Positions 1-64,000 of a stretch of DNA of 64,000 bases are shown here, in pieces; position 1 is the stretch's first letter, and every line of letters begins with the position of its first letter. The notes below the pieces were generated by a model. That model was not told where the DNA came from and did not search any database. It worked only from the letters and a program-made list of their open reading frames with translations. The position numbers were made by a program, and so were the translations under genes. The DNA is taken from the NCBI RefSeq assembly GCF_002844195.1, contig NZ_PEND01000006.1:124001-188000 (forward strand), read 5' to 3'. The DNA comes from Halegenticoccus soli. Lineage in GTDB: Archaea; Halobacteriota; Halobacteria; Halobacteriales; Haloferacaceae.

Positions 1-939
1 GCCGACGTGGTGTTCGAGAACTTCCGGCCGGGGACGATGGAGCGGTGGGGGCTCGGACCGAACGCCCTGTTCGAGGCGAACCCCGAGGCGATCGTCGTCC
101 GCCTCTCGGGGTACGGGCAGACCGGCCCGCGCTCCTCGAAGCCCGGGTTCGGCACCGTCGCGGAGGGGATCTCCGGCTGGGCGAGCGTCAACGGCTTCCC
201 CGACCGCGAGCCCCTCCTGCCGCCGATCAGCCTCGCGGACCTCACCGCGGCGCAGTTCGCCGTGCAGGCGACGATGTTCGCCGTCTACGAGCGCGACCTC
301 GGCCGCGGCGGCAGCGGCGAGGGACAGGTCGTGGACGTGAGCCTCTACGAGCCGCTGTTCCGGCTGTTCGTCGGCGACGTGGAGGGGTACGACAAGCAGG
401 GCATCGTCCGCGAGCGGACCGGCAACCGCCACCCGAACGCCGTCCCGCGGAACGTCTACGAGACCGCGGACGGTCACCTGACCCTCTCTGCGTCCTCCCA
501 GCGCATCTTCGAGAACGTGATGCGCGCCATCGGCCGGCCCGACCTCGTCGACGACCCGCGGTTTTCGACCAACGAGCGGCGCGTCGAGAACGCGGACGAA
601 CTCGACGCGATCATCGAGGCGTGGACGCGCGAACGGCCGACCGACGAGGCCATCGAAGTCATGGAGGAGAGCGACGCGATCGTCGGGCCGGTGTACGACA
701 TGGGCGACATCTTCGAGGACGAGCAGTACCGCGCCCGCGGTGACATCGTCGAGGTCGAGGACGACGAGGTCGGTCGCCTCAGGACGGCCGCGCCGATCCC
801 GAAGTTCTCGCGCACGCCCGGCGCGGTGACCCACGCCGGACCGAGGCACGGACAGCACGACGAGGAAGTGTTCCGCGGCGAACTCGGTCTCGACGCCGAC
901 GAGTTCGAGCGCCTGCGGGCGGAGGGCGTCGTCCGATGA
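1..939 (+). CDS. Family III CoA-transferase (CaiB/BaiF type), 5' end cut by window edge
   Basis: The frame is already open at base 1 and reads through the family signature ENFRPGT at residues 6-12, which normally lies about 85 residues into a protein of roughly 400, so some 80 N-terminal residues are missing. The motif SLADLTAA contains the Asp (about residue 80 here) that matches the catalytic Asp of this family, which carries the CoA as an aspartyl-CoA thioester. Members move CoA between acyl-CoAs and free carboxylic acids in the cytoplasm; the substrate cannot be read from sequence. The stop codon overlaps the start of the LeuA-like gene (ATGA), so the two are very likely one operon acting on the same small organic acids. 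Confidence 0.9.
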   Translation, partial: ADVVFENFRPGTMERWGLGPNALFEANPEAIVVRLSGYGQTGPRSSKPGFGTVAEGISGWASVNGFPDREPLLPPISLADLTAAQFAVQATMFAVYERDLGRGGSGEGQVVDVSLYEPLFRLFVGDVEGYDKQGIVRERTGNRHPNAVPRNVYETADGHLTLSASSQRIFENVMRAIGRPDLVDDPRFSTNERRVENADELDAIIEAWTRERPTDEAIEVMEESDAIVGPVYDMGDIFEDEQYRARGDIVEVEDDEVGRLRTAAPIPKFSRTPGAVTHAGPRHGQHDEEVFRGELGLDADEFERLRAEGVVR

Positions 940-2024
940 AGCTGTGCGACGTGACGCTCCGCGAGGGCGACCAGATGCCCGGCCGGTCGTACTCGGTCGA
1001 ACAGAAGGTCGAGGCGGGCCTCGCGCTCGACCGCCTCGGCGTCGACTTCGTCGAGGCCGGCTTCCCGGCGACGGGCGAGAAGGACCGGCGCGCCGTCGCC
1101 GAGCTGGCCGAGGCCGCCGAGGCGGACGTCGCCGCGATCGCCCGGGCGGTGCCGGCCGACGTGGAGGCGGCGCTCGACGCGGGAGTGGACGTGATCTCCG
1201 TGTTCGGACCGGTGTCGTCGCTGCAACTGGAGCACGCCCTCGGGAAGTCGCGCGGGGAGATGCTCGACGCGATGCGCGACGCGGTCGACCTCGCGCTCTC
1301 GGGCGGCGCGCGGGTCCACCTCAGCCTCGTCGACGCGTTCCGAACCGAGCGCCGGCACGTCGTCGACGCCTGCGAGCGGTTCTCCGACGCCGAGTACGTC
1401 GTCCTCGCCGACACCGTGGGCGCGCGGACGCCTCGAACCGCCTCGGGCTTTCTCGACTCGCTCGGCGAGTCGGTCGACCTCGGGCGGATCGGCGTCCACT
1501 TCCACCAGGATCTCGGCGTGGCCACGGCGAACGCGCTCGCGGCGTACGAGGCGGGGGTCGGCAAGGCGGACGTCAGCGTCGCCTCGCTCGGGGAGCGGGC
1601 CGGCAACGCCGCCCTGGAGGAACTCGTCGTCGCGGGAACGGTCGAGTACGGCGAGTCGTTCGGCGTCGATCCGGAGCGCCTCGTCCCGGTCTGCCGGCGG
1701 GTGCTCGAAATCCTGGGGGAGGACGTCGACGCCCGGAAGCCGATCCTGGGCCGGGAGGTCGCAGAACACGAGTCGGGCATCCACACCGCCGCGATGCTGC
1801 GGGAGCCGAGCGTCTTCGAGCCGTTCGACCCCGCCGACTTCGGCGGCGAGCGGCGGCTCGTCTTCGGGGCGGGGACGGGCCGCGGCGGCGCGCGCGGGCT
1901 GCTCGAACGCGCCGGCGTCGAGCCGACCGACCGGCGCGTCGGGTCGCTGCTGTCGGCGCTCGCGGACGAGGGGCCGATGGGGACGGACGAGGCGGTCGCG
2001 CTCGCGCGGCGGCTGTTCGGCTGA
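936..2024 (+). CDS. LeuA/homocitrate-synthase-like acyltransferase or lyase (DRE-TIM family)
   Basis: 362 residues. The N-terminus carries the DRE-type metal and substrate motif TLREGDQ (residues 7-13), a His-x-His metal site in HFHQD (about 187) and the HESGIH motif (about 277) shared by isopropylmalate, homocitrate and citramalate synthases. These enzymes condense a 2-oxoacid with acetyl-CoA, and relatives run the reverse lyase reaction. The protein lacks the roughly 130-residue LeuA allosteric domain, so it resembles NifV-type homocitrate synthase in architecture. It overlaps the CoA-transferase gene by four bases, and an aconitase-type LeuC/LeuD pair lies 0.6 kb away on the other strand. 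The exact substrate is open: citramalate, homocitrate or a longer analogue. Confidence 0.8.
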   Translation: MKLCDVTLREGDQMPGRSYSVEQKVEAGLALDRLGVDFVEAGFPATGEKDRRAVAELAEAAEADVAAIARAVPADVEAALDAGVDVISVFGPVSSLQLEHALGKSRGEMLDAMRDAVDLALSGGARVHLSLVDAFRTERRHVVDACERFSDAEYVVLADTVGARTPRTASGFLDSLGESVDLGRIGVHFHQDLGVATANALAAYEAGVGKADVSVASLGERAGNAALEELVVAGTVEYGESFGVDPERLVPVCRRVLEILGEDVDARKPILGREVAEHESGIHTAAMLREPSVFEPFDPADFGGERRLVFGAGTGRGGARGLLERAGVEPTDRRVGSLLSALADEGPMGTDEAVALARRLFG

Positions 2025-2044
2025 TCGGCTTTCCGGCCCTCTCC

Positions 2045-2593
2045 TCACCCCTTCAGCTTCGACGCGAAGTTCTCCCGGAGCTTGTCGAGCTTCGGCGGGA
2101 CGTGGACCGCGCAGTACGCCTGGTCCGGGTTCCTCTCGTAGTAGTCCTGGTGGTACGCCTCGGCCTCGTAGAACGCCTCCAGGGGCTCGACCTCGGTCAC
2201 GATGGAGTCGTCGTAGGCCCCCGCCGCCTCCAGCTCCTCGATGAGCGCCTCCGCCGTCTCCCGCTGCTCGTCGTCGTGGTAGAAGACGGCCGAGCGGTAC
2301 TGGCTCCCGACGTCCGGTCCCTGCCGATTCAGCTGCGTCGGGTCGTGGATCGTGAAGAAGACCTCCAGTAGCTCCCGGTAGCTGATCGCGTCGGGATCGT
2401 AGGCGATCTGGACGACCTCGGCGTGGCCGGTTTCGCCCGAGCACACCTCCTCGTAGGTCGGATCTTCCGTCGTCCCGCCGGCGTACCCGGAGGTGACGGA
2501 CAGCACCCCCTCCAGCCGTTCGAACGGGGCCTCGACGCACCAGAAGCAGCCGCCCGCGAGCGTCGCCAGTTCCGCGTTTCGGTGGTCTGTCAT
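2045..2593 (-). CDS. msrA: Peptide methionine-S-sulfoxide reductase MsrA
   Basis: 182 residues. The catalytic motif GGCFWC sits at residues 14-19, with the nucleophilic Cys at 16 followed by the usual Glu-containing stretch. It reduces methionine-S-sulfoxide in oxidised cytoplasmic proteins using thioredoxin-type reductants. Later conserved blocks, including the SGYAGG segment, the RSAVFYH block and the YHQDYY segment, are all present, and the length is normal for the family. The gene stands between the LeuA-like gene (convergent, 20 bases apart) and the LeuD-like gene (25 bases upstream on the same strand), so it may be read through from the leuCD-like promoter. Confidence 0.95.
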   Translation of the reverse strand: MTDHRNAELATLAGGCFWCVEAPFERLEGVLSVTSGYAGGTTEDPTYEEVCSGETGHAEVVQIAYDPDAISYRELLEVFFTIHDPTQLNRQGPDVGSQYRSAVFYHDDEQRETAEALIEELEAAGAYDDSIVTEVEPLEAFYEAEAYHQDYYERNPDQAYCAVHVPPKLDKLRENFASKLKG

Positions 2594-2617
2594 CGCCGCC
2601 CCTTGGTCCTCTACGGG

Positions 2618-3154
2618 CTAAGGACCTCCGGTCCCGGCTCGGCGAGACGCGGGTCCGTCGGGCCCCTCGCCACCCTCCGCGAGCAGCCGCCGGCCGTACT
2701 CGATCAGCCCGCCCGCGTCGACGAGTTCGCGCAGGAACGCCGGGTACGACGCCGCCCGAAGCACCTCGCCGGTAGTCTCGTCGGTCACGGAGCCCTCGCC
2801 GACGTCGACGCGCAGGGCGTCACCCTCGGAGATCCCCGCGGTCGACTCGACCCGGAGCGCGGGGAGGCCAACGTTGATCGCGTTGCGGAAGAAGATGCGG
2901 GCGAACGACTCGGCGACGACCGCGGACGCGCCCGCGCCTTTGAGCGCCAGCGCCGCGTGCTCGCGGGAGGAGCCGCAGCCGAAGTTGGTTCCGGCGACGA
3001 CCACGTCGCCCGGCTCGAACCGCCCCGCGAACGTCGGATCCGCGCCGCCCATCGCGTGCGCCGCCAGCGCGTCCGGGTCGGCGGAGGTGACGTGCTCGGC
3101 CCGGATGATCGCGTCGGTGTCGACGTCGTCGCCGAAGACGAACGCGCGACCCAC
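2618..3154 (-). CDS. Aconitase-family small subunit (LeuD / homoaconitase type)
   Basis: 178 residues. It has the swivelling-domain signature GTNFGCGSSREHA, which binds substrate carboxylates in isopropylmalate and homoaconitate isomerases. The start is GTG at 3154, chosen because it directly abuts the TAG stop of the large-subunit gene and gives the normal N-terminus with the motif GDDVDTDAII. The C-terminus carries an extra Gly/Pro/Arg-rich tail of about 20 residues that is not part of the fold. The two subunits form a heteromeric Fe-S hydro-lyase. Given the linked LeuA-like synthase, it probably isomerises that enzyme's product. Confidence 0.88.
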   Translation of the reverse strand: MGRAFVFGDDVDTDAIIRAEHVTSADPDALAAHAMGGADPTFAGRFEPGDVVVAGTNFGCGSSREHAALALKGAGASAVVAESFARIFFRNAINVGLPALRVESTAGISEGDALRVDVGEGSVTDETTGEVLRAASYPAFLRELVDAGGLIEYGRRLLAEGGEGPDGPASRRAGTGGP

Positions 3155-4414
3155 CTACGCCACCTCCTCGGGGTGGGCGATCTCGCCCGCGACCGCGCTC
3201 GCGGCCGCGACGGCCGGGCTCGCCAGGTACACCTCGCTCTCGGGGTGGCCCATCCGCCCGGTGAAGTTGCGGTTCGTCGTCGAGACCGCGATCTCGCCCG
3301 CGTCGAGCACCCCCGTCCGCTGGCCGAAGCACGCCCCGCAGCCGGGGTTCTCCATCGTCGCCCCCGCGTCGAGGAACGTCGCTGTCCAGCCCTCCTCGAC
3401 GCAGAGTCGTTCGAGCCGCCGCGAGCCCGGGGTGACGATGAGCCGCACCCCCTCTGCGACCTCGCTTCCGTCGAGCACCTCCGCGGCGGCGCGGAGGTCC
3501 GACTCCCGCCCGTTCGTACAGGAGCCGATCACCGCCTGGTCGATCTCGACTCCCTCGGTCTGCACCTCGGAGACGGAGACTGCGTTCGCCGGCAGATTGG
3601 GCACCGCGACCCGCGGCTCCATCCCGTCGCAGTCGATCGTCGCGACGGTCGCGTACTCGGCGTCGTCGTCGGGGACGTAGATGGCGTACTCCCCGCCCGC
3701 GTGCGCGTCCGCGAAGGCGCGAGTGATCCCGTCGGGCTCGACGATGCCCGTCGCCGCGCCCGCCTCGATCGCCATGTTCGCCAGGGTGAACCGGTCGTCC
3801 ATCGGGAGGTCGCGCACGACCGGGCCGCCGAACTCGATCGCGTGCGAGACGGCGCCGTCGACGCCGAGTTCGGCGAGCGCGGCGAGGACCAGATCCTTGC
3901 CGCACACCCAGGGGTCCGGCTCGCCGACGAACTCCACCCGCGTGGTCTCGGGGACGCGGAGCCACAGCCAGCCGAACGCCATCGCGAAGGCGAGGTCCGT
4001 CGAGCCGACGCCGGTCGCGAACGCCCCGAGCGCGCCCTCGGTGCAGCTGTGGCTGTCCGCGCCGACCATTAGGTCGCCGGGCTTCACGAGCCCGTCCTCG
4101 GGGACGACGACGTGCTCCTGCCCCTGCGAGCCCTGCGGGTAGAACACGGTCCCGTGCTCCGCAGCGAAGGCCTCGCAGGCGCCGTACAGTTCGGCGGCGT
4201 ACTCGTTGTGCGCCGGGACGAGGTGATCGGGAATGACCGCGATCCGCTCGGGATCGAACACCGTTTCGACCCCCAATCGTTCGAACTCCTCGATCGCGGG
4301 CGGCAGCGTGATGTCGTGTCCGAAGGCGAAGTCGACGGGCGCGCGGACGATCTCGCCCGGCTCGACCGGTCGCCCCACCTTCGCCGAGAGGATCTGCTCG
4401 GCTATCGTTGGCAT
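3155..4414 (-). CDS. Aconitase-family large subunit (LeuC / homoaconitase type)
   Basis: 419 residues. The three Cys ligands of the [4Fe-4S] cluster are visible: one in GSCTNGR and two in PGCGACFG. The substrate-binding motif GADSHSCTEGA is intact. The start was placed at ATG 4414 (MPTIAEQ) rather than an upstream in-frame start at 4441, because family members begin at this motif and a TATA-like CATATGC lies about 27 bases upstream. It forms a complex with the LeuD-like subunit encoded immediately downstream. It could be isopropylmalate isomerase for leucine synthesis or a paralogue for citramalate, homocitrate or mesaconate chemistry; the linkage to a CoA-transferase suggests a paralogue. 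Confidence 0.88.
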   Translation of the reverse strand: MPTIAEQILSAKVGRPVEPGEIVRAPVDFAFGHDITLPPAIEEFERLGVETVFDPERIAVIPDHLVPAHNEYAAELYGACEAFAAEHGTVFYPQGSQGQEHVVVPEDGLVKPGDLMVGADSHSCTEGALGAFATGVGSTDLAFAMAFGWLWLRVPETTRVEFVGEPDPWVCGKDLVLAALAELGVDGAVSHAIEFGGPVVRDLPMDDRFTLANMAIEAGAATGIVEPDGITRAFADAHAGGEYAIYVPDDDAEYATVATIDCDGMEPRVAVPNLPANAVSVSEVQTEGVEIDQAVIGSCTNGRESDLRAAAEVLDGSEVAEGVRLIVTPGSRRLERLCVEEGWTATFLDAGATMENPGCGACFGQRTGVLDAGEIAVSTTNRNFTGRMGHPESEVYLASPAVAAASAVAGEIAHPEEVA

Positions 4415-4609
4415 GAGTACTGTTAGCGCGCAACTCTGCATATGGCGTTCCCCGATGCTCGTCGGGTCTTTATGTCGCCGCCCGCCGGCTCCCGAATCCT
4501 CGCTCTCGCCTGCGGGGACTCCGCGCTCCGGTCGTCCCGCCCCTCCGCCCTCTTTATCGGCGGGGAGACGCGTGCGAACGTTTGACGAAGGGTTTTAGGT
4601 CCCATATCC

Positions 4610-4622
4610 GCATTATCGATTA
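4610..4622 (+). promoter_or_regulatory. TATA-like promoter of the Bat-type regulator gene
   Basis: The AT-rich block CATTATCGATTAT stands about 26-38 bases ahead of the ATG at 4648, the spacing expected for a haloarchaeal core promoter with a leaderless or nearly leaderless transcript. Confidence 0.45.
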
Positions 4623-4647
4623 TCACGGTTCCGGACCGGTGTCTCCG

Positions 4648-5292
4648 ATGTTCCAGGCAGAACTCAACCTCAAGCAGGAGAAGGCGTGCGTGCTCTCGGA
4701 GCTGTCGCGGCGCGTGACGAGCCCGCTACGCATCGAGATCGAGGAGCTCCACGATCACAAGGTGACGTTCATCGTCGACGCCGGCGAGGAGTTCGAAACG
4801 GCTCACCGGTGCCTCGCGGAGTCCGACGAGGTGCTGCACCTCGACGCGATCGGCGACGAGCAGCTCCTCGTGACCAAGCCCTCCTGCGGCGCGTACTCCG
4901 CCGTGTACAAGAACCACGGGGTACTCCGCCGGCAGAACTACATCTCCGACACGCAGCGCGTGTACAACGTCCTCGTCTTCCGGCGCGAGGACCTGAAGGA
5001 CATCGTCGCCGACTTCAAGGACATCGGCACGGTGACGCTCGGGAAGCTGACGAAGTACGACGAGCCGCGCTCCGTGCTCACCGCCCGCCAGCGCGAGGTG
5101 ATCGAGCACGCCTTCTCCCGCGGGTACTTCCGCTGGCCGCGCGAGGCGACGAGCGAGGAGCTCGCCGCCGACCTGGACATCAGCCGGGCGACCTTCCTCG
5201 AACACCTCCGGAAAGCCGAGGCGAAACTGCTCTCGCAGCTGCTCGACGACGACCCCCACTCCCGGCCCCGCATCGGCGTCCGGGCGCGCTGA
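4648..5292 (+). CDS. Bat-type HTH regulator (bacterio-opsin activator-like, HTH_10)
   Basis: 214 residues. The first ~140 residues form the sensor-like N-terminal domain typical of small haloarchaeal Bat homologues. The C-terminal ~60 residues, beginning LTARQREVIEHAF, are the HTH_10 DNA-binding domain; the recognition helix is within DISRATFLEHLRKAE. The ATG at 4648 was preferred over a start at 4582 because family members begin MFQAEL or similar. The gene is divergent from the leuCD-like pair and may regulate it, but nothing in the sequence proves that. Many paralogues exist in haloarchaea, controlling diverse genes, so the regulon is unknown. Confidence 0.85.
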   Translation: MFQAELNLKQEKACVLSELSRRVTSPLRIEIEELHDHKVTFIVDAGEEFETAHRCLAESDEVLHLDAIGDEQLLVTKPSCGAYSAVYKNHGVLRRQNYISDTQRVYNVLVFRREDLKDIVADFKDIGTVTLGKLTKYDEPRSVLTARQREVIEHAFSRGYFRWPREATSEELAADLDISRATFLEHLRKAEAKLLSQLLDDDPHSRPRIGVRAR

Positions 5293-5429
5293 TTCGCGGT
5301 CGTCTCCGACCACGGTACTAACCGCGCTATTCGCCGAAAAGGGAGGTCTTCGCGATTTCGTCCCCGACGGAGCGGCGGACCCGATGAAGCGGGTGAGGAC
5401 GGAACCGTCCGACGGGAGGCCGAGGTCCC

Positions 5430-6347
5430 CTACGAGATGCCCTCTAGGGCCGCGAAAACGCCGTTTCTGAACCGCTCGGCGCGTTCGGCCGTCTCTTCCG
5501 CTCCGTACTGGTTCTGTACGTACAGCGACTCGAGGTAGTAGACCCCGTTCAGCGCGACGTAGAGCGGTCTCCGGCGCTCGAAGCCGGCCGGGATCGATCG
5601 AACGGACTCGTACCCGTCCCGGAACGCCCGCTGCGAGGCGTCGGTATCCGGATCGAACGTCGGGAGGGCGGTCCGCCAGTAGTCGAACTCGCCCGGTGCC
5701 GCGATCGCGTGCTCGAAGTCCACCACGCAGGCGACGCGTCCGTCGACCACAGCGACGTGTTCGGGCGTCGCCCAGCCGTGACAGCAGACGGGACCGTCCG
5801 AGCCGGCGAAGACCTCCGGACGGTCGGCCAGGAAGTCGGCGACGGCGTCCGCGGCGTCGGCGTGTCCGTGCCGCGCGAGAACCGGGCGGTGACGGCGGAC
5901 GTACGCGATAGCGGCCGCGCGCCAGTCGTCCTCTCCGGCGGTCGCAACCCCGTCGTCTTCCGGGTGAAACTGACCGTACCCGTCGAGAAGCGGGGCGGTT
6001 TCGTCGTGCAGCGTCGCGAGCGCCCGACCCGCGGCCCTCGCCCACGTTTCGTCCACTTCCCGTCCCTCGTCGGGCGCTGGAGCGTTCGGGTGCCAGGCGG
6101 CGACGTAGTAGTCGTCTCCGACCAGCAGGACCTCGGGCACCGGTACGGAGGTCCGATCGCCGACGAACGCGATCACGCGCCCTTCGGTGGCGGCACTCCC
6201 CGTCGGGCCGGTGTCGCCCTTGTAGACGGCGCGCCGGCCGTCAACGCGGACTTCGTACACCTCGTGGGGCGGGACGTCGTGGAGCCGACGAACGATTCTG
6301 TGAGTAGCGAACTGCGACGCGAGTCTGTTGTGTGCGTCCTGTCTCAT
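5430..6347 (-). CDS. Phosphotransferase-fold (APH/choline kinase-like) protein with altered catalytic loop
   Basis: 305 residues with the overall order of aminoglycoside phosphotransferase-fold kinases: a Lys in RRAVYKGD near residue 40, a catalytic-loop region reading CCHGWATPEHVAV, and a metal-binding motif VVDFEHA. In active members the loop reads HGDxxxxN; here the Asp (general base) is Trp and the Asn (metal ligand) is His, while the later Asp is kept. It may therefore bind a nucleotide or small molecule without phosphorylating it, or be a decaying gene. The gene stands alone between the convergent Bat-type gene and the ABC importer operon. No substrate can be inferred. Confidence 0.75.
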   Translation of the reverse strand: MRQDAHNRLASQFATHRIVRRLHDVPPHEVYEVRVDGRRAVYKGDTGPTGSAATEGRVIAFVGDRTSVPVPEVLLVGDDYYVAAWHPNAPAPDEGREVDETWARAAGRALATLHDETAPLLDGYGQFHPEDDGVATAGEDDWRAAAIAYVRRHRPVLARHGHADAADAVADFLADRPEVFAGSDGPVCCHGWATPEHVAVVDGRVACVVDFEHAIAAPGEFDYWRTALPTFDPDTDASQRAFRDGYESVRSIPAGFERRRPLYVALNGVYYLESLYVQNQYGAEETAERAERFRNGVFAALEGIS

Positions 6348-6467
6348 AGTGGTTCGCCGCGTGACGCGCGGCGGTCGGCCGTTCGCGGCGCGGTGCCGGG
6401 GCTACGGCCGAGAGAAGACGACCGGAAGATCCGGACGCCGGGTAAAAAGACTTCCGCCCCCGCCGCC

Positions 6468-7262
6468 TCACATCCGCACGTCGGCCGTCTCCCCGCCGCG
6501 CGCGCCGAGGCGCTTTTCCGCGGCGAAGAAGGCGACGTTGACGGCGGCGGCGACGGCGACGAGCACGACGATGATCGCCAGCATCCGCGCGATCTGCGCG
6601 CCGACGATGTACTCGACGAGCGTGTACCCCAGCCCGGCGCGCGAGGCGAACATCTCCCCGAGGACCACGCCGAGGAACGTGAGGTTGAACCCGAGGCGGA
6701 GTCCGATCACGAGCCCCGGAAGGATCGACGGGACGATGATCTCGCGGAAGGTCTGCCACCGCGACAGGAGGAGCGAGCGGCCGATCTTCAGGTGGTCGTC
6801 CTCCACGGTCTCCATCGCGGCCATGGTGAGGATCGCCACGGGGAACACCCCGTGGAACCAGCCGAAGGCGATCTTCGACTCGACCCCGAGCGCGAAGACG
6901 AACAGGAAGACGGGGTAGAGCGTCACCTTCGGGACGGAGTAGACGCCGAGGATGAGCGGCTCGAACACCTCCCGCCAGAAGTCGCTGAGGCCGAGCGCGA
7001 CGCCGACCCAGACCCCGACGAGGACGGCCAGCGCGTACGCGACCGCCAGCGTGAAGAGCGTGATCCGCAGATCGGCGAGCAGCCACCCGTCGGCGAAGCC
7101 GCCGAGGAGCTCGCCGACGGTCGCGGCGGGCGTCGCCAGCGCGAACTCCCCGGCCACCGTCGCGAGCGCCTGCCACAGCAGGACGAGCGCGACCGGGACA
7201 AGGAGCCGTCCGGCGGTCACCGCGTCGACCCCGCGGAGCCGCCCGCCGGTGTCGACGCTCAC
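6468..7262 (-). CDS. ABC transporter permease, NitT/TauT family (second permease)
   Basis: 264 residues, about six hydrophobic segments, and the EAA-type cytoplasmic loop in the stretch REIIVPSILPGLVIGLRLG that docks onto the ATPase. The start is GTG at 7262, which overlaps the stop of the upstream permease (GTGA); a longer reading upstream is only the shadow of that gene. It is the last gene of the order binding protein, ATPase, permease, permease. The two permeases probably form a heterodimeric channel. Family substrates include nitrate, sulfonates, taurine and thiamine-pyrimidine precursors; sequence alone does not decide. Confidence 0.88.
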   Translation of the reverse strand: MSVDTGGRLRGVDAVTAGRLLVPVALVLLWQALATVAGEFALATPAATVGELLGGFADGWLLADLRITLFTLAVAYALAVLVGVWVGVALGLSDFWREVFEPLILGVYSVPKVTLYPVFLFVFALGVESKIAFGWFHGVFPVAILTMAAMETVEDDHLKIGRSLLLSRWQTFREIIVPSILPGLVIGLRLGFNLTFLGVVLGEMFASRAGLGYTLVEYIVGAQIARMLAIIVVLVAVAAAVNVAFFAAEKRLGARGGETADVRM

Positions 7263-8059
7263 GCTCTCACCCGCCGGTACAGGCGCTTTTCGATCGCGAT
7301 GAGCAGGCCGTTCACAGCCAGGGCCAGGAGGACCACGAGCAGCATCGCGGCGTACATCCCGCGGACGTCGAAGTTGTCGTAGTTGAAGGAGATGAGCCAG
7401 CCGAGGCCGCTGTCGGCGAGGATGAACTCGCTCGCGATGGTGCCGATGAGCGCGTAGATGAATCCGAGCTTCAGCCCCGTAAAGACGTACGGGACCGCCG
7501 CCGGGAAGTAGACGTGCTGGAGCAGCTGCCGCGGGGTGAGATTCATGTCGCGGCCGGCTTTCACGTACACCTCCGGGATCTCGGCGAGTCCCGACGCCGT
7601 GTTCGTGACGACGATGACGACGCTGAACCCCCACGCGATGGCGACGATGGGGGCGATCCCGAGGCCCATGATCGAGATGAGGAGCGGGTAGAAGGCGAAG
7701 AACGGAACCGCGTAGTAGATGAGCAGGTACGGGTCGAGAATCTCCTTCAGCGTCTCGACCTTCCACAGGAGGACGCCGCCGGGAACGCCGGTCAGCAGCG
7801 CGAGGGCGAACGCGCCGAACACCGCGGAGAACGTCTGGACGACGTGCGGTTCGAGCGCCCCCGTCGACAGGAGCGTCCAGAGCTCCCCGAGCATCGCCGA
7901 CAGGGGGATGAGCGTCGTCGGATCGACGAGCCCCACCGTCGGCCCGAACTCGACGAACGCGAGGAAGCCGAGCACGATAGCCCCGCGGGCGGCTTTCACC
8001 CGCTGCGATCGAGTCAGCGGCAGCGACGCCGAGGGTCCGATGTCGGTGATCGTGCTCAT
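7259..8059 (-). CDS. ABC transporter permease, NitT/TauT family (first permease)
   Basis: 266 residues, with about six membrane segments from residue 25 on, and the coupling-loop region containing LLQHVYFPAAVPYVFTGLK. The ATG at 8059 overlaps the stop of the ATPase gene (ATGA) and its own stop overlaps the GTG of the second permease, so translation of the operon is tightly coupled. It is similar in layout to, but clearly different in sequence from, the second permease, which suggests an old duplication and a heterodimeric pore. Confidence 0.88.
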   Translation of the reverse strand: MSTITDIGPSASLPLTRSQRVKAARGAIVLGFLAFVEFGPTVGLVDPTTLIPLSAMLGELWTLLSTGALEPHVVQTFSAVFGAFALALLTGVPGGVLLWKVETLKEILDPYLLIYYAVPFFAFYPLLISIMGLGIAPIVAIAWGFSVVIVVTNTASGLAEIPEVYVKAGRDMNLTPRQLLQHVYFPAAVPYVFTGLKLGFIYALIGTIASEFILADSGLGWLISFNYDNFDVRGMYAAMLLVVLLALAVNGLLIAIEKRLYRRVRA

Positions 8060-8910
8060 GTGTCCGCGGGGCGCGTTTCCGCCTTCGCTTCGGCGCCGTC
8101 GCCCGATTCCGCGTCCACGCGCCGGCCGGTCTTCTGCTCGAGGCCGCGTCTGCTCTCGTCCTTGAGTTCGTTCCAGAGCCGCTGGACGAGGTCGTTGAAC
8201 GCGGCGGTCGTCATCGTGTCGCCGTCGCGCGGGCGCGGGATGTCGTTCTCGACGATCGCCTTGAACCGTCCCGGCCTGGCGCTCATCACGGCGATGCGAT
8301 CCGACAGCTGGGCCGCCTCGTTGATGTTGTGCGTGACGAAGAGGATCGTCGCCCCCGTCTCCCGCCAGATGCGGAGCAGCTCCTCGCCGAGGATGAGCCG
8401 CGTCTGCTCGTCGAGCGCGCCGAACGGCTCGTCCATCAGGACGATGTCGGGCTCCATGACGAGCGTCCGGGCGATGGCGACTCGCTGGTTCATCCCGCCC
8501 GACAGCTCCGAGGGTCGGGCGTTCTCGAACCCGGTGAGCCCGACGAGATCCAGCATCTCCGTCGCGCGTCGGCGTCGTTCGGCCTTGTCGACGCCGTTCA
8601 TCCGCAGGCCGAACGTGACGTTCTGGAGGACGGACAGCCACGGGAAGGTGCTGTGGCTCTGAAACACCATCCCGATCCGCGGATCCGGCCCGGTCACCGG
8701 ATCGCCTTCGATGCGGATCCGCCCCTCCGTCGGCTCGACGAGGCCGCCGATGAGCTCGAACAGAGTGCTCTTGCCGCACCCCGTCGGTCCGATGATCGAG
8801 ACGAACTCCCCCCGGTCGATCGTCATGTCGACGCTGTCGAGCGCCTTCACCGTGCTCGTGCGGTCGTCGCCGAGTCCGTACGTCTTCGAGACGTTGTCGA
8901 TCTCCAGCAT
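8056..8910 (-). CDS. ABC transporter ATP-binding protein, NitT/TauT family
   Basis: 284 residues. Walker A GPTGCGKST, signature LSGGMNQR, Walker B LMDEPFGALD and the H-loop FVTHN are all intact, so the ATPase should be active. ATG 8910 was chosen because MLEIDNVSKTYG is the usual N-terminus; the gene begins two bases after the stop of the binding-protein gene. The C-terminal ~50 residues after the nucleotide domain are charged and not conserved. It powers the two permeases encoded downstream. Confidence 0.92.
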   Translation of the reverse strand: MLEIDNVSKTYGLGDDRTSTVKALDSVDMTIDRGEFVSIIGPTGCGKSTLFELIGGLVEPTEGRIRIEGDPVTGPDPRIGMVFQSHSTFPWLSVLQNVTFGLRMNGVDKAERRRRATEMLDLVGLTGFENARPSELSGGMNQRVAIARTLVMEPDIVLMDEPFGALDEQTRLILGEELLRIWRETGATILFVTHNINEAAQLSDRIAVMSARPGRFKAIVENDIPRPRDGDTMTTAAFNDLVQRLWNELKDESRRGLEQKTGRRVDAESGDGAEAKAETRPADT

Positions 8911-8912
8911 AG

Positions 8913-10022
8913 TCAGGCCGATCCGACGGCGCTCAGGTCGACCCGCTTGCCCTCGGGAAGGAACGACTGGTCGACGATCTCCGACCACTCGACGTCCCGA
9001 TCGATGAGGCCGATGTTCTTCATCCCCTCCTCGATGGTCGCGAGCCCCTCGGGGTCGAACTCGTTCGTCGAGTAGTACCTGTCCGGCTCGACGTTCTCCA
9101 GCGAACTCCGCATGACGTCGGCGTCGTAGCCGTCGTTGTACGACGCGAATATCTCCGCCGCCTCGTCCGGGTTCTCCCGGATGAACTCGACGCCTCGCGC
9201 CCGAGCGCGCAAGTAGCCCCTCACCGCGTCGGGGTCGTCCTTCAGCACGTCGGGGCCGGCGATGACGACCGTCTGCTGGAACGTGTCGAGGTAGTCCTTC
9301 GCCCAGAAGACGACCTGCCAGGGCTCGCCGTCGGCCTGCTGCTTCGAGAACACGGGATCGAGGTGCGCCGCGGCGTCGATGGAACCGCCGTCGAGCGCCG
9401 TCAGCCCCTCGCTCAGGCCCCCCATCGCCTTGAACGTCACCTCGTCGACGCTGATCCCGTCCGCCCGCTTGACGGCGAGCGCGGAGGAGTTCTCCGTGAC
9501 GGACCCCGCGCTCGTGTAGCCGACGGTTTTCCCCTTCAGGTCCGCGATCGACGTCACGTCGGAGCCCTTCTTCGCGACCCAGTTGATCGTCCCCGGCGAG
9601 TTCGTCGACCCGGCGATGATCGTCAGCGGCGCCCCCGCGTAGTAGGCGTTGACGGCCGCCGGCGTGGCGACCTCTCCGAAGGGGAGGCCGCCGGTGACGA
9701 CGTTTCTGACCGTGGTGCCGCCGCCGCTGCTGCCGACGACGTTCTTCAGGTCGATCCCCTCCTCCTCGAAGTACCCCTTCTCCAGCGCCATCTGGTACGG
9801 CGGCGCGTACATGAGGAGCGGCCAGTGCGTGACCGTCACCTCTCCCGAGAACGTTCCGCCGCCTCCGCCGCCGGAGCCGTCGCCCTCTCCCGCCTGATTC
9901 CCGCCGGCGCTCTCGTCAGCCTGTCCCGCGCAACCGGCGAGCGCGCCGACGCCGACAGCACCTCCCAGTTTCAGCATCGTCCGCCTGTTCACCCGTGCGT
10001 GGTGTGTGGTGCCTTTTGACAT
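8913..10022 (-). CDS. Substrate-binding lipoprotein of NitT/TauT-type ABC importer
   Basis: 369 residues. The N-terminus has a twin-Arg signal (NRRTMLKLGG) and a lipobox ending GALAGC, so the protein is exported folded by Tat and anchored as a lipoprotein. After a Gly-rich linker (residues ~45-60) the NMT1/SsuA-type binding fold follows, with the segment GYFEEEGIDLKNV typical of nitrate, sulfonate and thiamine-precursor binding proteins. It is the first gene of a four-gene operon with the ATPase and two permeases. An inverted repeat with 6-base arms lies just before the start and could be an operator. Confidence 0.9.
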   Translation of the reverse strand: MSKGTTHHARVNRRTMLKLGGAVGVGALAGCAGQADESAGGNQAGEGDGSGGGGGGTFSGEVTVTHWPLLMYAPPYQMALEKGYFEEEGIDLKNVVGSSGGGTTVRNVVTGGLPFGEVATPAAVNAYYAGAPLTIIAGSTNSPGTINWVAKKGSDVTSIADLKGKTVGYTSAGSVTENSSALAVKRADGISVDEVTFKAMGGLSEGLTALDGGSIDAAAHLDPVFSKQQADGEPWQVVFWAKDYLDTFQQTVVIAGPDVLKDDPDAVRGYLRARARGVEFIRENPDEAAEIFASYNDGYDADVMRSSLENVEPDRYYSTNEFDPEGLATIEEGMKNIGLIDRDVEWSEIVDQSFLPEGKRVDLSAVGSA

Positions 10023-10025
10023 CCT

Positions 10026-10043
10026 GATCGTCAATGAACGATC
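10026..10043. promoter_or_regulatory. Inverted repeat at start of ABC importer operon
   Basis: GATCGT and ACGATC are perfect 6-base inverted arms around a 6-base spacer, three bases before the binding-protein start at 10022. A TATA-like TATTCA lies about 30 bases upstream of that start, so the repeat covers the expected transcription start, a classic position for a repressor site. Confidence 0.4.
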
Positions 10044-10282
10044 CGGATGAATAGGGATTACACCTACATTGGTTGGGTCATATTATGATCCGCTTGGCGG
10101 ATCGGAGCGCCCCGGCGGCCGCGGATCAACCGCCCGGCGGTTCGCGTCCCGTCGATCGAGTCCGGGGGTCCGCGGGCTGCTCGCCGATCCGTAGCCGTCC
10201 TGCCGCGCCCGTCGAACTCCCGTCGGTTCCGCGACGGCCGACGAACGGCCGCGCCGCGCATCTTTCGCGCGGTTCGAAACGT

Positions 10283-10294
10283 GATTCTTAAGGG
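10283..10294 (+). promoter_or_regulatory. TATA-like promoter of the FKBP-type chaperone gene
   Basis: GATTCTTAAGGG lies 23-34 bases before the ATG at 10317 and fits a haloarchaeal TATA element for a nearly leaderless transcript. Confidence 0.4.
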
Positions 10295-10316
10295 TCGCAC
10301 GGGAGACGTACCCTAC

Positions 10317-11354
10317 ATGAGCGATGAACAGCAGGCGGAGTCGGCGGAGGAGCCGGTAGACGCCGACGCATCGGAGGAGTCCCCGGAGGAGACCGAAGGC
10401 GGGATCCAGGAGGGCGACTTCGTCAGGCTCGATTACACGGTCCGAACGATCGAAGAGGACACCGTCGTCGACACGACGAGAAAGGAGGTCGCCGAGGAGG
10501 CGGGCATCGACGACGAGGACTACGACTTCTCGCCGCGCGTCATCGTCGTCGGCGCCGGACACGTCTTCGAGAAGGTCGACGGGGAACTGCGGGGCAAAGC
10601 GCCCGGCGACTCCGGGACGGTCGAGATCCCGGCGGCCGAGGCGTTCGGCGAGTTCGACCCCGACGACGTGCGGACGGTCAGCGCCGACAAGATCTCCGAG
10701 GACGACCGGTACCCCGGCGCGCGCGTCACCATCGACGGCCAGCAGGGCCACCTGGAGACGATCATCGGCGGTCGGGCCCGCGTCGACTTCAACCACCCTC
10801 TCGCCGGCGAGGACCTCGAGTACGAGTACGAGATCGTCGACCTCGTCGACGACCGCGAGGAGCAGGCCGAGGGCCTGCTCGGTATGTACCTCCAGCAGGA
10901 ACCCGAGGTCTGGATCCAGACCGACGAGGTCGAAGAGGAGACGCTGGTCGAGCCCGACGAGGAGGACGAGGACGCGGAGCCCGAGACGGAGGTCGAGACC
11001 GTCGAGAAGGAGACGCTGTACATCGAGGCGACGCCGCAGATGACGATGAACCAGCAGTGGCTCTTCTCGAAGCAGCAGATCGCCCAGGACGTCATGGACC
11101 GCCTGGACCTCGACCGCGTGATCGTCCAGGAGACCATCGAGGGCATGGGCGGCATGATGGGCGGCATGGGCGGTATGATGGGCGGCGCCGGCGGCGCCGA
11201 CATCGAAGCGGCGCTCGAGGACGTCGACGTCGACGCCGACGAGATCGTCGAGGAACTGGAAGAGTCGGACCTCGAAGCGGGCGAATCCGAGGCCGGCAAC
11301 GAGTCGGAAGCGGCCGAATCCGACGAGTCGGAAGGCGACGCGACCGAGGAGTAG
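10317..11354 (+). CDS. FKBP-type peptidyl-prolyl isomerase/chaperone (SlyD-like) with Met-Gly repeat tail
   Basis: 345 residues. A short acidic N-terminus is followed by a SlyD-like FKBP fold (about residues 40-190, with GDFVRLDYTVRTIEEDTVVD and the insert-in-flap domain around EAFGEFDPDDV) and a second domain to about 280. Then comes a Met/Gly repeat (about residues 279-294) and a strongly acidic tail rich in Glu, Ser and Asp. Such proteins assist proline isomerisation and folding in the cytoplasm. The start at 10317 fits the TATA-like element at 10283. The Met-Gly run resembles the flexible GGM tails of chaperonins and is unusual for this family. Confidence 0.9.
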   Translation: MSDEQQAESAEEPVDADASEESPEETEGGIQEGDFVRLDYTVRTIEEDTVVDTTRKEVAEEAGIDDEDYDFSPRVIVVGAGHVFEKVDGELRGKAPGDSGTVEIPAAEAFGEFDPDDVRTVSADKISEDDRYPGARVTIDGQQGHLETIIGGRARVDFNHPLAGEDLEYEYEIVDLVDDREEQAEGLLGMYLQQEPEVWIQTDEVEEETLVEPDEEDEDAEPETEVETVEKETLYIEATPQMTMNQQWLFSKQQIAQDVMDRLDLDRVIVQETIEGMGGMMGGMGGMMGGAGGADIEAALEDVDVDADEIVEELEESDLEAGESEAGNESEAAESDESEGDATEE

Positions 11355-11414
11355 ACGCCCGCGCCGCGGTTCGAAACCGGGATTTTCTTTAGCGGTTCGC
11401 GCCCAGTCGCCGAC

Positions 11415-11681
11415 ATGGACGCCGCAGAGGAGTTGGGGATCACCGACGACCTGCAGGTCGCCGCCGTCGCCGCCGGGTGTACGGTCGCGCTCACCGCCGT
11501 CCTCCGCTACGGGCTCGGCCTCGACGTCGGGCTCGTCGCCCGCCTCTCGCCGCTGTACGTGTACTTCCTCTACGTCTTCACCCGCAAGGGTGGCCCGTAT
11601 TCGCGGTACGACACCGTAGCGACGTGGTCGGCGCTGATCGCGGCGGTGACGGTCGGCACGATCCTGTTTTTCGCGCTGTGA
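11415..11681 (+). CDS. Small membrane protein, function unknown
   Basis: 88 residues. A short charged N-terminus is followed by three hydrophobic stretches (about residues 15-33, 40-57 and 69-87), with a positively charged loop TRKGGPYSRYD between the second and third. It starts 60 bases after the FKBP-type gene on the same strand and may share its transcript. No family is recognised; similar short membrane proteins are common and conserved in haloarchaea. Confidence 0.7.
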   Translation: MDAAEELGITDDLQVAAVAAGCTVALTAVLRYGLGLDVGLVARLSPLYVYFLYVFTRKGGPYSRYDTVATWSALIAAVTVGTILFFAL

Positions 11682-11717
11682 TCTCGCCTTTTCCGGCACC
11701 TCGTCCAGCCCGGCCAG

Positions 11718-12337
11718 CTACGCGATGTCGCGGCTGGTGTCGATGGTGACCCGCTCCGCGAGCTTCAGCTTGATCGTCTCGTCGAGCGCCGCGCCGCCGC
11801 GGAACTTCGGCACGGCGAGTCGGTTCTCGATCTCCGACCCCTTCACTCCCGTCCGGAGCTCGAACACCACGTCCGCCATGTGCTCCGTGAGGTCGCGGTT
11901 GTCCGGCACCGATCGGCCGTCGAGCGCGTGCAGCACCGCGACCCCGCCCGTGTTGACCATGTGCGTCTGCAGTTCGTTCAGGAAGTTCCGGTAGCGGGCC
12001 GAGCCGCACCGCTCCAGCACGTCGACCACGTCGACGATGAGGTTCGCGCTCTCGGGGAGCGCCCCGACGAGCCGGTTCGCGTGGTCGAGCGGCGTGTCGG
12101 CGCCGACGTCCCGGATCGTCGGGCGGCCGACGCGGGTGTTCGTCCGGTCGAGCGCGTCCTGGACGGCGACCGGACCGTCGTGAGATACAGCGTCCCCCGG
12201 GCGGCGGTGAGCTCGTAGAGGAACAGCTCGGACTGGCTCGCGGGGTCTGCCGAGAGCAGCACGACGCTTCCGGCCGGTATCCCACCCCCGAGCTGGCGGT
12301 CGAGCACCGTGATTCCCGTCGGGAGCCGGCCGGACAT
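11718..12337 (-). pseudogene. RecA/RAD55-like protein interrupted by a frameshift
   Basis: The N-terminal part is read from ATG 12337 (MSGRLPTGITVLDRQLGGG, typical of KaiC/RAD55-like proteins) down to about 12170. From there the homologous reading continues one frame away (AVQDALDRTNTRVGR onward) to the stop at 11718. One base added near 12168 would join the halves as YLTT-VRS-AVQDALDR. The Walker A position reads SADPASQSE rather than GxxxxGKT, so even the repaired protein would not be a normal ATPase. The RIVDVVD-like Walker B strand (NLIVDVVDVLE) is kept. The gene follows the MinD-like gene closely. The break may be real or a consensus error. Confidence 0.8.
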
Positions 12338-12361
12338 ACCGCGTAGTATCTATCTCGGCGC

Positions 12362-12988
12362 TTATATGTCTTCCTCCGGACCGAGCGCCGCGGCGACTCG
12401 CGCGTAGGCCGCCTCGACCGCCGGATCGCGGAGCACCGGCGGATCGACCTCGGGCACCGCCGCCAGGACCGGACAGCCGAGCAGGTCCGCGAGCCGGTCG
12501 GGCGCGAGCCGGGTTCGCGTCAGCACCGCGCCGCGAACGGGCGTTCCGAGCGCCCGGGCCATCGCCGCGGTCTTCGCCGCGTCGCGCAGCCCGGGCGCAC
12601 ACAGCGTCGACGCCAGCAGGACGCCGTCGGCCGCGCGAAGCGGCGCGGCCGCGTCCGGTCCCGCGCCGGCGGGGCAGTCGACGAGCACCGTCGCGTCCGC
12701 CTCGCTCGTCGACAGGCGGACGAGGAGTTCCGATACGTCGGCGTCGCCTCCGACCGGCGCCGGGAGCACCGACACGCCGTCGTCGGCCGGGTACGGCTGG
12801 GCGACGGCGGCGGGGTCGCCCCGCGCGTCGCCCAGGGTCGGCGTCCGCTCGACCTCGGCCAGCGTGTGGAGGTTCGGCATGTCCCCGTCCGCGTCGACGG
12901 CGAGCGTCGGACCGTCGAGCGCGGCGGCCAGCCCGAGCGTCGTCGTCGTCTTCCCGCTCCCTCCCTTCCCCCCGGCGATCGCGAGCAT
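12362..12988 (-). CDS. MinD/ParA-like P-loop ATPase
   Basis: 208 residues. The deviant Walker A motif GGKGGSGKTT is at residues 6-15 and carries the signature Lys (K8) of the MinD/ParA group. Switch and Walker B positions are DADGDMPN (about 38) and VLVDCPAG (about 107). It is shorter than cell-division MinD (about 260) and lacks a clear C-terminal amphipathic helix, so it is one of the many haloarchaeal MinD paralogues of unknown role. It lies 24 bases upstream of the RecA-like gene, and the two are probably co-transcribed. Confidence 0.85.
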   Translation of the reverse strand: MLAIAGGKGGSGKTTTTLGLAAALDGPTLAVDADGDMPNLHTLAEVERTPTLGDARGDPAAVAQPYPADDGVSVLPAPVGGDADVSELLVRLSTSEADATVLVDCPAGAGPDAAAPLRAADGVLLASTLCAPGLRDAAKTAAMARALGTPVRGAVLTRTRLAPDRLADLLGCPVLAAVPEVDPPVLRDPAVEAAYARVAAALGPEEDI

Positions 12989-13059
12989 ACCCGTCCGTGG
13001 TTCCGGCTTCGCATTTGAACCTTCGTCGCCCTTGATCTCTCATCACCCCTCACCCCTCG

Positions 13060-13755
13060 TCACCCGGGCTCCGCCTCGCCCTTCGGGCGGACGATCCGGT
13101 CGAAGAACGGGTCCGACGCCAGAAGGAGGAGCCAGGAGTACATCGCCAACCTGGCGCTGTAGAACGACAGCCCGACGGAGAAGGCGAACACCGCGGAGGG
13201 GACGAGCGACTTGAGGACGCCGTACCGCACCTGCTCGCGGTCGAGCGGTCGCCGCGTCAACCCCTTGTGACTGGCCGCGTACCACCAGAGGACGGCGAAA
13301 ACGACCCCGATGGCCGCGAGCGTCCCCGCGTAGAGGGCGACCGCGAACTGACCGGTGTAGTCGCCGAGCAGCGCCGTCGTGAACGGGACGAAGGCGACGA
13401 GCAGCAGGTACCCGATGTTCAGCCACAGCAGCTTCCAGTCGTACCGGACGATGCGCTGGAACACGCGGTGGTGGATGACCCAGTAGTTCCCGACGATGAG
13501 GAAACTGATCACGTAGCTGACGATGTCCGGCCACTCGGCGAGCACGAACGCCGCGGCGGACGTCCCCGGGGGGAGCCCGTCCGGGACCTCGATGTTCAAC
13601 ACCAGCAGCGTGATGGCGATGGCGAACACCCCGTCGCTGAAGCCGATCAGCCGGTCGACCCCCTTCTCGTGCTCCGCGTCGCTGAGCGACGCGTCGTCGA
13701 ACTCCTCCGTCGGATTCGCGGGCGCTCCGGGCCGGGCGGGATCGGACGCCGTCAT
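13060..13755 (-). CDS. TMEM175-family potassium channel-like membrane protein
   Basis: 231 residues. The signature FSDGVFAIA at residues 39-47 forms the pore-lining first helix of TMEM175 channels, and six hydrophobic segments follow. Prokaryotic members form tetrameric K+-leak channels in the cytoplasmic membrane. The N-terminal ~35 residues are acidic and probably cytoplasmic. Its start codon overlaps the stop of a 49-codon reading frame upstream (ATGA), which suggests translational coupling. Confidence 0.88.
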   Translation of the reverse strand: MTASDPARPGAPANPTEEFDDASLSDAEHEKGVDRLIGFSDGVFAIAITLLVLNIEVPDGLPPGTSAAAFVLAEWPDIVSYVISFLIVGNYWVIHHRVFQRIVRYDWKLLWLNIGYLLLVAFVPFTTALLGDYTGQFAVALYAGTLAAIGVVFAVLWWYAASHKGLTRRPLDREQVRYGVLKSLVPSAVFAFSVGLSFYSARLAMYSWLLLLASDPFFDRIVRPKGEAEPG

Positions 13756-13901
13756 CGCCGCCCGACCACCCTCCGTCGCGTCCGGATGCGGTGCCGCGCG
13801 CCCCGTACGGCGTCGGCGTTCAGCAGCGCGAATCCGTGGACGATGACGGCGACGAAGATCCCCGCACTCCGACTTACTGTCGATAGACGCACATTTGCCA
13901 T
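13752..13901 (-). CDS. Possible 49-residue membrane peptide coupled to the TMEM175-like gene
   Basis: ATG 13901 to TGA 13752 encodes 49 residues: a short N-terminus, one hydrophobic helix (AGIFVAVIVHGFALLNA, about residues 13-29) and an Arg-rich C-terminus that would stay inside the cell. The stop overlaps the start of the channel gene by four bases, the arrangement used throughout this genome for coupled genes. I know no family for it. It could be a small channel partner or a chance reading frame. Confidence 0.45.
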   Translation of the reverse strand: MANVRLSTVSRSAGIFVAVIVHGFALLNADAVRGARHRIRTRRRVVGRR

Positions 13902-14223
13902 GGGGGTAGAGACGACCCGCGCTCAGCTAACCATTGCGTCTGTTCGTCCGAGCGACAGTCTCGTTCGGCCGGCGACCGGGAGCGTCCCGGCAGGGCCGTC
14001 ACCGCTCGCCTCCGACGCTTCGAGAGCGATCCCCGCTGAGGCGGACGCGCGTCGAAACCGATCCGCGCCGAAGCCGCTCCGCTTCGAACGGCCATCCCGC
14101 CTCGGTCCCGCTTTATTTACACGATCGTATTATATACTCAACAATTCACGTATACTTACTGGAAGTTCGTGATAGTGCGACAAAAATTACTATGTATTGG
14201 ATAAAAAATTGCTCCCGGTAGGT
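13902..14223. other. Gene-free stretch with AT-rich promoter zone
   Basis: The first 200 bases are GC-rich with no convincing coding frame. From about 14110 the sequence turns markedly AT-rich, with several TATA-like blocks (TTATATAC near 14131 and ATAAAAAATT at 14201-14210). These belong to the promoter of the exported glycosidase gene that starts at 14224. Confidence 0.5.
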
Positions 14224-16863
14224 ATGAACGACAATCACTCGGCGGCTCATCGGCTCTCGCGACGACGATTTCTGGCGGGCACCGCGGCGGCGGGGACGCT
14301 TCTCGCGCACCCGTCGCTCGTCGATCGGACGACAGCGGACGACGCGTCGGCTCCGATCGACGTCGACTCGCCCGCGCTGTCCGTCGCCGACCGGCTCGAA
14401 GACCGGCGGTACGTCGTCACCGGCGACCGGGCCTACGTTGTCGGCACGCAGGACGGTCGGTTCCCGGCGATGGGGTGGCACGTCCGCGGCGAGATGGGCG
14501 GCGTCTGGAGCCCGCCGATCAAACTGCTCGACGGCATCTGGTTCGGCGTCGACGGCGAGTGGATCGAACCCGCGGAGCGCTTCACGAGCGGGTACGGTCA
14601 CGCCCGGATGGACTTCCCCGCCCGCGGCTCGCTGGAGATCAGCCGCACCGAGTTCGCGCCCGACGGGGTTCGCGCGGTCCTCATCGGGCTGCACTTCACG
14701 GCGACCGACGGCGAGGAGCGCTTCACGCTCGAGGTTGACGCGCACTCGGAGCTGATGAAGTCGTACCCGTGGGGCTGGACGGACCCCTCGCAGCTCGAAC
14801 ACAACACCGAAGACGCGGTCGAGTTCGACGGCGAGCGCCTCGTCTTCCGCGATCGGGGGACGCCACCGGTCGAGAACGCTCTCGAACACGACTGGGCCGC
14901 GGTGGTCGGCTCGACCCTCGATCCGGTCGACGGGGAGACGGGCGAGGACTACCGCGGGCCGCAGGATCCGGCGACGATCTGCCCGGCGGAAGGCGACGCG
15001 CCCGACCGCTGCGACGACACGGAGTTCGGCAACGGAAAGGGCGGCCGGCTCGCGTACGACGTGGCGGTCGCGGACGGCGAGACGGAGACCGTCTGGTTCG
15101 CGGTCGCCGGGGCCGACTTCGACGGACCGGACCCCGACGACGCTGTCGACGCGGCGCTCGCCGAACTCGACGCGGCGCTCGACGACCCCGAGGGCGCGCT
15201 CGCGGAGAAGGTCGAATCGCGGGTCGAGTTCGGCGAGAACACGAGGCTCGACCTCCCCGACAACCCGCGCCTGGCGGAGAGCATCGACTGGAGCAAGCAG
15301 AACCTCGCGGACTCCGTCCTGACCGTCGAAAACCTCGACATCCGGGAGACCAACGCCGGGGAGAACTACCCCGAGCCCGAGGGGGTGGTCGATCGAGTCC
15401 GGTTCCTGGGCGCGGGCTTCCCCGATTACCCGTGGCTGTTCGCCACCGACGGCGAGTACACGGCCTTTGCGAGCGTGGCGGTCGGTCAGTTCGAGCCGAT
15501 CAAGGACCACCTGCGGTCGCTCAGGGAGATCAGCGAGATCGACAACGACGGCAGCGGCAAGGTCGTCCACGAGGTCACGTTCGACGGCTCCGTCTACTTC
15601 GGCTCGAACGCCGACGAGGGGAACACCGACGAGACGTCGAAGTTTCCGAGCGCGGTCGCCCTGATCTGGCGCTGGACGGGCGACGACGAGTTCCGCGACG
15701 AGATGTACGACTTCGCCAAGCGGAACATGGAGTACGTCCTCGAGGAGCTCGACGAGGACGGCGACGGCTGGCCGGGGGGGCACGGGAACGTCGAGCGCCC
15801 CGGCATGGGCGAGGAGAAGCTCGACGTGGCCGTCTACACGATCCGCGGCCTCCGCGACCTCGCTGACATGGCGCGGAGCAAAGGCGACACCGCGACCCAG
15901 AAGTGGGCCGAGGGTCGGGCGAAGTCGCTGGAAGTGCGGTTCGAGGAGACCTGGTGGTTCGGACGCGAGGGCGCGACGCAGTACGCCGACTCCCTTTCGA
16001 ACCCCGACAACGAGCAGGTGTTCCAGCGCCACTGGATCGGCGTGACGCCCATGGAGATCGAACTCCGCGACTCCGCCGGCGCCCCGCGGCCCGGCCTCGC
16101 GGCGGAAGATCACGGCACCGCCGCGCTCGAAGAGCGCGAGCGGGGCTGTTACACCGACGAGTTCGGGCTGTACCACACCGGCACCGGTCCGACGGAGGCG
16201 GAGGACGGGAACCCGGGGCCGAGCTGCGACGAGCACGTCTCGGAGGTCCCCTCGGAGCGCCAGATCTTCACGCTCAACACCGCGATCATGGCCGTCGGCG
16301 AGGGTAACTACGGTCGCCTCGGCCCCGACCGGCAGGAGCACTACCTGAACGCGAACGCGGAGCTGCAGTTCCTGCCGGACGAACAGCCCGGCGCGATGCC
16401 CGAGATCGCCCCGTCGCCCGACTACGGCCGGTCGATCGACCTGCCGCTGACGGAGCGCGCGATGGTCCTCCAGGCGTGGGGCGCGTACGGCACGGTCTGG
16501 CCGGTCGTCCACCAGCACCTCGGCGTCCGACCGGATCTGGGTCGCGGGCGGCTCGAAGTCGTCCCGCAGGTGCCGCCGCAGGCGTCGTCCGGCCTCTCGG
16601 GCGAGAACATCCGGCTCGGCGACGGTTCCGTCGCGGTGTCCGTCGACGCCGACGGGTCGACGTACGAGACGACCGTCGACGCCGCCGTCGGCCTCGACGA
16701 ACTCGTCGTCGGCCACACGATCCCGCGCGACGCCGAGGTGTCGTCCGTCGCGCTCGACGGCGAGGAGGTCTGCTACGAGACCCGCGAGACGAACCGCGGC
16801 GCGGAGGTGCTCGTTGAGGCCGACCCGGACGGCGAGCGGACGCTGGTCGTCGAAACCGCGTGA
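14224..16863 (+). CDS. Exported six-hairpin glycosidase (glycogen-debranching / GH63-like)
   Basis: 879 residues with a twin-Arg signal (SRRRFLAG, residues 12-19), so it is secreted folded by Tat. The middle (about residues 340-780) shows the repeated helical hairpins of an (alpha/alpha)6 barrel, including DGEYTAFASVAVGQFEPIKDHL, EELDEDGDGWPGGHGN and AVYTIRGLRDLADMAR. Acidic residues in the DGDGWPGGHGN segment are candidates for catalysis, by analogy with amylo-alpha-1,6-glucosidases. Beta-rich domains flank the barrel. The natural substrate, perhaps an alpha-glucan or trehalose-like sugar, is not readable. The start at 14224 puts the Tat motif at the normal distance. No sugar transporter is adjacent. 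Confidence 0.78.
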   Translation: MNDNHSAAHRLSRRRFLAGTAAAGTLLAHPSLVDRTTADDASAPIDVDSPALSVADRLEDRRYVVTGDRAYVVGTQDGRFPAMGWHVRGEMGGVWSPPIKLLDGIWFGVDGEWIEPAERFTSGYGHARMDFPARGSLEISRTEFAPDGVRAVLIGLHFTATDGEERFTLEVDAHSELMKSYPWGWTDPSQLEHNTEDAVEFDGERLVFRDRGTPPVENALEHDWAAVVGSTLDPVDGETGEDYRGPQDPATICPAEGDAPDRCDDTEFGNGKGGRLAYDVAVADGETETVWFAVAGADFDGPDPDDAVDAALAELDAALDDPEGALAEKVESRVEFGENTRLDLPDNPRLAESIDWSKQNLADSVLTVENLDIRETNAGENYPEPEGVVDRVRFLGAGFPDYPWLFATDGEYTAFASVAVGQFEPIKDHLRSLREISEIDNDGSGKVVHEVTFDGSVYFGSNADEGNTDETSKFPSAVALIWRWTGDDEFRDEMYDFAKRNMEYVLEELDEDGDGWPGGHGNVERPGMGEEKLDVAVYTIRGLRDLADMARSKGDTATQKWAEGRAKSLEVRFEETWWFGREGATQYADSLSNPDNEQVFQRHWIGVTPMEIELRDSAGAPRPGLAAEDHGTAALEERERGCYTDEFGLYHTGTGPTEAEDGNPGPSCDEHVSEVPSERQIFTLNTAIMAVGEGNYGRLGPDRQEHYLNANAELQFLPDEQPGAMPEIAPSPDYGRSIDLPLTERAMVLQAWGAYGTVWPVVHQHLGVRPDLGRGRLEVVPQVPPQASSGLSGENIRLGDGSVAVSVDADGSTYETTVDAAVGLDELVVGHTIPRDAEVSSVALDGEEVCYETRETNRGAEVLVEADPDGERTLVVETA

Positions 16864-16898
16864 GCGACCGGATCGAGTAAAGAGACGCGCTGGCGGAG

Positions 16899-17085
16899 GT
16901 GACGCTGACGGTGGTTCCCCTCGGGCGGCCCCATTCTGCTCCGCGGCGAGTTCGAACGCCGCGGGTCCGACGACGACTCGACGGTTCGCGCCGCCGAGGC
17001 GACGCCGTGTCGCCGGGGCGGATCGCGGGCCGAACCCTTCTGTGAGGGCCCTCACGAGGAGATCGGCTTTTCCGACGACGAGTGA
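16899..17085 (+). pseudogene. Decayed CDGSH-type iron-sulfur protein gene
   Basis: From GTG 16899 the frame reads VTLTVVPLG. Shifting by one base near 16925, it continues as GPILLRGEF, and ends CRRGGSRAEPFCEGPH followed by EEIGF to the stop at 17083. Intact CDGSH domains read CxCxxS...PxCDGSH; here the second Cys is Arg, Asp-Gly is Glu-Gly, and Ser is Pro. Losing one of three Cys ligands together with the frame break argues for decay rather than a working cluster protein. It follows the glycosidase by 35 bases on the same strand. The family assignment rests on the PFC-G-H-EIGF pattern. Confidence 0.6.
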
Positions 17086-17413
17086 GTCCGACTGGCTGAT
17101 TCGGTCGTGGTTGAGGACCGCGCTCCGGCGCGCCTCGCCGACGAAGACGAGAACGCCTTTCAGGTGACCCGCCTTCCGCTCGCGCCGCTTTCGAGGCGGG
17201 ATCGAACGGAGGGTGAGGGATAGGTGCGCGCCCGGTCGACCGAACTGTCGGATACCGAATGCCGTCTCTCGAGAGACGAACGGAATTTGATATAGCGAGA
17301 AATAATTTATACGGTCGCTTATCGACGCCGCTCCGGCTTCGAACAGCGGTCCGGATCGTCGGACGCGAGGGCTATTCGGCGGAAAAATCGAGCGGGCGAT
17401 CGTCGGACGGGCG
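17086..17413. other. Gene-free stretch with palindrome and strong TATA-like block
   Basis: No coding frame is convincing here. It contains a perfect 16-base palindrome at 17263-17278 (CGTCTCTCGAGAGACG) and, 24 bases on, the AT-rich block ATAATTTATACGG (17302-17314). On either strand this looks like a core promoter, but no gene starts at the right distance. Confidence 0.5.
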
Positions 17414-17563
17414 CTACGGTTCGACGGATACCATTCGATCCGACAGGATCCACGCGTGTTCGTTTCGCGGGTCGGAGATCAGCGCGAACAGCGTGCCGTC
17501 GATGACGCGTTCGGAGTACGTGTCTCGCAGGGAGGGTTCGTCGGTGGGGTTTGCGGGGTTCAT
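17414..17563 (-). CDS. Small haloarchaeal protein (DUF7331-like)
   Basis: 49 residues from ATG 17563 to TAG 17414. The pattern of an acidic, disordered N-terminus followed by VIDGTLFALISDPRNEHAW and a last strand ending SDRMVSV matches small haloarchaeal proteins that I recall as DUF7331. The function of that family is unknown. It stands alone in a 950-base stretch otherwise empty of intact genes. Confidence 0.55.
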   Translation of the reverse strand: MNPANPTDEPSLRDTYSERVIDGTLFALISDPRNEHAWILSDRMVSVEP

Positions 17564-17821
17564 ATGCCTCTGTGAGTCTGTTTGCGAACTGTGCGGAGGG
17601 CGAGCGGAATCGTCCGTCCCGCGCCGAGGTTCGACGCGCGGCTGCCCCTCCCGCGGGAAAGACGGTTCGTCCGCCGATGATTCCTCGGTGAATCCGTTTG
17701 CGCGCGTACCTGGGGACGAGCGAATAAAAGGATTGTTACACGAGACTGGAAAGGTAATTATACCGCTGACCGTCGCGCGGAGCGGACGGTAACAGACGCC
17801 CGCGCTCTGGCCCGATTCGGG

Positions 17822-18196
17822 TCAGTCGTGACAGCAGCCGCCGGCCTCGCCGCCGAAATCGACCGCGAGGGGCTCCGAGATGGCCTCGTTGATCTCCGCC
17901 AGTCGTTCCTGCAGGACGTCCTGCGCCTCCAGGTACTCCTCCATGACGGGCAGCGCGTGCAGTTCCTGCTGGGCCCGCTGGACCTTTCGGAGCCCCTCCT
18001 GCGTCGCCTGCCCCGTCTGGCGGGCGACCATGAACTCCTGGCGGAGCTGTTCGAACTCCGAAATCCGCTCCTGGGCCTCCTCGTCGTTCTCGACGGCCTC
18101 CTTCGCCTCCTCGAACGCCCGGTGTTCGGGCGTCCCGGCGATCGCCTCGCCCAGTTCGCGGCCGAGGTCCTCAAGCGAGGTGGTTTCGACGCTCAT
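17822..18196 (-). CDS. YlbF/YmcA-family helical protein
   Basis: 124 residues, almost all predicted helix, with the YlbF-type pattern (AFEEAKEAVENDEEAQERI, then FEQLRQEFMVARQTG). In Bacillus, YlbF and YmcA form a complex with YaaT that affects RNA processing and development; the archaeal role is unknown. The C-terminus ends GGCCHD, a Cys-Cys-His tail that could bind a metal or carry the [4Fe-4S]-type ligands reported for the bacterial complex. The gene is separate from its neighbours by ordinary spacers. Confidence 0.82.
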   Translation of the reverse strand: MSVETTSLEDLGRELGEAIAGTPEHRAFEEAKEAVENDEEAQERISEFEQLRQEFMVARQTGQATQEGLRKVQRAQQELHALPVMEEYLEAQDVLQERLAEINEAISEPLAVDFGGEAGGCCHD

Positions 18197-18273
18197 ACAC
18201 CGGCTTGGGACCGGATTCGTTTAGGCCTGCCGGATAGGATCGGATCCGCCGTCACCGCGCCGCGGCGGCCGAT

Positions 18274-18936
18274 TCACCCCTTCACCTGCCGCTCGACGAA
18301 CGACACGAGGTCTCGAAGCTCGTCCGGACCGACGCCGTGGGCGGTCTCGTATGCGCCGAACTCCACGTCTGCGCCGAGCTCGCGCAGCCGCTCCGCCGCC
18401 GCCTCCGCGCGGTACGGCGGGATCACCTGATCGGCCGACCCGGCGGCGACGAACACCGGCTTCCCCCCGACGCCGTCCGGCGACAGATCCGCGTGCGACT
18501 CGGCGAGGTAGCCGTGGAGCGCGACGACCCAGGCGAATCTGTCGGGGTTCTCCAGGAGGAGCGAGAGGCTCACGATTGCTCCCTGGCTGAACCCCAGCAA
18601 CCCGATCCGGTTGGCGTCGAGGTCGTACGCCTCGATCGCGGCGTCGACGGCCTCGGAGACGACGTCGAGGCTCCGGCGGAAGTCCTCGGCATCCGGCTGG
18701 CTCCTGTGCAACCCCCCGGCGGACATGTCCAGTTCGTACCACGTGTACCCGCCCATCAGCCGGTCGGGGGCACGGAGGCTGACCACGTGGAGGTCGTCGG
18801 GGAGCCGCCGAGCGACGGGGAGGAGGTCCTCCTCGTTCGCGCCGCGGCCGTGCAGTACGAAGACCGCGGGAGCCCGGCCGTCGGTCGGCGTCTCGGGTTC
18901 GACGTGGACGTGTTCGAGCGGGAGCGCGTCGCTCAT
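18274..18936 (-). CDS. Alpha/beta hydrolase (phospholipase/carboxylesterase family)
   Basis: 220 residues, cytoplasmic, with no signal peptide. The oxyanion region VFVLHGRGANEEDLLP and nucleophile elbow GFSQG (Ser about residue 115) are intact, and Asp (GSADQVIPP) and His (ETAHGVGPDE) complete the triad. It matches the YpfH-type carboxylesterase/phospholipase group. The natural ester is unknown. The gene lies between the YlbF-like and Nramp-like genes on the same strand but with spacers above 75 bases, so co-transcription is uncertain. Confidence 0.88.
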   Translation of the reverse strand: MSDALPLEHVHVEPETPTDGRAPAVFVLHGRGANEEDLLPVARRLPDDLHVVSLRAPDRLMGGYTWYELDMSAGGLHRSQPDAEDFRRSLDVVSEAVDAAIEAYDLDANRIGLLGFSQGAIVSLSLLLENPDRFAWVVALHGYLAESHADLSPDGVGGKPVFVAAGSADQVIPPYRAEAAAERLRELGADVEFGAYETAHGVGPDELRDLVSFVERQVKG

Positions 18937-19109
18937 GCGTCCGCGGTACGGGCGCCTCGCCTATACCCGTTTTCCGTCGTCTCGCTGGGCAGGGTTCCCA
19001 GCGTCGCCGTCAATCGCGCTCGTGCACCGCCTCCGCGGCGTGTCCTTCGACGAACGCCGCGACGGCCCCGTCAGGAGCGTCGTTCCCCGGAGCGGAAACG
19101 GCAGACCGG

Positions 19110-20477
19110 TCATCGATCCGCCGGATCGGGGGCCGACCCGCCCCCCGCCCACTCGCCCACGAACTTCGCCGCGAGGAGGGCCGTCGCCGCGGTCAGCGCC
19201 GCGGCGAACGCCACCACGAAGGCGGTCGTCGGATCGTCGACGCCCGAGGCCGCCCGCTCGCGGACGAACGACCCCGCCGTGACGGCGCTGACCGCGATCA
19301 GGGCGAGCCCGCCGACGTTCGCGAGCGCCGTCGGCGACCGCGGGACGGTCCCGGAGTCGTTCAGGAGGTAGAGGACGAGCGCGAGCGCGAACGGGGTGCC
19401 GACCAGCCCGAACGCGAGCACCAGCACCAAAAGCGGGAAGAAGGCCCCGCCGAGGAACGCGCCGCCCGCGCTGGCGAGGGCGACGGCGGCGAGGAGTCCC
19501 CGGTAGCGCGGGTCGGACCGGTCCGTCCCCCAGCCGAGCTTGTCCGCGAGGAGGTACGGCGGGACGACCGTGTTCCCGCCGAGCGTCGAGACCGCGGCGC
19601 CCCAGAGGCCGAGGAGAAACAGCCACTTCGCGTGCCCGCCGACGAGCGGGCCGAGCGCCTCCGCCGCGGCGGTCGCGGTCAGCGACCCGGCGTCGATCCC
19701 CGGCGCGTGGAGCGCGCCCGCCGCGACGAGGAAGATGGCGAGGCTGTAGGCGCCGAAGGCGACGAGCATCGACGCCCCGACGTCGGCGGTCGCCAGGCCG
19801 TAGTTCTCGCGGGTCCACCCCCGCGCCCGCACCGTGTAGGTGTGCATCGTGACGAGCGTGACGTGCACCGCCCCGCCGAGGATGCCCGCGGCGAGGAGCG
19901 CGCCGTCGACGCCCGCGGGGATCCGCGGGATCACTCCCGTCGCGGCCGCCCCGAAGTCGATCGGGACGACGGCGACCGAGAGCAGAAAGGCGAGCACGAT
20001 CGCCGAAACCAGGAGCTTCGCACCCCACTCGACGACACGGTAGCCGCCGCCCGCCAGCCCCACCGCGAGGACGACCGCCCAGACGACGCCCCAGACGCGC
20101 GCGTCGACGCCCGTCACCGTCTCGCTCACGTCCGCGACGGTTTTCATGATGACCAGCTGCGCCAGCCCCGCGGCCAAGACGACGTCGATGACCAGCAGCC
20201 ACGCCCAGCCGTCGCCGAGCCGGCGCTCGACGGTCGTCACGATCCCCTCCTCCGTCAGGAGGCCAAGCCGCATCGCGAGATACTGCGACAGCGCCCCCAT
20301 GACCGCCGAGAGGACGACGACCCACAGGAGCGCGTACCCGAACGCCGCGCCGGCCGCGAGCAGGCTCGCCATCGTCGCCGGCCCCGCCGCGATGGCGCCG
20401 GCCACCCATCCCGGTCCCGTCTCGGAAACGAGCGCTCGGAGGCCGCCCCCGCTCGTCTCTCCCCGTGTCTCGGTCAC
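19110..20477 (-). CDS. Nramp-fold transporter lacking canonical metal-binding motifs (paralogue 1)
   Basis: 455 residues with about eleven hydrophobic segments and the Nramp order. The first helix, normally DPGN at the metal site, reads AAGPATM (residues 31-36), and helix 6, normally MPHN, reads HVTLVTMHTYT. So the metal ligands Asp, Asn and Met-Pro-His are not in place, and the substrate may not be a divalent metal. Start GTG 20477 (VTETRGE) was preferred, as the upstream GTG at 20516 adds an unconserved tail. Alternative naming as a divalent metal transporter rests only on fold. Just past its stop another frame offers an acidic tail of 34 residues, noted separately. Confidence 0.82.
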   Translation of the reverse strand: MTETRGETSGGGLRALVSETGPGWVAGAIAAGPATMASLLAAGAAFGYALLWVVVLSAVMGALSQYLAMRLGLLTEEGIVTTVERRLGDGWAWLLVIDVVLAAGLAQLVIMKTVADVSETVTGVDARVWGVVWAVVLAVGLAGGGYRVVEWGAKLLVSAIVLAFLLSVAVVPIDFGAAATGVIPRIPAGVDGALLAAGILGGAVHVTLVTMHTYTVRARGWTRENYGLATADVGASMLVAFGAYSLAIFLVAAGALHAPGIDAGSLTATAAAEALGPLVGGHAKWLFLLGLWGAAVSTLGGNTVVPPYLLADKLGWGTDRSDPRYRGLLAAVALASAGGAFLGGAFFPLLVLVLAFGLVGTPFALALVLYLLNDSGTVPRSPTALANVGGLALIAVSAVTAGSFVRERAASGVDDPTTAFVVAFAAALTAATALLAAKFVGEWAGGGSAPDPADR

Positions 20478-20544
20478 GCGCGGTGATGCGCGACGGGCCG
20501 TGAAAACTGTTTCCACTCGGTGGTACTACCGCAGAATTAGCTAC

Positions 20545-20745
20545 TCAGCCGACGCCGAGCACCTTCCCGCAGTTCTTGCACAGCCAGAGGTTCCGCTGGC
20601 CCGCGCCGAGTACGACCCTCGGGCGGTCGCCGGCGGACGACGGCTCCTCGAACGTCAGTTCTCGCACCGTTTCCCCCGGTTCGAGGTCCCCTTTCGACCC
20701 GATTTCGGCCCCGCAGTCCGGACAGGCGAGCGGTTCGTCGGACAT
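20545..20745 (-). CDS. Small zinc-ribbon protein
   Basis: 66 residues. Two Cys pairs, CPDC near residue 8 and CKNC near residue 56, frame a short beta-rich core and are expected to bind one zinc ion. The frame uses halophile-type acidic residues. It may be a nucleic-acid or protein adaptor; no named family is recognised. It is upstream of the Nramp-like gene on the same strand (68 bases) and divergent from dph2. Confidence 0.75.
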   Translation of the reverse strand: MSDEPLACPDCGAEIGSKGDLEPGETVRELTFEEPSSAGDRPRVVLGAGQRNLWLCKNCGKVLGVG

Positions 20746-20907
20746 GTCGGTCCGTACGACGGCCGCGGCGATAAGCCGGCGCCCTCCGTGCGACCCGGAC
20801 GCACACCCGGCGCGAGAAGTCGCCGACCGGCGGTGCGAGAGGCCGCCGCCCCGAGGAGCCCCTCGGAAGCGCGCCTGTTAAACGTCCTGACCCGCAAAGA
20901 CGAGCCA

Positions 20908-21942
20908 ATGAGTCAGGACGCCTATTCTGAGGGGGATCTCCGGAAGACGGGGATGGCCCTCAAGCACGACCGGGAGTGGGACTACGAGCTGGAGCGGATC
21001 GTCGAGGCGATCGAGGAGCGCGACGCGAAGAAGGTCGGCCTCCAGTTCCCCGAGGGGCTGAAGCGCCGGGGCCCGGCCGTCGCGGACGACCTCCGCGCGC
21101 TCGTCGGCGACGACGTGACGTTCATGCTCTCCGGGCAGCCCTGCTACGGCGCGTGCGACCTCGACACGTACCTGATGCGACGGACGGACGTGTTCGTCCA
21201 CTTCGGTCACTCGCCGATGAAGGAGTCGGACAAGATCATCTACGTCCCGCTGTTCTCGAACGTCGACCCCTTCCCGATCATGGAGGAGGCGCTGGACGAA
21301 CTGGAGGAGGGTGACGTGGGGCTCGTGACGACGGCTCAGCACATGAACCGCTTCGAGGAGATGTACGACTGGCTGGAAGAGCGCGGGTTCGCCGTCCACA
21401 CCCGCAGGGGCGACGACCGGCTCACCCACGAGGGACAGGTGCTCGGCTGCAACTACGCCAGCGCCGACGTCGACGCCGACCAGATCCTCTACGTGGGCGG
21501 CGGGAAGTTCCACCCGCTCGGCCTCGCGATGGAACACCCCGAGAAGACGGTCGTCATCGCCGACCCGGTCAACAACGTCGTCACGGTGGCGGACACGGAG
21601 AAGTTCATGAAGCAGCGCTACGCCGCGGTCCACCGGGCGATGGACGCCGAGAAGTGGGGCGTCATCTTCTGCACCAAGATCGGCCAGGGCCGGTGGGAGG
21701 TCGCCCAGGAGATCCTCGACGACAACGAGAACGCCTACCTCATCACGATGGACGAGGTGACCCCCGACCGCCTCCTGAACTTCGACATGGACGCGTTCGT
21801 CAACACCGGGTGTCCGCGCATCACGACCGACGACGGCCCGCGCTTCCGCAAGCCGATGCTGACGCCGGGGGAGTACCGGATCGCCGTCGGCGACGAACCG
21901 CTCGACTCGCTGTCGTTCGACACGTTCCACGGCACCTGGTAG
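20908..21942 (+). CDS. dph2: Diphthamide synthesis enzyme Dph2 (2-(3-amino-3-carboxypropyl)histidine synthase)
   Basis: 344 residues. The three Cys that hold the [4Fe-4S] cluster in non-canonical radical-SAM fashion are in GQPCYGACD (residues ~75), VLGCNYA (~177) and NTGCPRI (~300), one per domain. The enzyme transfers the 3-amino-3-carboxypropyl group of S-adenosylmethionine to a His of elongation factor aEF2, the first step of diphthamide formation. The archaeal enzyme is a homodimer, unlike the eukaryotic Dph1-Dph2 pair. It stands alone on the plus strand. Confidence 0.95.
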   Translation: MSQDAYSEGDLRKTGMALKHDREWDYELERIVEAIEERDAKKVGLQFPEGLKRRGPAVADDLRALVGDDVTFMLSGQPCYGACDLDTYLMRRTDVFVHFGHSPMKESDKIIYVPLFSNVDPFPIMEEALDELEEGDVGLVTTAQHMNRFEEMYDWLEERGFAVHTRRGDDRLTHEGQVLGCNYASADVDADQILYVGGGKFHPLGLAMEHPEKTVVIADPVNNVVTVADTEKFMKQRYAAVHRAMDAEKWGVIFCTKIGQGRWEVAQEILDDNENAYLITMDEVTPDRLLNFDMDAFVNTGCPRITTDDGPRFRKPMLTPGEYRIAVGDEPLDSLSFDTFHGTW

Positions 21943-21985
21943 GAGAGGGCGTACCTGATCGCCCCGTTTTGTTCTCCCGGTCCCG

Positions 21986-22108
21986 CTACCCGCCCAGAAC
22001 CTCCGCCTCGATCCGGTATCGCTCGCCCTCGTACTCGACGACGTACGGTTCGCCCACCCCGAACGCCGGACGAACGCCGTTCGGCTCTTCAAGTCGGACG
22101 TCGGTCAC
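21986..22108 (-). CDS. Possible 40-residue protein downstream of the LOG gene
   Basis: GTG 22108 opens a 40-residue acidic frame (VTDVRLEEPNGVRPAFGVGE, then YVVEYEGERYRIEAEVLGG) ending at TAG 21986. An AAATAC box lies about 25 bases before the GTG, fitting a leaderless promoter. The same frame is also open upstream all the way to the TGA of the LOG gene at 22199, so it could instead be a detached C-terminal piece of that gene. No family is recognised. Confidence 0.45.
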   Translation of the reverse strand: MTDVRLEEPNGVRPAFGVGEPYVVEYEGERYRIEAEVLGG

Positions 22109-22198
22109 TCCTTCTTCAAAGAAGGGAAGCGTATTTCGGAGACGACGGTCCCGGATCGCCGCCGGACGATCCGCCTCGCTTCCCGCGTCCGCCGCCGG

Positions 22199-22642
22199 TC
22201 AGCGACGGGCCGACTCCACGTACTCGACCGCCTCCTCGGGCGTCTCGACAGCCTCGACGCCCGCCGCGTCGTGCGTCCCGATCCCCGCGACCGGCCGATC
22301 GAACACGCCCGCGAAGCCGATCTCCGAGAGCGTCCCCGCCGCGCCGTCGATCGCGACGACCGCGTCGCCGTTCATGACGACGAGGGCGTTCCGCGCGTGG
22401 CCCAGCCCGGTGGCGATCGCCGTGTCGACGTAGCGGTTCGCGGCCGCGGGATCCTCGCCCGGGAGGATGCCGACGGTCTCGCCGCCGGCCTCCTTCGCCC
22501 CGCGACAGGCCGCCTCCATCACTCCGCCGAGACCCCCGCAGACGACCGTGTGACCGTGCTCGCCGAGCAACCGGCCGACCGCCGCGGCCGTCTCCGTCAC
22601 CTCTCCCCGAACGCCGCCGCCGCCGATGACGCTCACGCGCAT
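22199..22642 (-). CDS. LOG/SLOG-family nucleotide-binding protein (TIGR00725-like)
   Basis: 147 residues with a Rossmann-like fold: MRVSVIGGGGV at the N-terminus, GGLGGVMEAACRGA and GILPGED loops, and a degenerate phosphoribohydrolase motif DGAAGTLSE. These proteins bind nucleotides and relate to DprA and cytokinin-activating LOG enzymes; the role of this subgroup is unknown. ATG 22642 is the only sensible start. Its neighbour on the same strand is a dehydrogenase 76 bases upstream. Confidence 0.82.
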   Translation of the reverse strand: MRVSVIGGGGVRGEVTETAAAVGRLLGEHGHTVVCGGLGGVMEAACRGAKEAGGETVGILPGEDPAAANRYVDTAIATGLGHARNALVVMNGDAVVAIDGAAGTLSEIGFAGVFDRPVAGIGTHDAAGVEAVETPEEAVEYVESARR

Positions 22643-22718
22643 ACCCGCCTCTCGCGGTCCACGGGAGACAACCGTTTCGGCTCCGGGAGATCGCCGCCGA
22701 CCAGCCCGACGGCTCCGC

Positions 22719-23498
22719 TCACGCGTCGGGCGATTCCATCGCCCGCGGGACGCCCTGGGCCGTGATGGTTTCGCCCACGACGTACGACGAGGCGGGGCTG
22801 GCGAGGAACTGCGCGACATCGGCGATCTCCTCGCTCGTCCCGATCCGACGCTTCACCTCGTCGCGGTCGACCTCGTCGGCGGTGACGCCCATCTGCTGTT
22901 CGACCCCGGGCGTGGCGACGAACCCCGGCGCGATGCAGTTGACCCGGACGCCGCTGTCGGCCCACTCGTAGGCGAGGCTCGTCGTGAGGTTGATGATCCC
23001 CGCCTTGGCCGCCCCGTAGTGGCTCATGTACGGCGACCCCCGCTGGCCGGCGACGCTCGCGAGGTTGACGACGGTCCCGCCGCCGCTCTCTCGCATGCGT
23101 TCGCCGGCGACCTGCGTGCAGTGGTAGGTGCCGGTGAGGTTGCTGTCGACGATCGTCTCCCAGCCATTCGGCGAGATGTCCTCGAAGGAGGCCATGAACG
23201 ACGCGCCCGCGTTGTTCACGAGCGCGTCGACGCCGCCGAACTCCTCGACGGTCGCCTCGACGAGCGCCTCGACCGCGTCGCGGTCGCGCACGTCGCACTC
23301 GACGGCGAGCGCGCGGCCGCCGCTCCCGTCGTCGGTTATCCCGTCGGCGACGGGATCGACGTTCTCCTGCTCACGGGAGCAGATCGCGACGTCCGCGCCG
23401 TCGGCGGCGAACCGCTCGGCGATGGCTCTGCCGATCCCGCTGGATGCGCCTGTAACCACGGCGGTCTGTCCCGCCACGCTGAACTGGTCCGTCGGCAT
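22719..23498 (-). CDS. Short-chain dehydrogenase/reductase (SDR)
   Basis: 259 residues. The NAD(P)-binding motif TGASSGIG, the NNAG structural motif, and a catalytic Ser...Tyr-x-x-x-Lys (YGAAK) are all intact. A C-terminal block VVGETITAQGVPRAM fits the classical oxidoreductase or 3-ketoacyl-reductase-like group. ATG 23498 gives the usual N-terminus. The substrate cannot be predicted. The likely operon partner downstream is the LOG-family gene. Confidence 0.9.
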   Translation of the reverse strand: MPTDQFSVAGQTAVVTGASSGIGRAIAERFAADGADVAICSREQENVDPVADGITDDGSGGRALAVECDVRDRDAVEALVEATVEEFGGVDALVNNAGASFMASFEDISPNGWETIVDSNLTGTYHCTQVAGERMRESGGGTVVNLASVAGQRGSPYMSHYGAAKAGIINLTTSLAYEWADSGVRVNCIAPGFVATPGVEQQMGVTADEVDRDEVKRRIGTSEEIADVAQFLASPASSYVVGETITAQGVPRAMESPDA

Positions 23499-23595
23499 GG
23501 CCGCACCCACGGACGGACGGGTTATAGTTTTGCGCGCGCGAAACTCACCCGCGACAGCCGCAACGGCTTTTGAAGTGTGCCCGCTAGGCCGACCC

Positions 23596-23883
23596 ATGGG
23601 CACGTACTCGGCGCTGATCGACGTTCACGAGTCCGCCTTCCAGAACGTGCAGGACCTCGCGAGCGTCTGGGGCGACATACGGGCCGACGTCGAGGAACTC
23701 GGGGGAGAGCTCGTCGACGCGTACGCGATCCTCGGCGAGCGCGACTTCCTGGTGCTGTTCGAGGCCGAGAATCGGGATCAAGCGTTCAAAATCTCCGTCG
23801 CGCTCGGGCGGTACGGGTTCGACACCCAGACGATGGAGATCATCCCCGTCGACGACCTCGGCCGGCTGGTCGAAGACTTCTGA
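23596..23883 (+). CDS. GYD-type small protein
   Basis: 95 residues with a ferredoxin-like alpha/beta pattern: LASVWGDIRADVEELGGELVD, then FLVLFEAENRDQAFKISVALGRYG. This matches the GYD domain family, small cytoplasmic proteins of unknown function. The gene is divergent from the SDR gene (97 bases) with a normal-looking start at 23596. Confidence 0.75.
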   Translation: MGTYSALIDVHESAFQNVQDLASVWGDIRADVEELGGELVDAYAILGERDFLVLFEAENRDQAFKISVALGRYGFDTQTMEIIPVDDLGRLVEDF

Positions 23884-23954
23884 GGGACGGCGGACCCCCG
23901 CCGTCAGCCCGTCGCGCCGGCCGTCTTCGATTCCTCGCGGAGCACCCTCGTCCG

Positions 23955-24704
23955 TCAACCGCGGAGCTCCGCAGAAAGCGCGGGCAGGACCTCGGTCGCG
24001 TCCGCGCGGAACTCGAAGTCGGCACGGTCGCTGCAGGGCGTCTCCTCCAGATTGACGAGCACGAGCGTTCCGTCCGCGGCGGCGAGCCTAGGCAGCGACG
24101 CGGCGGGCTCGACGGTGAGCGACGATCCGACGGCGAGGAACACGTCGCTGTCGGCCGCGAGCCGCCGCGCCTCGGCGAGCACCCCCTCCGGGAGCATCTC
24201 GCCGAACAGCACCACGTCGGGCTTGTAGACGCCCCCGCACTCGCAGCGCGGCGGGAGCTCCCCATCGCGGACGCGTTCGCGGATCGGCTCGGCGTCCTCG
24301 CGGCTTCCGCAGCCGCGACAGACGACGCGCGCGTTGCTCCCGTGCAGTTCGAGGACGCGCTCGCTCCCCGCGGCGGCGTGCAGTCCGTCGGTGTTCTGCG
24401 TGACGACGGCGTCGAGGTGGCCTTCGTCTTCGAGCCGCGCCAGCGCCTCGTGGGCGGCGTTCGGCTCGACCTCGCCCGGGAACATCGCCTCGTGGAGCCG
24501 CAGCCGGTCGCGCCAGAAGCCCGACGGATCCGCTTCGAACCGACCGACCCGGAAATCGTCCGGGTCGAACTCCGTCCGCCAGATCCCGTCCTCGCCCCGG
24601 AAGCTCGGGACGCCCGAGGCGGTGCTCACCCCCGCGCCGGTGAACGCGACGGCCGTGTCGGCCGCCGCGAGCGCGCCCGCTACCCGTCGGAGTTCGTCGT
24701 CCAT
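23955..24704 (-). CDS. Sir2-family NAD-dependent protein deacylase
   Basis: 249 residues. NAD-binding motif GAGVSTASGVPSFRG, the QNTDGLH motif, the catalytic His in ELHGS, and two zinc Cys pairs (CRGC and CEC) are all in order. It removes acyl groups from protein Lys with NAD+ as co-substrate; archaeal sirtuins act on chromatin proteins such as Alba, though haloarchaea use other targets. ATG 24704 was chosen over an upstream frame extension because the conserved N-terminus begins there, and a TTTTTT-containing box lies about 30 bases upstream. Confidence 0.92.
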   Translation of the reverse strand: MDDELRRVAGALAAADTAVAFTGAGVSTASGVPSFRGEDGIWRTEFDPDDFRVGRFEADPSGFWRDRLRLHEAMFPGEVEPNAAHEALARLEDEGHLDAVVTQNTDGLHAAAGSERVLELHGSNARVVCRGCGSREDAEPIRERVRDGELPPRCECGGVYKPDVVLFGEMLPEGVLAEARRLAADSDVFLAVGSSLTVEPAASLPRLAAADGTLVLVNLEETPCSDRADFEFRADATEVLPALSAELRG

Positions 24705-24805
24705 GTCCCATCGATGGTTCCGGGACGGAAAAAAGCGCGTGGAGTCGGGAGCGGACGTTCCCGTTCGACCGCTCCTCGCCCGACTCGACGCCCCCTCGGT
24801 CGACA

Positions 24806-24860
24806 TTCTCCCCCCACCGACGACTCTTCCCCCACCGACGACGCTCTCCCTCCGACGCGT
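24806..24860. repeat. Short tandem repeat, about 18-base unit
   Basis: The unit CCCCCACCGACGAC plus four linker bases occurs twice in full and once in part. It lies between the sirtuin start and the possible 41-residue gene, outside any intact gene. Confidence 0.6.
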
Positions 24861-24866
24861 CGGTCC

Positions 24867-24992
24867 CTACCGGCGCTTCGAAACGCCGAAACCGCCGGTC
24901 AGCCGCCCTTTCGGCCTCGGCGTCGCCAGTCGGATGAACCGTAACATCTCCGCGTAGTCCGCGCTCGGACTGTCGCTGCGGCTCCCTCCCAT
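24867..24992 (-). CDS. Possible 41-residue basic protein
   Basis: ATG 24992 to TAG 24867 encodes 41 residues with a central ADYAEMLRFIRLATPRP stretch that would form an amphipathic helix and a basic C-terminus. A weak TATA-like ACATAGA lies about 30 bases upstream. It is tandem with, and upstream of, the sirtuin. It may be a real small protein or chance. Confidence 0.3.
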   Translation of the reverse strand: MGGSRSDSPSADYAEMLRFIRLATPRPKGRLTGGFGVSKRR

Positions 24993-25127
24993 AGTGTCAC
25001 ACGCCACGGCGGCGAGGAGGGTCTATGTTCTGCCTGCTCATTACGGGTGGCGTCTATCCGCCCCCGCAGTCCCGCAGCGCCGGCCGACTCCACAACGTTT
25101 AGACCGTCCGCGCGCGCACGGGGTGGT

Positions 25128-25961
25128 ATGACAGTCAGTGACTGGGGCGACTGGCTCCCGCGCGCCGTCGAAGACGCCGACCCGGACACCGTCGCGATCT
25201 GGTATCTCGGCTGCAACGGTTTCGTACTCAAGGGCGGGGAGGGCACGACGCTCTTCTTCGACCCCTACGTCGGCACCGGCGACCCGCCGCGGACCGTCCG
25301 GATGGTTCCGGTCCCGTTCGATCCCGAGGACGTCGAGGTGGCCGACGCGATCCTGGCGACGCACGAGCACGTGGACCACACTCACGGTCCCAGCCAGGCG
25401 CCGATCCTGGCGAACACCGGCGCGACGTTCTACGCGCCGGACGACAGCCTCGCGGTCGCGCGCGAGGAGGAACGCTGGACCGAAAACTGGGACGTGACGG
25501 ACGACCAGTTCGAGGAGGTCGAGGAGGGCGACGCCGTCGAGATCGGCGAGTTCACCGTCCGCGTCGAGCCGGCGCACGACCCCGATTCGACGCACCCCGT
25601 GAGCTACGTCGTAGAGCACGAGTCCGGGACGTTCTTCCACGGCGGGGACACGAAGCCCGCGGCGGAGTTCGAGAGGCTCGGCGACCGCTACGACATCGAC
25701 CTCGGCGTGCTGGCGTTCGGAGCGATCGGCAACATTCCGGACAAGGAAACCGGCGACCCGGTCCGGACGAAGTGGTACTCGACGGAGAACGAGATCGTGA
25801 AGGCGGCGAGCGACCTCGAACTCGACCGCCTGCTCCCCAGCCACTGGGACATGTGGAAGGGAATGACAGCCGACCCGAAGGCCCTCCACAACCACGCACG
25901 GAGCTACGAGTACCCCAGGGCGCTCGAAATCGTCGAGATCGGTGACAGGGTGGACCTGTAG
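25128..25961 (+). CDS. Metallo-beta-lactamase-fold hydrolase (UlaG-like)
   Basis: 277 residues. The metal-binding motif HEHVDH at about residues 83-88, with further His and Asp ligands in FHGGDTKP and the late LPSHWDMW, indicate a two-metal hydrolase. Overall pattern resembles the L-ascorbate-6-phosphate lactonase UlaG and related hydrolases, but no sugar genes are near. It is cytoplasmic (no signal). ATG 25128 lies 30 bases after an ACGTTTAGACC promoter-like box. Confidence 0.88.
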   Translation: MTVSDWGDWLPRAVEDADPDTVAIWYLGCNGFVLKGGEGTTLFFDPYVGTGDPPRTVRMVPVPFDPEDVEVADAILATHEHVDHTHGPSQAPILANTGATFYAPDDSLAVAREEERWTENWDVTDDQFEEVEEGDAVEIGEFTVRVEPAHDPDSTHPVSYVVEHESGTFFHGGDTKPAAEFERLGDRYDIDLGVLAFGAIGNIPDKETGDPVRTKWYSTENEIVKAASDLELDRLLPSHWDMWKGMTADPKALHNHARSYEYPRALEIVEIGDRVDL

Positions 25962-26038
25962 GGTAAATTCTACGACAGTTCAAAATTCTGGTTATATCGT
26001 CCGTTTGATTTATGTAGTGAGTGCGGGATGTGTTCCCC

Positions 26039-27700
26039 ATGAGTCAGGGCCCTGACCCGGACGAGGTGGTCACCGTCTCCGACGAAGGGGTGACGGTGGA
26101 GAAGACGTTCGTCGCGGACGAGTTCCCCGTGCCGGCGGTCGCGTTCACGATCCGCTCGGAGCGATCGGAGCCGGTCGACGTCCGCGTGACCGACGCGATC
26201 CCCGAGTCGTTCCCGATGGAGCACGTGGGCTTTCACCCCGACTTCGAGAACGACAACTGGACGGCGTACACGGACCACCGCGTCGAGTACAGCCGCACGC
26301 TCGAACCCGGCGAGTCGGTGCGGACGGTTTACGGCGTCCGCCTCGACGACCCGGCCGAGGGCGCGTCGTTTCTCGGCGAGCCGTCCGTCGAACGAATCGT
26401 CGACGACGGGGCCAGCGAGGGGGTCGACGGGGCCGAATCGGTCGAGGACGTCCTCGGCGAGGATCGAACGCAGGTCGTCAGGGAGGCGCTCGCCGGCGAC
26501 CGAGACGGCTCACCCGCCGCGGCGTCCGCGATCCCCGGCCTCAGCGATTCGACCGACTCCGACGCCGCGAACCGCGCGGACGCGGCGGATCCGCTCGGGG
26601 CGGCCGACTCGCTCGACGGCGCCCCGGACGCGACTGACGACGACCCCTCGGACGTGACTGACGACGGCGGATCCGCCGACGCGGACCCGATCGAACTGCC
26701 GCTCGACGATCCGCTCGCGGGCGTCGACGCCGGTGTAGACGCCGACGTCGGGACGGACGGCGATGCTGCGACGGATGGCGATGCCGGGACGGATGGCGAC
26801 GTCGGAACCGACGAGGCCGGCGGCGTCAGCGAGACGGACCCGTCCGTCGACGTCGATTCCGACGACGGCTCGGACGTCGAGGAACTCGTGCTCGAAACCC
26901 CGGCCGACGAGGCCGAGTCGCCGGTCGACACCTCGGCCGAGGGCGGCGAGGCGTCGGGGGGCGAGACCCCCACGCCACGCGAGCTCTCCACGGACGCGGT
27001 ACCGGCCGTCACTTCCCGCGGTGCCGACGAGGCCGACGCGTCCGGCGGGATCGCCGCCGCGCTCGCGGCGGAGATCCGCGAGGATCGGGTCGACGCCGCC
27101 GACCTCGCGCTCTTGAAGCGCGAACTCGACGCGGGGGACGTCGACGCCGACGGTTCGTCCCCGCCCGAGCGCGTTCCCGCCAGCGTCGACGCCCGCATCC
27201 GACACCTCCAGTCGAAGATGGACGACCTGGAGGCGTACAGCGACGCGCTCGCGGAGTTCCTCGACGAGGAGGGGACCGGCGCGGAGGCGATCGCCGACCT
27301 GCGCGAGCGCGTCGAGGCCCTGGCGGCGACGGTGGACGGCCTCTCCGCCGAACTCGGCGACGGCGACGTCCGGGAGGAGGTCGAACGGCTCGACGGCGAA
27401 GTGGCGACCCTGGAGGCCGCGACCGAGACGAACGCGGAGGCGTTCGAGCGGCTCGACGACGAGATGGGAGACGTGCGCGCGGACATCGCCGACCTCGACG
27501 CCGATCTCGTCGGCGCGAACGAGGACCTCCGCGAGGAACTCGCGGCGATCCGGGACGAACAGGCCACGGTCCGCGAGGAACTCGCGGCGACCCGCGAAGA
27601 GGGAGAGAGAGTCCGCGAGGAGCTCGACGCGATCGAGGGGGAACTCGAGGAGTTCCGCGAGTTCCGGTCGAGCCTCGGAAACCTGTTCGGGGGTGCCTGA
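26039..27700 (+). CDS. Acidic coiled-coil protein with conserved N-terminal domain, function unknown
   Basis: 553 residues in three parts. Residues 1-115 form a beta-rich domain (VTVSDEGVTVEKTFVADEF, then PESFPMEHVGFHPDFENDNW) that looks conserved. Residues ~120-340 are disordered, very acidic and repetitive, with TDGDA-type repeats around 240-260. Residues ~365-553 are a long coiled coil (repeats such as REELAAIRDEQATVREELAA) ending in GNLFGGA. No signal peptide is present. It may be a structural or scaffolding protein of the cytoplasm; I recognise no named family. An AT-rich promoter zone (GTTATATCG, GATTTATG) precedes the start. Confidence 0.85.
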   Translation: MSQGPDPDEVVTVSDEGVTVEKTFVADEFPVPAVAFTIRSERSEPVDVRVTDAIPESFPMEHVGFHPDFENDNWTAYTDHRVEYSRTLEPGESVRTVYGVRLDDPAEGASFLGEPSVERIVDDGASEGVDGAESVEDVLGEDRTQVVREALAGDRDGSPAAASAIPGLSDSTDSDAANRADAADPLGAADSLDGAPDATDDDPSDVTDDGGSADADPIELPLDDPLAGVDAGVDADVGTDGDAATDGDAGTDGDVGTDEAGGVSETDPSVDVDSDDGSDVEELVLETPADEAESPVDTSAEGGEASGGETPTPRELSTDAVPAVTSRGADEADASGGIAAALAAEIREDRVDAADLALLKRELDAGDVDADGSSPPERVPASVDARIRHLQSKMDDLEAYSDALAEFLDEEGTGAEAIADLRERVEALAATVDGLSAELGDGDVREEVERLDGEVATLEAATETNAEAFERLDDEMGDVRADIADLDADLVGANEDLREELAAIRDEQATVREELAATREEGERVREELDAIEGELEEFREFRSSLGNLFGGA

Positions 27701-27880
27701 TCGGGAGTCTCGGTTCGGGGGACCGGGCCGGAGCGGGTGGCTCGGACGGCCGCACGCCGACCGTCACGCGCGGTCGTCGGACCCGAACGAAGATCGCGAA
27801 TTGCTACCGAACGACGCGCTCCGGCCCGCGAAACTGCGGAAAGCGCAATCGGTTTAGCGTCGGACGCCCTCGGTCCGGTA

Positions 27881-28777
27881 ATGACCCAGACGGTCTGCGT
27901 CGCCGTGCCCCGCAAGGGGCGTCCACTCGAAGCGGTCCTCGAACGCCTCGCCACGGGCGCGGGCGTCCACGACCTCGCAGACGACATCTCCTCGACCCTC
28001 CGCTACGAGAAGGCCGTCACCAAGGGACGACAGCGTCCCGATCGGGACGTCTACGAGCGGCTCGCCGACTACAGCGACCTGTCGGATCCGACCGCGCCGG
28101 AGTACACGCTGCTCCGCGACGACCGCGACGGCAAACCCCGGCGCATCGTCTTCGACAGCGTCGAAATCTCCGTCGACGGCGTCGACGTCCGCCTCGTCGG
28201 GCGCGAGGAGCCGTTCCGCGCGCTCCGCACCCACGAGTTCGCCCTCGGTTTCGACAGCGCCGACCTCGTCCTGGAGGAGGTCGTCTCGCTCCGCCCCGAC
28301 GGAATCGGCGGCCTGGGCGACGTCAACGCCCGGATCGACCCCCGCGACACCGACGTCCGGGTCGTCACCGGCCTCGGCGACACCGTCTACCACACGCTGA
28401 TGGCCACCCCCGAGATCCTGCCGCCCGGAAGCGACCTCTGTCGCGACTTCGTCGCCGACTACGAGGGCGAGCTCTGCATCTCGCCGCGGTACGAGCGGCT
28501 GGTCGAGGCGGTGCTCGGAACGGAAGCCCTCGACGGGATCGAGTTCACCTACCCGCCGGCCGGCGCGGAGGAGGAAGCCGCCATCGCCCAGACGGGGCTC
28601 GGCGTCTACCTCACGGTGACGGGGTCGACCGCGCGGGAACACGGGATGGTGCTCGGCGAGCACCTGTTCCCGAGCGAAACCGTGTTGATGGAGAACGCCG
28701 CCGAGACGGGTCAGGCGACGGAGCGGCTGAAGTCGCTTCTCACCCGCCAACCGCTGGAGACGGCGATCGAGGTCTGA
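27881..28777 (+). CDS. HisG-like protein of unknown function
   Basis: 298 residues. The N-terminus CVAVPRKGRPLEAVLERL resembles ATP phosphoribosyltransferase (AVPNKGRL), and later parts have the alternating strand and helix order of its two-lobed fold. The catalytic loop of HisG is not clearly kept, and the insertions differ, so the assignment is by analogy only. A GGTTTAGCG box 25-30 bases before ATG 27881 supports the start. The gene is followed by a Nudix gene on the same strand. Confidence 0.65.
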   Translation: MTQTVCVAVPRKGRPLEAVLERLATGAGVHDLADDISSTLRYEKAVTKGRQRPDRDVYERLADYSDLSDPTAPEYTLLRDDRDGKPRRIVFDSVEISVDGVDVRLVGREEPFRALRTHEFALGFDSADLVLEEVVSLRPDGIGGLGDVNARIDPRDTDVRVVTGLGDTVYHTLMATPEILPPGSDLCRDFVADYEGELCISPRYERLVEAVLGTEALDGIEFTYPPAGAEEEAAIAQTGLGVYLTVTGSTAREHGMVLGEHLFPSETVLMENAAETGQATERLKSLLTRQPLETAIEV

Positions 28778-28898
28778 CTCGCGCTGACCCTCTGGCCCGC
28801 CCCGATCCGCGCCGATCCACGCCGATTCACCCCGTTTCGCCCCCGTTCGGTCGAACTCCGGCGGGAGAGTTATGTGGCGCGGGGGAGGTGCATCCACC

Positions 28899-29483
28899 GT
28901 GTCGCTCGACGCTCTTCCCCTGCTCGACGAACTCCGGATCCTGGCGACGAACGGGCTCCGGTACGCCGACAATCCGTACGACGAGGAGCGGTACGAACGA
29001 ATACTGGAGCTGGTCTGTACGTACTACGGCGAAGCGCTCTCCGTGCCGCCGGACGAGGTCAGACGGCGGTTCGCCGCCGAACTGGGTCACGTCACGCCGA
29101 AGGTGGGCGCGGAAGCGGCGATCTTCGACGACGAGGGCCGAATCCTGCTGATGAAGCGCGCGGACGACGGGAAGTGGTGCCTCCCCTGCGGGTGGGTCGA
29201 GCCGGGCGAATCCCCCCGGGAGACGACCGTCAGGGAAACCAGGGAGGAGACGGGGCTGACGGTGGAAACGAGAGCGCTCGTCGACGTGTACCACCTGCCG
29301 CCCGGCGCGACGTTCGGCCCGCACGGACAGATAGCCGTGTCGTACCTCTGCGAGCGCGTCGGCGGTGAACTGCGGCTCTCCCACGAAGGCGAGGCGCTGA
29401 AGTACCACGAAATCGAGGGCGTGTCCGACTGGCACAAGAATCACCGCGAGTTCGCCCTCGACGCGGCGAGCGCGAGGAAGTGA
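28899..29483 (+). CDS. Nudix hydrolase with N-terminal Nudix-associated domain
   Basis: 194 residues. Residues 1-55 form a helical domain seen ahead of the catalytic domain in ADP-ribose-type Nudix enzymes. The Nudix box is complete (GWVEPGESPRETTVRETREE then TGL), including the Glu residues that bind Mg2+. It cleaves nucleoside-diphosphate derivatives; the exact one is unknown. The start was set at GTG 28899 (VSLDALPLLDEL); an ATG at 28872 would add nine residues. Confidence 0.88.
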   Translation: MSLDALPLLDELRILATNGLRYADNPYDEERYERILELVCTYYGEALSVPPDEVRRRFAAELGHVTPKVGAEAAIFDDEGRILLMKRADDGKWCLPCGWVEPGESPRETTVRETREETGLTVETRALVDVYHLPPGATFGPHGQIAVSYLCERVGGELRLSHEGEALKYHEIEGVSDWHKNHREFALDAASARK

Positions 29484-29638
29484 ATCCCGAGAATGTACAG
29501 ACTTGGGTGCTGGCCAGTTACCACCTCTTCGAGCCTGAACGCCTAACCCGCTAATCCGCGAATCCGATAACGTTAGCAAACTATCGGCTCGTAGAACGGT
29601 ACACAGTCAGGCCAGGACGGCCGAGGGGACCGGTATGG

Positions 29639-29650
29639 ATATAGCGATAT
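29639..29650 (+). repeat. 12-base sequence, left copy flanking recombinase module
   Basis: ATATAGCGATAT; its exact reverse complement lies at 32231-32242, just beyond the recombinase gene. Confidence 0.45.
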
Positions 29651-30569
29651 GAGATTCATCCGTCGTCACCGGAACGCGATACGCCCCCGATTCCAGCGCC
29701 GAGATCCGACGGGGACGGTCGCGGACGCCGACGAACCCCCGCGAGTCGGTCGTAACGAGAGGGGTCTGTCGAACACCGGCGAGTCGAAGACACCCTTCCG
29801 ACACTCGATTTTGGTTTCGATCGACGATGGAGGGCGGGGACCAGCGTCTCCTCTCTCGCCCCGCTCGGTTCCGCCGCGGACTTCCGGCCGCTCTCGACGC
29901 GAGGGGAGCGCGTCGACGATTCGAACGGCGCCGCAGCGGGAGAGTCGTTTCGAACGCCCCGCTCCAGACGTCGGCAACGTTCCCGCCCTCGGCGCGACGC
30001 GGTTCGTTCGGCGCAACACGCCGACTGCTCGCACGAACCGTCCGTCCGTCGGCGCAAACCGATGTCGGAGAGTCCCGACGCGACCCTTCGGCGGTCAACG
30101 GCCCGCGTCGGCCGTTTTCCGGCGCGCGAGATCGTCTACCACTTCACGCCGACCCCTTCAGCGCTCTCGTCGCCCGCGATTCGTCGCGCCTGAAAACTCC
30201 CGGTCGCGCGTGGACTTCGCCCCACACGTACCCGGACCGTCGTGACCGTTCACCTGGCCCCTCCCGCTTCGCCTCCGATCTCTCGGTTCACCGTTCGTTG
30301 GCGCAGCCCTTCCGCGGACGGGTAATCGCGGCGGCGGTACGGCGGCGGTACGGCGCCACAACGGCGCGCGGCGAACAAGTTCGCCGCGCCGAACCGTCCG
30401 CTACGGTGGACGATTGGGGTCGAACCGATTGGCCGAAAACTGTCATCTATCGCTCGGTCGAGTTTCCCCTCTCTCGTCGCCGACCGTGGCTCGTTCCGAA
30501 CCGGGAACGAGCGAGCCGGACGCACGAGCGACGGCGAATTTTTATCCGAAATCCTATGCCTATACTGGC

Positions 30570-30589
30570 GAATTTACAGTGCTAAATTC
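30570..30589. promoter_or_regulatory. Inverted repeat upstream of DUF5805-recombinase operon
   Basis: Perfect 7-base arms GAATTTA and TAAATTC around a 6-base spacer, about 110 bases before the DUF5805 start, in AT-rich sequence. It could bind the RHH protein encoded by that gene. Confidence 0.35.
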
Positions 30590-30699
30590 CGGCATATTCT
30601 ACTATTCCGCGCCGAGAGATGGTCCCACGAGGAGGTATAAGGTTACTTATCCGGGCTCGTAGGCATAGTTTGATAATCCTCGCCCGAGAGACAGTCACC

Positions 30700-31086
30700 A
30701 TGGCCGACGCGGACGAGACGGAACTGACCGCGGTCAAAACGTACGTGCCGACGTATCAGAAGGCGGCGTGGAAGGAGCACGCCGACCGACTCGACATGAG
30801 CCAGAGCGAGTTTCTCAGGACGATGGTGCAGGCGGGGAGACGGGGATTCGAGCTCGACCCCGCGGAGGGCCGTTCTGAGCACGCAACCCCTGGGGGTGAG
30901 GGACTCGAAGACCGGGTTCTCGCGATCCTCTCCGAACGCGGAGCGCTCTCGTGGGACGAGTTGGTCGACGCGCTCTCGGGAGACCTCGAAGATCGGCTGG
31001 ACGAGGCGCTCTCCCGGCTCCAGGACGAAAACCGGCTTCGGTACAGCGGCCGCGACGGGGGGTACGTTCGGACCGATGGCAACTAA
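30700..31086 (+). CDS. DUF5805-family ribbon-helix-helix protein
   Basis: 128 residues. The N-terminal third (AVKTYVPTYQKAAWKEHADR, then LDMSQSEFLRTMVQAG) is a ribbon-helix-helix DNA-binding domain, and the C-terminal part (ILSERGALSWDELVDALSG) looks like a small winged helix. I recognise this as DUF5805, commonly found next to tyrosine recombinases in haloarchaea. The stop overlaps the recombinase start by 11 bases, so the two are made together. It may regulate the recombinase or help it find its site. A TTTGATAATC box about 25 bases upstream supports ATG 30700. Confidence 0.82.
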   Translation: MADADETELTAVKTYVPTYQKAAWKEHADRLDMSQSEFLRTMVQAGRRGFELDPAEGRSEHATPGGEGLEDRVLAILSERGALSWDELVDALSGDLEDRLDEALSRLQDENRLRYSGRDGGYVRTDGN

Positions 31087-32167
31087 CGCGGCCGCGCCCG
31101 ACGACCCGGACGATCCAGTCGCGTACTTCATCGAGGACCTCACCTACCACGGGAAGACGGAGCGAACGCGCGCGTTCTACGAGCGGGTGCTCCGTCGGTT
31201 CGAGGCGTTCCTCGCGGACGCGGAGCGCAATCCGGCCGGCCGGTCCGTCGCCCCCGGGGAGGCGACCCACCGCGACTGCATGGCGTGGATCCACTCGCTC
31301 CGCGGCGCCGTCGCGGAGAGCACGATCGCCACCTACGCCGCGTACCTCCACCGGTTTTACGCCTACATGACGCAGGTCGGCGTGTTCGACTCGAATCCGA
31401 TGGCGCTCGTGATGGAGGAGATGGACGAGTCGATCAACAAGGATCCGACGCGTCGGGAGATCGACGTGCCGTCGATGCGCGCGTTCGTCGCCGAAATCCC
31501 CCATCCGCTGGACCGCGCCGTCGTCGTGACGCTCCTCAAGACGGGGATGCGGGTCGGCGAGCTGTGTAACCTCGACCTGCGGGACGTCCGACTCGCCGAC
31601 GAGCGCGTCGAACGGGCGTACGGCCCCGACGGCGGCGTCGCCCCGGCGGTCGCGCTCGGCCGCCATCCGCAGCTCGACGGCCGCCCCGACTCCCTGTACG
31701 TCTCGCCGGACCCGACGCGCGGCGCGGTCGTCAACGGGGAACGCCGGACGGCCTCGAACAAGCGAAAGCGGGCGACGGTGATCCCCGTCGACGCGGAGCT
31801 CAAGCGCGCGCTCGTCCGCTGGCTGGCCGTCCGTCCCGACGCCGCGTCGCCGGCCGAACCGCTGTTCGTCGCCACCCGCGACGGGTGGGGAGAGCGCCTC
31901 ACCCCCGAGTCGGTCAGGCACGCCGTCGAGGGCTACGCCCGCGAGTTCGGCTGGTACCGCACGGGCGGCGGCGCGGAGGAGAACGTGACGCCGCACTACT
32001 TCCGGCACTTCTTCACGACCCACCTCCGGGATCGAACGGGCGATCGGGGGATCGTGAAGTACCTTCGCGGGGACGTCGCCGAGGACATCATCGACACGTA
32101 CACCCACAACTGGGGTGACAACGTGCGCGAGACGTACGAGGCGAACATCTACTCGCTCTTCGACTGA
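31076..32167 (+). CDS. XerC/D-like tyrosine recombinase/integrase
   Basis: 363 residues. An N-terminal SAM-like core-binding domain (about 12-115, KTERTRAFYERVLRRFEAFL) precedes the catalytic domain. Catalytic residues are visible: Arg in KTGMRVGELCN, the beta-hairpin Lys in SNKRKRAT, the H-x-x-R motif in HYFRHFFTTHLRDR, and the nucleophile Tyr in IIDTYTH. It breaks and joins DNA at specific sites. The ATG at 31076 overlaps the DUF5805 gene. Inverted copies of a 12-base sequence lie on both sides of this two-gene unit, the nearer one 64 bases after the stop. Confidence 0.92.
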   Translation: MATNAAAPDDPDDPVAYFIEDLTYHGKTERTRAFYERVLRRFEAFLADAERNPAGRSVAPGEATHRDCMAWIHSLRGAVAESTIATYAAYLHRFYAYMTQVGVFDSNPMALVMEEMDESINKDPTRREIDVPSMRAFVAEIPHPLDRAVVVTLLKTGMRVGELCNLDLRDVRLADERVERAYGPDGGVAPAVALGRHPQLDGRPDSLYVSPDPTRGAVVNGERRTASNKRKRATVIPVDAELKRALVRWLAVRPDAASPAEPLFVATRDGWGERLTPESVRHAVEGYAREFGWYRTGGGAEENVTPHYFRHFFTTHLRDRTGDRGIVKYLRGDVAEDIIDTYTHNWGDNVRETYEANIYSLFD

Positions 32168-32230
32168 GTTCCTTGTACCGTTCTCCAATGGTCGTCCGGC
32201 ACCTCGTCGCGTCGGCGGCGGATGTATTCT

Positions 32231-32242
32231 ATATCGCTATAT
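32231..32242 (-). repeat. 12-base sequence, right copy flanking recombinase module
   Basis: ATATCGCTATAT on the plus strand, the exact reverse complement of the copy at 29639-29650. It lies 64 bases after the recombinase stop codon in an otherwise empty spacer. Confidence 0.45.
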
Positions 32243-32420
32243 CGATTGGCGGCCGTCGCATCCTACCCGATTCCGGCAGTCACGCAACTCGTTCCCCTCC
32301 GGCACCGACTTCTGAGCCGGCCGCGCTCCGAATCGGCGAGTGAGACGGGTGCGGCCGATGATATCGGTCTGCCCGCTCGCGGCGGCCGGAACGTCGAAAA
32401 GACCGCGTCGTTCCGTCGCG

Positions 32421-33761
32421 TTACTGCGAACCGCCGAGTATCGCGCCGAGCACGCCCCCGAGTTCCCGCATCTGGCCGGTACCGACGAGGTAGTACGTCG
32501 CGGCCTCCACGCGGTCTCGCCACGCTGGCCCGTCTTCCCGACTCCGACCGCTTCCGACGCCGACGTCGCCCGCCCGGATCCGGTCGGACGCTTCCTGCGC
32601 GAGGACGCCGGCGAGCGGCGAATCGTGCTCCGCCCGAACCGCTCGGAACGTTCGAACGGCGCGCCGCTTCTCGCGGAACGCGCGGCCGGAATCGTAGTCC
32701 GCGTCGTCCGGCGACACGCCGAGCTCCGAGAGCGCGAACGCGTGCGCCCGGCGCGCGAGGAGCGCCCGAGCGACCTCGACGACGCGCTGGACGGTGTGCC
32801 CCCGTCGATAGCCGCCCTCCTCGAACCCGAACCGGAAGCTGTCGTCGTAACAGAGCGTCAGGAGTTCCCACCGGGCCGCCCCATACGGGGTCTCCTGTGC
32901 GAGTTCGAGTTCCTCGTCGATCTTCCTTCGGAGTTCGTCGCGCGTCGGGAACTCGTTCACCGCGTCCGTGAGCGCGACCAGCGCGTCGTCCAGCGCGTTC
33001 GCGTGGGGGCGGGCGCCGTCGCCGAGATTCTCGCGGTACAGGTCGCGGTGGTAGCGGGCGTTCCGGAGCCGCTGTTCGGCTTGAACGTGCGATCCCCACG
33101 TGGCCGCCACGTCGCGTTCGGAGTATTCGTCCGGGTCGTCGGCGCCGCCGGTGTACGTCCCCGAACGGTGCGAGTCCAACCGTGCGAGCGAGAGTTCGCG
33201 CTCCGCAAACCAGAGGTGCGCGAGGTCTCGGGCCGGGTCGGAGATGCGGTAGTTCCCCAGGGAATCGAGAACGCCGTCCGCCGCCGTCCGGAGCCGGTCG
33301 CCGCGTTCGACGAGCGCCTCCGGGTCCGTCTCGTCCAGCGCGACCTTCGCGTAGCCGACGGCCTCGCCGGCAAACTGCATCCCGTACGTCGCGGCGAACA
33401 GCCGCTCCCACGGATCGGACTCGTCTCTCGCCGACTGCAACCAGCCGCCGGAGGGGTCGCTACGGTCGAGGTGGAACGCGAGGTCCTCAGGGAGGGAGCC
33501 CACGTCGACTCGTCTTCGAAGGGCTGTCGCTCGCTGGACCGTCTCTTCGAGGAGGGCGACCGCCTTGTCGGCGTGCGCGTCGGACATCGCCGGACGCCAG
33601 GCGTGAGCGGGCGGTTCGGGGTAGATACTCAGGAGGGCGTCCGTCACGGGGTCCGGAAGCCACGTCGGCGCGTACAGGCCGGTGCCGAGGGAACCGACGC
33701 CGAGACCGACTCCGGTGCCGACGAGGAGGTTCCGGCGCGTGAACGGGATGTCGGGGACCAT
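32421..33761 (-). CDS. Exported or membrane-anchored helical protein, function unknown
   Basis: 446 residues. The N-terminus TRRNLLVGTGVGLGVGSLGTG is a twin-Arg-type signal or anchor without a lipobox Cys. The rest is rich in long helices with many Arg, Asp and Glu (for example VALLEETVQRATALRRRVDVG) and no recognised domain. The gene is convergent with the recombinase and ends in GAILGGSQ. It lies in a region of scattered accessory genes and could have arrived with the recombinase module. I cannot assign a role. Confidence 0.75.
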   Translation of the reverse strand: MVPDIPFTRRNLLVGTGVGLGVGSLGTGLYAPTWLPDPVTDALLSIYPEPPAHAWRPAMSDAHADKAVALLEETVQRATALRRRVDVGSLPEDLAFHLDRSDPSGGWLQSARDESDPWERLFAATYGMQFAGEAVGYAKVALDETDPEALVERGDRLRTAADGVLDSLGNYRISDPARDLAHLWFAERELSLARLDSHRSGTYTGGADDPDEYSERDVAATWGSHVQAEQRLRNARYHRDLYRENLGDGARPHANALDDALVALTDAVNEFPTRDELRRKIDEELELAQETPYGAARWELLTLCYDDSFRFGFEEGGYRRGHTVQRVVEVARALLARRAHAFALSELGVSPDDADYDSGRAFREKRRAVRTFRAVRAEHDSPLAGVLAQEASDRIRAGDVGVGSGRSREDGPAWRDRVEAATYYLVGTGQMRELGGVLGAILGGSQ

Positions 33762-34072
33762 GCGCCGTCGTTCGGGTTCCCGGCCTCATAAACGTATCTA
33801 CGAGGTGAACACTTCGGATCAGGACACTGATCGGAGGTTGTGTCGTTCGCCGTCGTCCTCTTCCACCGCCATCAAACTCTCATATCGGATGAAACCAATA
33901 GTAATGAAACTATTTCTCGAACCCAAGAATGACGCTCTCATCTGTATTTCACCGTCTAAAAACGAATCGCGCCCGAATCTAATATCTCTTTCAATTTTCA
34001 GTAATTCATTAATTTCCTCTACTTTCTACCCGAAAGGATATAAGCGCACCTGTCGAACGGCCAGTCAGTCTT
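33762..34072. other. AT-rich spacer with divergent promoters
   Basis: From about 33870 to 34050 the sequence is far more AT-rich than the rest of the window, with ATTCATTAATTT and AATCTAATATC runs and no coding frame. It sits between two divergent genes and ends in the TATA box of the MATE gene. Confidence 0.5.
34037..34045 (+). promoter_or_regulatory. TATA box of MATE exporter gene
   Basis: GGATATAAG lies 28-36 bases before the GTG at 34073. This predicts a transcript starting within a few bases of the start codon, and it supports the GTG as the true start. Confidence 0.5.
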
Positions 34073-35500
34073 GTGCGAGCGAAATCACACAATCCGATAC
34101 GGTGGGCGCTGCTGACCGTCGGCTGCGTCCTGGCGCGTCTGCGTCTCATCAACCGGCGGCGCGTCTGCCACACGACGCGGCTGGCGTGGCCGCGCATCGT
34201 CACCGGACTCGCGCGCGTGTCGAAGTCGGCGGTCGACATCGCGATGGTCGGGGTCGCGTTCGGACCGGCGGCGATCGCCGGCGTCGGCTTCGCCTCCCCC
34301 CTCTGGGGGATCGCGTTCGCTATCGGGGAGGGGATCGCCGACAGCGCCGTCGGTCTCGTCGCGGCGCGCTACGGCGCAGAACGGTACGACGATCTCGACG
34401 CGGCGGTGAAGATGAGCGCGCTCGTCGCGGGCGTCGTCACGTTCCCGTTCGCCGCGCTCGTCTGGGTGTTCCCGCGTCCCCTGCTCTCGATCGTCACCTC
34501 CGACCCGCAGACGATCGCCTACGGGGCGACGTACCTCCGGATCCTGAGCTTCGGGATCCCCTTCGCCATCCTGAACCTGATCGCGAGTCGGACGCTCGTG
34601 GGCGCGGGCGACGCGCGGTCTCCGATGGTGCTTCGCGCGGGCGGGGCGCTCGTGAACATCGTCATCACCGCCGCGCTCATCTTCGGGCTCGGATTCGGCG
34701 TCGGAGGTGCGGCGGCGGGGACGGTGTTGGCGAGCGTCGCGGTGACCGTCGCGTTCGCCTGGGGGTTCATCACGGGGGAGCTTCCCTACGTCGGACAGTT
34801 CCCGATCACGCTCACCGTCACCGGCCCGTACCTGGACCGCCGGCTGATGCGGCAGCTCGTCGAAATCGGGGCGCCGGTCGCCCTGACGAACGCCGCGCGG
34901 ACCGGCGGACAGATCCCGCTTCTCGCGATCGTCGGGCTGTTCGGACCGAACGTCGCCGCCGCGTTCGTCGTCGCCCAGCGCGTCCGGGCGCTGATGGACA
35001 CGCCCGGCTGGGGGTTCAGCCTGGCTTCGAGCAGCCTCGTCGGGCGTGCGCTCGGCGCCGGCGCCGAGCGCACGGCAGAGGGGTACGCGCGCGACGTGTT
35101 CCGCTTCGCGCTCGTCGTCTACCTGCTCACGGCGCTCGTCGTCGTCGCCCTGTCGCCCCTCATCCAGCCGACGCCCGTCGACGATCCGGGCGCGCTCCCG
35201 TTCGTGGACGACTTCATCCACACGGCCTGCGTGAGCGTCGTCTTCTACGGCGTGACCGGGAGCGCGTCGGGACCGCTCCTGGCGAGCGGAGACACGCGGT
35301 GGCCGCTGTACGGGCAGGCGCTCGGGCTGTACGTCTTCGCCCTCCCGGCCGCCTACCTCGGGGCCGTGACCCCACTCGGCGTCGCCGGGATCTGTCTCGC
35401 GCTCGTCGCCGAGACGCTCGTCCCCGCGCTCGTGACGTACCACCGGTTCAACACCGGGCGGTGGAAGGCGATCAGCCGATTGTACCGACCGGTCGACTGA
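34073..35500 (+). CDS. MATE-family multidrug/toxin exporter
   Basis: 475 residues with about twelve hydrophobic segments and the MATE pattern of two six-helix halves, including AVDIAMVGVAFGPAAIAGVG early and LAFG-like small-residue-rich helices such as RTLVGAGDARSPMVLRAGG. It exports organic cations or metabolites in exchange for Na+ or H+. The GTG start is supported by the TATA box at 34037. It stands alone, with no linked regulator. Confidence 0.88.
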   Translation: MRAKSHNPIRWALLTVGCVLARLRLINRRRVCHTTRLAWPRIVTGLARVSKSAVDIAMVGVAFGPAAIAGVGFASPLWGIAFAIGEGIADSAVGLVAARYGAERYDDLDAAVKMSALVAGVVTFPFAALVWVFPRPLLSIVTSDPQTIAYGATYLRILSFGIPFAILNLIASRTLVGAGDARSPMVLRAGGALVNIVITAALIFGLGFGVGGAAAGTVLASVAVTVAFAWGFITGELPYVGQFPITLTVTGPYLDRRLMRQLVEIGAPVALTNAARTGGQIPLLAIVGLFGPNVAAAFVVAQRVRALMDTPGWGFSLASSSLVGRALGAGAERTAEGYARDVFRFALVVYLLTALVVVALSPLIQPTPVDDPGALPFVDDFIHTACVSVVFYGVTGSASGPLLASGDTRWPLYGQALGLYVFALPAAYLGAVTPLGVAGICLALVAETLVPALVTYHRFNTGRWKAISRLYRPVD

Positions 35501-35688
35501 CGGCTCGCTGACCGGCGTCCGCCAGCCGTCGCCGGCCGTGGTTTCGGCGCGGACCCCCGCTCCGACGGCGGTCGCCGCATCGACCACTCGCGGTCGTCGC
35601 GCCGTCGCCCGAGGAGCGCTCGCCGAAAATACCCTGTACGGATTGACAGCTCGCAAACTATTAGCGAAACGAGGCTGAACGGTAACTT

Positions 35689-36249
35689 ATGACGACTGTC
35701 GCTATCGTCGGTGGTGGTCCCGCCGGCCTGAGTGCCGCACTGTTCCTCGCGAAGAACGGCCTCGACGCGGTCGTGTTCGACACGGACGAGACGTGGATGC
35801 ACAAAGCCCACCTGTTCAACTACCTCGGCGTCCGCAGCATCAGCGGCTCCGAGTTCATGACGCTCGCCCGCGGTCAGGCGGAGGACCGCGGCGCGGACCT
35901 CCGCTCCGAGGAGGTGACGGCCGTCGAATCGACCGACGACGGGTTCCGCGTGACGACCGGAGACGGCGAGTACGACGCCCGGTACGTCGTGTTCGCGACC
36001 GGCGCGAAGCGCGATCTCGCGGAGGAGCTCGGGTGCGAGCTAACCGAGGCCGGAACGGTCGACGTCGACCTGAGCATGCGGACGAGCGTCGAGAACGCCT
36101 ACGCCACCGGGGCGATGATCCGCGATCAGGAGTGGCAGGCGATCATCTCCGCGGGCGACGGCGGGGCGGCGGCGCTCGACATCCTGAGCGAGGAGAAGGG
36201 CGAGCACTTCCACGACTTCGACACGCCGGCCGACGTTCCCGAACTCTGA
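35689..36249 (+). CDS. Short FAD-dependent pyridine nucleotide-disulfide oxidoreductase-like protein
   Basis: 186 residues. The FAD-binding motif VAIVGGGPAGLSAALFLAK is at residues 4-22, and the second dinucleotide-type motif VFATGAKRDL is near 105. A typical thioredoxin reductase is over 300 residues; this protein keeps the FAD domain but lacks the NADPH domain and the CxxC redox pair. Related short haloarchaeal proteins are intact at this length, so it is not obviously truncated. A CAAACTATTAG box 25-35 bases upstream supports the ATG at 35689. Partner and substrate are unknown. Confidence 0.82.
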   Translation: MTTVAIVGGGPAGLSAALFLAKNGLDAVVFDTDETWMHKAHLFNYLGVRSISGSEFMTLARGQAEDRGADLRSEEVTAVESTDDGFRVTTGDGEYDARYVVFATGAKRDLAEELGCELTEAGTVDVDLSMRTSVENAYATGAMIRDQEWQAIISAGDGGAAALDILSEEKGEHFHDFDTPADVPEL

Positions 36250-36271
36250 GCGCCCTGCCCGAAGACGCGTC

Positions 36272-36973
36272 CTACCCGCAGACCTCGGAGACGAACGCGT
36301 CCAGCCGCCGCCGCACGTCGCCCGCGTTGTCGCCCGAGAACAGCCGCTGGGCGTGCTCGTCGCCGTCGTACGTCACCAGCTCCTTCGGCTCCGGCGCCTT
36401 CGCGTGGAGTTCGCGGCCGACGCGGACGTACTTCTCGTGCTCGCGCTCGCTGATGACGAACAGGAGCCGCCCCTGCAGGTCCGACGCACGCTCGACGCCG
36501 CCGCTGGCGGAGAGCGTCGCCGTCCCGTCGACCGCGCCCGGCTCCGCCTTCGCGTTCGCGAAGAGCGCCGCCTTCCCGCCCGAGCTCGCGCCGATGACCA
36601 CCAGGTCGCTCACGCCCCGTTCCCCGCGCATATACCGAATCGAGCCCAGCACGGAGTCCGCGCGGTTGTCGGGGTCCTCGTCGAGCGCGAGCACGAGCCG
36701 TCCGTCGCCGGCTAGCCGCTTCGCCTCGGACTCCCAGCTTTCGCGGTCCCTGTCGATCTGCGGGACGAGCACGACGCCGCAGTCCCCGCTCCCGTAGAGC
36801 GTCGCGTCGAGCGTCGGCCCGTGCGCCGCCGGCAACGTGACGTTGCGCGGCCCGGTGTCCCCCTCGGGTACCCGCTCCTCGGACGGTTCGCTCAGGCACC
36901 CGGACGCCGCTCCCGCCGAAACGGCTCCCGCGAGCGCCAGGAACCGCCGCCGATTCGGTTCGCGGAGCGCCAT
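36272..36973 (-). CDS. Tat-exported lipoprotein with alpha/beta-hydrolase fold
   Basis: 233 residues. The signal NRRRFLALAG with lipobox GAASGC marks a Tat lipoprotein. The mature part has an alpha/beta-hydrolase pattern with nucleophile elbow GASSGG (Ser about residue 127), a strand LLFVISEREHE and a late DGDEHAQRLF that could carry the His. It resembles dienelactone-hydrolase-like esterases. The gene is convergent with the FAD-protein gene (22 bases). Confidence 0.82.
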   Translation of the reverse strand: MALREPNRRRFLALAGAVSAGAASGCLSEPSEERVPEGDTGPRNVTLPAAHGPTLDATLYGSGDCGVVLVPQIDRDRESWESEAKRLAGDGRLVLALDEDPDNRADSVLGSIRYMRGERGVSDLVVIGASSGGKAALFANAKAEPGAVDGTATLSASGGVERASDLQGRLLFVISEREHEKYVRVGRELHAKAPEPKELVTYDGDEHAQRLFSGDNAGDVRRRLDAFVSEVCG

Positions 36974-37450
36974 GCGGGATATCGGACGCCATCGAGCTAT
37001 TGTTAACCGCCTCTTACGCGGCGCACGCCGGCCCTACCGTGGCTCTCACGGACTGCGCGTTTCTGTCGACTGAGGCTCAGTATTCCGGAGCGACGAGACC
37101 GAATTCGAATCGGCGGGGGCGCGTCGTCGATCGAGACGGTGGGGATCGCGCTGCCGTTCCTCCTCGTCGCGGCCGCCGTCGCACAGGGCGTCGTCGGCAA
37201 CGAGATACTCGTCGCCTCCCCGATCGTGTTCGTCCGCTCCGCGTTCGCCGCGCCGTCGCTGCTGAAGCGGGCGGTCGAACGGGTCGGTCCGGGCGGGGGA
37301 GGCGGCTCCGGCGGCGAGCGGGCTTCCGACGGGTCGCGTTCGGCGCCGGGGAGCCGGATCCGGGACCGGTGTAGCTCAGTCCGCGGAGTTCACCGTCGGC
37401 GTAGCTCGTTCACCTCGGCGGACCGTCCGATCGCACACCGACCGAATCGC
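36974..37450. other. Spacer with a hydrophobic, possibly decayed reading frame
   Basis: From GTG 37139 a plus-strand frame reads VGIALPFLLVAAAVAQGVVG, then another membrane-like stretch to about 37270. After that it becomes Gly/Ser/Arg-rich and runs on without a stop into the antisense of the phosphoribosyltransferase gene. It has no proper end, so it is not called as a gene. The rest of the spacer holds nothing recognisable. Confidence 0.4.
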
Positions 37451-38005
37451 TCAGGAACGGACGACGACCTCGCCGTCGACGACGTCGATCTCGACGAGGC
37501 TCTTGACCTCGAACGGGAGCTCCGGGGCGTCGACGCCCGCCACCGCGCGACGGACCACCACGACGACGTCGGCGAGCTCCGCCCCCGCGTCCAGGATCGC
37601 CCCGCAGACGGCTTTCAGCGTCCCTCCGGTGGCGAACACGTCGTCGACGACGAGAACGCGGTCGCCCTCGCGGACGTTGTTGAGGTAGAGTTCGCCCTCG
37701 GCGTAGCCCGTCGTCTGGTGGATCGGCACCTCGTCGTCGAAGCCGTAGGGGCGCTTTCGGACGACCACGAACGGAACGTCGGATTCGAGAGACAGCGCCG
37801 TCGCGTGGTGGATCCCCATCGCCTCGGGCGCGACGATCTTGTCCACGCCGTCGAGATCCGTCGCGGATTCGATCCCGCGGGCGATCTCGCGGAGCAGCGC
37901 CGGTTCGACGAGCGGGATGCCGTCCGTCACCGGGTGGACGACGTACTCGTAGCCGTCCCGCCGTATCACCGGCGCGTCCCGGAGCGATCGGAGCAGGTTC
38001 TCCAT
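37451..38005 (-). CDS. Purine phosphoribosyltransferase-family protein (HGPRTase-like)
   Basis: 184 residues. The PRPP-binding motif VLVVDDVFATGGT lies at about residues 117-129, and a KRPYGFDDEV segment forms the flexible hood region. It fits the haloarchaeal hypoxanthine/guanine phosphoribosyltransferase-like group, which salvages purine bases or acts in purine regulation. It is the last gene of the minus-strand group that includes the hydantoinase genes, 90 bases after the racemase-family gene, so co-transcription is possible but not certain. Confidence 0.88.
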   Translation of the reverse strand: MENLLRSLRDAPVIRRDGYEYVVHPVTDGIPLVEPALLREIARGIESATDLDGVDKIVAPEAMGIHHATALSLESDVPFVVVRKRPYGFDDEVPIHQTTGYAEGELYLNNVREGDRVLVVDDVFATGGTLKAVCGAILDAGAELADVVVVVRRAVAGVDAPELPFEVKSLVEIDVVDGEVVVRS

Positions 38006-38095
38006 GGTCGGCGGAACCTACGTCGGCGATCCCGTTCGCTCTTCCGGGCGGTCGCAGCGTCCGCGAGGCGCGCTCGTCCACCGGAATCGCGCGAT

Positions 38096-38821
38096 TCAGC
38101 GGCCGCCCAGGCGACCGGGAACCGATTCCGTCCCGACGCCGACCGTCCGGAGCGCGTCCCACAGCGTCGCCGCGTTGCTGGTGACGACCGGGACGCCGAG
38201 ATCGGCCTCCAGCGGCTCGATCGCGGGGAACGTCCGGTAGTTCGTACAGGAGACGAAGACCGCGTCCAACCCCCCGGAGTCGAGCGCCGCCCCCTCGACC
38301 GTCCGTCGGACCTGGCGGTGAGCGTCCTCCGGGGCCAGCGCGCCGATGGCCGTGTTGTCCTCGATCCCGCGGCCGTCGACGGCGACGACGGTCCGCCCGC
38401 CGGCTTCGAGGTACGCCACCTCGCGCTCGGTGAGGTCGTCGACGTAGGGCGTCGCGAGCGCGATCCGATCGGCCGACAGGGCCGAGAGCGCCCGATCGAC
38501 GGAGCGGGCGGTCGCGACCGCCGGCCGGCCGGCGGCCGCCGCGAGGTCGTCCTCCAGCCCCGCGGCGAACTCCCGGCCGTGGAGCAGGCTCCCGGAGGTG
38601 CAGGCGTAGGCGACCGCGTCCACGTCGGCGTGGGCGAGCCGCTCGGCGCACTCCGCGGCCGCGCCCGCCATCTCGTCGAGCCCCGCCGCCGTCACCGACG
38701 AGAGGGGCATCCGCGCCGCGTGGACACTCACGCCGTCCGGGACGGCCCCCGCGAACTCCGGCTCCGCGGTCGAGTTCGACGACGGGACGACGATCCCGAG
38801 CCGGGCGCGCCACCCGTGCAT
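38096..38821 (-). CDS. Asp/Glu racemase-superfamily enzyme (maleate isomerase/arylmalonate decarboxylase-like)
   Basis: 241 residues. The two catalytic Cys typical of this superfamily are in ACTSGS (about residue 74) and VSCTNYRT (about 190), so both proton-transfer bases are present. The N-terminus GIVVPSSNSTAEPEF is the usual substrate-binding strand. Members include maleate cis-trans isomerase, arylmalonate decarboxylase and hydantoin or Asp/Glu racemases. Placement directly after hyuB suggests it changes the stereochemistry of the hydantoin, oxoproline or product amino acid handled by HyuAB; that is inference. Confidence 0.85.
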   Translation of the reverse strand: MHGWRARLGIVVPSSNSTAEPEFAGAVPDGVSVHAARMPLSSVTAAGLDEMAGAAAECAERLAHADVDAVAYACTSGSLLHGREFAAGLEDDLAAAAGRPAVATARSVDRALSALSADRIALATPYVDDLTEREVAYLEAGGRTVVAVDGRGIEDNTAIGALAPEDAHRQVRRTVEGAALDSGGLDAVFVSCTNYRTFPAIEPLEADLGVPVVTSNAATLWDALRTVGVGTESVPGRLGGR

Positions 38822-38903
38822 CAGGCGGCCCTCCCGCGGGTGGTCATCGGCTCACCTCTCCGTCGGCGTTGGGTGACGTTCGTCGAGCCGCCTTCCCCCC
38901 GGC

Positions 38904-38924
38904 GTTCGGTGACCGTCACCGAAC
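38904..38924. promoter_or_regulatory. Perfect 21-base palindrome after hyuB
   Basis: GTTCGGTGAC-C-GTCACCGAAC: 10-base arms around one base, directly adjoining the hyuB stop codon and 83 bases before the racemase-family start. Possible operator or RNA hairpin. Confidence 0.45.
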
Positions 38925-40523
38925 TCATCGGACCACCTTCCCGTCGCGGCGGTCGCGCTCGCGCGCCTCGGGATCGCGCTCGGCCGGGTCGCCGTGCCCG
39001 CCCCCGCCGGGCGTGCGGACGGTGACGGTCGTTCCGGGGTCGACCTCGCGGGTCGTCTTCGCCGGGACCGGCCGGCCGTCGACGAGGTTCTCGCCGGTCG
39101 CGCCGTCCTCGCCCCCGGCGACGCCCCTCGGCGCGATGCGCCGGCGCTCGGTCAGAAGCGACACTGTCGCCGCCGCCTCCACGGTGACGGCGCGCTCGAC
39201 GCCGAGGCCGCCGCGGAACCTGCCGTCGCCGCCGCTGTCCGGCCGGAGCGCGTACCGCTCGACGCGGAGCGGGTACTCGGCCTCCATCGCCTCGATCGGC
39301 GTGTTGAGCGTGTTGGTCATCCCGACCTGCACGCCGTCCATGCCGTCCTTGTCGGGGCGCGCGCCGAAGCCCCCCGCGATCGTCTCGTAGTAGGTGAACC
39401 CCTCGCTCGTCCGGCTGCCGACCGTGAGGTTGTTCATCGTCCCCTGCCCCTGGGCGGGAACGCGGTCGGGCGCGGCCTTCGCCAGCGCCGAGAAAACCAC
39501 GTCGGTCACGCGCTGGCTCGTCTCGACGTTGCCGCCGACGACCGCCGCGGGCGGCCGGGGGTTCAGCACCGATCCCTCGGGGATGTCGACCTCGATCGGG
39601 TCGTAACAGCCCTGGTTCGGCGGGATCTCCGGGTCGGTCACGCAGCGGACGACGAAGTAGACCGCGCTGGTCGCGACGGCGAAGGGGGCGTTGACGTTGC
39701 CCGCGACCTGCTCCGCGGTGCCCGAGAAGTCGACGGAGACGCGGTCGCCGTCGATCTCGACCGCGACCTCGATCGGAACGTCCTCGTCCGTCACCCCGTC
39801 GCCTTCGAGCGCGTCGGCGGCGGCGTAGGTCCCGTCCGGGAGCGCTTCGAGTTCGGCGGCCATCCGGTCGCGGGAGTAGTCGATCACGGCGTCGAACGCG
39901 GCGAGGATTCTATCTCGGCCGCGTTCGGCGATGAGGGCGTTGATCCGGTCCTCGGCGCGCTCGTTGGCCGCGATCTGCGCGCGGAGGTCCGCCCGGCGCT
40001 CGGTCCCGTTGCGGACGTTCGCGAGCAGCAGCGTCATCACGTCGTCGTTGATCTCGCCGCCCCGGACGAGCGGCACCGGCGGGAGCCGGAGCCCCTCCTG
40101 GTACACCTCGCGCGCGCCCGCGGGCATGCTCCCGGGGGTCATCCCGCCGACGTCGGCGTGGTGCGCCCGGGAGGCGGCGTAGCCGACGACGGTCCCCTCG
40201 TGGGCGATCGGGGAGACCATCGTCACGTCCGGCAGGTGGGTGCCGCCGGCGAAGGGATCGTTGAGCACGTACACGTCGCCCGGTTCAGGCTCCCGGTCGA
40301 GCACCGCCCGGACGGCCTCGGGCATCGCGCCGAGGTGGACCGGGATGTGCTCCGCCTGCGCGACCAGCCGCCCGTCGGCGTCGAAGACGGCCGTCGAGCA
40401 GTCCCGCCGCTCCTTGATGTTCGGCGAGTAGGCGCTCGTGACGAGCACCTGCCCCATCTCCTCGGCGATTCCTTCGAGCCGGTTCCGCATGATCTCCAGC
40501 GTGATCGCGTCTAACTCCGTCAT
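38925..40523 (-). CDS. hyuB: Hydantoinase B / oxoprolinase C-subunit family protein
   Basis: 532 residues, normal length. Family blocks include [14 protein letters not shown], the [16 protein letters not shown] segment and the Gly-rich end [13 protein letters not shown]. Together with HyuA it forms the two-component ATP-dependent enzyme that opens a five-membered lactam or imide ring: N-methylhydantoin, 5-oxoproline, or in related complexes acetone or acetophenone carboxylation. It begins 16 bases after the hyuA stop, in one operon with the Nramp-like transporter and the racemase-family enzyme. Confidence 0.92.
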
Positions 40524-40539
40524 CTCTCACCTCCGTCGG

Positions 40540-42591
40540 TCACTCTTCCTCACCCCGTTCGAGGACGACCGAGCCGTCCTCCCGGACCGCCCCCGCCCAG
40601 CCGGGGGGGACGACCGTCGTGCTCTCGTTCTGTTCGAGAATGGCCGGTCCCGACAGGTCGATCGCCGGGCCAGGAGCTGACGCGGCGGACGAGCCGTCGA
40701 CGCTCCCGCGGCCCGCGCCGACGGGAAGCGCGTCGCGGTCGTAGACGGGCGTCTCGCGGAACCCGCCGTCGAAGAACGCCTCGCGGGTCCCCTTCAGCGG
40801 GTCGCCGTCGCCGCGGTACGTGAGCTCCACGGGCGGGCGCTCGCCGACGGCGGTCGTCCGGAGGTTGACGAGTTCGACCGGGTCGTCCATCCGGTAGCCG
40901 TAGGCCGCCTCGTGCGCCTCGTGGAACCGCGCCGCGACGGCCTCCGCGCCGAAGCCGTCGCCGACCAGGACGGTCAGCTCGAAGCTCTGGCCGACGTAGC
41001 GGAGGTCGGCCGCCCGCCGGACGCGGAGGTCGGCCGCCCCGCCCGCCCTCGCGCGCACGTCCGCCGCGAGGTCCTCGTAGGCGTCTCCGACGGCCGCCGG
41101 GTCCACTTCCGAGAGGGGCGTCCGGAACGTCCGGACGGCGTCGTGCTTCTCGTCGGCCGCGAGGAGGCCGAACGCCGAGAGCACGCCCGACGGCTGCGGG
41201 ACGATCACCCGGCCGATGTCGAGTTCGGCGGCGAGTTCGGCCGCGTGCATCGGCCCCGCGCCGCCGAAGGCGACGAGCGAGAACCCGCGCGGGTCGTGCC
41301 CGCGCTCGACCGTCGCGGCCCGGATCGCCCGGGTCATGTTCGCGTTGGCGACGCGGTAGACGCCGCGGGCGGCCGCGAGCGGGCCGTCCAGGTCCGCCTC
41401 CGCGTCGAGTTCCGCCAGTGCGTCGCGAGCGGCGTCCGCGTCGAGTTCGAGTTCGCCGCCGAGCGCCGAGCTCCCGCCGATGTAGCCGAGGACGACGTTC
41501 GCGTCGGTGACGGTCGGCTCTGCGCCGCCGCGGCCGTAACAGGCCGGTCCCGGCTCCGCGCCGGCCGAGCGGGGGCCCACCCGGAGCGCGCCGCCGGGAT
41601 CGACCCACGCGATCGAGCCGCCGCCCGCCCCGACGGTCGTCACGTCGACCATCGGCACCTTGATCGGGCGCTCGCCGATCCGCACGTCGGTCGTGCGCTC
41701 GACCTCGCCGCCGCGGACGAGGCTCACGTCGCTCGACGTCCCGCCCATGTCGAAGGTGACGAGGTCGCCCTCGGCGGCGTCGACGGCGCTCGCCCCGACG
41801 ACCCCGGCGGCCGGGCCTGACAGCGCCGTCGTGACCGCCCGCTCGCGGACCGTCGCGGCGTCGGCGATACCGCCGTTGGACTGCATGATCCGCGGGGCGG
41901 GCACGCCCGCCTCGGCGGCCCGCTCCTCCAGGCGGCCGACGTAGCGGTCGATCTTCGGCGTGACGTAGGCGTCGACGACCGTCGTCGACGCCCGCTCGTA
42001 CTCGCGGAACTCCGCGAGTACCTCGTGGGAGGCCGACACGTGCGCGTCCAGCTCCTCGCGGAGGACGTCGGCGACGGCGCGCTCGTTCTCGGGGTGGGCG
42101 TACGCGTGAAGGAGGCAGACCGCCACGCTCTCGACGCCGTCGTCGCCGAGCCGTCGGGCGAGCTCCCGGACCTCGCGCTCGTCGACCGGCGTCTCGATCC
42201 CCTCGACGGTCGCCCGCTCGTCCACCTCGTACCGGCGCCGCCGGGGGACCAGCGGCGCGGGCTTCTCCGCGTCGAGGTCGTACAGCGAGGGTCGGTCCTG
42301 TCGGCCGATTTCGAGCACGTCGCGGAAGCCCGCCGTCGTCACGAGCGCGGTCTTCGCGCCCGTCTCTTCGAGGAGCGCGTTGGTGGAGACGGTCATCGCG
42401 TGCGAGAACGCGTCGATCGCGTCGGGGGCGACGCCCGCGGCGTCGCACGCCTTCCTGATCCCCCGCATGACGCCGACGCTCTGGTCTTCGGTGCTCGGCA
42501 CCTTCACCGTCGTGAGTTCGGCGTCGGGCGACAGGAGCGCCACGTCGGTGAACGTGCCGCCGACGTCGACGCCGACGCGGTAGCCGCCCAC
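40540..42591 (-). CDS. hyuA: Hydantoinase A / oxoprolinase A-subunit family protein
   Basis: 683 residues. It carries the ASKHA-type ATP-binding domain, starting VGVDVGGTFTDVALL (residues 6-20), with the second phosphate loop in TFDMGGTSSDVSLV (about 274-287) and the FGGAGPMHA block near 440. It phosphorylates or activates the ring substrate with ATP before hydrolysis by HyuB. The start is GTG at 42591, which abuts the TGA of the transporter gene with no spacer, so translation is coupled. The exact substrate is not decided by sequence; the linked transporter and racemase favour 5-oxoproline or hydantoins. Confidence 0.92.
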   Translation of the reverse strand: MGGYRVGVDVGGTFTDVALLSPDAELTTVKVPSTEDQSVGVMRGIRKACDAAGVAPDAIDAFSHAMTVSTNALLEETGAKTALVTTAGFRDVLEIGRQDRPSLYDLDAEKPAPLVPRRRRYEVDERATVEGIETPVDEREVRELARRLGDDGVESVAVCLLHAYAHPENERAVADVLREELDAHVSASHEVLAEFREYERASTTVVDAYVTPKIDRYVGRLEERAAEAGVPAPRIMQSNGGIADAATVRERAVTTALSGPAAGVVGASAVDAAEGDLVTFDMGGTSSDVSLVRGGEVERTTDVRIGERPIKVPMVDVTTVGAGGGSIAWVDPGGALRVGPRSAGAEPGPACYGRGGAEPTVTDANVVLGYIGGSSALGGELELDADAARDALAELDAEADLDGPLAAARGVYRVANANMTRAIRAATVERGHDPRGFSLVAFGGAGPMHAAELAAELDIGRVIVPQPSGVLSAFGLLAADEKHDAVRTFRTPLSEVDPAAVGDAYEDLAADVRARAGGAADLRVRRAADLRYVGQSFELTVLVGDGFGAEAVAARFHEAHEAAYGYRMDDPVELVNLRTTAVGERPPVELTYRGDGDPLKGTREAFFDGGFRETPVYDRDALPVGAGRGSVDGSSAASAPGPAIDLSGPAILEQNESTTVVPPGWAGAVREDGSVVLERGEEE

Positions 42592-43830
42592 TCAGAACAC
42601 CCCCGCGACTTCGAGCAGCGTCCGGACGCCGAGCCAGACGACGACGAGCGTCACGATCCCGCCGAGGACGTTCTGCGCCGGGCTGTTCGTGTAGTTCCCG
42701 AGGATGTCGCGGTCGTTCATGACGTAGATCAGGAACAGGGCGACGATCGGCAGGAGGACGCCGTTCGCCACCTGCGCGAAGAGGATCACCTCGACGGGGC
42801 TGTACCCGAGCACCGAGGAGAGGACGCCGACGAGCAGGATCGTCCCCCAGACGGCCCGGAAGCGGGTCGACGTGAGGTCGCGCTCCCAGCCGAGCGCGCC
42901 CGCGGTCGCGTACGCGCCGGCCAGCGGGGCCGTCGTGGCGCTCGTGAAGCCGGCCGCGAACAGCCCGACGCTGAACAGCACCTTCGCGTGCGTCCCGGCG
43001 AGCGGTTCGAGCTGCTGGGCCATCCTGCCGACGTCGTCGATGCTCGTGCCGACGGGGAAGACGGCGGCCGCGGTCACCAGGATGGCCAGCGTGATGACGC
43101 CGCCGCCCACGATCGAGGCGATCGTGTCGGTTCGGCACTCGGGGAGCTCGCTCGGCTCCGCCCACCGCTCTTGAACGCTGCTCGCGTGGAGGAACAGGTT
43201 GTACCCGACGATCGTGGTGCCGATGAGCCCGGTGATCAGAAACAGCGATCCCTCGGGGACGCTCGGGACGAACCCGCCCGCGACGGCGCCGAGGTCGGGC
43301 CCGACCAGCAGCGCCGCGGCGAGGAAGGAGAAGGCCATCAGGACCACCAGCCCGACGAGCGCCTTCTCGATGAGCTTGTACCGCCCCGTGAAGAGGAGGA
43401 CGCCCGCGAAGAGCCCCATGAGCGGCGCCCACAGCGTCTCGCTCACGCCGGTGAGCGTCGCGAGGCCAGCGGCCCCGCCGAGGATGTTCCCCGCCTCGTA
43501 GGCGGCGGTCCCGATCCCGATGGCGCTGATGACGAGCGCGATGCTCGCGGCGCTCGCGATGGGGTTGTCGAACTGGGTGCGGAGCGCCTCGCCGAGCCCC
43601 TCCCGCGAGACGAGGCCCAGCCGGGCGCTCATCTCCTGGAGGATCACGGTCGCGACGATCGAGAAGGCGATCGTCCAGATGAGCGCGTAACCGAACCGCG
43701 CGCCCGTGACGCTCGCGGTCGTCACCGTGCCCGGGCCGATGAACGCCGCGGCGACCATCGCCCCCGGGCCGATCGCCTTCAGGCGTTCCGCCACTCCGAC
43801 TGTCCGTTCTTCGCGCTGTGTGAGTCCCAT
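42592..43830 (-). CDS. Nramp-fold transporter without metal-site motifs, linked to hydantoinase genes (paralogue 2)
   Basis: 412 residues with about eleven membrane segments. At the helix-1 metal site the canonical DPGN reads GPGT (residues 32-35), and at helix 6 the canonical MPHN is replaced in the segment IVGYNLFLHASSVQERW. Both metal-ligand sets are lost, so transport of Mn2+ or Fe2+ is unlikely. In Bacillus the Nramp-like ycsG lies in the 5-oxoprolinase operon, which supports a role here in taking up an oxoproline- or hydantoin-like compound. ATG 43830 (MGLTQREERT) was chosen because the longer frame upstream is unconserved. The gene is first in the operon and abuts hyuA. Confidence 0.87.
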   Translation of the reverse strand: MGLTQREERTVGVAERLKAIGPGAMVAAAFIGPGTVTTASVTGARFGYALIWTIAFSIVATVILQEMSARLGLVSREGLGEALRTQFDNPIASAASIALVISAIGIGTAAYEAGNILGGAAGLATLTGVSETLWAPLMGLFAGVLLFTGRYKLIEKALVGLVVLMAFSFLAAALLVGPDLGAVAGGFVPSVPEGSLFLITGLIGTTIVGYNLFLHASSVQERWAEPSELPECRTDTIASIVGGGVITLAILVTAAAVFPVGTSIDDVGRMAQQLEPLAGTHAKVLFSVGLFAAGFTSATTAPLAGAYATAGALGWERDLTSTRFRAVWGTILLVGVLSSVLGYSPVEVILFAQVANGVLLPIVALFLIYVMNDRDILGNYTNSPAQNVLGGIVTLVVVWLGVRTLLEVAGVF

Positions 43831-43875
43831 TTTCGGTTCACCTTGTCGTGTGGTCACAACCCACTCATGGTGGGG

Positions 43876-43891
43876 CATAACTGCTGTTATG
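43876..43891. promoter_or_regulatory. Inverted repeat upstream of the transporter-hyuAB operon
   Basis: CATAAC-TGCT-GTTATG, perfect 6-base arms, 46-61 bases ahead of the transporter start. It is an operator candidate, and its CATAAC could also serve as part of the core promoter. Confidence 0.4.
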
Positions 43892-44080
43892 ATCGGTGTG
43901 CACTCGGGGCACACGTCGTATGATGCGATGTGAAAGCTATCGTCAGGCGTCCACCTACGGTTCCGGAGGAGACGCGACTTCACCGCCCTCCGGTTCTCGG
44001 ATCGTCACGATCGCGAGGAGTGAATCGCCTCCAGGGCGCGCTGCCCGACGAACGCTACCGGGAGAGTTCCTCCAGCGCAC

Positions 44081-44560
44081 TTATTCCCCCTCCCAGTAGT
44101 CCACGTCGTCGTCGATCCGGTAGTATCCTTCAAGGGACCGTTCGTCCCGTCCCCTCGGCGGTGATCCGACGTACACCCCGAATTTGTCCGAATCCGGGTA
44201 CACGGTCACGTCCGGTTGGTTCATCGTCGAGACGGTGAGGTATCGAAGCGGCGCGTCGGAGTCGTTGATCACTCGATGGCCGCCCGATTCGTCCGACGGA
44301 AACGCCACGTAGTCTCCCTCGTTGAGCGCGTACACGTCGCCGTCGAGGCGGAGCGTTCCGGTTCCGGCGAGCACGTACATCGCCTCTTCGTTCGCGGTGT
44401 GGTAGTGGTACGGCCACGACTTGCTTCCCGGCGGGAGCTCGTAGAGGCTACAACCGAGTCCTTCAGCTCCCGCTGCTTCGCTCAGCTGCTTCCGTCTGAA
44501 CTGTGCATCTCCGCGGACGAGTTCTGTCCAGTCGAGTTCGCCCTCGTTCGTGCGACCCAT
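44081..44560 (-). CDS. Cupin-domain protein
   Basis: 159 residues. A cupin barrel with first motif YHYHTANEEAMYVLAGTG (two His and a Glu as metal ligands) and second motif around VAFPSDESGGHRVIND (third His). It probably binds a metal and a small sugar-like or acid ligand. The end EGYYRIDDDVDYWEGE is acidic. It lies 250 bases upstream of the transporter gene on the same strand; whether it belongs to the same unit is unclear. Confidence 0.88.
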   Translation of the reverse strand: MGRTNEGELDWTELVRGDAQFRRKQLSEAAGAEGLGCSLYELPPGSKSWPYHYHTANEEAMYVLAGTGTLRLDGDVYALNEGDYVAFPSDESGGHRVINDSDAPLRYLTVSTMNQPDVTVYPDSDKFGVYVGSPPRGRDERSLEGYYRIDDDVDYWEGE

Positions 44561-44662
44561 GGGGCGACCTCACAGAGCGAACGGATATGTCTTAGCTACG
44601 CTTCGCGCTACCGTTCCGACTCTCGATCCACCGCGTTCGCCGATGAAACGCCTCCGCGCACC

Positions 44663-45205
44663 TCACTCTTCGACGACCAGCACCTTCGAGACGCCCTCCT
44701 CGACCGCGAGGTCGAACGGCAGCCCCTCGGCGCTGCGCTCGATGAACCGGAGCATGAACCACTTCATCGACTCCGAGGGGAACACGACGTGGTAGGTGCG
44801 CTCGCCGGCCTCCCGGACCGTGAGAAAGCCGCAGAAGGACAGCCAGTCGAGCAGTTCGCCGGCCGAGTCGAAGCGGTTCCGGTACTCGGTCGCGTGGTAC
44901 TCGGAGACGCGGTCGGCGCAGTCAAGGAACGCCGGGTCGGGTTCACCCCCCTCGCCCTCGACGTGTTGCAGGAAGCAGTGGAGGAAGTCCACGTCGAGGA
45001 GGACGTGCTCGCCCGACGAGAGCATCTGGTGGTACTCTTCGAGGTTGGCGCTGGCGTCGGCGGTGGCCGCCTCGAAGTTGGCGGCGTAGAAGGTGAGCGC
45101 CTGCCGGACGAGTTCGCTCTGCCCGCGCCCGGTCCGCGAGACGAGGCTGTCCAGCGCGGATTGGGCGTCCGCGTCCATGGACACCGTGACTCTGTTCGTG
45201 GCCAT
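44663..45205 (-). CDS. Ribbon-helix-helix (CopG-like) regulator with C-terminal sensory-like domain
   Basis: 180 residues. The N-terminal 45 residues (NRVTVSMDADAQSALDSLVS, then ELVRQALTFYAANF) are a ribbon-helix-helix DNA-binding domain. The remaining ~135 residues form an alpha/beta domain with EEYHQMLSSGEHVLLDVDFL and FPSESMKWFMLRFIERSAEG, of unknown ligand. Such two-domain RHH proteins are common in haloarchaea. Its targets are not evident. Confidence 0.82.
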   Translation of the reverse strand: MATNRVTVSMDADAQSALDSLVSRTGRGQSELVRQALTFYAANFEAATADASANLEEYHQMLSSGEHVLLDVDFLHCFLQHVEGEGGEPDPAFLDCADRVSEYHATEYRNRFDSAGELLDWLSFCGFLTVREAGERTYHVVFPSESMKWFMLRFIERSAEGLPFDLAVEEGVSKVLVVEE

Positions 45206-45263
45206 ACGTTCCGGTGGGGCCGGGGAACCTAATGGTTTCGCGGCGTCGCCGGTCCGCGCTACT

Positions 45264-46046
45264 CTACCCCTCGATCGGCTCGATCAGGTCGGGCGCGTCG
45301 TTCGCCGGGCTGTTCACGCGCGTCGACACCGGGTAGGCGATCATCTCGTCGTCCGGGTGGGGATCGAGCAGCGCGGCGGCGTCGTCGGGGTCCGCCGTCA
45401 GCCACTCGCGCTCCTCGTCGGGCGCGAGGACGACGGCCATCCGGTCGTGGAGGTCCGAGATCAGCCCGTTCGGCTCCGTCGTCACGACGGCGAACGTCTC
45501 GACGGCGTCGGGTTCCGCCCCCTCCGCCGCCTGCGTCCCCGCCGGTCCGCCCGCGCCGTCTCCGCCGTTCGCGCCGCTCCCGCCGCTCCCGCCGCTCCCG
45601 CCGCCTCCGCCGCCGAAGTCCGAGAGGCCCGTCTGCGTCGTGGGCGGCGTCCACCGCTCCCACAGGCCGGCCATGGCGAACGGCCGGTCGTCCTCGAAGG
45701 CGACCCGGTACGGCTGTTTCCCGCCGCCGTCCCGTTCGACCCACTCGTAGAAGCCGTCGGCGAGGACGAGACACCGCCGCCGCTCGAACGGCTCGCGGAA
45801 GCTCCGCTTCTCGCGGACTGTCTCCGCGCGGGCGTTGATGAACCCGCCGTCCGACTCGTCGTCGGCCCAGGACGGGACGAGCCCCCACTTCCGAAACCTG
45901 ATCGCGTCGGGCGCGTCGTTCGCGATCACGGGGAGGCGCTGGCCGGGCGCGCAGTTGTACCGCGGCTCCGTCGGCCGCTCGAACGCGGCGTCGAAGCGGT
46001 CCTCGAGGACGCCCTGCGGCGTGAATAGCGTGTAACGGCCGCACAT
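45264..46046 (-). CDS. SOS-response-associated peptidase (SRAP, YedK/HMCES family) with Gly/Ser-rich insertion
   Basis: 260 residues. Cys2 follows the initiator Met (MCGRYTLF), as needed for the thiazolidine cross-link to abasic sites in single-stranded DNA. NARAET, the Glu in DGFYEW and the active-site His in HDRMAV are all kept. The family shields abasic DNA and then removes itself. Between residues ~150 and ~182 there is an insertion made almost only of Gly, Ser, Ala and Asn, in a loop that is short in other members. ATG 46046 must be the start because Cys2 has to become N-terminal. Confidence 0.92.
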   Translation of the reverse strand: MCGRYTLFTPQGVLEDRFDAAFERPTEPRYNCAPGQRLPVIANDAPDAIRFRKWGLVPSWADDESDGGFINARAETVREKRSFREPFERRRCLVLADGFYEWVERDGGGKQPYRVAFEDDRPFAMAGLWERWTPPTTQTGLSDFGGGGGGSGGSGGSGANGGDGAGGPAGTQAAEGAEPDAVETFAVVTTEPNGLISDLHDRMAVVLAPDEEREWLTADPDDAAALLDPHPDDEMIAYPVSTRVNSPANDAPDLIEPIEG

Positions 46047-46130
46047 ATTCCAAACGACGGTCCCGAGGGGGATAACCGCTTCCCGTCGGGCGGCGCGTCC
46101 GCGCCCGTCCCCACCTGCCACCTCTGCCCA

Positions 46131-46160
46131 CCACCGCTCACCACCGCTCACCTCCGCTCA
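46131..46160. repeat. 10-base tandem repeat, three units
   Basis: CCACCGCTCA twice and CCTCCGCTCA once, in the spacer between the SRAP gene and the exonuclease-like gene. No further feature is seen with it. Confidence 0.6.
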
Positions 46161-46238
46161 TCTCCCTGCGACCCTCGAACCGTCCCTCCGGGCGGAGTTC
46201 AGGAGGATTTAGGTTCCTCGCCGGAGACGGCTCCGGAC

Positions 46239-46988
46239 GTGCGAATCGAGAACAGCTTCATTCCCGTCCGCGGGGTCGGCGAGGCGACGGAGCGGAAGCT
46301 CTGGGAGCACGGCGTCACCCACTGGGACGAGTTCGACGGCTCCGTCGTCGGCGAGACGACCGCCGGCCGCATCGAGGAGTTCATCGGCGTCGCGACCGAG
46401 CGCCTCGACGCCGGCGACTCGCGCTTCTTCCGCGACGCGTTCCCGAGCGGGGAGCGCTGGCGGCTGTACGAGAACTTCCGCGACGACGCCTGCTTTTTCG
46501 ACATCGAGACGACCGGCCTCAGCCACCGCCGCGACGAGGTGACGACGGTGAGCTACCGCCGCGGCGGCGAGACGACCACGCTCGTCCGTGGCGACGACCT
46601 GACCGCCGAGACGGTGCGGGAGGCGTTCGCGGACGCGCCGCTCGTCGTCTCGTTCAACGGCAAGCGGTTCGACGCTCCCTTCCTCGAAGAATCGCTCGGC
46701 GTCGAGATCGACGCCCCGCACGTCGACCTCGTGTACCCCTGCAAGCGACTCGGGCTGACGGGCGGGCTCAAGCGGGTCGAGCGCGACGTGGGCATCGAGC
46801 GCGACCGACCCGACCTCTCCGGCCGGGACGCGGTCCGCCTCTGGCGCGAGTACGAACGCGGCGACGAGGGCGCGCTCGACACGCTCATCTCGTACAACCG
46901 CGACGACGCCGACAACCTGGAGACGCTCATGGACCGCGTCGCGGCCTCGCTCCACGAGGAGACCTTCGGCGTCGTCGAGTCGGCCTGA
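46239..46988 (+). CDS. RNase H-like DEDD exonuclease-family protein (YprB-like)
   Basis: 249 residues. The N-terminus has a helix-hairpin-helix-like motif (VRGVGEATERKLWEHGVTHW). The nuclease domain begins with FFDIETTGLS (about residue 87), holding the Asp-x-Glu metal ligands, continues VSFNGKRFDAPFLE, and ends YNRDDADNL with the last Asp. It probably degrades or trims nucleic acid. GTG 46239 is supported by a GATTTAGG box about 27 bases upstream. Confidence 0.85.
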   Translation: MRIENSFIPVRGVGEATERKLWEHGVTHWDEFDGSVVGETTAGRIEEFIGVATERLDAGDSRFFRDAFPSGERWRLYENFRDDACFFDIETTGLSHRRDEVTTVSYRRGGETTTLVRGDDLTAETVREAFADAPLVVSFNGKRFDAPFLEESLGVEIDAPHVDLVYPCKRLGLTGGLKRVERDVGIERDRPDLSGRDAVRLWREYERGDEGALDTLISYNRDDADNLETLMDRVAASLHEETFGVVESA

Positions 46989-47368
46989 CGCGCCCCGCGG
47001 CGGCTGTCGCCCGATCTCTTCGCGGTTCCCGTGTCCCTACTTCCCGTCCGGGTATATTTCTAGACACCCATCTAGAAATATGTCCGAATAGACAACCGGC
47101 TACTTCGTCTACCGTCGGACCGCACTCGAAACCGGATATCCGCGAATTCCGCTGCGAGAGCGGATTTGCGGTCGGTCTTTCGCCCGTCGACCATGTAGAT
47201 TTATAATTCGTCACCGCTGACACCAGTTGTGATCGCCCTCCGCACGAACCCTCCGTGCTCGCACGACAGCCCCGTTCGAGCAGTTGGCTCCCGGCCTCGG
47301 GTCCGGAGTCCCGACCCAGTACTGACACCCACTCGTCGACGAACGGCGCGCCTCCGGCGGTGGAATTG
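46989..47368. other. Spacer with perfect inverted repeat and strong TATA-like box
   Basis: No gene is seen. It contains the 11-base inverted repeat at 47054-47081 and, at about 47199-47206, a TTTATAAT box that should drive a transcript from about 47230. That transcript would have an untranslated leader of about 140 bases before the membrane-protein ATG at 47369. Confidence 0.5.
47054..47081. promoter_or_regulatory. Perfect 11-base inverted repeat
   Basis: ATATTTCTAGA and TCTAGAAATAT around CACCCA, in the spacer between the exonuclease-like and membrane-protein genes. The AT-rich arms and lack of a T-run favour a protein-binding site over a terminator. Confidence 0.5.
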
Positions 47369-48265
47369 ATGCCGTCGTTCACGACGCGACTCGCGGACGG
47401 ATGGGAACTGGCACGGTCGCACCTCCCGCTGGCTCTCGTGCCGCTCGCGACCGCACTGCTCAACACGGACAAGATCGGCAAGGTTCTCAGCGCCGACGGG
47501 GCGCACTTCGGACTCCAGTCCGGGTTTCCGGCGACCGTGGTCGACCTCTGGCGGTTCGTCAGCGTCCCGGAGGAGGGCGCGACCGTCGACCTCGGCGTCG
47601 GCGGATCGGACACCGCCTTCGCGCTCCTGCTGCTACCGGTCGCGCTCGCCGTCCAGGCCGCGTTGTCCGCGGGGTACTTCGGAAGCATCCGCGACGCGCT
47701 TCGCACCGACAGCTACGACTTCCTCTCGAACGCGCGCCGCCACTTCGTCCCGTTTCTGCTGTACGCGGCCGTTCCGGTTCTGCTCTTTCTGCCGCTTTTT
47801 CTCCTCGGACCGACCGGCGGAAGCCGACTGCTCGGCCTCCTGGTCGTCGTACTGGTCCCCGCGATTCTCGTCGCCACGTACCTGTTCTACGCGACGCCGT
47901 ACCTCGTCGTCCTGCGGGAGACGGACCTCCTGTCGGCGGCGCGGGGTTCGTTCGGGCTCGCGCTCGCCGGCGGCCCCTACCTGAGGTTCGCGCTCGGCTT
48001 CGCGGGGTTCGTCCTCGCGACGTCGCTGTTCGCGACCGCCTTCGTGGTGAACCTCGGGGCGGCGGGGGTCGCGCTGGGCGCACTCGCCGCCGCCCCCGTC
48101 GGGCTCGCGGCCAACGCGGCGACGATGCGCTTCGTCGCCGACGTCGATCCCCGGTCGCCGTCTCTCGGGCCGTGGGACGGCGACGGCGGCGAAGGCAGCG
48201 AGGGTGGCGAAGGGGGCAAAGGCGGCGGAGCCGATCCCGACGCGGGGTCGTACGCCGCGGAGTGA
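47369..48265 (+). CDS. Polytopic membrane protein, function unknown
   Basis: 298 residues. The sequence has about six long hydrophobic segments from residue ~80 on (for example LLLPVALAVQAALSAGYFGS and VPVLLFLPLFLLGP), with duplicated charged loops SIRDALRTDSYDFL and LRETDLLSAARGSF typical of a family of haloarchaeal six-helix proteins. The C-terminus is Gly/Asp/Glu-rich and unstructured. An upstream GTG at 47255 would add 38 unconserved residues and is less likely. No role can be given. Confidence 0.72.
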   Translation: MPSFTTRLADGWELARSHLPLALVPLATALLNTDKIGKVLSADGAHFGLQSGFPATVVDLWRFVSVPEEGATVDLGVGGSDTAFALLLLPVALAVQAALSAGYFGSIRDALRTDSYDFLSNARRHFVPFLLYAAVPVLLFLPLFLLGPTGGSRLLGLLVVVLVPAILVATYLFYATPYLVVLRETDLLSAARGSFGLALAGGPYLRFALGFAGFVLATSLFATAFVVNLGAAGVALGALAAAPVGLAANAATMRFVADVDPRSPSLGPWDGDGGEGSEGGEGGKGGGADPDAGSYAAE

Positions 48266-48300
48266 GTCGAACGAGCGGCAGCCTTCGACGCGCCTCGTTA

Positions 48301-48337
48301 CCCTCGGTGAGGGAAGCCCACGATTTAGTCGTGAGGG
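48301..48337. terminator. Two hairpins between convergent genes; possible IS605-type end remnant
   Basis: CCCTC-GGT-GAGGG is followed by CCCACGA-TTTAG-TCGTGAGGG, between the membrane-protein gene and the convergent DUF5800 gene. The second hairpin resembles the ends of haloarchaeal IS200/IS605-group elements, so this may be a lone remnant now serving as a terminator for both genes. Confidence 0.45.
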
Positions 48338-48341
48338 AGTG

Positions 48342-48539
48342 TCACTTCAGAATGTCCGCGATCCGCCTCGGTTCGCCGCTGAGCGCGGGCTCTTTCTCGA
48401 CGATCTTCAGCACCTCGTGGTCGGTCACGTCGGGGTAGCGTTTCTGCGTCGCCTCCTCGATGAGATCCCTCTCCAGCCGGAACTCGGTTCCTTCGTAGAT
48501 CACGTCGACGCCGTCGTCGTCGAAGGAGAGAACGGTCAT
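48342..48539 (-). CDS. DUF5800-family small protein
   Basis: 65 residues beginning MTVLSFDDDGVDVIYEGTEF and ending EKEPALSGEPRRIADILK, which I recognise as the haloarchaeal DUF5800 family. It is acidic, soluble and short, with a beta-hairpin followed by helices. Function is unknown. It is divergent from the bactofilin-like gene. Confidence 0.8.
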   Translation of the reverse strand: MTVLSFDDDGVDVIYEGTEFRLERDLIEEATQKRYPDVTDHEVLKIVEKEPALSGEPRRIADILK

Positions 48540-48635
48540 ACCGACTCTACCGCCGCGGAGGATAAAAGCGCACGGCTCCGCGTCAGACGACCGTCTTGCG
48601 GGCGGTTTATTAGGGGCGGCGTGCTGGTGCGGACT

Positions 48636-49493
48636 GTGTCACTCGGGCAGGACCCTCTCGACGCGCTCGCCATCCCCGACGGCACGACCGCCGAGGAACA
48701 CGACCTCGTCACGGACGGCGACGTGGTCGTCGGCGGCCAGAGCACCGTCGAGTTCGGCGTCCGCGGCCGGAACGTGATCGCCGGCGAGCGGGTCACCTTC
48801 GGCGGCGACATCGAGGCCGAGGCGGACTGCCGACTCGACGTGTGGTGCGACGTGGCGGGGAACGTCCTCGTCGGCAAGGACGCCTACCTGGGCGAGCGCG
48901 TCCACATCGGCGGACAGCTGATGGTCTCGGGCGACCTCGACATCGGCGACGACGTGGACATCGAGAAGGGGTTCGAGGCGAACGGCTGGATCGTCATCCG
49001 CAACCCGGTCCCGACGCTCGTCTTCTACTTCATCGTCCTCTCGCAGCTCCTCCGCCTCGGCGAGAACGACGCGGCGAACGAACTCGCCGCCGCGCTCGGC
49101 GAGGAGGGCGAAGCGGAGGTCGATCCGCTCGTCATCCCGCGCGGGTCGAGCGTCTCGGACGACGCCTGGCGCGTCTCCGCCCCCGCGACGGTCGGCGACG
49201 GCTGCCGCCTGCACGGCAACATCCGCGCCGAGTCCATCGAGATGGGCGAGGACAACAACGTCTTCGGGAGCCTCCGCGCCCGCGAGGACATCTCCGTCGG
49301 CGAGGGGACGCGCGTCCACGGCGACGTGACGACCCGCGGCGGCGAGGTCCGCATCGAGGAGGGCGCGCGGGTGCTCGGCGACGTGCTCTGTTCCGACCTC
49401 ACGGTCCACGAGGGCGCGACCGTCGACGGGACCGTGCGCGCCCGCGGGAAGGTGCGGCTCGTCCGCGCCGATCAGGCTCGCGAAGCCGAGTAG
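48636..49493 (+). CDS. Bactofilin-like polymer-forming protein with internal hydrophobic segment
   Basis: 285 residues. Two blocks of short repeated beta strands (about residues 30-110 and 185-280, for example EDISVGEGTRVHGDVTTRGG) form a right-handed beta helix like bactofilins, which self-assemble into filaments. Between them the segment IRNPVPTLVFYFIVLSQLLR (about residues 117-136) is hydrophobic enough to touch or cross the membrane. GTG 48636 is supported by a GTTTATTAG box about 27 bases upstream. The protein may scaffold envelope or cytoskeletal structures; this is inference from family and layout. Confidence 0.78.
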   Translation: MSLGQDPLDALAIPDGTTAEEHDLVTDGDVVVGGQSTVEFGVRGRNVIAGERVTFGGDIEAEADCRLDVWCDVAGNVLVGKDAYLGERVHIGGQLMVSGDLDIGDDVDIEKGFEANGWIVIRNPVPTLVFYFIVLSQLLRLGENDAANELAAALGEEGEAEVDPLVIPRGSSVSDDAWRVSAPATVGDGCRLHGNIRAESIEMGEDNNVFGSLRAREDISVGEGTRVHGDVTTRGGEVRIEEGARVLGDVLCSDLTVHEGATVDGTVRARGKVRLVRADQAREAE

Positions 49494-49571
49494 TTCCCGC
49501 CGATCGACGCCCGCCCGTCGAGGGGCGCGCAGACCGAAAGGCCATTTTCCCGGACGACGGTACTCCCCCCT

Positions 49572-50753
49572 ATGATCACCATCGCGCTCGCGGGCAAGCC
49601 GAACGCGGGCAAGTCGACCTTCTACAAGGCCGCGACCATGTCGGACGTGGACGTGGCGAACTACCCCTTCACGACCATCGACGCGAACCGCGGCGTCAGC
49701 TACGTTCGCACCGAGTGCCCCTGTCTGGAGCGCGACGAGCGCTGCGGGGACGAGGCGTGCCGCGACGGCAAGCGGTACGTCCCGATCGAACTCATCGACG
49801 TGGCCGGCCTCGTCCCCGGCGCGCACGAGGGCAAGGGGCTCGGCAACCAGTTCCTCGACGCGCTGACGAACGCCGACGTGATCGTGAACGTCGTCGACGC
49901 CTCCGGCGGCACGAACGAGGAGGGCGAGCCGGTCGAGGTGGGCAGCCACGACCCGATCGAGGACGTGAACTTCGTCGAGGAGGAGATGGACCTGTGGCTG
50001 GCCGGCATCGTCGACCGCAACTGGGAGTCGATCGAGCGGAAGTCCCGGTCGCCCGACTTCGACCTCGACGACGCGCTCGCCGACATGCTGACGGGCTTCG
50101 GCGCGACGGAGGCCGAGGTCGCCGCGAGCCTCCGGAGCCTCGACTACCCCGAGGACCCCATCCAGTGGACCGACGAACACCGCGAGGCGCTCGCGCGCGA
50201 CGTCCGCGCCCGGACGAAGCCGATCGTCCTCGTGGCCAACAAGGCGGACGTCGCCCCCGAGGAGAACGTAGCGCGCATGCGCGAGACCGGAAAGATGGTG
50301 ATCCCGGCGACGGCGGACGGCGAACTCGCGCTGCGGAAGGGCGCGGAGGCGGGCCTGATCGACTACGACCCCGGCGACGAGGACTTCGAGATCGCGGGCG
50401 ACGTGAGCGACGCCCAGCGGAAGGGCCTAGAGCGGATCCGCGAGGTGATGGCGGAGTACGGCGGCACCGGCGTGCAGGAGGCGCTCGACCGGGCCGTCTA
50501 CGATCTGCTCGACCACGTCACCGCGTTTCCGGTGCAGAACGAGACGCGCTGGACGGACGCCAAGGGGAACGTCCTCCCCGACGCCTTCCTGCTCCCCCGT
50601 GGATCGACGCCGAGGGACCTCGCGTACGCCGTCCACTCGGACATCGGGGACGGGTACCTCCACGCCGTCGACGCCAGGTCGAAGCGGCGGATCTCGGACG
50701 CGTACGAACTGGAGGAGGGCGACGTGATAAAGATCGTCAGCACGGCGAAGTGA
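49572..50753 (+). CDS. ychF: YchF/Ola1-type P-loop NTPase
   Basis: 393 residues. G1 loop GKPNAGKST (residues 8-16), switch DVAGLVPGAHEGKGLG, and NKADV (G4) are intact, and a C-terminal TGS domain is seen in LPRGSTPRDLAYAVHSDIG. YchF proteins bind ribosomes and prefer ATP over GTP. The archaeal type has a Cys-rich insertion, here CPCLERDERCGDEACRDGKR (about residues 50-69), which may bind a metal. It stands alone on the plus strand. Confidence 0.95.
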   Translation: MITIALAGKPNAGKSTFYKAATMSDVDVANYPFTTIDANRGVSYVRTECPCLERDERCGDEACRDGKRYVPIELIDVAGLVPGAHEGKGLGNQFLDALTNADVIVNVVDASGGTNEEGEPVEVGSHDPIEDVNFVEEEMDLWLAGIVDRNWESIERKSRSPDFDLDDALADMLTGFGATEAEVAASLRSLDYPEDPIQWTDEHREALARDVRARTKPIVLVANKADVAPEENVARMRETGKMVIPATADGELALRKGAEAGLIDYDPGDEDFEIAGDVSDAQRKGLERIREVMAEYGGTGVQEALDRAVYDLLDHVTAFPVQNETRWTDAKGNVLPDAFLLPRGSTPRDLAYAVHSDIGDGYLHAVDARSKRRISDAYELEEGDVIKIVSTAK

Positions 50754-50851
50754 TCGGGCGATCCCGGCGTTCGCGAACCGGAGAGGTCCACCGTTCCCCG
50801 GCAGCGTTCGGAGAAGCGTCACTTAGTCGAGTGAGCTGCTGAGACGGTCTC

Positions 50852-50952
50852 GAAAGCCCCCGGACGCTCCGGTCTCGCGCCTCGCTGTGGTCCTCGGCCT
50901 GCGGCCTGCGGTCCTTGCTTCGGCGTGCTTCCCGGAGCGCCCGGCCCCTTTC
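50852..50952. repeat. 101-base element with imperfect 21-base inverted ends
   Basis: The left end (50852-50872) and the reverse complement of the right end (50932-50952) agree at 17 of 21 bases, both with GAAAG outside and CGCTCCGG inside. The interior is GC-rich with CTGCGGC repeats. The text resembles intergenic palindromic elements common in haloarchaea. Confidence 0.5.
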
Positions 50953-51051
50953 AGTCCCCCCACGGCGGCTGATCCGCCCGCAACCGCGTCTCTGAACACT
51001 GCCCCCTCGCGCGGGCAACGTTTCAAGTACGTCCCGGCGCAACAGTGCGGT

Positions 51052-51228
51052 ATGTACCGCGCGATCCTCCCCGACGGCGACATGGAGTGCGACGAATACG
51101 AGAAGGAGGAGTACGGCGTCAACCTCTACACCGAAAGCGGCGACCACATCGCGTTCGTCCCCTACGCGAACCTGATCGCCGTCATCAACGAGGACGTCGA
51201 CACGGGCGACGAACCGTCGATTATCTGA
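51052..51228 (+). CDS. Small acidic protein, function unknown
   Basis: 58 residues: MYRAILPDGDMECDEYEKEE, then YGVNLYTESGDHIAFVPYANL and an acidic end. The composition and strand pattern are those of conserved short haloarchaeal proteins, but I cannot name the family. It is convergent with the aminotransferase gene (30 bases). Confidence 0.65.
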   Translation: MYRAILPDGDMECDEYEKEEYGVNLYTESGDHIAFVPYANLIAVINEDVDTGDEPSII

Positions 51229-51258
51229 GACTCGGCGGTCGAGTCCTCCTCTCGCCCC

Positions 51259-52380
51259 TCAGCGGACGGCCCGCGCCGCCTCGCCCATGATCGAGAGGGC
51301 CTCCTCCAGTTCCTCGACGCTCGTCGCGTAGGAGATGCGGGCGTAGCCGTCGCCGTGCTCGCCGAACGCCTCGCCGGGCACGACGATGACGCCGCGGCCG
51401 ATGCACTCTCTCACCCACCCGTCCGGGACCTTCGGCATGGCGTAGAACGCGCCCTTCGGCGTCGGACACTCGATGCCGATGTCTGCGAGTCCGTCGAGCA
51501 GCAGGTCGCGCCGCTCCTCGAACGAGGCGGTCATCTCCCCGACGACGTCCTGCGGCCCGGTCAGGGCGGCCTCGGCGGCGAACTGCGCCGGGGCGCTCGC
51601 GCAGGCCTGGGCGTACTGGTGGACGCGGATCATCCGGGCGACGCGCTCGCTGGAGGCCGCGACCCAGCCGAGCCGCCAGCCGGTCATGGCGTACAGCTTC
51701 GACGCCGAGTTGACGACGACCACGTTGTCGCTTTCGGCGAACTCGGCGGGCGAGCGGTGCTCGCCGTCGAACACCGTGTACTCGTACACCTCGTCGGAGA
51801 CGCAGAGCACGTCGTGCTCGTCGGCGATGCGGGCGAACTCCCGGACGTCGGCCTCGGGCGACACCGCCCCCGTCGGGTTGCCGGGGCTGTTGACGACGAA
51901 CGCCGCGGTGTTCTCGGTGATCGCCTCCTCGACCGCCGCGGGGTCGATGGTGAGATCCTCGCGCAGCGGAACCGGAACGGGCGTCCCGCCGGCGAGCTTC
52001 GTCAGGGCGTCGTAGGAGACGAACCCGGGGTCGGGGATGAGCACCTCGTCGCCGGGGTCGACGTGCGCCTCCAGCGCGATGTGCAGCGCCTCGCTCCCGC
52101 CGGCCGTGGCGATGACGTCGTCGGGATCGACCTCGATTCCCTGGTCGCGGCGGTGCTTGTCGGCGATCGCCTCCCGGAGGCTCCGAAGCCCCTTGTTCTC
52201 GGTGTAGGCGTCGGCCCTGCCGTCTGCGATGGCCTCGATGGCGGCCTCGCGGGCGTGTTCGGGCGCGGGGAAGTCGGGTTGGCCGAGCCCGAGGTTGATC
52301 GCGTCCTCGCCCGCCGCCTCGAACACCTCGCGGATGCCGCTTATCGACACCTGCTCCACGCGCGTGGAGAACTTCGTCAT
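51259..52380 (-). CDS. PLP-dependent class I/II aminotransferase
   Basis: 373 residues. The PLP Lys is in NSASKLYAMTGWRLGW (about residue 229), the substrate-binding Arg is in GYARISYA near the C-terminus, and the PGNPTGAVS motif is present. It matches archaeal aspartate or aromatic aminotransferases of the I-gamma type. It transfers amino groups between amino acids and 2-oxoacids in the cytoplasm; the preferred pair is not decidable. An AACTATCA box lies about 28 bases upstream of ATG 52380. Confidence 0.92.
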   Translation of the reverse strand: MTKFSTRVEQVSISGIREVFEAAGEDAINLGLGQPDFPAPEHAREAAIEAIADGRADAYTENKGLRSLREAIADKHRRDQGIEVDPDDVIATAGGSEALHIALEAHVDPGDEVLIPDPGFVSYDALTKLAGGTPVPVPLREDLTIDPAAVEEAITENTAAFVVNSPGNPTGAVSPEADVREFARIADEHDVLCVSDEVYEYTVFDGEHRSPAEFAESDNVVVVNSASKLYAMTGWRLGWVAASSERVARMIRVHQYAQACASAPAQFAAEAALTGPQDVVGEMTASFEERRDLLLDGLADIGIECPTPKGAFYAMPKVPDGWVRECIGRGVIVVPGEAFGEHGDGYARISYATSVEELEEALSIMGEAARAVR

Positions 52381-52591
52381 GGACTATCCGGAGCGGGGAG
52401 GCGTGATAGTTCTTTGCTCACGGGCAGAGGCGGCTCTCCCGGGATCGGCCCCCCGTCACGGAAATAATTGCCTTAACCTGCGACGGTCTCATCTCCCGTG
52501 ATTTCGTCGAAACGGGCGCTTTCGGGGCCCGGAACGCGGAAATTCGACCGTTCGACGCGAAACGGCAGAACGCGGTGTTTACCGGTGGCGT

Positions 52592-52602
52592 GTGCCGAAT
52601 AA
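52592..52602 (+). promoter_or_regulatory. TATA-like box of second ABC importer operon
   Basis: GCCGAATAAGT lies 24-34 bases before the ATG at 52626, the expected spacing for a haloarchaeal core promoter. Confidence 0.4.
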
Positions 52603-52625
52603 GTCGCGACTCCGTACCGCTCGCA

Positions 52626-53678
52626 ATGACTGACACACCGATCGACGGAGGGTACCGCGCTTCTCGCAGGCGGTTTTTGCGGGCGACCGGCGCGGCGGTC
52701 GCCGCGGGCGGCGTCGCCGGCTGCCTCGGCGGCGCGGGCGGGAAACTCGACGAACTGACCGTCGCGTACATGCCCATCTACCCCGACATGCAGTACTTCG
52801 TCATGCAGGAGGAGGGCTACCTCGACGAACTGAGCCTGGACGTAAAGCCGCGGGAGTTCTCCGACGGGCCGAGCATCGTCAAGGCGTACGCCGGCGGCGA
52901 GATCGACGTGGCGATGTTCGGCGTCCTGCCGGCGATGATCGTCATCGACCGCGGCATCTCCGCGAAGGTCACCGCGGCGAACATCAAAGAGCCGATGATG
53001 ATCATGGCGCACGAGGACCTGCTCGCGCTCTGGGAGGAGCACGGTCCCGACGCCTTCGCGGCGTTCGAAGCCGAGACCGGGCGGAAGTTCCGATTCGGAA
53101 CCTTCCCGAAGGGGAGCGTCCCGGACATCCTCCTCCGGTACTGGCTCTCGGACGTCCACGGGCTCGACCCCGAGTCGGCCGTCGACATCATCGAACTGGG
53201 CGGCGCGCAGGCCGTCTGGCAGGCCATGGTCAACGGGGAGATCGACGGCACGAGCATCATGGAGCCGGTCCCGACCATCGCGCGAGAGGAGGGCTCGCCG
53301 ATCAAGCGGCTCGCCGTCGCGAGCGAGTTCATGGAGGGCCAGCCCGCGGCGGTCGTGCTGATGAGCGACGCCGTCCGGGATCACGACGTCGGAACCGAGT
53401 TCCTCGAACAGCACGTGAAGGCGACGGAGCTCATAAACGACCGACCCGATCGGGCGGCGGCGGACGCGAGCGCCGTCATCGGCGAGCGGACTCTTCCCGT
53501 GGAGCGGGCGCGCAAGGCGCTCGACTCGCCGCTGTCGAACTTCGTCACCGACCCGCGCGAGATCGAAAACGGGACGAAGATCTTCGCCGAGTACGCCGCC
53601 GAACTCGGCAAGACCGACGCGAAGCTCTCGACGAGTGACGTCTTCGACTACTCCCTCTACGAGTCGCTCGACGCATGA
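52626..53678 (+). CDS. Substrate-binding lipoprotein of second NitT/TauT-type ABC importer
   Basis: 350 residues. Tat signal SRRRFLRATG and lipobox GVAGC mark an exported lipoprotein. The mature domain follows the SsuA/NMT1-like binding fold, with MPIYPDMQYFVMQEEGYLDE at its start and the strand IDVAMFGVLPAMIV. It is the first gene of a three-gene operon with one permease and one ATPase. The ligand, perhaps a sulfonate or nitrogenous compound, cannot be read from sequence. Confidence 0.9.
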   Translation: MTDTPIDGGYRASRRRFLRATGAAVAAGGVAGCLGGAGGKLDELTVAYMPIYPDMQYFVMQEEGYLDELSLDVKPREFSDGPSIVKAYAGGEIDVAMFGVLPAMIVIDRGISAKVTAANIKEPMMIMAHEDLLALWEEHGPDAFAAFEAETGRKFRFGTFPKGSVPDILLRYWLSDVHGLDPESAVDIIELGGAQAVWQAMVNGEIDGTSIMEPVPTIAREEGSPIKRLAVASEFMEGQPAAVVLMSDAVRDHDVGTEFLEQHVKATELINDRPDRAAADASAVIGERTLPVERARKALDSPLSNFVTDPREIENGTKIFAEYAAELGKTDAKLSTSDVFDYSLYESLDA

Positions 53679-54478
53679 GCGTCGACACCGAAGAGGCGGC
53701 GGTCGACGCGCGGACGCTGTTCGCGTCGGCGGACCGCGACTGGCGGCACCTCGCGAGAGGCGCGGCGGGGCTCGCGGGTTTCGTCGGCGTCTGGTGGGTC
53801 GTCTCCCTGTTCCAGAACGACCTGGTCCTCCCGTCGCCGGTCTCCGTCGCCGAGACGTTCGTCGCCGAACTGCTCTCGGGCGCGATGGTCACCGCGCTCT
53901 TTCAGAGCATGCTCCACTGGATTCCGGGGACGATCGCCGGGACGCTCCTCGGCGTCGGCCTCGGCGTCCTCCTCGGCTGGAGCCGGCGGGCGGACGACAC
54001 GGCCGCGCCGGTGGTTCGGCTCCTCCGCCCGGTGCCGCCGCTCGCGCTCATCGGCTTCGCCATCGCGTGGTTCGGAATCAACCACGCCGGGGCGGCGTTC
54101 ATCGTCGCCGTCGGGGCGTTCTGGATCAACTTCTACAACGCCTACGGCGGCGTCGAGGCGGTCTCCGAGGACCTCCTCGACGTGGCGCGGAGCCTCGGCG
54201 TCTCCGGCGACCTGGCGATGGTGCGGACGGTCGTCCTCCCCAGCGCGCTGCCGGAGATCCTGACCGGCGTGCGGACCGGAATCGGCCGCTGCTGGATGCT
54301 GGTCGTCGCCGCCGAGATCTTCGGCGTCCCCGGCATCGGCAGGCAGATTCTCACCGCGAGCAACAACCTCGCCGTCGACGTGGTAATCGCCTACATCCTC
54401 GTGTTGAGCCTGGTGTTCCTCGTCGTCGACTCGGCGTTCCGCGCCGTCCAACGGAGGGTGCTGGTGTGGCGCGACTGA
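53675..54478 (+). CDS. ABC transporter permease of second NitT/TauT-type importer
   Basis: 267 residues with about six membrane segments and the coupling loop VARSLGVSGDLAMVRTVVLP, whose Gly is typical of the EAA motif. It overlaps the binding-protein gene by four bases (ATGA) and the ATPase gene by 13 bases. As the sole permease gene it must form a homodimer, unlike the two-permease importer at 6.5-10 kb. Confidence 0.9.
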   Translation: MSVDTEEAAVDARTLFASADRDWRHLARGAAGLAGFVGVWWVVSLFQNDLVLPSPVSVAETFVAELLSGAMVTALFQSMLHWIPGTIAGTLLGVGLGVLLGWSRRADDTAAPVVRLLRPVPPLALIGFAIAWFGINHAGAAFIVAVGAFWINFYNAYGGVEAVSEDLLDVARSLGVSGDLAMVRTVVLPSALPEILTGVRTGIGRCWMLVVAAEIFGVPGIGRQILTASNNLAVDVVIAYILVLSLVFLVVDSAFRAVQRRVLVWRD

Positions 54479-55296
54479 GCGACTCGTCGGGCGCGTCGGA
54501 CGGCGACGAGCCGAGCGGCGATGAACCGAACGACAACGAACCGGGCGACGGCGCGGCGCGCGTCAGCGTCGACGGCGTCGAAAAGGAGTTCCCGGGCGAG
54601 CGCGGCCCGGTTCGGGCGCTCGACGGCGTCGACCTCGACGTCGCGGACGGGGAGTTCGTCTGCCTCGTCGGCCCGTCGGGGTGCGGCAAGACGACGCTCC
54701 TGCGGATCATCGCCGGGCTGGAGCCGCCGACCGGCGGCGAAGTCCGGCTGAACGGCGAGCCCGTCACCGGTCCCGGCCCCGACCTCGGCGTCGTCTTCCA
54801 GGAGTACCACCTGTTCCCGTGGCGGACCGTGGCGGGCAACGTCGCCTTCGGGCTCGAACGGCAGGGCGTCCCCGAGGAGGTGCGCGAGCGGATCACGAGC
54901 GACCTGATCGAACTCGTCGGGCTCGACGGCTTCGGGGGCGCATACCCGTCGGAGCTCTCCGGCGGGATGAAACAGCGCGTCGCCATCGCCCGGGCGCTGG
55001 CGGTCGATCCCGAGATCCTCCTCATGGACGAGCCGTTCGGCAGCGTCGACGCGCAGACCCGCGAGATGCTCCAGGGGGAGCTTCTGGACGTGTGGGAGGA
55101 GACCGGAAAAACCGTCGTCTTCGTCACGCACGACGTCGAGGAGGCGGTCACGCTCGCCGACCGCGTGGTCGTCCTGGCCGCGAACCCCGGCCGGGTTCGC
55201 GAGGTCGTCGCGGTCGACCTCCCCCGCCCGCGCCGGCGGACGGACGAGGGGTTCGTCGAGGGCGTCGAGCGCATCCGCGGGCTCATCGGCGACTGA
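54466..55296 (+). CDS. ABC transporter ATP-binding protein of second NitT/TauT-type importer
   Basis: 276 residues. Walker A GPSGCGKTT, signature LSGGMKQR, Walker B LMDEPFGSVD and H-loop FVTHD are intact. The first ~30 residues are an acidic low-complexity extension (repeats of GDEPS and NDNEPGD), which is unusual for this family. GTG 54466 was chosen because it overlaps the permease end and keeps this extension, which has halophile-like composition. Confidence 0.9.
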   Translation: MARLSDSSGASDGDEPSGDEPNDNEPGDGAARVSVDGVEKEFPGERGPVRALDGVDLDVADGEFVCLVGPSGCGKTTLLRIIAGLEPPTGGEVRLNGEPVTGPGPDLGVVFQEYHLFPWRTVAGNVAFGLERQGVPEEVRERITSDLIELVGLDGFGGAYPSELSGGMKQRVAIARALAVDPEILLMDEPFGSVDAQTREMLQGELLDVWEETGKTVVFVTHDVEEAVTLADRVVVLAANPGRVREVVAVDLPRPRRRTDEGFVEGVERIRGLIGD

Positions 55297-55308
55297 GCGG
55301 CGAGCCTT

Positions 55309-55461
55309 TCAGCCCTCGTACTCGTCCCGCAGGTCCTCGATGTGCGATTCCAGCACCGAGAGCGCGGCGTCGGCGTCCACGTACCCGTTCTCGTACTCGT
55401 CGAACACCGCGTCCGCGTCCCGGAGGAACGTTCCGACGGCGTCTTCGAGGCGTTCGCCCAT
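55309..55461 (-). CDS. Small acidic helical protein, function unknown
   Basis: 50 residues from ATG 55461: MGERLEDAVGTFLRDADAVF then DEYENGYVDADAALSVLESH and an acidic end. It is probably two or three helices. A CCTAAACCG box about 25-30 bases upstream looks like a promoter. It is convergent with the second importer operon. Composition strongly favours a real gene. Confidence 0.65.
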   Translation of the reverse strand: MGERLEDAVGTFLRDADAVFDEYENGYVDADAALSVLESHIEDLRDEYEG

Positions 55462-55694
55462 GGCCGGGTCGACGGGCGCGGTCGGTTTAGGCGTTCGGCC
55501 GGGTCGGCGGCGTCGAGAGAGGCACGGCCGACAGGATACACGTCAGTGAGATCACGTCAGTGCGATCGAATCGATACCGGAGAAGCTCATCAACCGGGTA
55601 CCGCGAGAACTCTCATCGAACGCGGGCGGTCAGAACTTCTTTCGCCTCGGCTGCTTCGGGCTCGCGCTTTCGGGTTTCCGCCGCTTCAGCGGCC

Positions 55695-57995
55695 TCATCG
55701 GCGTCTTCTGGTCCCCTGCTCGGCGGAGAAATCGAGACCGACGCCTCCCCCGCCGACGAGCTGGCCGAGGAAGCTGTTCGCGAGCACGAGGCTCACGCTG
55801 GCGAGCATGGCGACCATCGCCCAGACCGGATGGACGAGCCCGGTCATCGCCGCCGGGACGCCGATGCCGTTGAAGCCGAACGCGATGAGCAGGTTCTGCT
55901 TGGTCTTCGAGTAACTGTTCTTCCCGATCTCGTAGGCGTCCATCACACCGCCGAGCCGGTCGCCCACGAGGACGACGTCGGCGCTCTCGACGGCGACGTC
56001 GGTTCCCGCGCCGATCGCGATGCCGATATCGGCTTGCGTCAGTGCGGGCGCGTCGTTGATGCCGTCGCCGACCATCGCCACCCGAACACCGTCGGACCAA
56101 CGGTCCGACGAGCCTCGGCTCGCTTTGCTCGCCGAGACGCCCTCCGCCTGGATACGTCGGACTTCCCGGGTTTTGTCGTCCGGTAAGACCTCAGCCGTCA
56201 CGCGCTCGAGGCCGACTTCGTCGGCGACCGCCTCGGCGGTCCGCTGGTTGTCCCCGGTGATCATGATCGGCTCGATCCCGGCGGCTTTCGCGCGCTCGAT
56301 CGTCTCCGCGGCGTCCGCCTTGATCCTGTCACCGATCGCAACCAGCCCGACGAGTTGGTCGCCGGCGGCGACGCCGACGACGGTCCTGCCGCGGTTCTGG
56401 AGCCGCTCGACGTCCGCCTGTCCGGCGCTCAGATCGACGCCCTCGTCGGCGAGCCACCCGGGCTTCCCGACCAGCACCTCTCGGTCACGAACGGTCGCGC
56501 GCACGCCCTTGCCGGTCAGGCTGTCGAACGCTGTGGGATCCGGGACGCTCACGTCCCGATCGTCGGCGTCGTCGAGGATCGCCTGCGCGAGGGGGTGTTC
56601 GCTGAATGCCTCTGCAGCGGCGGCCAGCCGAAGGACGCTGGCGTCGTCGCGGTCGCCGAGGCTCACGACCTCGTCGACGGCGGGTTCGCCTTCGGTGACG
56701 GTGCCGGTCTTGTCGAGGGCGATCACTTCGACGTCCTGGAAGAGCTGGAAGGCGTCGCCCGAGCGCACGAGGATACCCCGATTTGCGGCCATCCCGCCGC
56801 CCCGGATGAGCGCGAGCGGCGTCGCCATGCCGAGCGCGCACGGATAGCCGAGGACGAGGGCCGCGAGCGCGGCGAACGCCCCGCGCCGGACATTCGGTTC
56901 GCCGCCGACGACGAGCGGGCCGACCGTCCAGAAGACGAATGCGCCGGCGGCGGCGACGAGCACGCCGGGGACGAAGTACTTCAGGACGCGGTCGGCGAGC
57001 CGAAGGACGCCCGGCTTCATCGCCCTCGCTTCCTCTATCTGTCGGGCGACCTGGTCGAGGAACGCGTCGTCACCCGTAGCGGTCACCTCGACGAGCAGCG
57101 CCCCCGTTTCGTTGACGCTGCCCCCGATGACCTCGTCGCCGACCCGCTTGTCTTCGGGGACGGATTCGCCCGTCGCGACGCTCTCGTCGACCGCGCTCTC
57201 GCCCTCGATGATCTCGCCGTCGACCGGGATCTTCTCGCCCGGCTTCACCCGGACGCGGTCACCGACATCGACCTCGCTCACCTCCACCTCTTCGACCTCG
57301 CCGTCCTCACGGACGCGGCGCGCCGTATCGGGTCGAAGGCTCAGCAAGTCCCGGACGGATCGGGAGGCTCGCGTTCGGACGACGAGGCTCGTGTACCCCG
57401 AGAGGATGTGGTAGGTCGTGATGAACACGGACACGGCGAAGAAGTGGACGGTCGGGAACGAAGGGTAGACGAAGAGCCCCAGAAAGCCGCCGACGAGGCC
57501 GCCGAACGCGCCGGCTTCGAGCAGGACGTGCTGGTTGAAGATGCCGCGGCGCAGGCTGTAGTAGGCCTTCTCCTTGATGTCCCAGCCGGGCCAGAACATC
57601 GTGACGAGCGCGAGCCCCATCGCGGCGAGGTCCGTCCGGAGCGACCGGGACTCGAACGTACCCATCACGAAGATCATGAATCCCATCAGCGCCGCGGTGG
57701 TGACGGCGGCGGTCCCGCTGACGAGGAGTTTGCGCTTTCCCCCTTCGAGCTCCTCTCGCTCCTGTTCGAACTGTTTGACCTTGTCCGGATCGCGGATCGT
57801 GTAGCCGAGTTCGCGGAGCGCGTCCTTCAGTTGGACCTCGTCGACCTCCTCTTCGTCGTATTCGACGAGGACCTCCTCGTGGGCGAGGCTCACGTCGACC
57901 CTGCTAACGCCGGACGTCCGGTCGTACGCCTTCCGGATGCTCTCGGCGCAGAACGAACACGACATCCCGCCGACGTTGAACTGGGTCGTGATCAT
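55695..57995 (-). CDS. copA: Copper-type heavy-metal P1B ATPase with YPC motif and palindromic insertion
   Basis: 766 residues. An N-terminal HMA domain with GMSCSFC (CxxC) precedes about eight membrane helices. The phosphorylation site DKTGT, actuator TGES, nucleotide-binding SEHPLA and hinge GDGIND are intact, so it should be an active metal-exporting ATPase. The ion-path motif, usually CPC in copper pumps, reads YPC (56838-56846). A ~17-residue insertion rich in Ser and Arg splits the conserved block between QAEGV and RVAMVGDG. The last residues EQGTRRRR arise from a likely single-base shift at a C-run (55713-55716). ATG 57995 is supported by a TTAAG box 30 bases upstream. Confidence 0.9.
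56085..56145. repeat. Palindromic element inserted in frame in copA
   Basis: CGTCGGACC-AAC-GGTCCGACG (56090-56110) is a perfect 9-base hairpin and is followed by an imperfect one (CTCGGCTCGC / GCTCGCCGAG). It adds residues within the hinge region of the ATPase without breaking the frame. Confidence 0.6.
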
Positions 57996-58024
57996 ACTCT
58001 TCCGGTGAGTAGGTGGGGAATTCA

Positions 58025-58030
58025 CTTAAG
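58025..58030 (-). promoter_or_regulatory. TATA-like box of copA
   Basis: CTTAAG about 30 bases ahead of the copA ATG at 57995, fitting a leaderless transcript. It directly adjoins one arm of the dyad at 58031-58078. Confidence 0.45.
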
Positions 58031-58078
58031 CACTATCACTAGTATTGTACCGCTCTAAAGAGAGTAGATCTGATAGTG
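58031..58078. promoter_or_regulatory. Dyad-symmetric operator candidate between copA and its regulator
   Basis: CACTATCA (58031-58038) and TGATAGTG (58071-58078) are perfect inverted 8-base arms separated by 32 bases, in the 169-base divergent spacer. One arm touches the copA TATA-like box. This is a likely site for the HTH regulator encoded next door. Confidence 0.55.
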
Positions 58079-58164
58079 GCCGCTTCAACCGAACGGTTTT
58101 CCGTTGCACCGATACGAATCGCTTCCCAGTAGTGTTATGGCCGTAGCTCCCCTATCGACGCGGT

Positions 58165-58713
58165 ATGAGCCTCTTCGCCACCGACGTGAGTATCAAAGAC
58201 GTGATCACGACCGATCCCCAGAAGGCCAAGGCGCTGGAAAACGACGTCCGCGCGAAAATCCTCGATATGCTGGCCGACGAGGAGATGACTATCGAACGGA
58301 TACGCGAAGAGCTCGAGCGGCGCGGTGACGAGAAAGCCGAGACGACCGTCCGTCACCACGTGAACGTGCTCAAAGACGCGGGGATGGTCGAACTCTCTCG
58401 GCTCGAGGAAGCGGGCGGCGGGACGCTGAAATACTACCGCTCGAACACGCGCGTCTTCTCGTACGACTTCCCCGAAAGCGCCGAATCGGCGCTCGAATCC
58501 GCCTCGGAAACGACTCGTGACGAACTTCGCGGTCTGATCGGGACGCTGTTCGCGGAGCACGGCGACGAGATCGAAGCCGTCGCCGAGGAGATGAAACCGT
58601 GCGAGTACTGTTCGACGCAGCACTACGAGGAGTACATCGTTCGCGAACTGCTGAATCGGTCGCTGACGACCCTGAGCGAGGGCGGCGATCTCGACGAGCT
58701 CCGCGATCAGTAG
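58165..58713 (+). CDS. Winged-helix metal-type regulator (ArsR-like) divergent from copA
   Basis: 182 residues. Residues ~20-95 are a winged helix (NDVRAKILDMLADEEMTIER, then ETTVRHHVNVLKDAGMVELS). The C-terminal ~85 residues are helical with a Cys pair (CEYC, about residues 152-155) followed by a His that could bind a metal. It is divergent from copA across a spacer with an 8-base dyad, so it is probably the copper-responsive regulator of copA. A GTGTTATGG box lies about 25-30 bases before ATG 58165. In haloarchaea such regulators activate or repress copA; the direction is not evident here. Confidence 0.85.
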   Translation: MSLFATDVSIKDVITTDPQKAKALENDVRAKILDMLADEEMTIERIREELERRGDEKAETTVRHHVNVLKDAGMVELSRLEEAGGGTLKYYRSNTRVFSYDFPESAESALESASETTRDELRGLIGTLFAEHGDEIEAVAEEMKPCEYCSTQHYEEYIVRELLNRSLTTLSEGGDLDELRDQ

Positions 58714-58926
58714 ATCGTCGAAACGGTCCGGCCGTTCCGAGGAGAGACGCCGCGTAGCGCGTGACTTCGACCGGCCGCGGTGAGAGGTGAAGCGATCGGA
58801 CGGGTCGACGGGGTCGGTAGCCGATCCCACGAGGAGCCGTCGCAGCTCCGCGACCACTCCAAGCTATTTAGCGCCATTACGAACTTCGGGATAATAGTTA
58901 AACGCGTCGCTCGTCTACGTGCGCGC

Positions 58927-59130
58927 ATAGATCGATACGAACTTCGGGTAGAAGGCATGTCCTGCACCGGCTGCGAGGAACGCGTGACGAACGCGGCCGA
59001 GCGCGTCGAGGGCCTCCGGCGGGTCGACGCCGATCACGAGACGGGGACGGTCGAGATCACGGCCGACGAGGGCACGGAGGACGCCGTTCGCGCGTCGATT
59101 CACGAGGCGGGCTACGACGTTCCGGCGTAG
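58927..59130 (+). CDS. HMA-domain metal chaperone (CopZ-like), start codon uncertain
   Basis: 67 residues from ATA 58927: IDRYELRVEGMSCTGC, then an HMA fold with the metal-binding CxxC at GMSCTGC. The only upstream in-frame start codon lies 147 bases ahead in unconserved sequence, and the first internal ATG (58957) would remove the first strand of the fold. The expected N-terminus is at an ATA, perhaps a mutated ATG or an unusual start. A GATAATAGTTAAAC promoter box about 25-40 bases upstream agrees with this position. It probably delivers copper to CopA. Confidence 0.75.
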   Translation: MDRYELRVEGMSCTGCEERVTNAAERVEGLRRVDADHETGTVEITADEGTEDAVRASIHEAGYDVPA

Positions 59131-59214
59131 TCCGCCCGCACGAAACCCGTTATCGACCGCGGCGCGCAGCCGCGTCCGGAGCCCATTTAGCCCCCCGCCG
59201 CGAACGCTCCGCCG

Positions 59215-60561
59215 GTGACCATCACGCTGTCGTTCGAGGACGGGACGATCCGGATCGCCGGCGACCCTCCGGCGCTCCCCTTCGTCGAGGACGACCCCCG
59301 AAGCGGGACCGCCCGCGCCCCGGCGCACCGGTACGCCGACCTCCGGGACGCCCTCGACGAGCGCGGCGTCGCGTACGACGACCGGGTGCTCTCCTCCGCG
59401 GCGGCCGCCGCGGATCTGGACCTCGAAACGACGTACGAACTCCGCCCGTACCAGCGCGAGGCGCTCGACGCCTGGCGCGACAACGGCGACCGCGGGGTGA
59501 TCGAACTCCCGACGGGCAGCGGCAAGACCGTCGTCGCCATCGGCGCGACGGCCGCGCTGTCGACCCCGACGCTCGTCGTCGTCCCGACGATCGACCTGCT
59601 CGACCAGTGGGGGCGCGAGCTGGAGGCGGAGTTCGGCGCGCCGATCGGCCGGTTCGGCGGCGGCGAGCAGCGTCAGGAGCGGATTACGGTGTCGACCTAC
59701 GACTCGGCGTACCTCCGCGCCGACGAGGTCGGCGGCGACTTCGGGCTCGTCGTCTTCGACGAGGTCCACCACCTCGGCGGCGAGGGGTACCGCGACATCG
59801 CCCGGCTGCTCGCCGCGCCCGCCCGGATGGGGCTCACGGCGACGTTCGAGCGGCCCGACGGCGCCCACGAGGTCGTCTCGGAGCTCGTCGGCCCGCGGGT
59901 GTACCGGGCGAGCGCGGACGACCTCGCCGGGACGCACCTCGCCGACTACGACATCAAGCACATCGAGGTCGAGCTCACGGACGAGGAGCGGGCGCGCTAC
60001 GAGGAGGCTCAGGGGACGTTCGTGGACTACCTCCGCACCTCGAACATCACCTTCCGGAGCGGCAGCGACTACCAGGAGCTCGTCAAGCGCTCCGGCACTG
60101 ACCCGCGGGCGCGGGAGGCGCTCCTCGCCAAGCAGCGCGCGCGGGAGGTCATGATGAACTCCGACAACAAGGTCAGCGAGCTGGAGCGCATCCTCGACCG
60201 CCACCGCGACGACCGCGTCATCGTCTTCACGGCGCACACGGACCTCGTCTACCGCCTCTCCGAGCGGTTTCTGATCCCCGCCGTGACGAACGAGACGAGC
60301 GCCCCGGAGCGCCGGGAGATCCTCTCGCGGTTCCGCGACGGGACGTACAGCCGGGTCGTCTCCGCGAACGTCCTCGACGAGGGCGTCGACGTGCCGGACG
60401 CGAACGTCGCGGTCGTGCTCTCGGGCAGCGGGAGCGAGCGCGAGTTCACCCAGCGGCTCGGGCGCGTCCTCCGGCCGAAGGACGACGGCGGGAGGGCGCT
60501 GCTGTACGAGCTCGTGAGCAGGGAAACCGCGGAGGAGCGGGTGGCGGCGCGGCGGCGCTAG
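59215..60561 (+). CDS. XPB/Rad25-like DNA helicase
   Basis: 448 residues. An N-terminal damage-recognition-like domain (1-75) is followed by a superfamily-2 core: motif I LPTGSGKT (about 96-103), motif II DEVHH (about 182), motif III GLTATFER, and motif VI QRLGRVLRP. It matches archaeal XPB, which unwinds DNA in repair together with the Bax1 nuclease. The GTG at 59215 was chosen to give the conserved TITLSFEDGTIRI start. Its partner gene lies downstream at 61131 but is separated by an opposite-strand lipoprotein gene. Confidence 0.9.
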   Translation: MTITLSFEDGTIRIAGDPPALPFVEDDPRSGTARAPAHRYADLRDALDERGVAYDDRVLSSAAAAADLDLETTYELRPYQREALDAWRDNGDRGVIELPTGSGKTVVAIGATAALSTPTLVVVPTIDLLDQWGRELEAEFGAPIGRFGGGEQRQERITVSTYDSAYLRADEVGGDFGLVVFDEVHHLGGEGYRDIARLLAAPARMGLTATFERPDGAHEVVSELVGPRVYRASADDLAGTHLADYDIKHIEVELTDEERARYEEAQGTFVDYLRTSNITFRSGSDYQELVKRSGTDPRAREALLAKQRAREVMMNSDNKVSELERILDRHRDDRVIVFTAHTDLVYRLSERFLIPAVTNETSAPERREILSRFRDGTYSRVVSANVLDEGVDVPDANVAVVLSGSGSEREFTQRLGRVLRPKDDGGRALLYELVSRETAEERVAARRR

Positions 60562-60596
60562 CCCGGCGTCTCGGACGAGCCGCAGGGACGAGCGAC

Positions 60597-61001
60597 TCAG
60601 GCGACCGACGCGGACGGGCGGAACGAGCCGTCCCGCTCGAACGCCTCGTACGCCACCGGGAAGTCGAACGCGACCTCGGTCTTCCCGCCGCCGGGGACGT
60701 TCACCTCCGCGCGCTTCTCGTGTTCCTCGTCGCCGACCGCGACCCGCGCGACCACCGCCGCCGTCAGGTCGTCGTCCGTCCGGTTGGCCACGGCGACGAC
60801 CGCCCGGAGGTCGCCGTCACCCGTTTCCTCGAACGAGAAGTCGGAGACGTACAGCGGCTCCCGCTCCGGGAGGTCGCGCGGGTCGCCCGCCGGCGCGTCC
60901 GGCGGGTTCCGCGGCCCCGTCGCCCCCGGGTACCCCTCCAGGCAGCCGGCGGAGAGGCCGAGACAGAGTGCGCCGAGGAACGCCCGTCGATTCGTGCGCA
61001 T
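60597..61001 (-). CDS. Small Tat-exported lipoprotein, function unknown
   Basis: 134 residues. Signal NRRAFLGALCLGLSAGC is a Tat signal with lipobox. The mature part (DFSFEETGDGDLRAVVAVAN, then KRAEVNVPGGGKTEVAFDFP) is a small beta-sandwich-like domain as in many haloarchaeal exported proteins. It is antisense to, and placed between, the XPB and Bax1-type genes, so it probably inserted into an older two-gene unit. Confidence 0.8.
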   Translation of the reverse strand: MRTNRRAFLGALCLGLSAGCLEGYPGATGPRNPPDAPAGDPRDLPEREPLYVSDFSFEETGDGDLRAVVAVANRTDDDLTAAVVARVAVGDEEHEKRAEVNVPGGGKTEVAFDFPVAYEAFERDGSFRPSASVA

Positions 61002-61130
61002 ACCCGTGGCTCCGACCGGTCCGGCATGAGCCTTGTCCTCCGCGGCCGCGCCGGTCGGGGAGGGCGACGATCTTCGGAGCGACCGAGCCGAGGCGCGGCC
61101 CTTTTCTCGTCGCGCCGAATACTCACCCGC

Positions 61131-62663
61131 GTGCTCACGAAGGACCTCCTCCGCGTCTCGCGGGCCGGCGGCGGGTACCGCCCCCGGTTCGTCGGCCGCG
61201 AGGCCCGGCCGCTGGCCGCCCGCGTCCTCGGGGTCTTCCAGGGCCACGTCGGCGAGCGCCGCCGCCGGCTGGAGGAGGCGCTGACGGAGTTGGAGGCGGA
61301 GGCGGGCGCGGGCGACGGGGCGTTCCGAGCCAACGACGGCTTCAAGGTCGTCCGCGGCTTCGCCGCCCTCCTCGACCGCGAGGCGACCTTCGAGACCGAC
61401 GCGCCCCTCCCCCCGGAGCGCGTCCGGCGGACGGTGTTCGAGTGCGCCGAGGCGGCGACCGTCGCGACCGAGGCGGAGCGCGCGGTCGCGATCGACGCGG
61501 CCGCCGATCGGCTGGGAACCGACACGGCGTCGATCGAACGGTCGCTGTACGCCGACCGCGAGGCGAACCAGGTGCTCGTCGCGTTCGACCCCCGGTGGGA
61601 CCCCGACGAACTCGTCGCGCAGTACAACCTCTCGCTCGCGCAGACGGCGCTGTTCGACGCGACGGAGGTCCGCGTCCGCAGTTCGGACCCCAGGGCGCTC
61701 GTCTCGGCGGTCAAGCGCCTCCGGCTGATGTACGAGATCGGGACGGTCGACGGGGCGAGAGAGGTCGTCGTCACCGGCCCCGACGCGCTGTTCCGCCGCA
61801 CCCGGCGGTACGGGACGGCCTTCGCCCGCCTCCTGCGCACGGTCGCCGGGACGGCGGAGTGGTCGCTCGTCGCGACCGTCGACGACCGCGGCGCAGAGCG
61901 CGAGATGCGCCTCTCGACGGGCGACGTCTCCGTCCCCGGCGTCGAGCCGGTCGCCGAGCCGACGTACGACAGCGGCGTCGAGGCCGACTTCGCCGCCCGC
62001 TTTTCGGGGCTCGATCTCGACTGGAGCCTCGTCCGCGAGCCGGAGCCGCTCGAAGCCGGCCACCGCGTGATGATCCCGGACTTCGCGTTCGACTACCGCC
62101 ACGCCGACTTCCGGGTCTACTTCGAGATCATGGGCTTCTGGATGCCCGAGTACGTCGAGAAGAAGCTCGACCAGCTCGCCACCGTCGAGGACGTTGAGCT
62201 GCTCGTCGCGGTCGACGAGTCGCTGGCGGTGAGCGAGGAGATCGAGGCGGCCGACCACCGGGCGATCCCCTACCGCGGGACCGTCCGCGTCAAGGACGTG
62301 GTCGACGCGCTGCGGCGGTACGAACGCGATCTCGTCGCCGACGCGGCCGCGGAACTCCCGGACGAACTCGAACCCGACGCGGACGTCGTCTCGCTCGACG
62401 CGCTCGCCGCCGCCCGTGGCGTGAGCGTCGAGGCAATCGAGGAGAAGCGGTTTCCGGCGCACGAGCGCCTCGGCAGGACGCTCGTCCGCCCGACGGTCCT
62501 CGACGCCCTCCGCGACGAGATCGAACCGGGCATGTCGCTCGGCGAGGCGGAGTCGGCGCTCGAAGCGCGGGGCGTCGACGACGCGAGCGCGGCGCTGTCC
62601 GCGCTCGGCTACCGGGTCGAGTGGCGGGGGCTCGGCGGCGGGACGGTGAGACGGAAGGAATGA
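61131..62663 (+). CDS. Bax1-type nuclease (DUF790 family), partner of XPB
   Basis: 510 residues. The DUF790 pattern includes VLTKDLLRVSRAGGGYRPRF at the N-terminus and a nuclease core with HRVMIPDFAFDYRHADFRVY and FEIMGFWMPEYVEKKLDQL, which holds the PD-x-n-E/K-type acidic and Lys residues. In archaea this protein binds XPB and cuts DNA at the unwound junction. GTG 61131 gives the conserved start. A C-terminal domain (~440-505) looks like a helical DNA-binding module. Confidence 0.9.
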   Translation: MLTKDLLRVSRAGGGYRPRFVGREARPLAARVLGVFQGHVGERRRRLEEALTELEAEAGAGDGAFRANDGFKVVRGFAALLDREATFETDAPLPPERVRRTVFECAEAATVATEAERAVAIDAAADRLGTDTASIERSLYADREANQVLVAFDPRWDPDELVAQYNLSLAQTALFDATEVRVRSSDPRALVSAVKRLRLMYEIGTVDGAREVVVTGPDALFRRTRRYGTAFARLLRTVAGTAEWSLVATVDDRGAEREMRLSTGDVSVPGVEPVAEPTYDSGVEADFAARFSGLDLDWSLVREPEPLEAGHRVMIPDFAFDYRHADFRVYFEIMGFWMPEYVEKKLDQLATVEDVELLVAVDESLAVSEEIEAADHRAIPYRGTVRVKDVVDALRRYERDLVADAAAELPDELEPDADVVSLDALAAARGVSVEAIEEKRFPAHERLGRTLVRPTVLDALRDEIEPGMSLGEAESALEARGVDDASAALSALGYRVEWRGLGGGTVRRKE

Positions 62664-62765
62664 CCGCCCGTCCGGTCTGCTGGGCGTCGGGGGCGTCGGA
62701 TTCGACCGAGCGAACAGGCACTCGCCGGCACTCCATTTTTGTCGTTCGCGCCCCAACGTGATCCC

Positions 62766-62972
62766 ATGGTACTGAAGAAGCTCCTCGGTTCGAAGTGGTC
62801 CCGCCGCCTCAGCGCCCTGTCGTTCGTCGCGCAGGCGGTTTCGGCCCTGAAGCGCGGAAAGACCAAGCTCGCCGTCGCGCTCGTCACCGCCGCGGCGATC
62901 GCCTACCGGTCGAGCGTGGCCGGCATCGTCATCGAACTGCTGCTCCGCGGCTACCGGCGCAAAGCCGCGTAG
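62766..62972 (+). CDS. Small basic membrane-associated protein, function unknown
   Basis: 68 residues: an amphipathic, basic N-terminus (MVLKKLLGSKWSRRLSALSF), one hydrophobic segment (KLAVALVTAAAIAYRSSVAG) and a basic end. An ATTTTTGTCG box about 28-35 bases upstream supports ATG 62766. It is unusually basic for this genome. No family is recognised. Confidence 0.65.
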   Translation: MVLKKLLGSKWSRRLSALSFVAQAVSALKRGKTKLAVALVTAAAIAYRSSVAGIVIELLLRGYRRKAA

Positions 62973-62978
62973 CTGGTT

Positions 62979-63580
62979 TGACATCCTCCCGCGCCTGAAG
63001 ACGCGGGAATCCCGAGCGTTGGGATATTACGGTTTGCAGTCTACCACCTCTGTCCGAGGTTGGAATCCTCGGGAGAGGTCATGAAGGTAGACTCCTGGCT
63101 GTGCCAACCAGCCGGTACTCCTATCCTCGGGCAACTGCCCGGAAGACTCGGAGTTACTTTGAGTCAAGTCAAGACGGATGTTCTCCGCCCCATTCACATC
63201 AGCGTTGAACGCCGCATCACACGGCTCACACACGTACAAGCCGCGTTCGACACGCTGATTCTCGTCTTCCGGCTCTGACTTGTTGCAGGTTTTCAACCGT
63301 GACTTCGGGGCGAGCCTCGTATTCAACGAGGATATAGTCCCAGTCTCTCGGGTGGTCTTTGTGGTTCGCACCCTTCGAGAGTCCGACACGGTTGTGTTTG
63401 GTGTCGTGACGGATGCCTTTCTGCTTCCACGTCACCGTAGAACGCGGGTGTTCTTCGTGGACACGGTGGCCTTGTGAGTCGTAGTAGTTTTTCTTGCGGT
63501 AGCCGGGCGGATTCGCACGAGAATCGTTCTTGCGCTTTTGTTTCCACGTTGGGATTAGAACGTGGAATATCCCGCCGGGC
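62979..63580 (-). mobile_element. IS1341-type (IS200/IS605-group) element remnant
   Basis: The right end is marked by a hairpin TCCCGCG-CCTGAAGA-CGCGGGA (62987-63008) and a second one ATCCC/GGGAT, as is usual after tnpB in these elements. The body holds a broken tnpB. No tnpA is present, and the left end is not defined; coding homology fades at about 63573. Confidence 0.75.
63027..63573 (-). pseudogene. Collapsed tnpB with internal deletion
   Basis: The upstream part (about 63573-63285, KQKRKNDSRANPPGYRKKNY through EARPEVTVENLQQV) is the early portion of an IS1341-type TnpB. One frame away, the end (ENQRVERGLYVCEPCDAAFN, then ADVNGAENIRLDL to the TAA at 63027) is its C-terminal zinc-finger and RuvC-III region. 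The central ~200 codons with the RuvC-I and -II residues are missing. The join is near 63280-63297, in sequence AAAACCTGC, which matches both sides of the lost segment in intact relatives. It cannot encode a working nuclease. Confidence 0.8.
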
Positions 63581-63672
63581 TATCGAACGGCGGGTGGTGT
63601 AGTGTATTGTCGGATTCATCCTGACCCTAAAAGGTCAAGTATTCTCCTTGATTCCGTATAGCTACCGCATTC

Positions 63673-64000
63673 TCACAGCTCGGCCAGCGACTCCCGCCGC
63701 CCCTTGGGAATCGTCGAGCGGAGCTCGCCGTGGAGGTACAGCCCGACGCCGATCGGTTCGAGGTCGCCGGCGAGTTCGTGGGCGACGACGAGGTAGCCCC
63801 AGTCGCCGTCCCACTCCACCTCCTGGTCCTCGCCGGCGGCGAAGCGCGCGGCCCGCTCGCCGTCGAGTTCGAGCACGTTCCTCGTCGCCGCGCGGCCGAA
63901 CCGCTGGACGGCGTTCGTCGTCGGCTTCCAGTGCTCTTGGCGGGTACGCAGGAACGCCATGCCGAGCCCCTCGACAGCGATGGGGTCGGCAACGTCGCCG
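63673..64000 (-). CDS. C-terminal end of a PUA-like RNA-binding or rRNA methyltransferase-type protein
   Basis: At least 108 residues; the frame runs off the window edge at 64000. The text GLGMAFLRTRQEHWKPTTNA, then DGDWGYLVVAHELAGDLEPIGVGLYL, ends SLAEL. It looks like the pre-PUA and PUA-like ends found on archaeal RNA-modifying proteins. An ATG at 63960 could start a 95-residue protein, but the frame continues upstream with similar composition, so a larger gene is more likely. Spacing to the IS remnant is about 100 bases. Confidence 0.7.
   Translation of the reverse strand, partial: GDVADPIAVEGLGMAFLRTRQEHWKPTTNAVQRFGRAATRNVLELDGERAARFAAGEDQEVEWDGDWGYLVVAHELAGDLEPIGVGLYLHGELRSTIPKGRRESLAEL

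Follow-up and report, generated by a model that had tools for sequence, protein, structure and literature searches.

Here we report an operon of the haloarchaeon Halegenticoccus soli in which an Nramp-fold transporter of a branch that has lost the canonical metal site precedes hyuA and hyuB, the genes of a hydantoinase/oxoprolinase. The operon is probably a module for the utilization of 5-oxoproline (pyroglutamate), whose transporter would import 5-oxoproline or a closely similar cyclic amide acid. Somewhat more cautiously, we favor the view that the entire GPGT/VxYN branch forms a family of Nramp-fold importers that spans both domains and takes up cyclic amides of the 5-oxoproline type, the metal site having been rebuilt for an organic ring and the substrate having been kept while the partner differs: PxpABC in bacteria versus HyuAB in haloarchaea and some Bacteroidota, which are unrelated ATP-dependent ring-openers.

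The H. soli operon and its conserved module

The window, that is, the whole stretch of DNA analyzed, comprises 64,000 nt of H. soli (GCF_002844195.1, contig NZ_PEND01000006.1, positions 124,001-188,000). The minus-strand operon runs in the order RHH regulator, cupin, Nramp-fold transporter, hyuA, hyuB, and an enzyme of the arylmalonate decarboxylase (AMDase)/maleate isomerase type, with the following features:

44663..45205, minus strand: CopG/RHH regulator (180 aa) whose C-terminal domain has no assigned family (PF01402, 30 bits); heads the conserved module
44081..44560, minus strand: cupin_2 protein between regulator and transporter (PF07883, 66 bits); not core
43918..43934, minus strand: probable operator, degenerate repeats TTCACAT / ATCATAC with 10-bp spacing, found by eye
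42592..43830, minus strand: Nramp-fold transporter of the GPGT/VxYN branch, 412 aa (PF01566, 331 bits)
43726..43737, minus strand: TM1 motif GPGT, replacing the metal-binding DPGN (alignment of 120 branch members)
43486..43500, minus strand: TM3 motif YEAGN, with N where the canonical Glu sits (column mapping and 120 members)
43198..43209, minus strand: TM6 motif VGYN, replacing MPHN (120 branch members)
40540..42591, minus strand: hyuA, ATP-binding subunit of a hydantoinase/oxoprolinase (PF05378 and PF01968)
38925..40523, minus strand: hyuB, metal-site subunit (PF02538, 710 bits)
38096..38821, minus strand: AMDase/maleate-isomerase-type enzyme with two catalytic-type Cys, C74 and C192 (PF17645, 127 bits)
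37451..38005, minus strand: archaeal hypoxanthine/adenine phosphoribosyltransferase (NF040646, 231 bits, cut-off 200); neighbor only

The tight packing described in the original prediction was confirmed, as the GTG start of hyuA directly follows the TGA of the transporter gene and 16 bases separate hyuA from hyuB. The transporter ORF is likely 43830-42592(-); a longer mechanically called ORF from 43983 runs over the likely operator, and pLDDT is below 50 for residues 1-14 of the 428-aa version. Genes around the other loci were called by tblastn and a codon-model caller. The phosphoribosyltransferase lies beside the module in the window only, and no cupin match was found between regulator and transporter at other loci, so that neither was retained as a part of the module.

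The RHH regulator, overlooked previously, belongs to the module: a homologue lies upstream of the Nramp gene in 29 of the 34 haloarchaeal loci examined. In Haloferax mediterranei (ATCC 33500), the RHH gene is RS16850, the Nramp gene E6P09_RS16855, and hyuAB RS16860-65. Its C-terminal part has the invariant residues H67, D71, D73, H76, H104, E107, and C125. Assignment as a NikR-type metal sensor was rejected, as Pfam gave no support beyond RHH, and a Foldseek search with the protein model, which is of modest quality (pLDDT 73), returned nothing below E 0.001. The gaps between the RHH and transporter genes of other loci are rich in TTCATA[CT] repeats (35 sites in 4.5 kb versus 0.126 per kb overall), often exactly 10 bp apart; the window copy, spotted by eye, has no exact TTCATA[CT] match. 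The RHH protein may control the operon via these repeats.

HyuA has the ATP motifs DxGGTxTD, DxGGT, and GxxPGP, conserved in 38 loci, and in HyuB the Asp-His-Asp-His set of CapB is conserved (D41, H96, D99, and H121/H122). All ATP and metal site motifs are shared with caprolactamase and 5-oxoprolinase of the ATP-dependent lactamase family, whereas scores against the curated models of CapA/CapB and Apc are far below cut-offs. Lys40 of CapA was dropped as an oxoprolinase discriminator because its numbering could not be reconciled with the chain. The substrate of HyuAB is not readable from sequence, since the related caprolactamase is without 5-oxoprolinase activity (PMC8453981).

The last gene of the operon, taken before for an Asp/Glu racemase, reaches PF01177 barely at the cut-off and is really a member of PF17645, which it shares with AMDase, maleate isomerase, and EutA; such a gene is present in 24 of 32 hyuAB-linked loci. 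C74 and C192 are conserved at 95% or more; they align with AMDase positions 74 and 188, and this pair is the pattern of two-Cys racemases and isomerases of the AMDase fold. AMDase, in contrast, has Gly74 and the single Cys188, and the window enzyme, with C74 and 124.5 bits against a cut-off of 225, is not an arylmalonate decarboxylase proper; it is also below the curated cut-off for EutA. AMDase-type enzymes act on carboxylates. From its two Cys, a racemase role is plausible.

Loss of the canonical metal site in the GPGT branch

The Nramp fold of the transporter is evident from its PF01566 match and from its AF2 model (pLDDT 89.8), which gave TM 0.77-0.81 to DraNramp and EleNRMT. In this branch the canonical metal site is missing. 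Helix 1 reads GPGT (within FIGPGT) and helix 6 is without MPHN (IVGYN), as originally proposed, and GPG[TS] and VxY stand in place of DPGN and MPH in all 120 branch members: in TM1, GPG is invariant and the fourth place is T or S; in TM6, V and Y are 100% and N 99% conserved. In TM3, GN is 99% conserved, with Asn in 99% of the branch where DraNramp has E134. The second place of TM6 is G in haloarchaea (VGYN) and P in most bacteria (VPYN), and the conserved TM1, TM3, and TM6 residues are otherwise alike in both domains. No conserved acidic residue was found at the former metal site among the 120 members, the E/Q of TM3 being variable. Database matches in the branch are labeled 'Nramp family divalent metal transporter'.

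Canonical DraNramp (Nramp/MntH) thus has the same fold as the window transporter, which has replaced its DPGN, MPH, and TM3 Glu. EleNRMT also has this fold (TM 0.81), but its TM1 aligns as NDAGG, not GPGT, and it is 29% identical to the window transporter. We know of no link of EleNRMT to ring-opening enzymes. A related description is that of the SLC11 'orphan' outgroup of Cellier (PMC10606218), whose h3 Y...N and h6 V.Y, as worded in the text of that paper, are present in the GPGT branch (Y/F139, N143, V236, and Y238 in branch alignment numbering), while DPGN and MPH are absent; that text gives neither function nor gene context for the outgroup. Another report terms most Nramp-related groups entirely uncharacterized (PMC12873925).

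Gene linkage in haloarchaea and bacteria

In a survey of 146 haloarchaeal genomes, with 37 GPGT-branch genes and 113 other Nramps, hyuA-hyuB lies directly downstream of 34 of the 37 branch genes and of none of the 113 others. The linkage is far above chance, and the expectation that it would extend beyond H. soli has held. No canonical DPGN Nramp is linked to hyuAB in these genomes. A 35th genome (G086, L065) has hyuB in split form, and one branch member (G140, L064) lies in an operon with an AMDase-type gene and a creatininase-family gene, without hyuAB. The 34 linkages are not independent, since all form one clade. Two haloarchaea have a gene for a Liv-type binding protein at the transporter's place between the RHH gene and hyuAB, with Liv permeases downstream of hyuAB and repeats like those of the other loci preceding the binding-protein gene.

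Bacterial branch genes adjoin pxpABC, which encodes an ATP-dependent 5-oxoprolinase (PMC13274462, PMC10448178), in 32 of 80 loci from Bacillota, Bacteroidota, Gammaproteobacteria, and Streptomyces. The window transporter (P0001) is 59% identical to the copy of Natroniella, where the operon reads pxpA, D-glutamate-cyclase family gene (PF07286), Nramp, pxpB, pxpC. Two Bacteroidota MAGs encode a fused HyuAB of 1252 aa after the branch Nramp; these Nramps nest inside the pxp-linked set in a quick tree, and in a more careful tree the pair is unresolved among its neighbors. The haloarchaea are sister to pxp-linked Bacillota with modest support (93/59). Among 25 genomes with an unlinked branch copy, PxpA is encoded elsewhere in 24 and HyuB in the remaining one; among 119 control genomes, PxpA is present in all 10 branch carriers (base rate 63/119, p=0.0015). 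Gene context in haloarchaea and bacteria alike thus supports a tie of the branch to a cyclic-amide pathway, and the fact that one transporter branch neighbors both PxpABC and HyuAB points to a shared substrate.

Candidate substrate and alternative explanations

A GPGT-branch protein would import 5-oxoproline through the LeuT-fold site, with the metal ligands exchanged for Gly/Thr (TM1), Asn (TM3), and Val/Tyr/Asn (TM6). HyuA would then phosphorylate the lactam with ATP, the metal site of HyuB would open it to glutamate, and the two-Cys enzyme may change the stereochemistry of 5-oxoproline or glutamate. Import of 5-oxoproline or a near cyclic amide is suggested by the linkages to hyuAB and pxpABC, the fused HyuAB, the presence of PxpA in genomes with unlinked copies, the Liv-type replacement in the same slot, the lack of a conserved acidic residue, and the genetics of PxpT. 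Of the two substrates first proposed, 5-oxoproline and a hydantoin, the former is favored, because PxpABC is a 5-oxoprolinase, AMDase-type enzymes act on carboxylates, and the module lacks the N-carbamoylase that the product of a hydantoin would require.

The same mechanism might nevertheless serve another ring compound in haloarchaea (a hydantoin, a creatinine-type compound, or another lactam), following a shift from the bacterial 5-oxoproline branch. The best match of HyuA among solved chains is N-methylhydantoinase (486 bits), and the creatininase-family gene in the operon without hyuAB, the VGYN/VPYN difference, and a separate PxpA-type cluster in the H. soli genome point the same way. We regard such a shift as unlikely, however, given the common substrate indicated by the two partner enzymes, the missing N-carbamoylase, and the TM1, TM3, and TM6 residues otherwise identical in both domains.

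The main rival to 5-oxoproline uptake, slightly less probable still than a shift of substrate, is that the branch still takes up Mn2+ or another divalent cation as a cofactor of HyuB or PxpABC, the linkage reflecting cofactor demand. HyuB keeps its Asp-His-Asp-His site, at which acetone carboxylase binds Mn2+ (PMC8453981), and EleNRMT transports Mg2+ although it lacks the canonical ligands (PMC12873925). Reported Mn importers include MumT of a urea-carboxylase operon, which affects Mn content (PMC5050338), and Bacillus subtilis YcsG (MntG), which is MntR-regulated and raises cell Mn (PMC10448178). Against metal supply, the ligands of the branch are replaced, a Liv-type solute-binding protein can take the transporter's place, canonical Nramps never lie beside hyuAB, and YcsG is of another Nramp-related type.

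YcsG had served as the original analogy, which proved indirect. PxpT/YcsG proteins share with the GPGT branch the Nramp fold and an operon with an ATP-dependent 5-oxoprolinase, and the pxpTABC order, transporter-pxpA-pxpB-pxpC, is that of bacterial GPGT loci. In a Foldseek fold alignment (9a52), however, YcsG is 21% identical to the window transporter, less than canonical MntH (27%), while branch members are at least 39% identical; YcsG was rejected as a direct relative on this identity, an indirect measure. PxpT and YcsG share 50% identity (PMC13274462). The roles published for this group conflict: in Corynebacterium glutamicum, PxpT is required for growth on 5-oxoproline (PMC13274462), versus Mn2+ import by YcsG (PMC10448178). 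The published 5-oxoproline genetics come from a branch other than GPGT (PMC13274462).

Release of 5-oxoproline or a glutamate-derived solute during osmotic change, by an exporter or osmolyte valve and with HyuAB as housekeeping repair, would fit the near universality of HyuB (136/146 haloarchaeal genomes) and the frequent occurrence of hyuAB without an adjoining transporter, both of which one would expect if the enzyme repaired 5-oxoproline that forms spontaneously, and the use of 5-oxoproline as an osmolyte by some halophiles (PMC13274462), but is very improbable given the Liv-type importer in the same operon position and the C. glutamicum genetics favoring uptake (PMC13274462).

The idea of an Nramp fold carrying an organic substrate, initially presented as a new function, has already been published (PMC13274462); new here are the GPGT branch, its module in archaea, and the exchange of partner enzymes. 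Whether nitrogen-catabolic Nramp-fold proteins carry an organic nutrient (PMC13274462) or only Mn2+ (PMC10448178) is under dispute, and a branch that lacks the canonical metal site and is linked to two unrelated enzymes of the 5-oxoprolinase type is therefore a clean place to settle it. If the cargo is 5-oxoproline, a widespread family is mislabeled in databases, and haloarchaea gain a candidate pathway of pyroglutamate uptake.

The reported absence of PxpA is true of the window, where hyuAB occupies the place of pxpABC, but not of the genome, which encodes PxpA on another contig (G000:C5:243005), clustered with biotin carboxylase; HyuAB is therefore not the sole candidate for hydrolysis. In haloarchaea, this PxpA cluster encodes biotin carboxylase and a BCCP-like protein and may therefore differ from plain PxpABC. 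A complementary distribution of PxpA and the HyuAB module among haloarchaea was rejected, as the two co-occur, LamB/YcsF being present in 13 of 37 branch genomes versus 6 of 109 others.

The haloarchaeal module and its conservation

The Nramp-fold transporter of the window, P0001, is encoded in a run of minus-strand genes, which are listed here in transcription order:

45205-44663, minus: CopG-type (RHH) regulator, first
44560-44081, minus: cupin, second, between the regulator and the transporter
43830-42592, minus: Nramp-fold protein P0001 (331 bits to PF01566)
42591-40540, minus: hyuA, its GTG start abutting the Nramp stop
40523-38925, minus: hyuB, starting 16 bases past hyuA
38821-38096, minus: PF17645 enzyme of the arylmalonate decarboxylase (AMDase)/maleate-isomerase type, after hyuB
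38005-37451, minus: purine-type phosphoribosyltransferase, last

The original prediction described this operon correctly overall, but named the PF17645 enzyme a racemase and overlooked the RHH regulator. The cupin gene is an insertion found in the Halegenticoccus soli genome only.

To describe the linkage across haloarchaea, PF01566 and PF02538 proteins were mapped across one set of 146 Halobacteriales genomes, and the listed Nramp genes were divided into four score groups (A-D), where A is the canonical DPGN/MPH type and B includes P0001. In 34 of the 37 group B loci, a same-strand hyuB lies 2.07-2.35 kb downstream, a distance of one hyuA, whereas none of the 113 Nramp genes listed for groups A, C, and D in these genomes has hyuB at this position; the linkage is therefore beyond chance (Fisher p about 1e-30). 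Among the exceptions, G086 (locus L065) has hyuA and a split hyuB, G106 (L063) retains the RHH and Nramp genes alone, and G140 (L064) has the Nramp, an AMDase-type gene, and a creatininase without hyuAB. The last arrangement (L064, 8145-11070) may mean that this transporter branch also pairs with a third ring-opening enzyme. Of the 34 fetched haloarchaeal loci, 29 have the RHH gene upstream; of the 32 that are hyuAB-linked, 24 have an AMDase-type gene after hyuB. Haloferax mediterranei, Haloarcula marismortui, and Halocatena marina are among the module carriers. Since these loci form one clade of one order, they demonstrate conservation and not independent origins.

Other Nramp-related types were also observed. 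The second Nramp-fold protein of the window (19110-20477, minus; 455 aa) has GPAT in TM1 and is 28% identical to P0001; none of the 65 listed genes of its score group in the 146 haloarchaea is hyuAB-linked. A third type, with GSGS in TM1 (G000:C1 of the same genome; L072, 7392-8657, minus), adjoins a small membrane protein, and in L073 the neighbour of the GSGS protein is TauE/SafE, with a creatininase-family gene on the opposite side.

A separate Nramp branch with two partner enzymes

Despite its high PF01566 score, P0001 reads GPGT in TM1 and VGYN in TM6, and the motifs GPG[TS] (TM1), [YF][EQ]xGN (TM3), and VxYN (TM6) are nearly invariant across 120 branch sequences. Based on our alignment and motif positions from a 2026 preprint (PMC12873925), residues D56, N59, M230, H232, and E134 of DraNramp are replaced by G, T/S, V, Y, and N, respectively. 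As the acidic TM3 position varies between E and Q, no conserved acidic residue is left at the former metal site. The Nramp fold itself is kept: the AF2 model of P0001 (pLDDT 89.8, pTM 0.87) matches DraNramp and EleNRMT with TM scores of 0.77-0.81. In Cellier (PMC10606218), an 'orphan' SLC11 outgroup is described with h3 YN and h6 VY residues, which are also present in the branch; outside the NRMT-like and YcsG-containing groups, the 2026 preprint regards every Nramp-related group as entirely uncharacterised (PMC12873925). The analogy with Bacillus subtilis YcsG drawn in the original prediction is indirect: in the fold alignment, YcsG (9a52) is only 21% identical to P0001, less than canonical DraNramp (about 27%), and is thus not a near relative, its pxp link being a separate case.

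A search of GTDB genomes with an alignment of archaeal and bacterial sequences gave at least 589 relatives. Of the best 80, which are mostly bacterial, nearest to the Pseudoalteromonas query, and an uneven sample of bacteria, 32 have genes of pxpABC, an ATP-dependent 5-oxoprolinase, beside the Nramp gene. The usual order is Nramp-pxpA-pxpB-pxpC on one strand, with the PxpA, PxpB, and PxpC identities backed by Pfam and NCBIfam, in Bacteroidota, Pseudomonadota, Bacillota, and one Streptomyces. The Natroniella acetigena copy, 59% identical to P0001, lies in an operon of pxpA, a D-glutamate-cyclase family gene (PF07286), Nramp, pxpB, and pxpC. Among 25 genomes with unlinked branch copies, PxpA is encoded elsewhere in 24 and HyuB in the remaining one; in a control search of the 119 genomes of the order around G146, PxpA was present in 10/10 branch genomes vs 63/119 overall (p=0.0015).

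In two Bacteroidota MAGs, a fused 1252-residue HyuAB directly follows the Nramp gene. A quick tree (114 rows) placed these MAGs inside the pxp-linked Bacteroidota set (91-94) and grouped the haloarchaeal sequences as a single clade (99 SH-aLRT) close to pxp-linked Bacillota. In a careful tree (60 rows), the haloarchaeal clade received 100/100 and was paired with Bacillota at 93/59, while the exact place of the MAG pair among pxp-linked Bacteroidota was not settled. From these neighbourhoods and tree positions, the branch is associated with two unrelated enzymes that open rings with ATP, PxpABC and HyuAB, the latter adjoining it at two distinct positions in the tree. Within the searched literature, a separate branch tied to PxpABC in bacteria and HyuAB in haloarchaea, two partner enzymes beside one transporter branch, and a haloarchaeal module with its own regulator and repeats are new.

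Proposed substrate and mechanism

Both catalytic positions of the PF17645 enzyme are Cys (C74 and C192), a pattern shared with maleate isomerases and two-Cys racemases, whereas AMDase has Gly74. The two phosphate motifs and the adenosine motif are intact in HyuA, as is the Asp-His-Asp-His site of CapB in HyuB; however, the HyuAB substrate cannot be read from motifs, since the related caprolactamase has no 5-oxoprolinase activity (PMC8453981). With a carboxylate-binding isomerase beside a lactamase, 5-oxoproline or glutamate would be a better fit than a hydantoin. Most likely, the GPGT protein imports 5-oxoproline; HyuA would phosphorylate it with ATP, the metal site of HyuB would open the phosphorylated ring to give glutamate, and the AMDase-type enzyme would convert the unfavourable enantiomer. 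The idea of an Nramp for organic solutes, originally predicted as a new transport function in archaea, is not new: Corynebacterium glutamicum needs PxpT, a protein 50% identical to YcsG, to grow on 5-oxoproline (PMC13274462).

HyuB is present in 136/146 haloarchaea and hyuAB often stands alone, which would fit housekeeping removal of 5-oxoproline that forms spontaneously. A PxpA-type cluster that includes biotin carboxylase is also encoded in the Halegenticoccus soli genome, and the organism may therefore not depend on a single route. Haloarchaeal LamB/YcsF (PxpA-like) genes occur with biotin carboxylase, PxpB/PxpC-like proteins, and an 80-residue BCCP-like protein (L164, 2394-7713, and L165-L175), possibly a biotin-dependent PxpABC variant.

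Possible metal supply and importers in the same slot

The case for organic-solute transport rests on comparison: the fold, the motif loss, the linkage, and the catalytic motifs are observed, while the transported substrate, the direction, the coupling ion, and the control of the operon are predicted from them. Supply of metal by the branch is a live alternative. HyuB needs a metal, YcsG has been reported to import Mn2+ and was given the new name MntG (PMC10448178), and Acinetobacter baumannii MumT, from a urea-carboxylase operon, affects Mn (PMC5050338). Against this stand two loci (L177 and L178) with the order RHH, Liv-type binding protein, hyuA, hyuB, MFS-like protein, and Liv permeases and ATPases. 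The gap past the RHH gene contains TTCATA[CT] repeats, frequently spaced by exactly 10 bp (7.8 per kb vs 0.126 per kb across the loci), and these repeats also precede the Liv-type operon. An organic-solute importer can thus replace the Nramp protein under apparently the same control, which argues for a solute role of the latter. Locus L192 has RHH, hyuA, hyuB, and a creatininase, with a dipeptide-type ABC importer nearby; for the ABC and MFS names in these three loci, two proteins were Pfam-tested and the rest assigned by inspection. The repeat copies of the window are degenerate (43934-43918) and fall within an over-long Nramp ORF, which supports the Nramp start at 43830.

In the RHH regulator, residues H67, D71, D73, H76, H104, E107, and C125 of the C-terminal domain are invariant; this domain matched no Pfam family, and its weak, non-significant fold matches include H-NOX, TRAPP/Bet3, and YslB structures. 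Another locus (L187, 7038-11421) carries a hyuA-hyuB-AMDase cluster without Nramp, next to dipeptide-type ABC transporter genes on the other strand.
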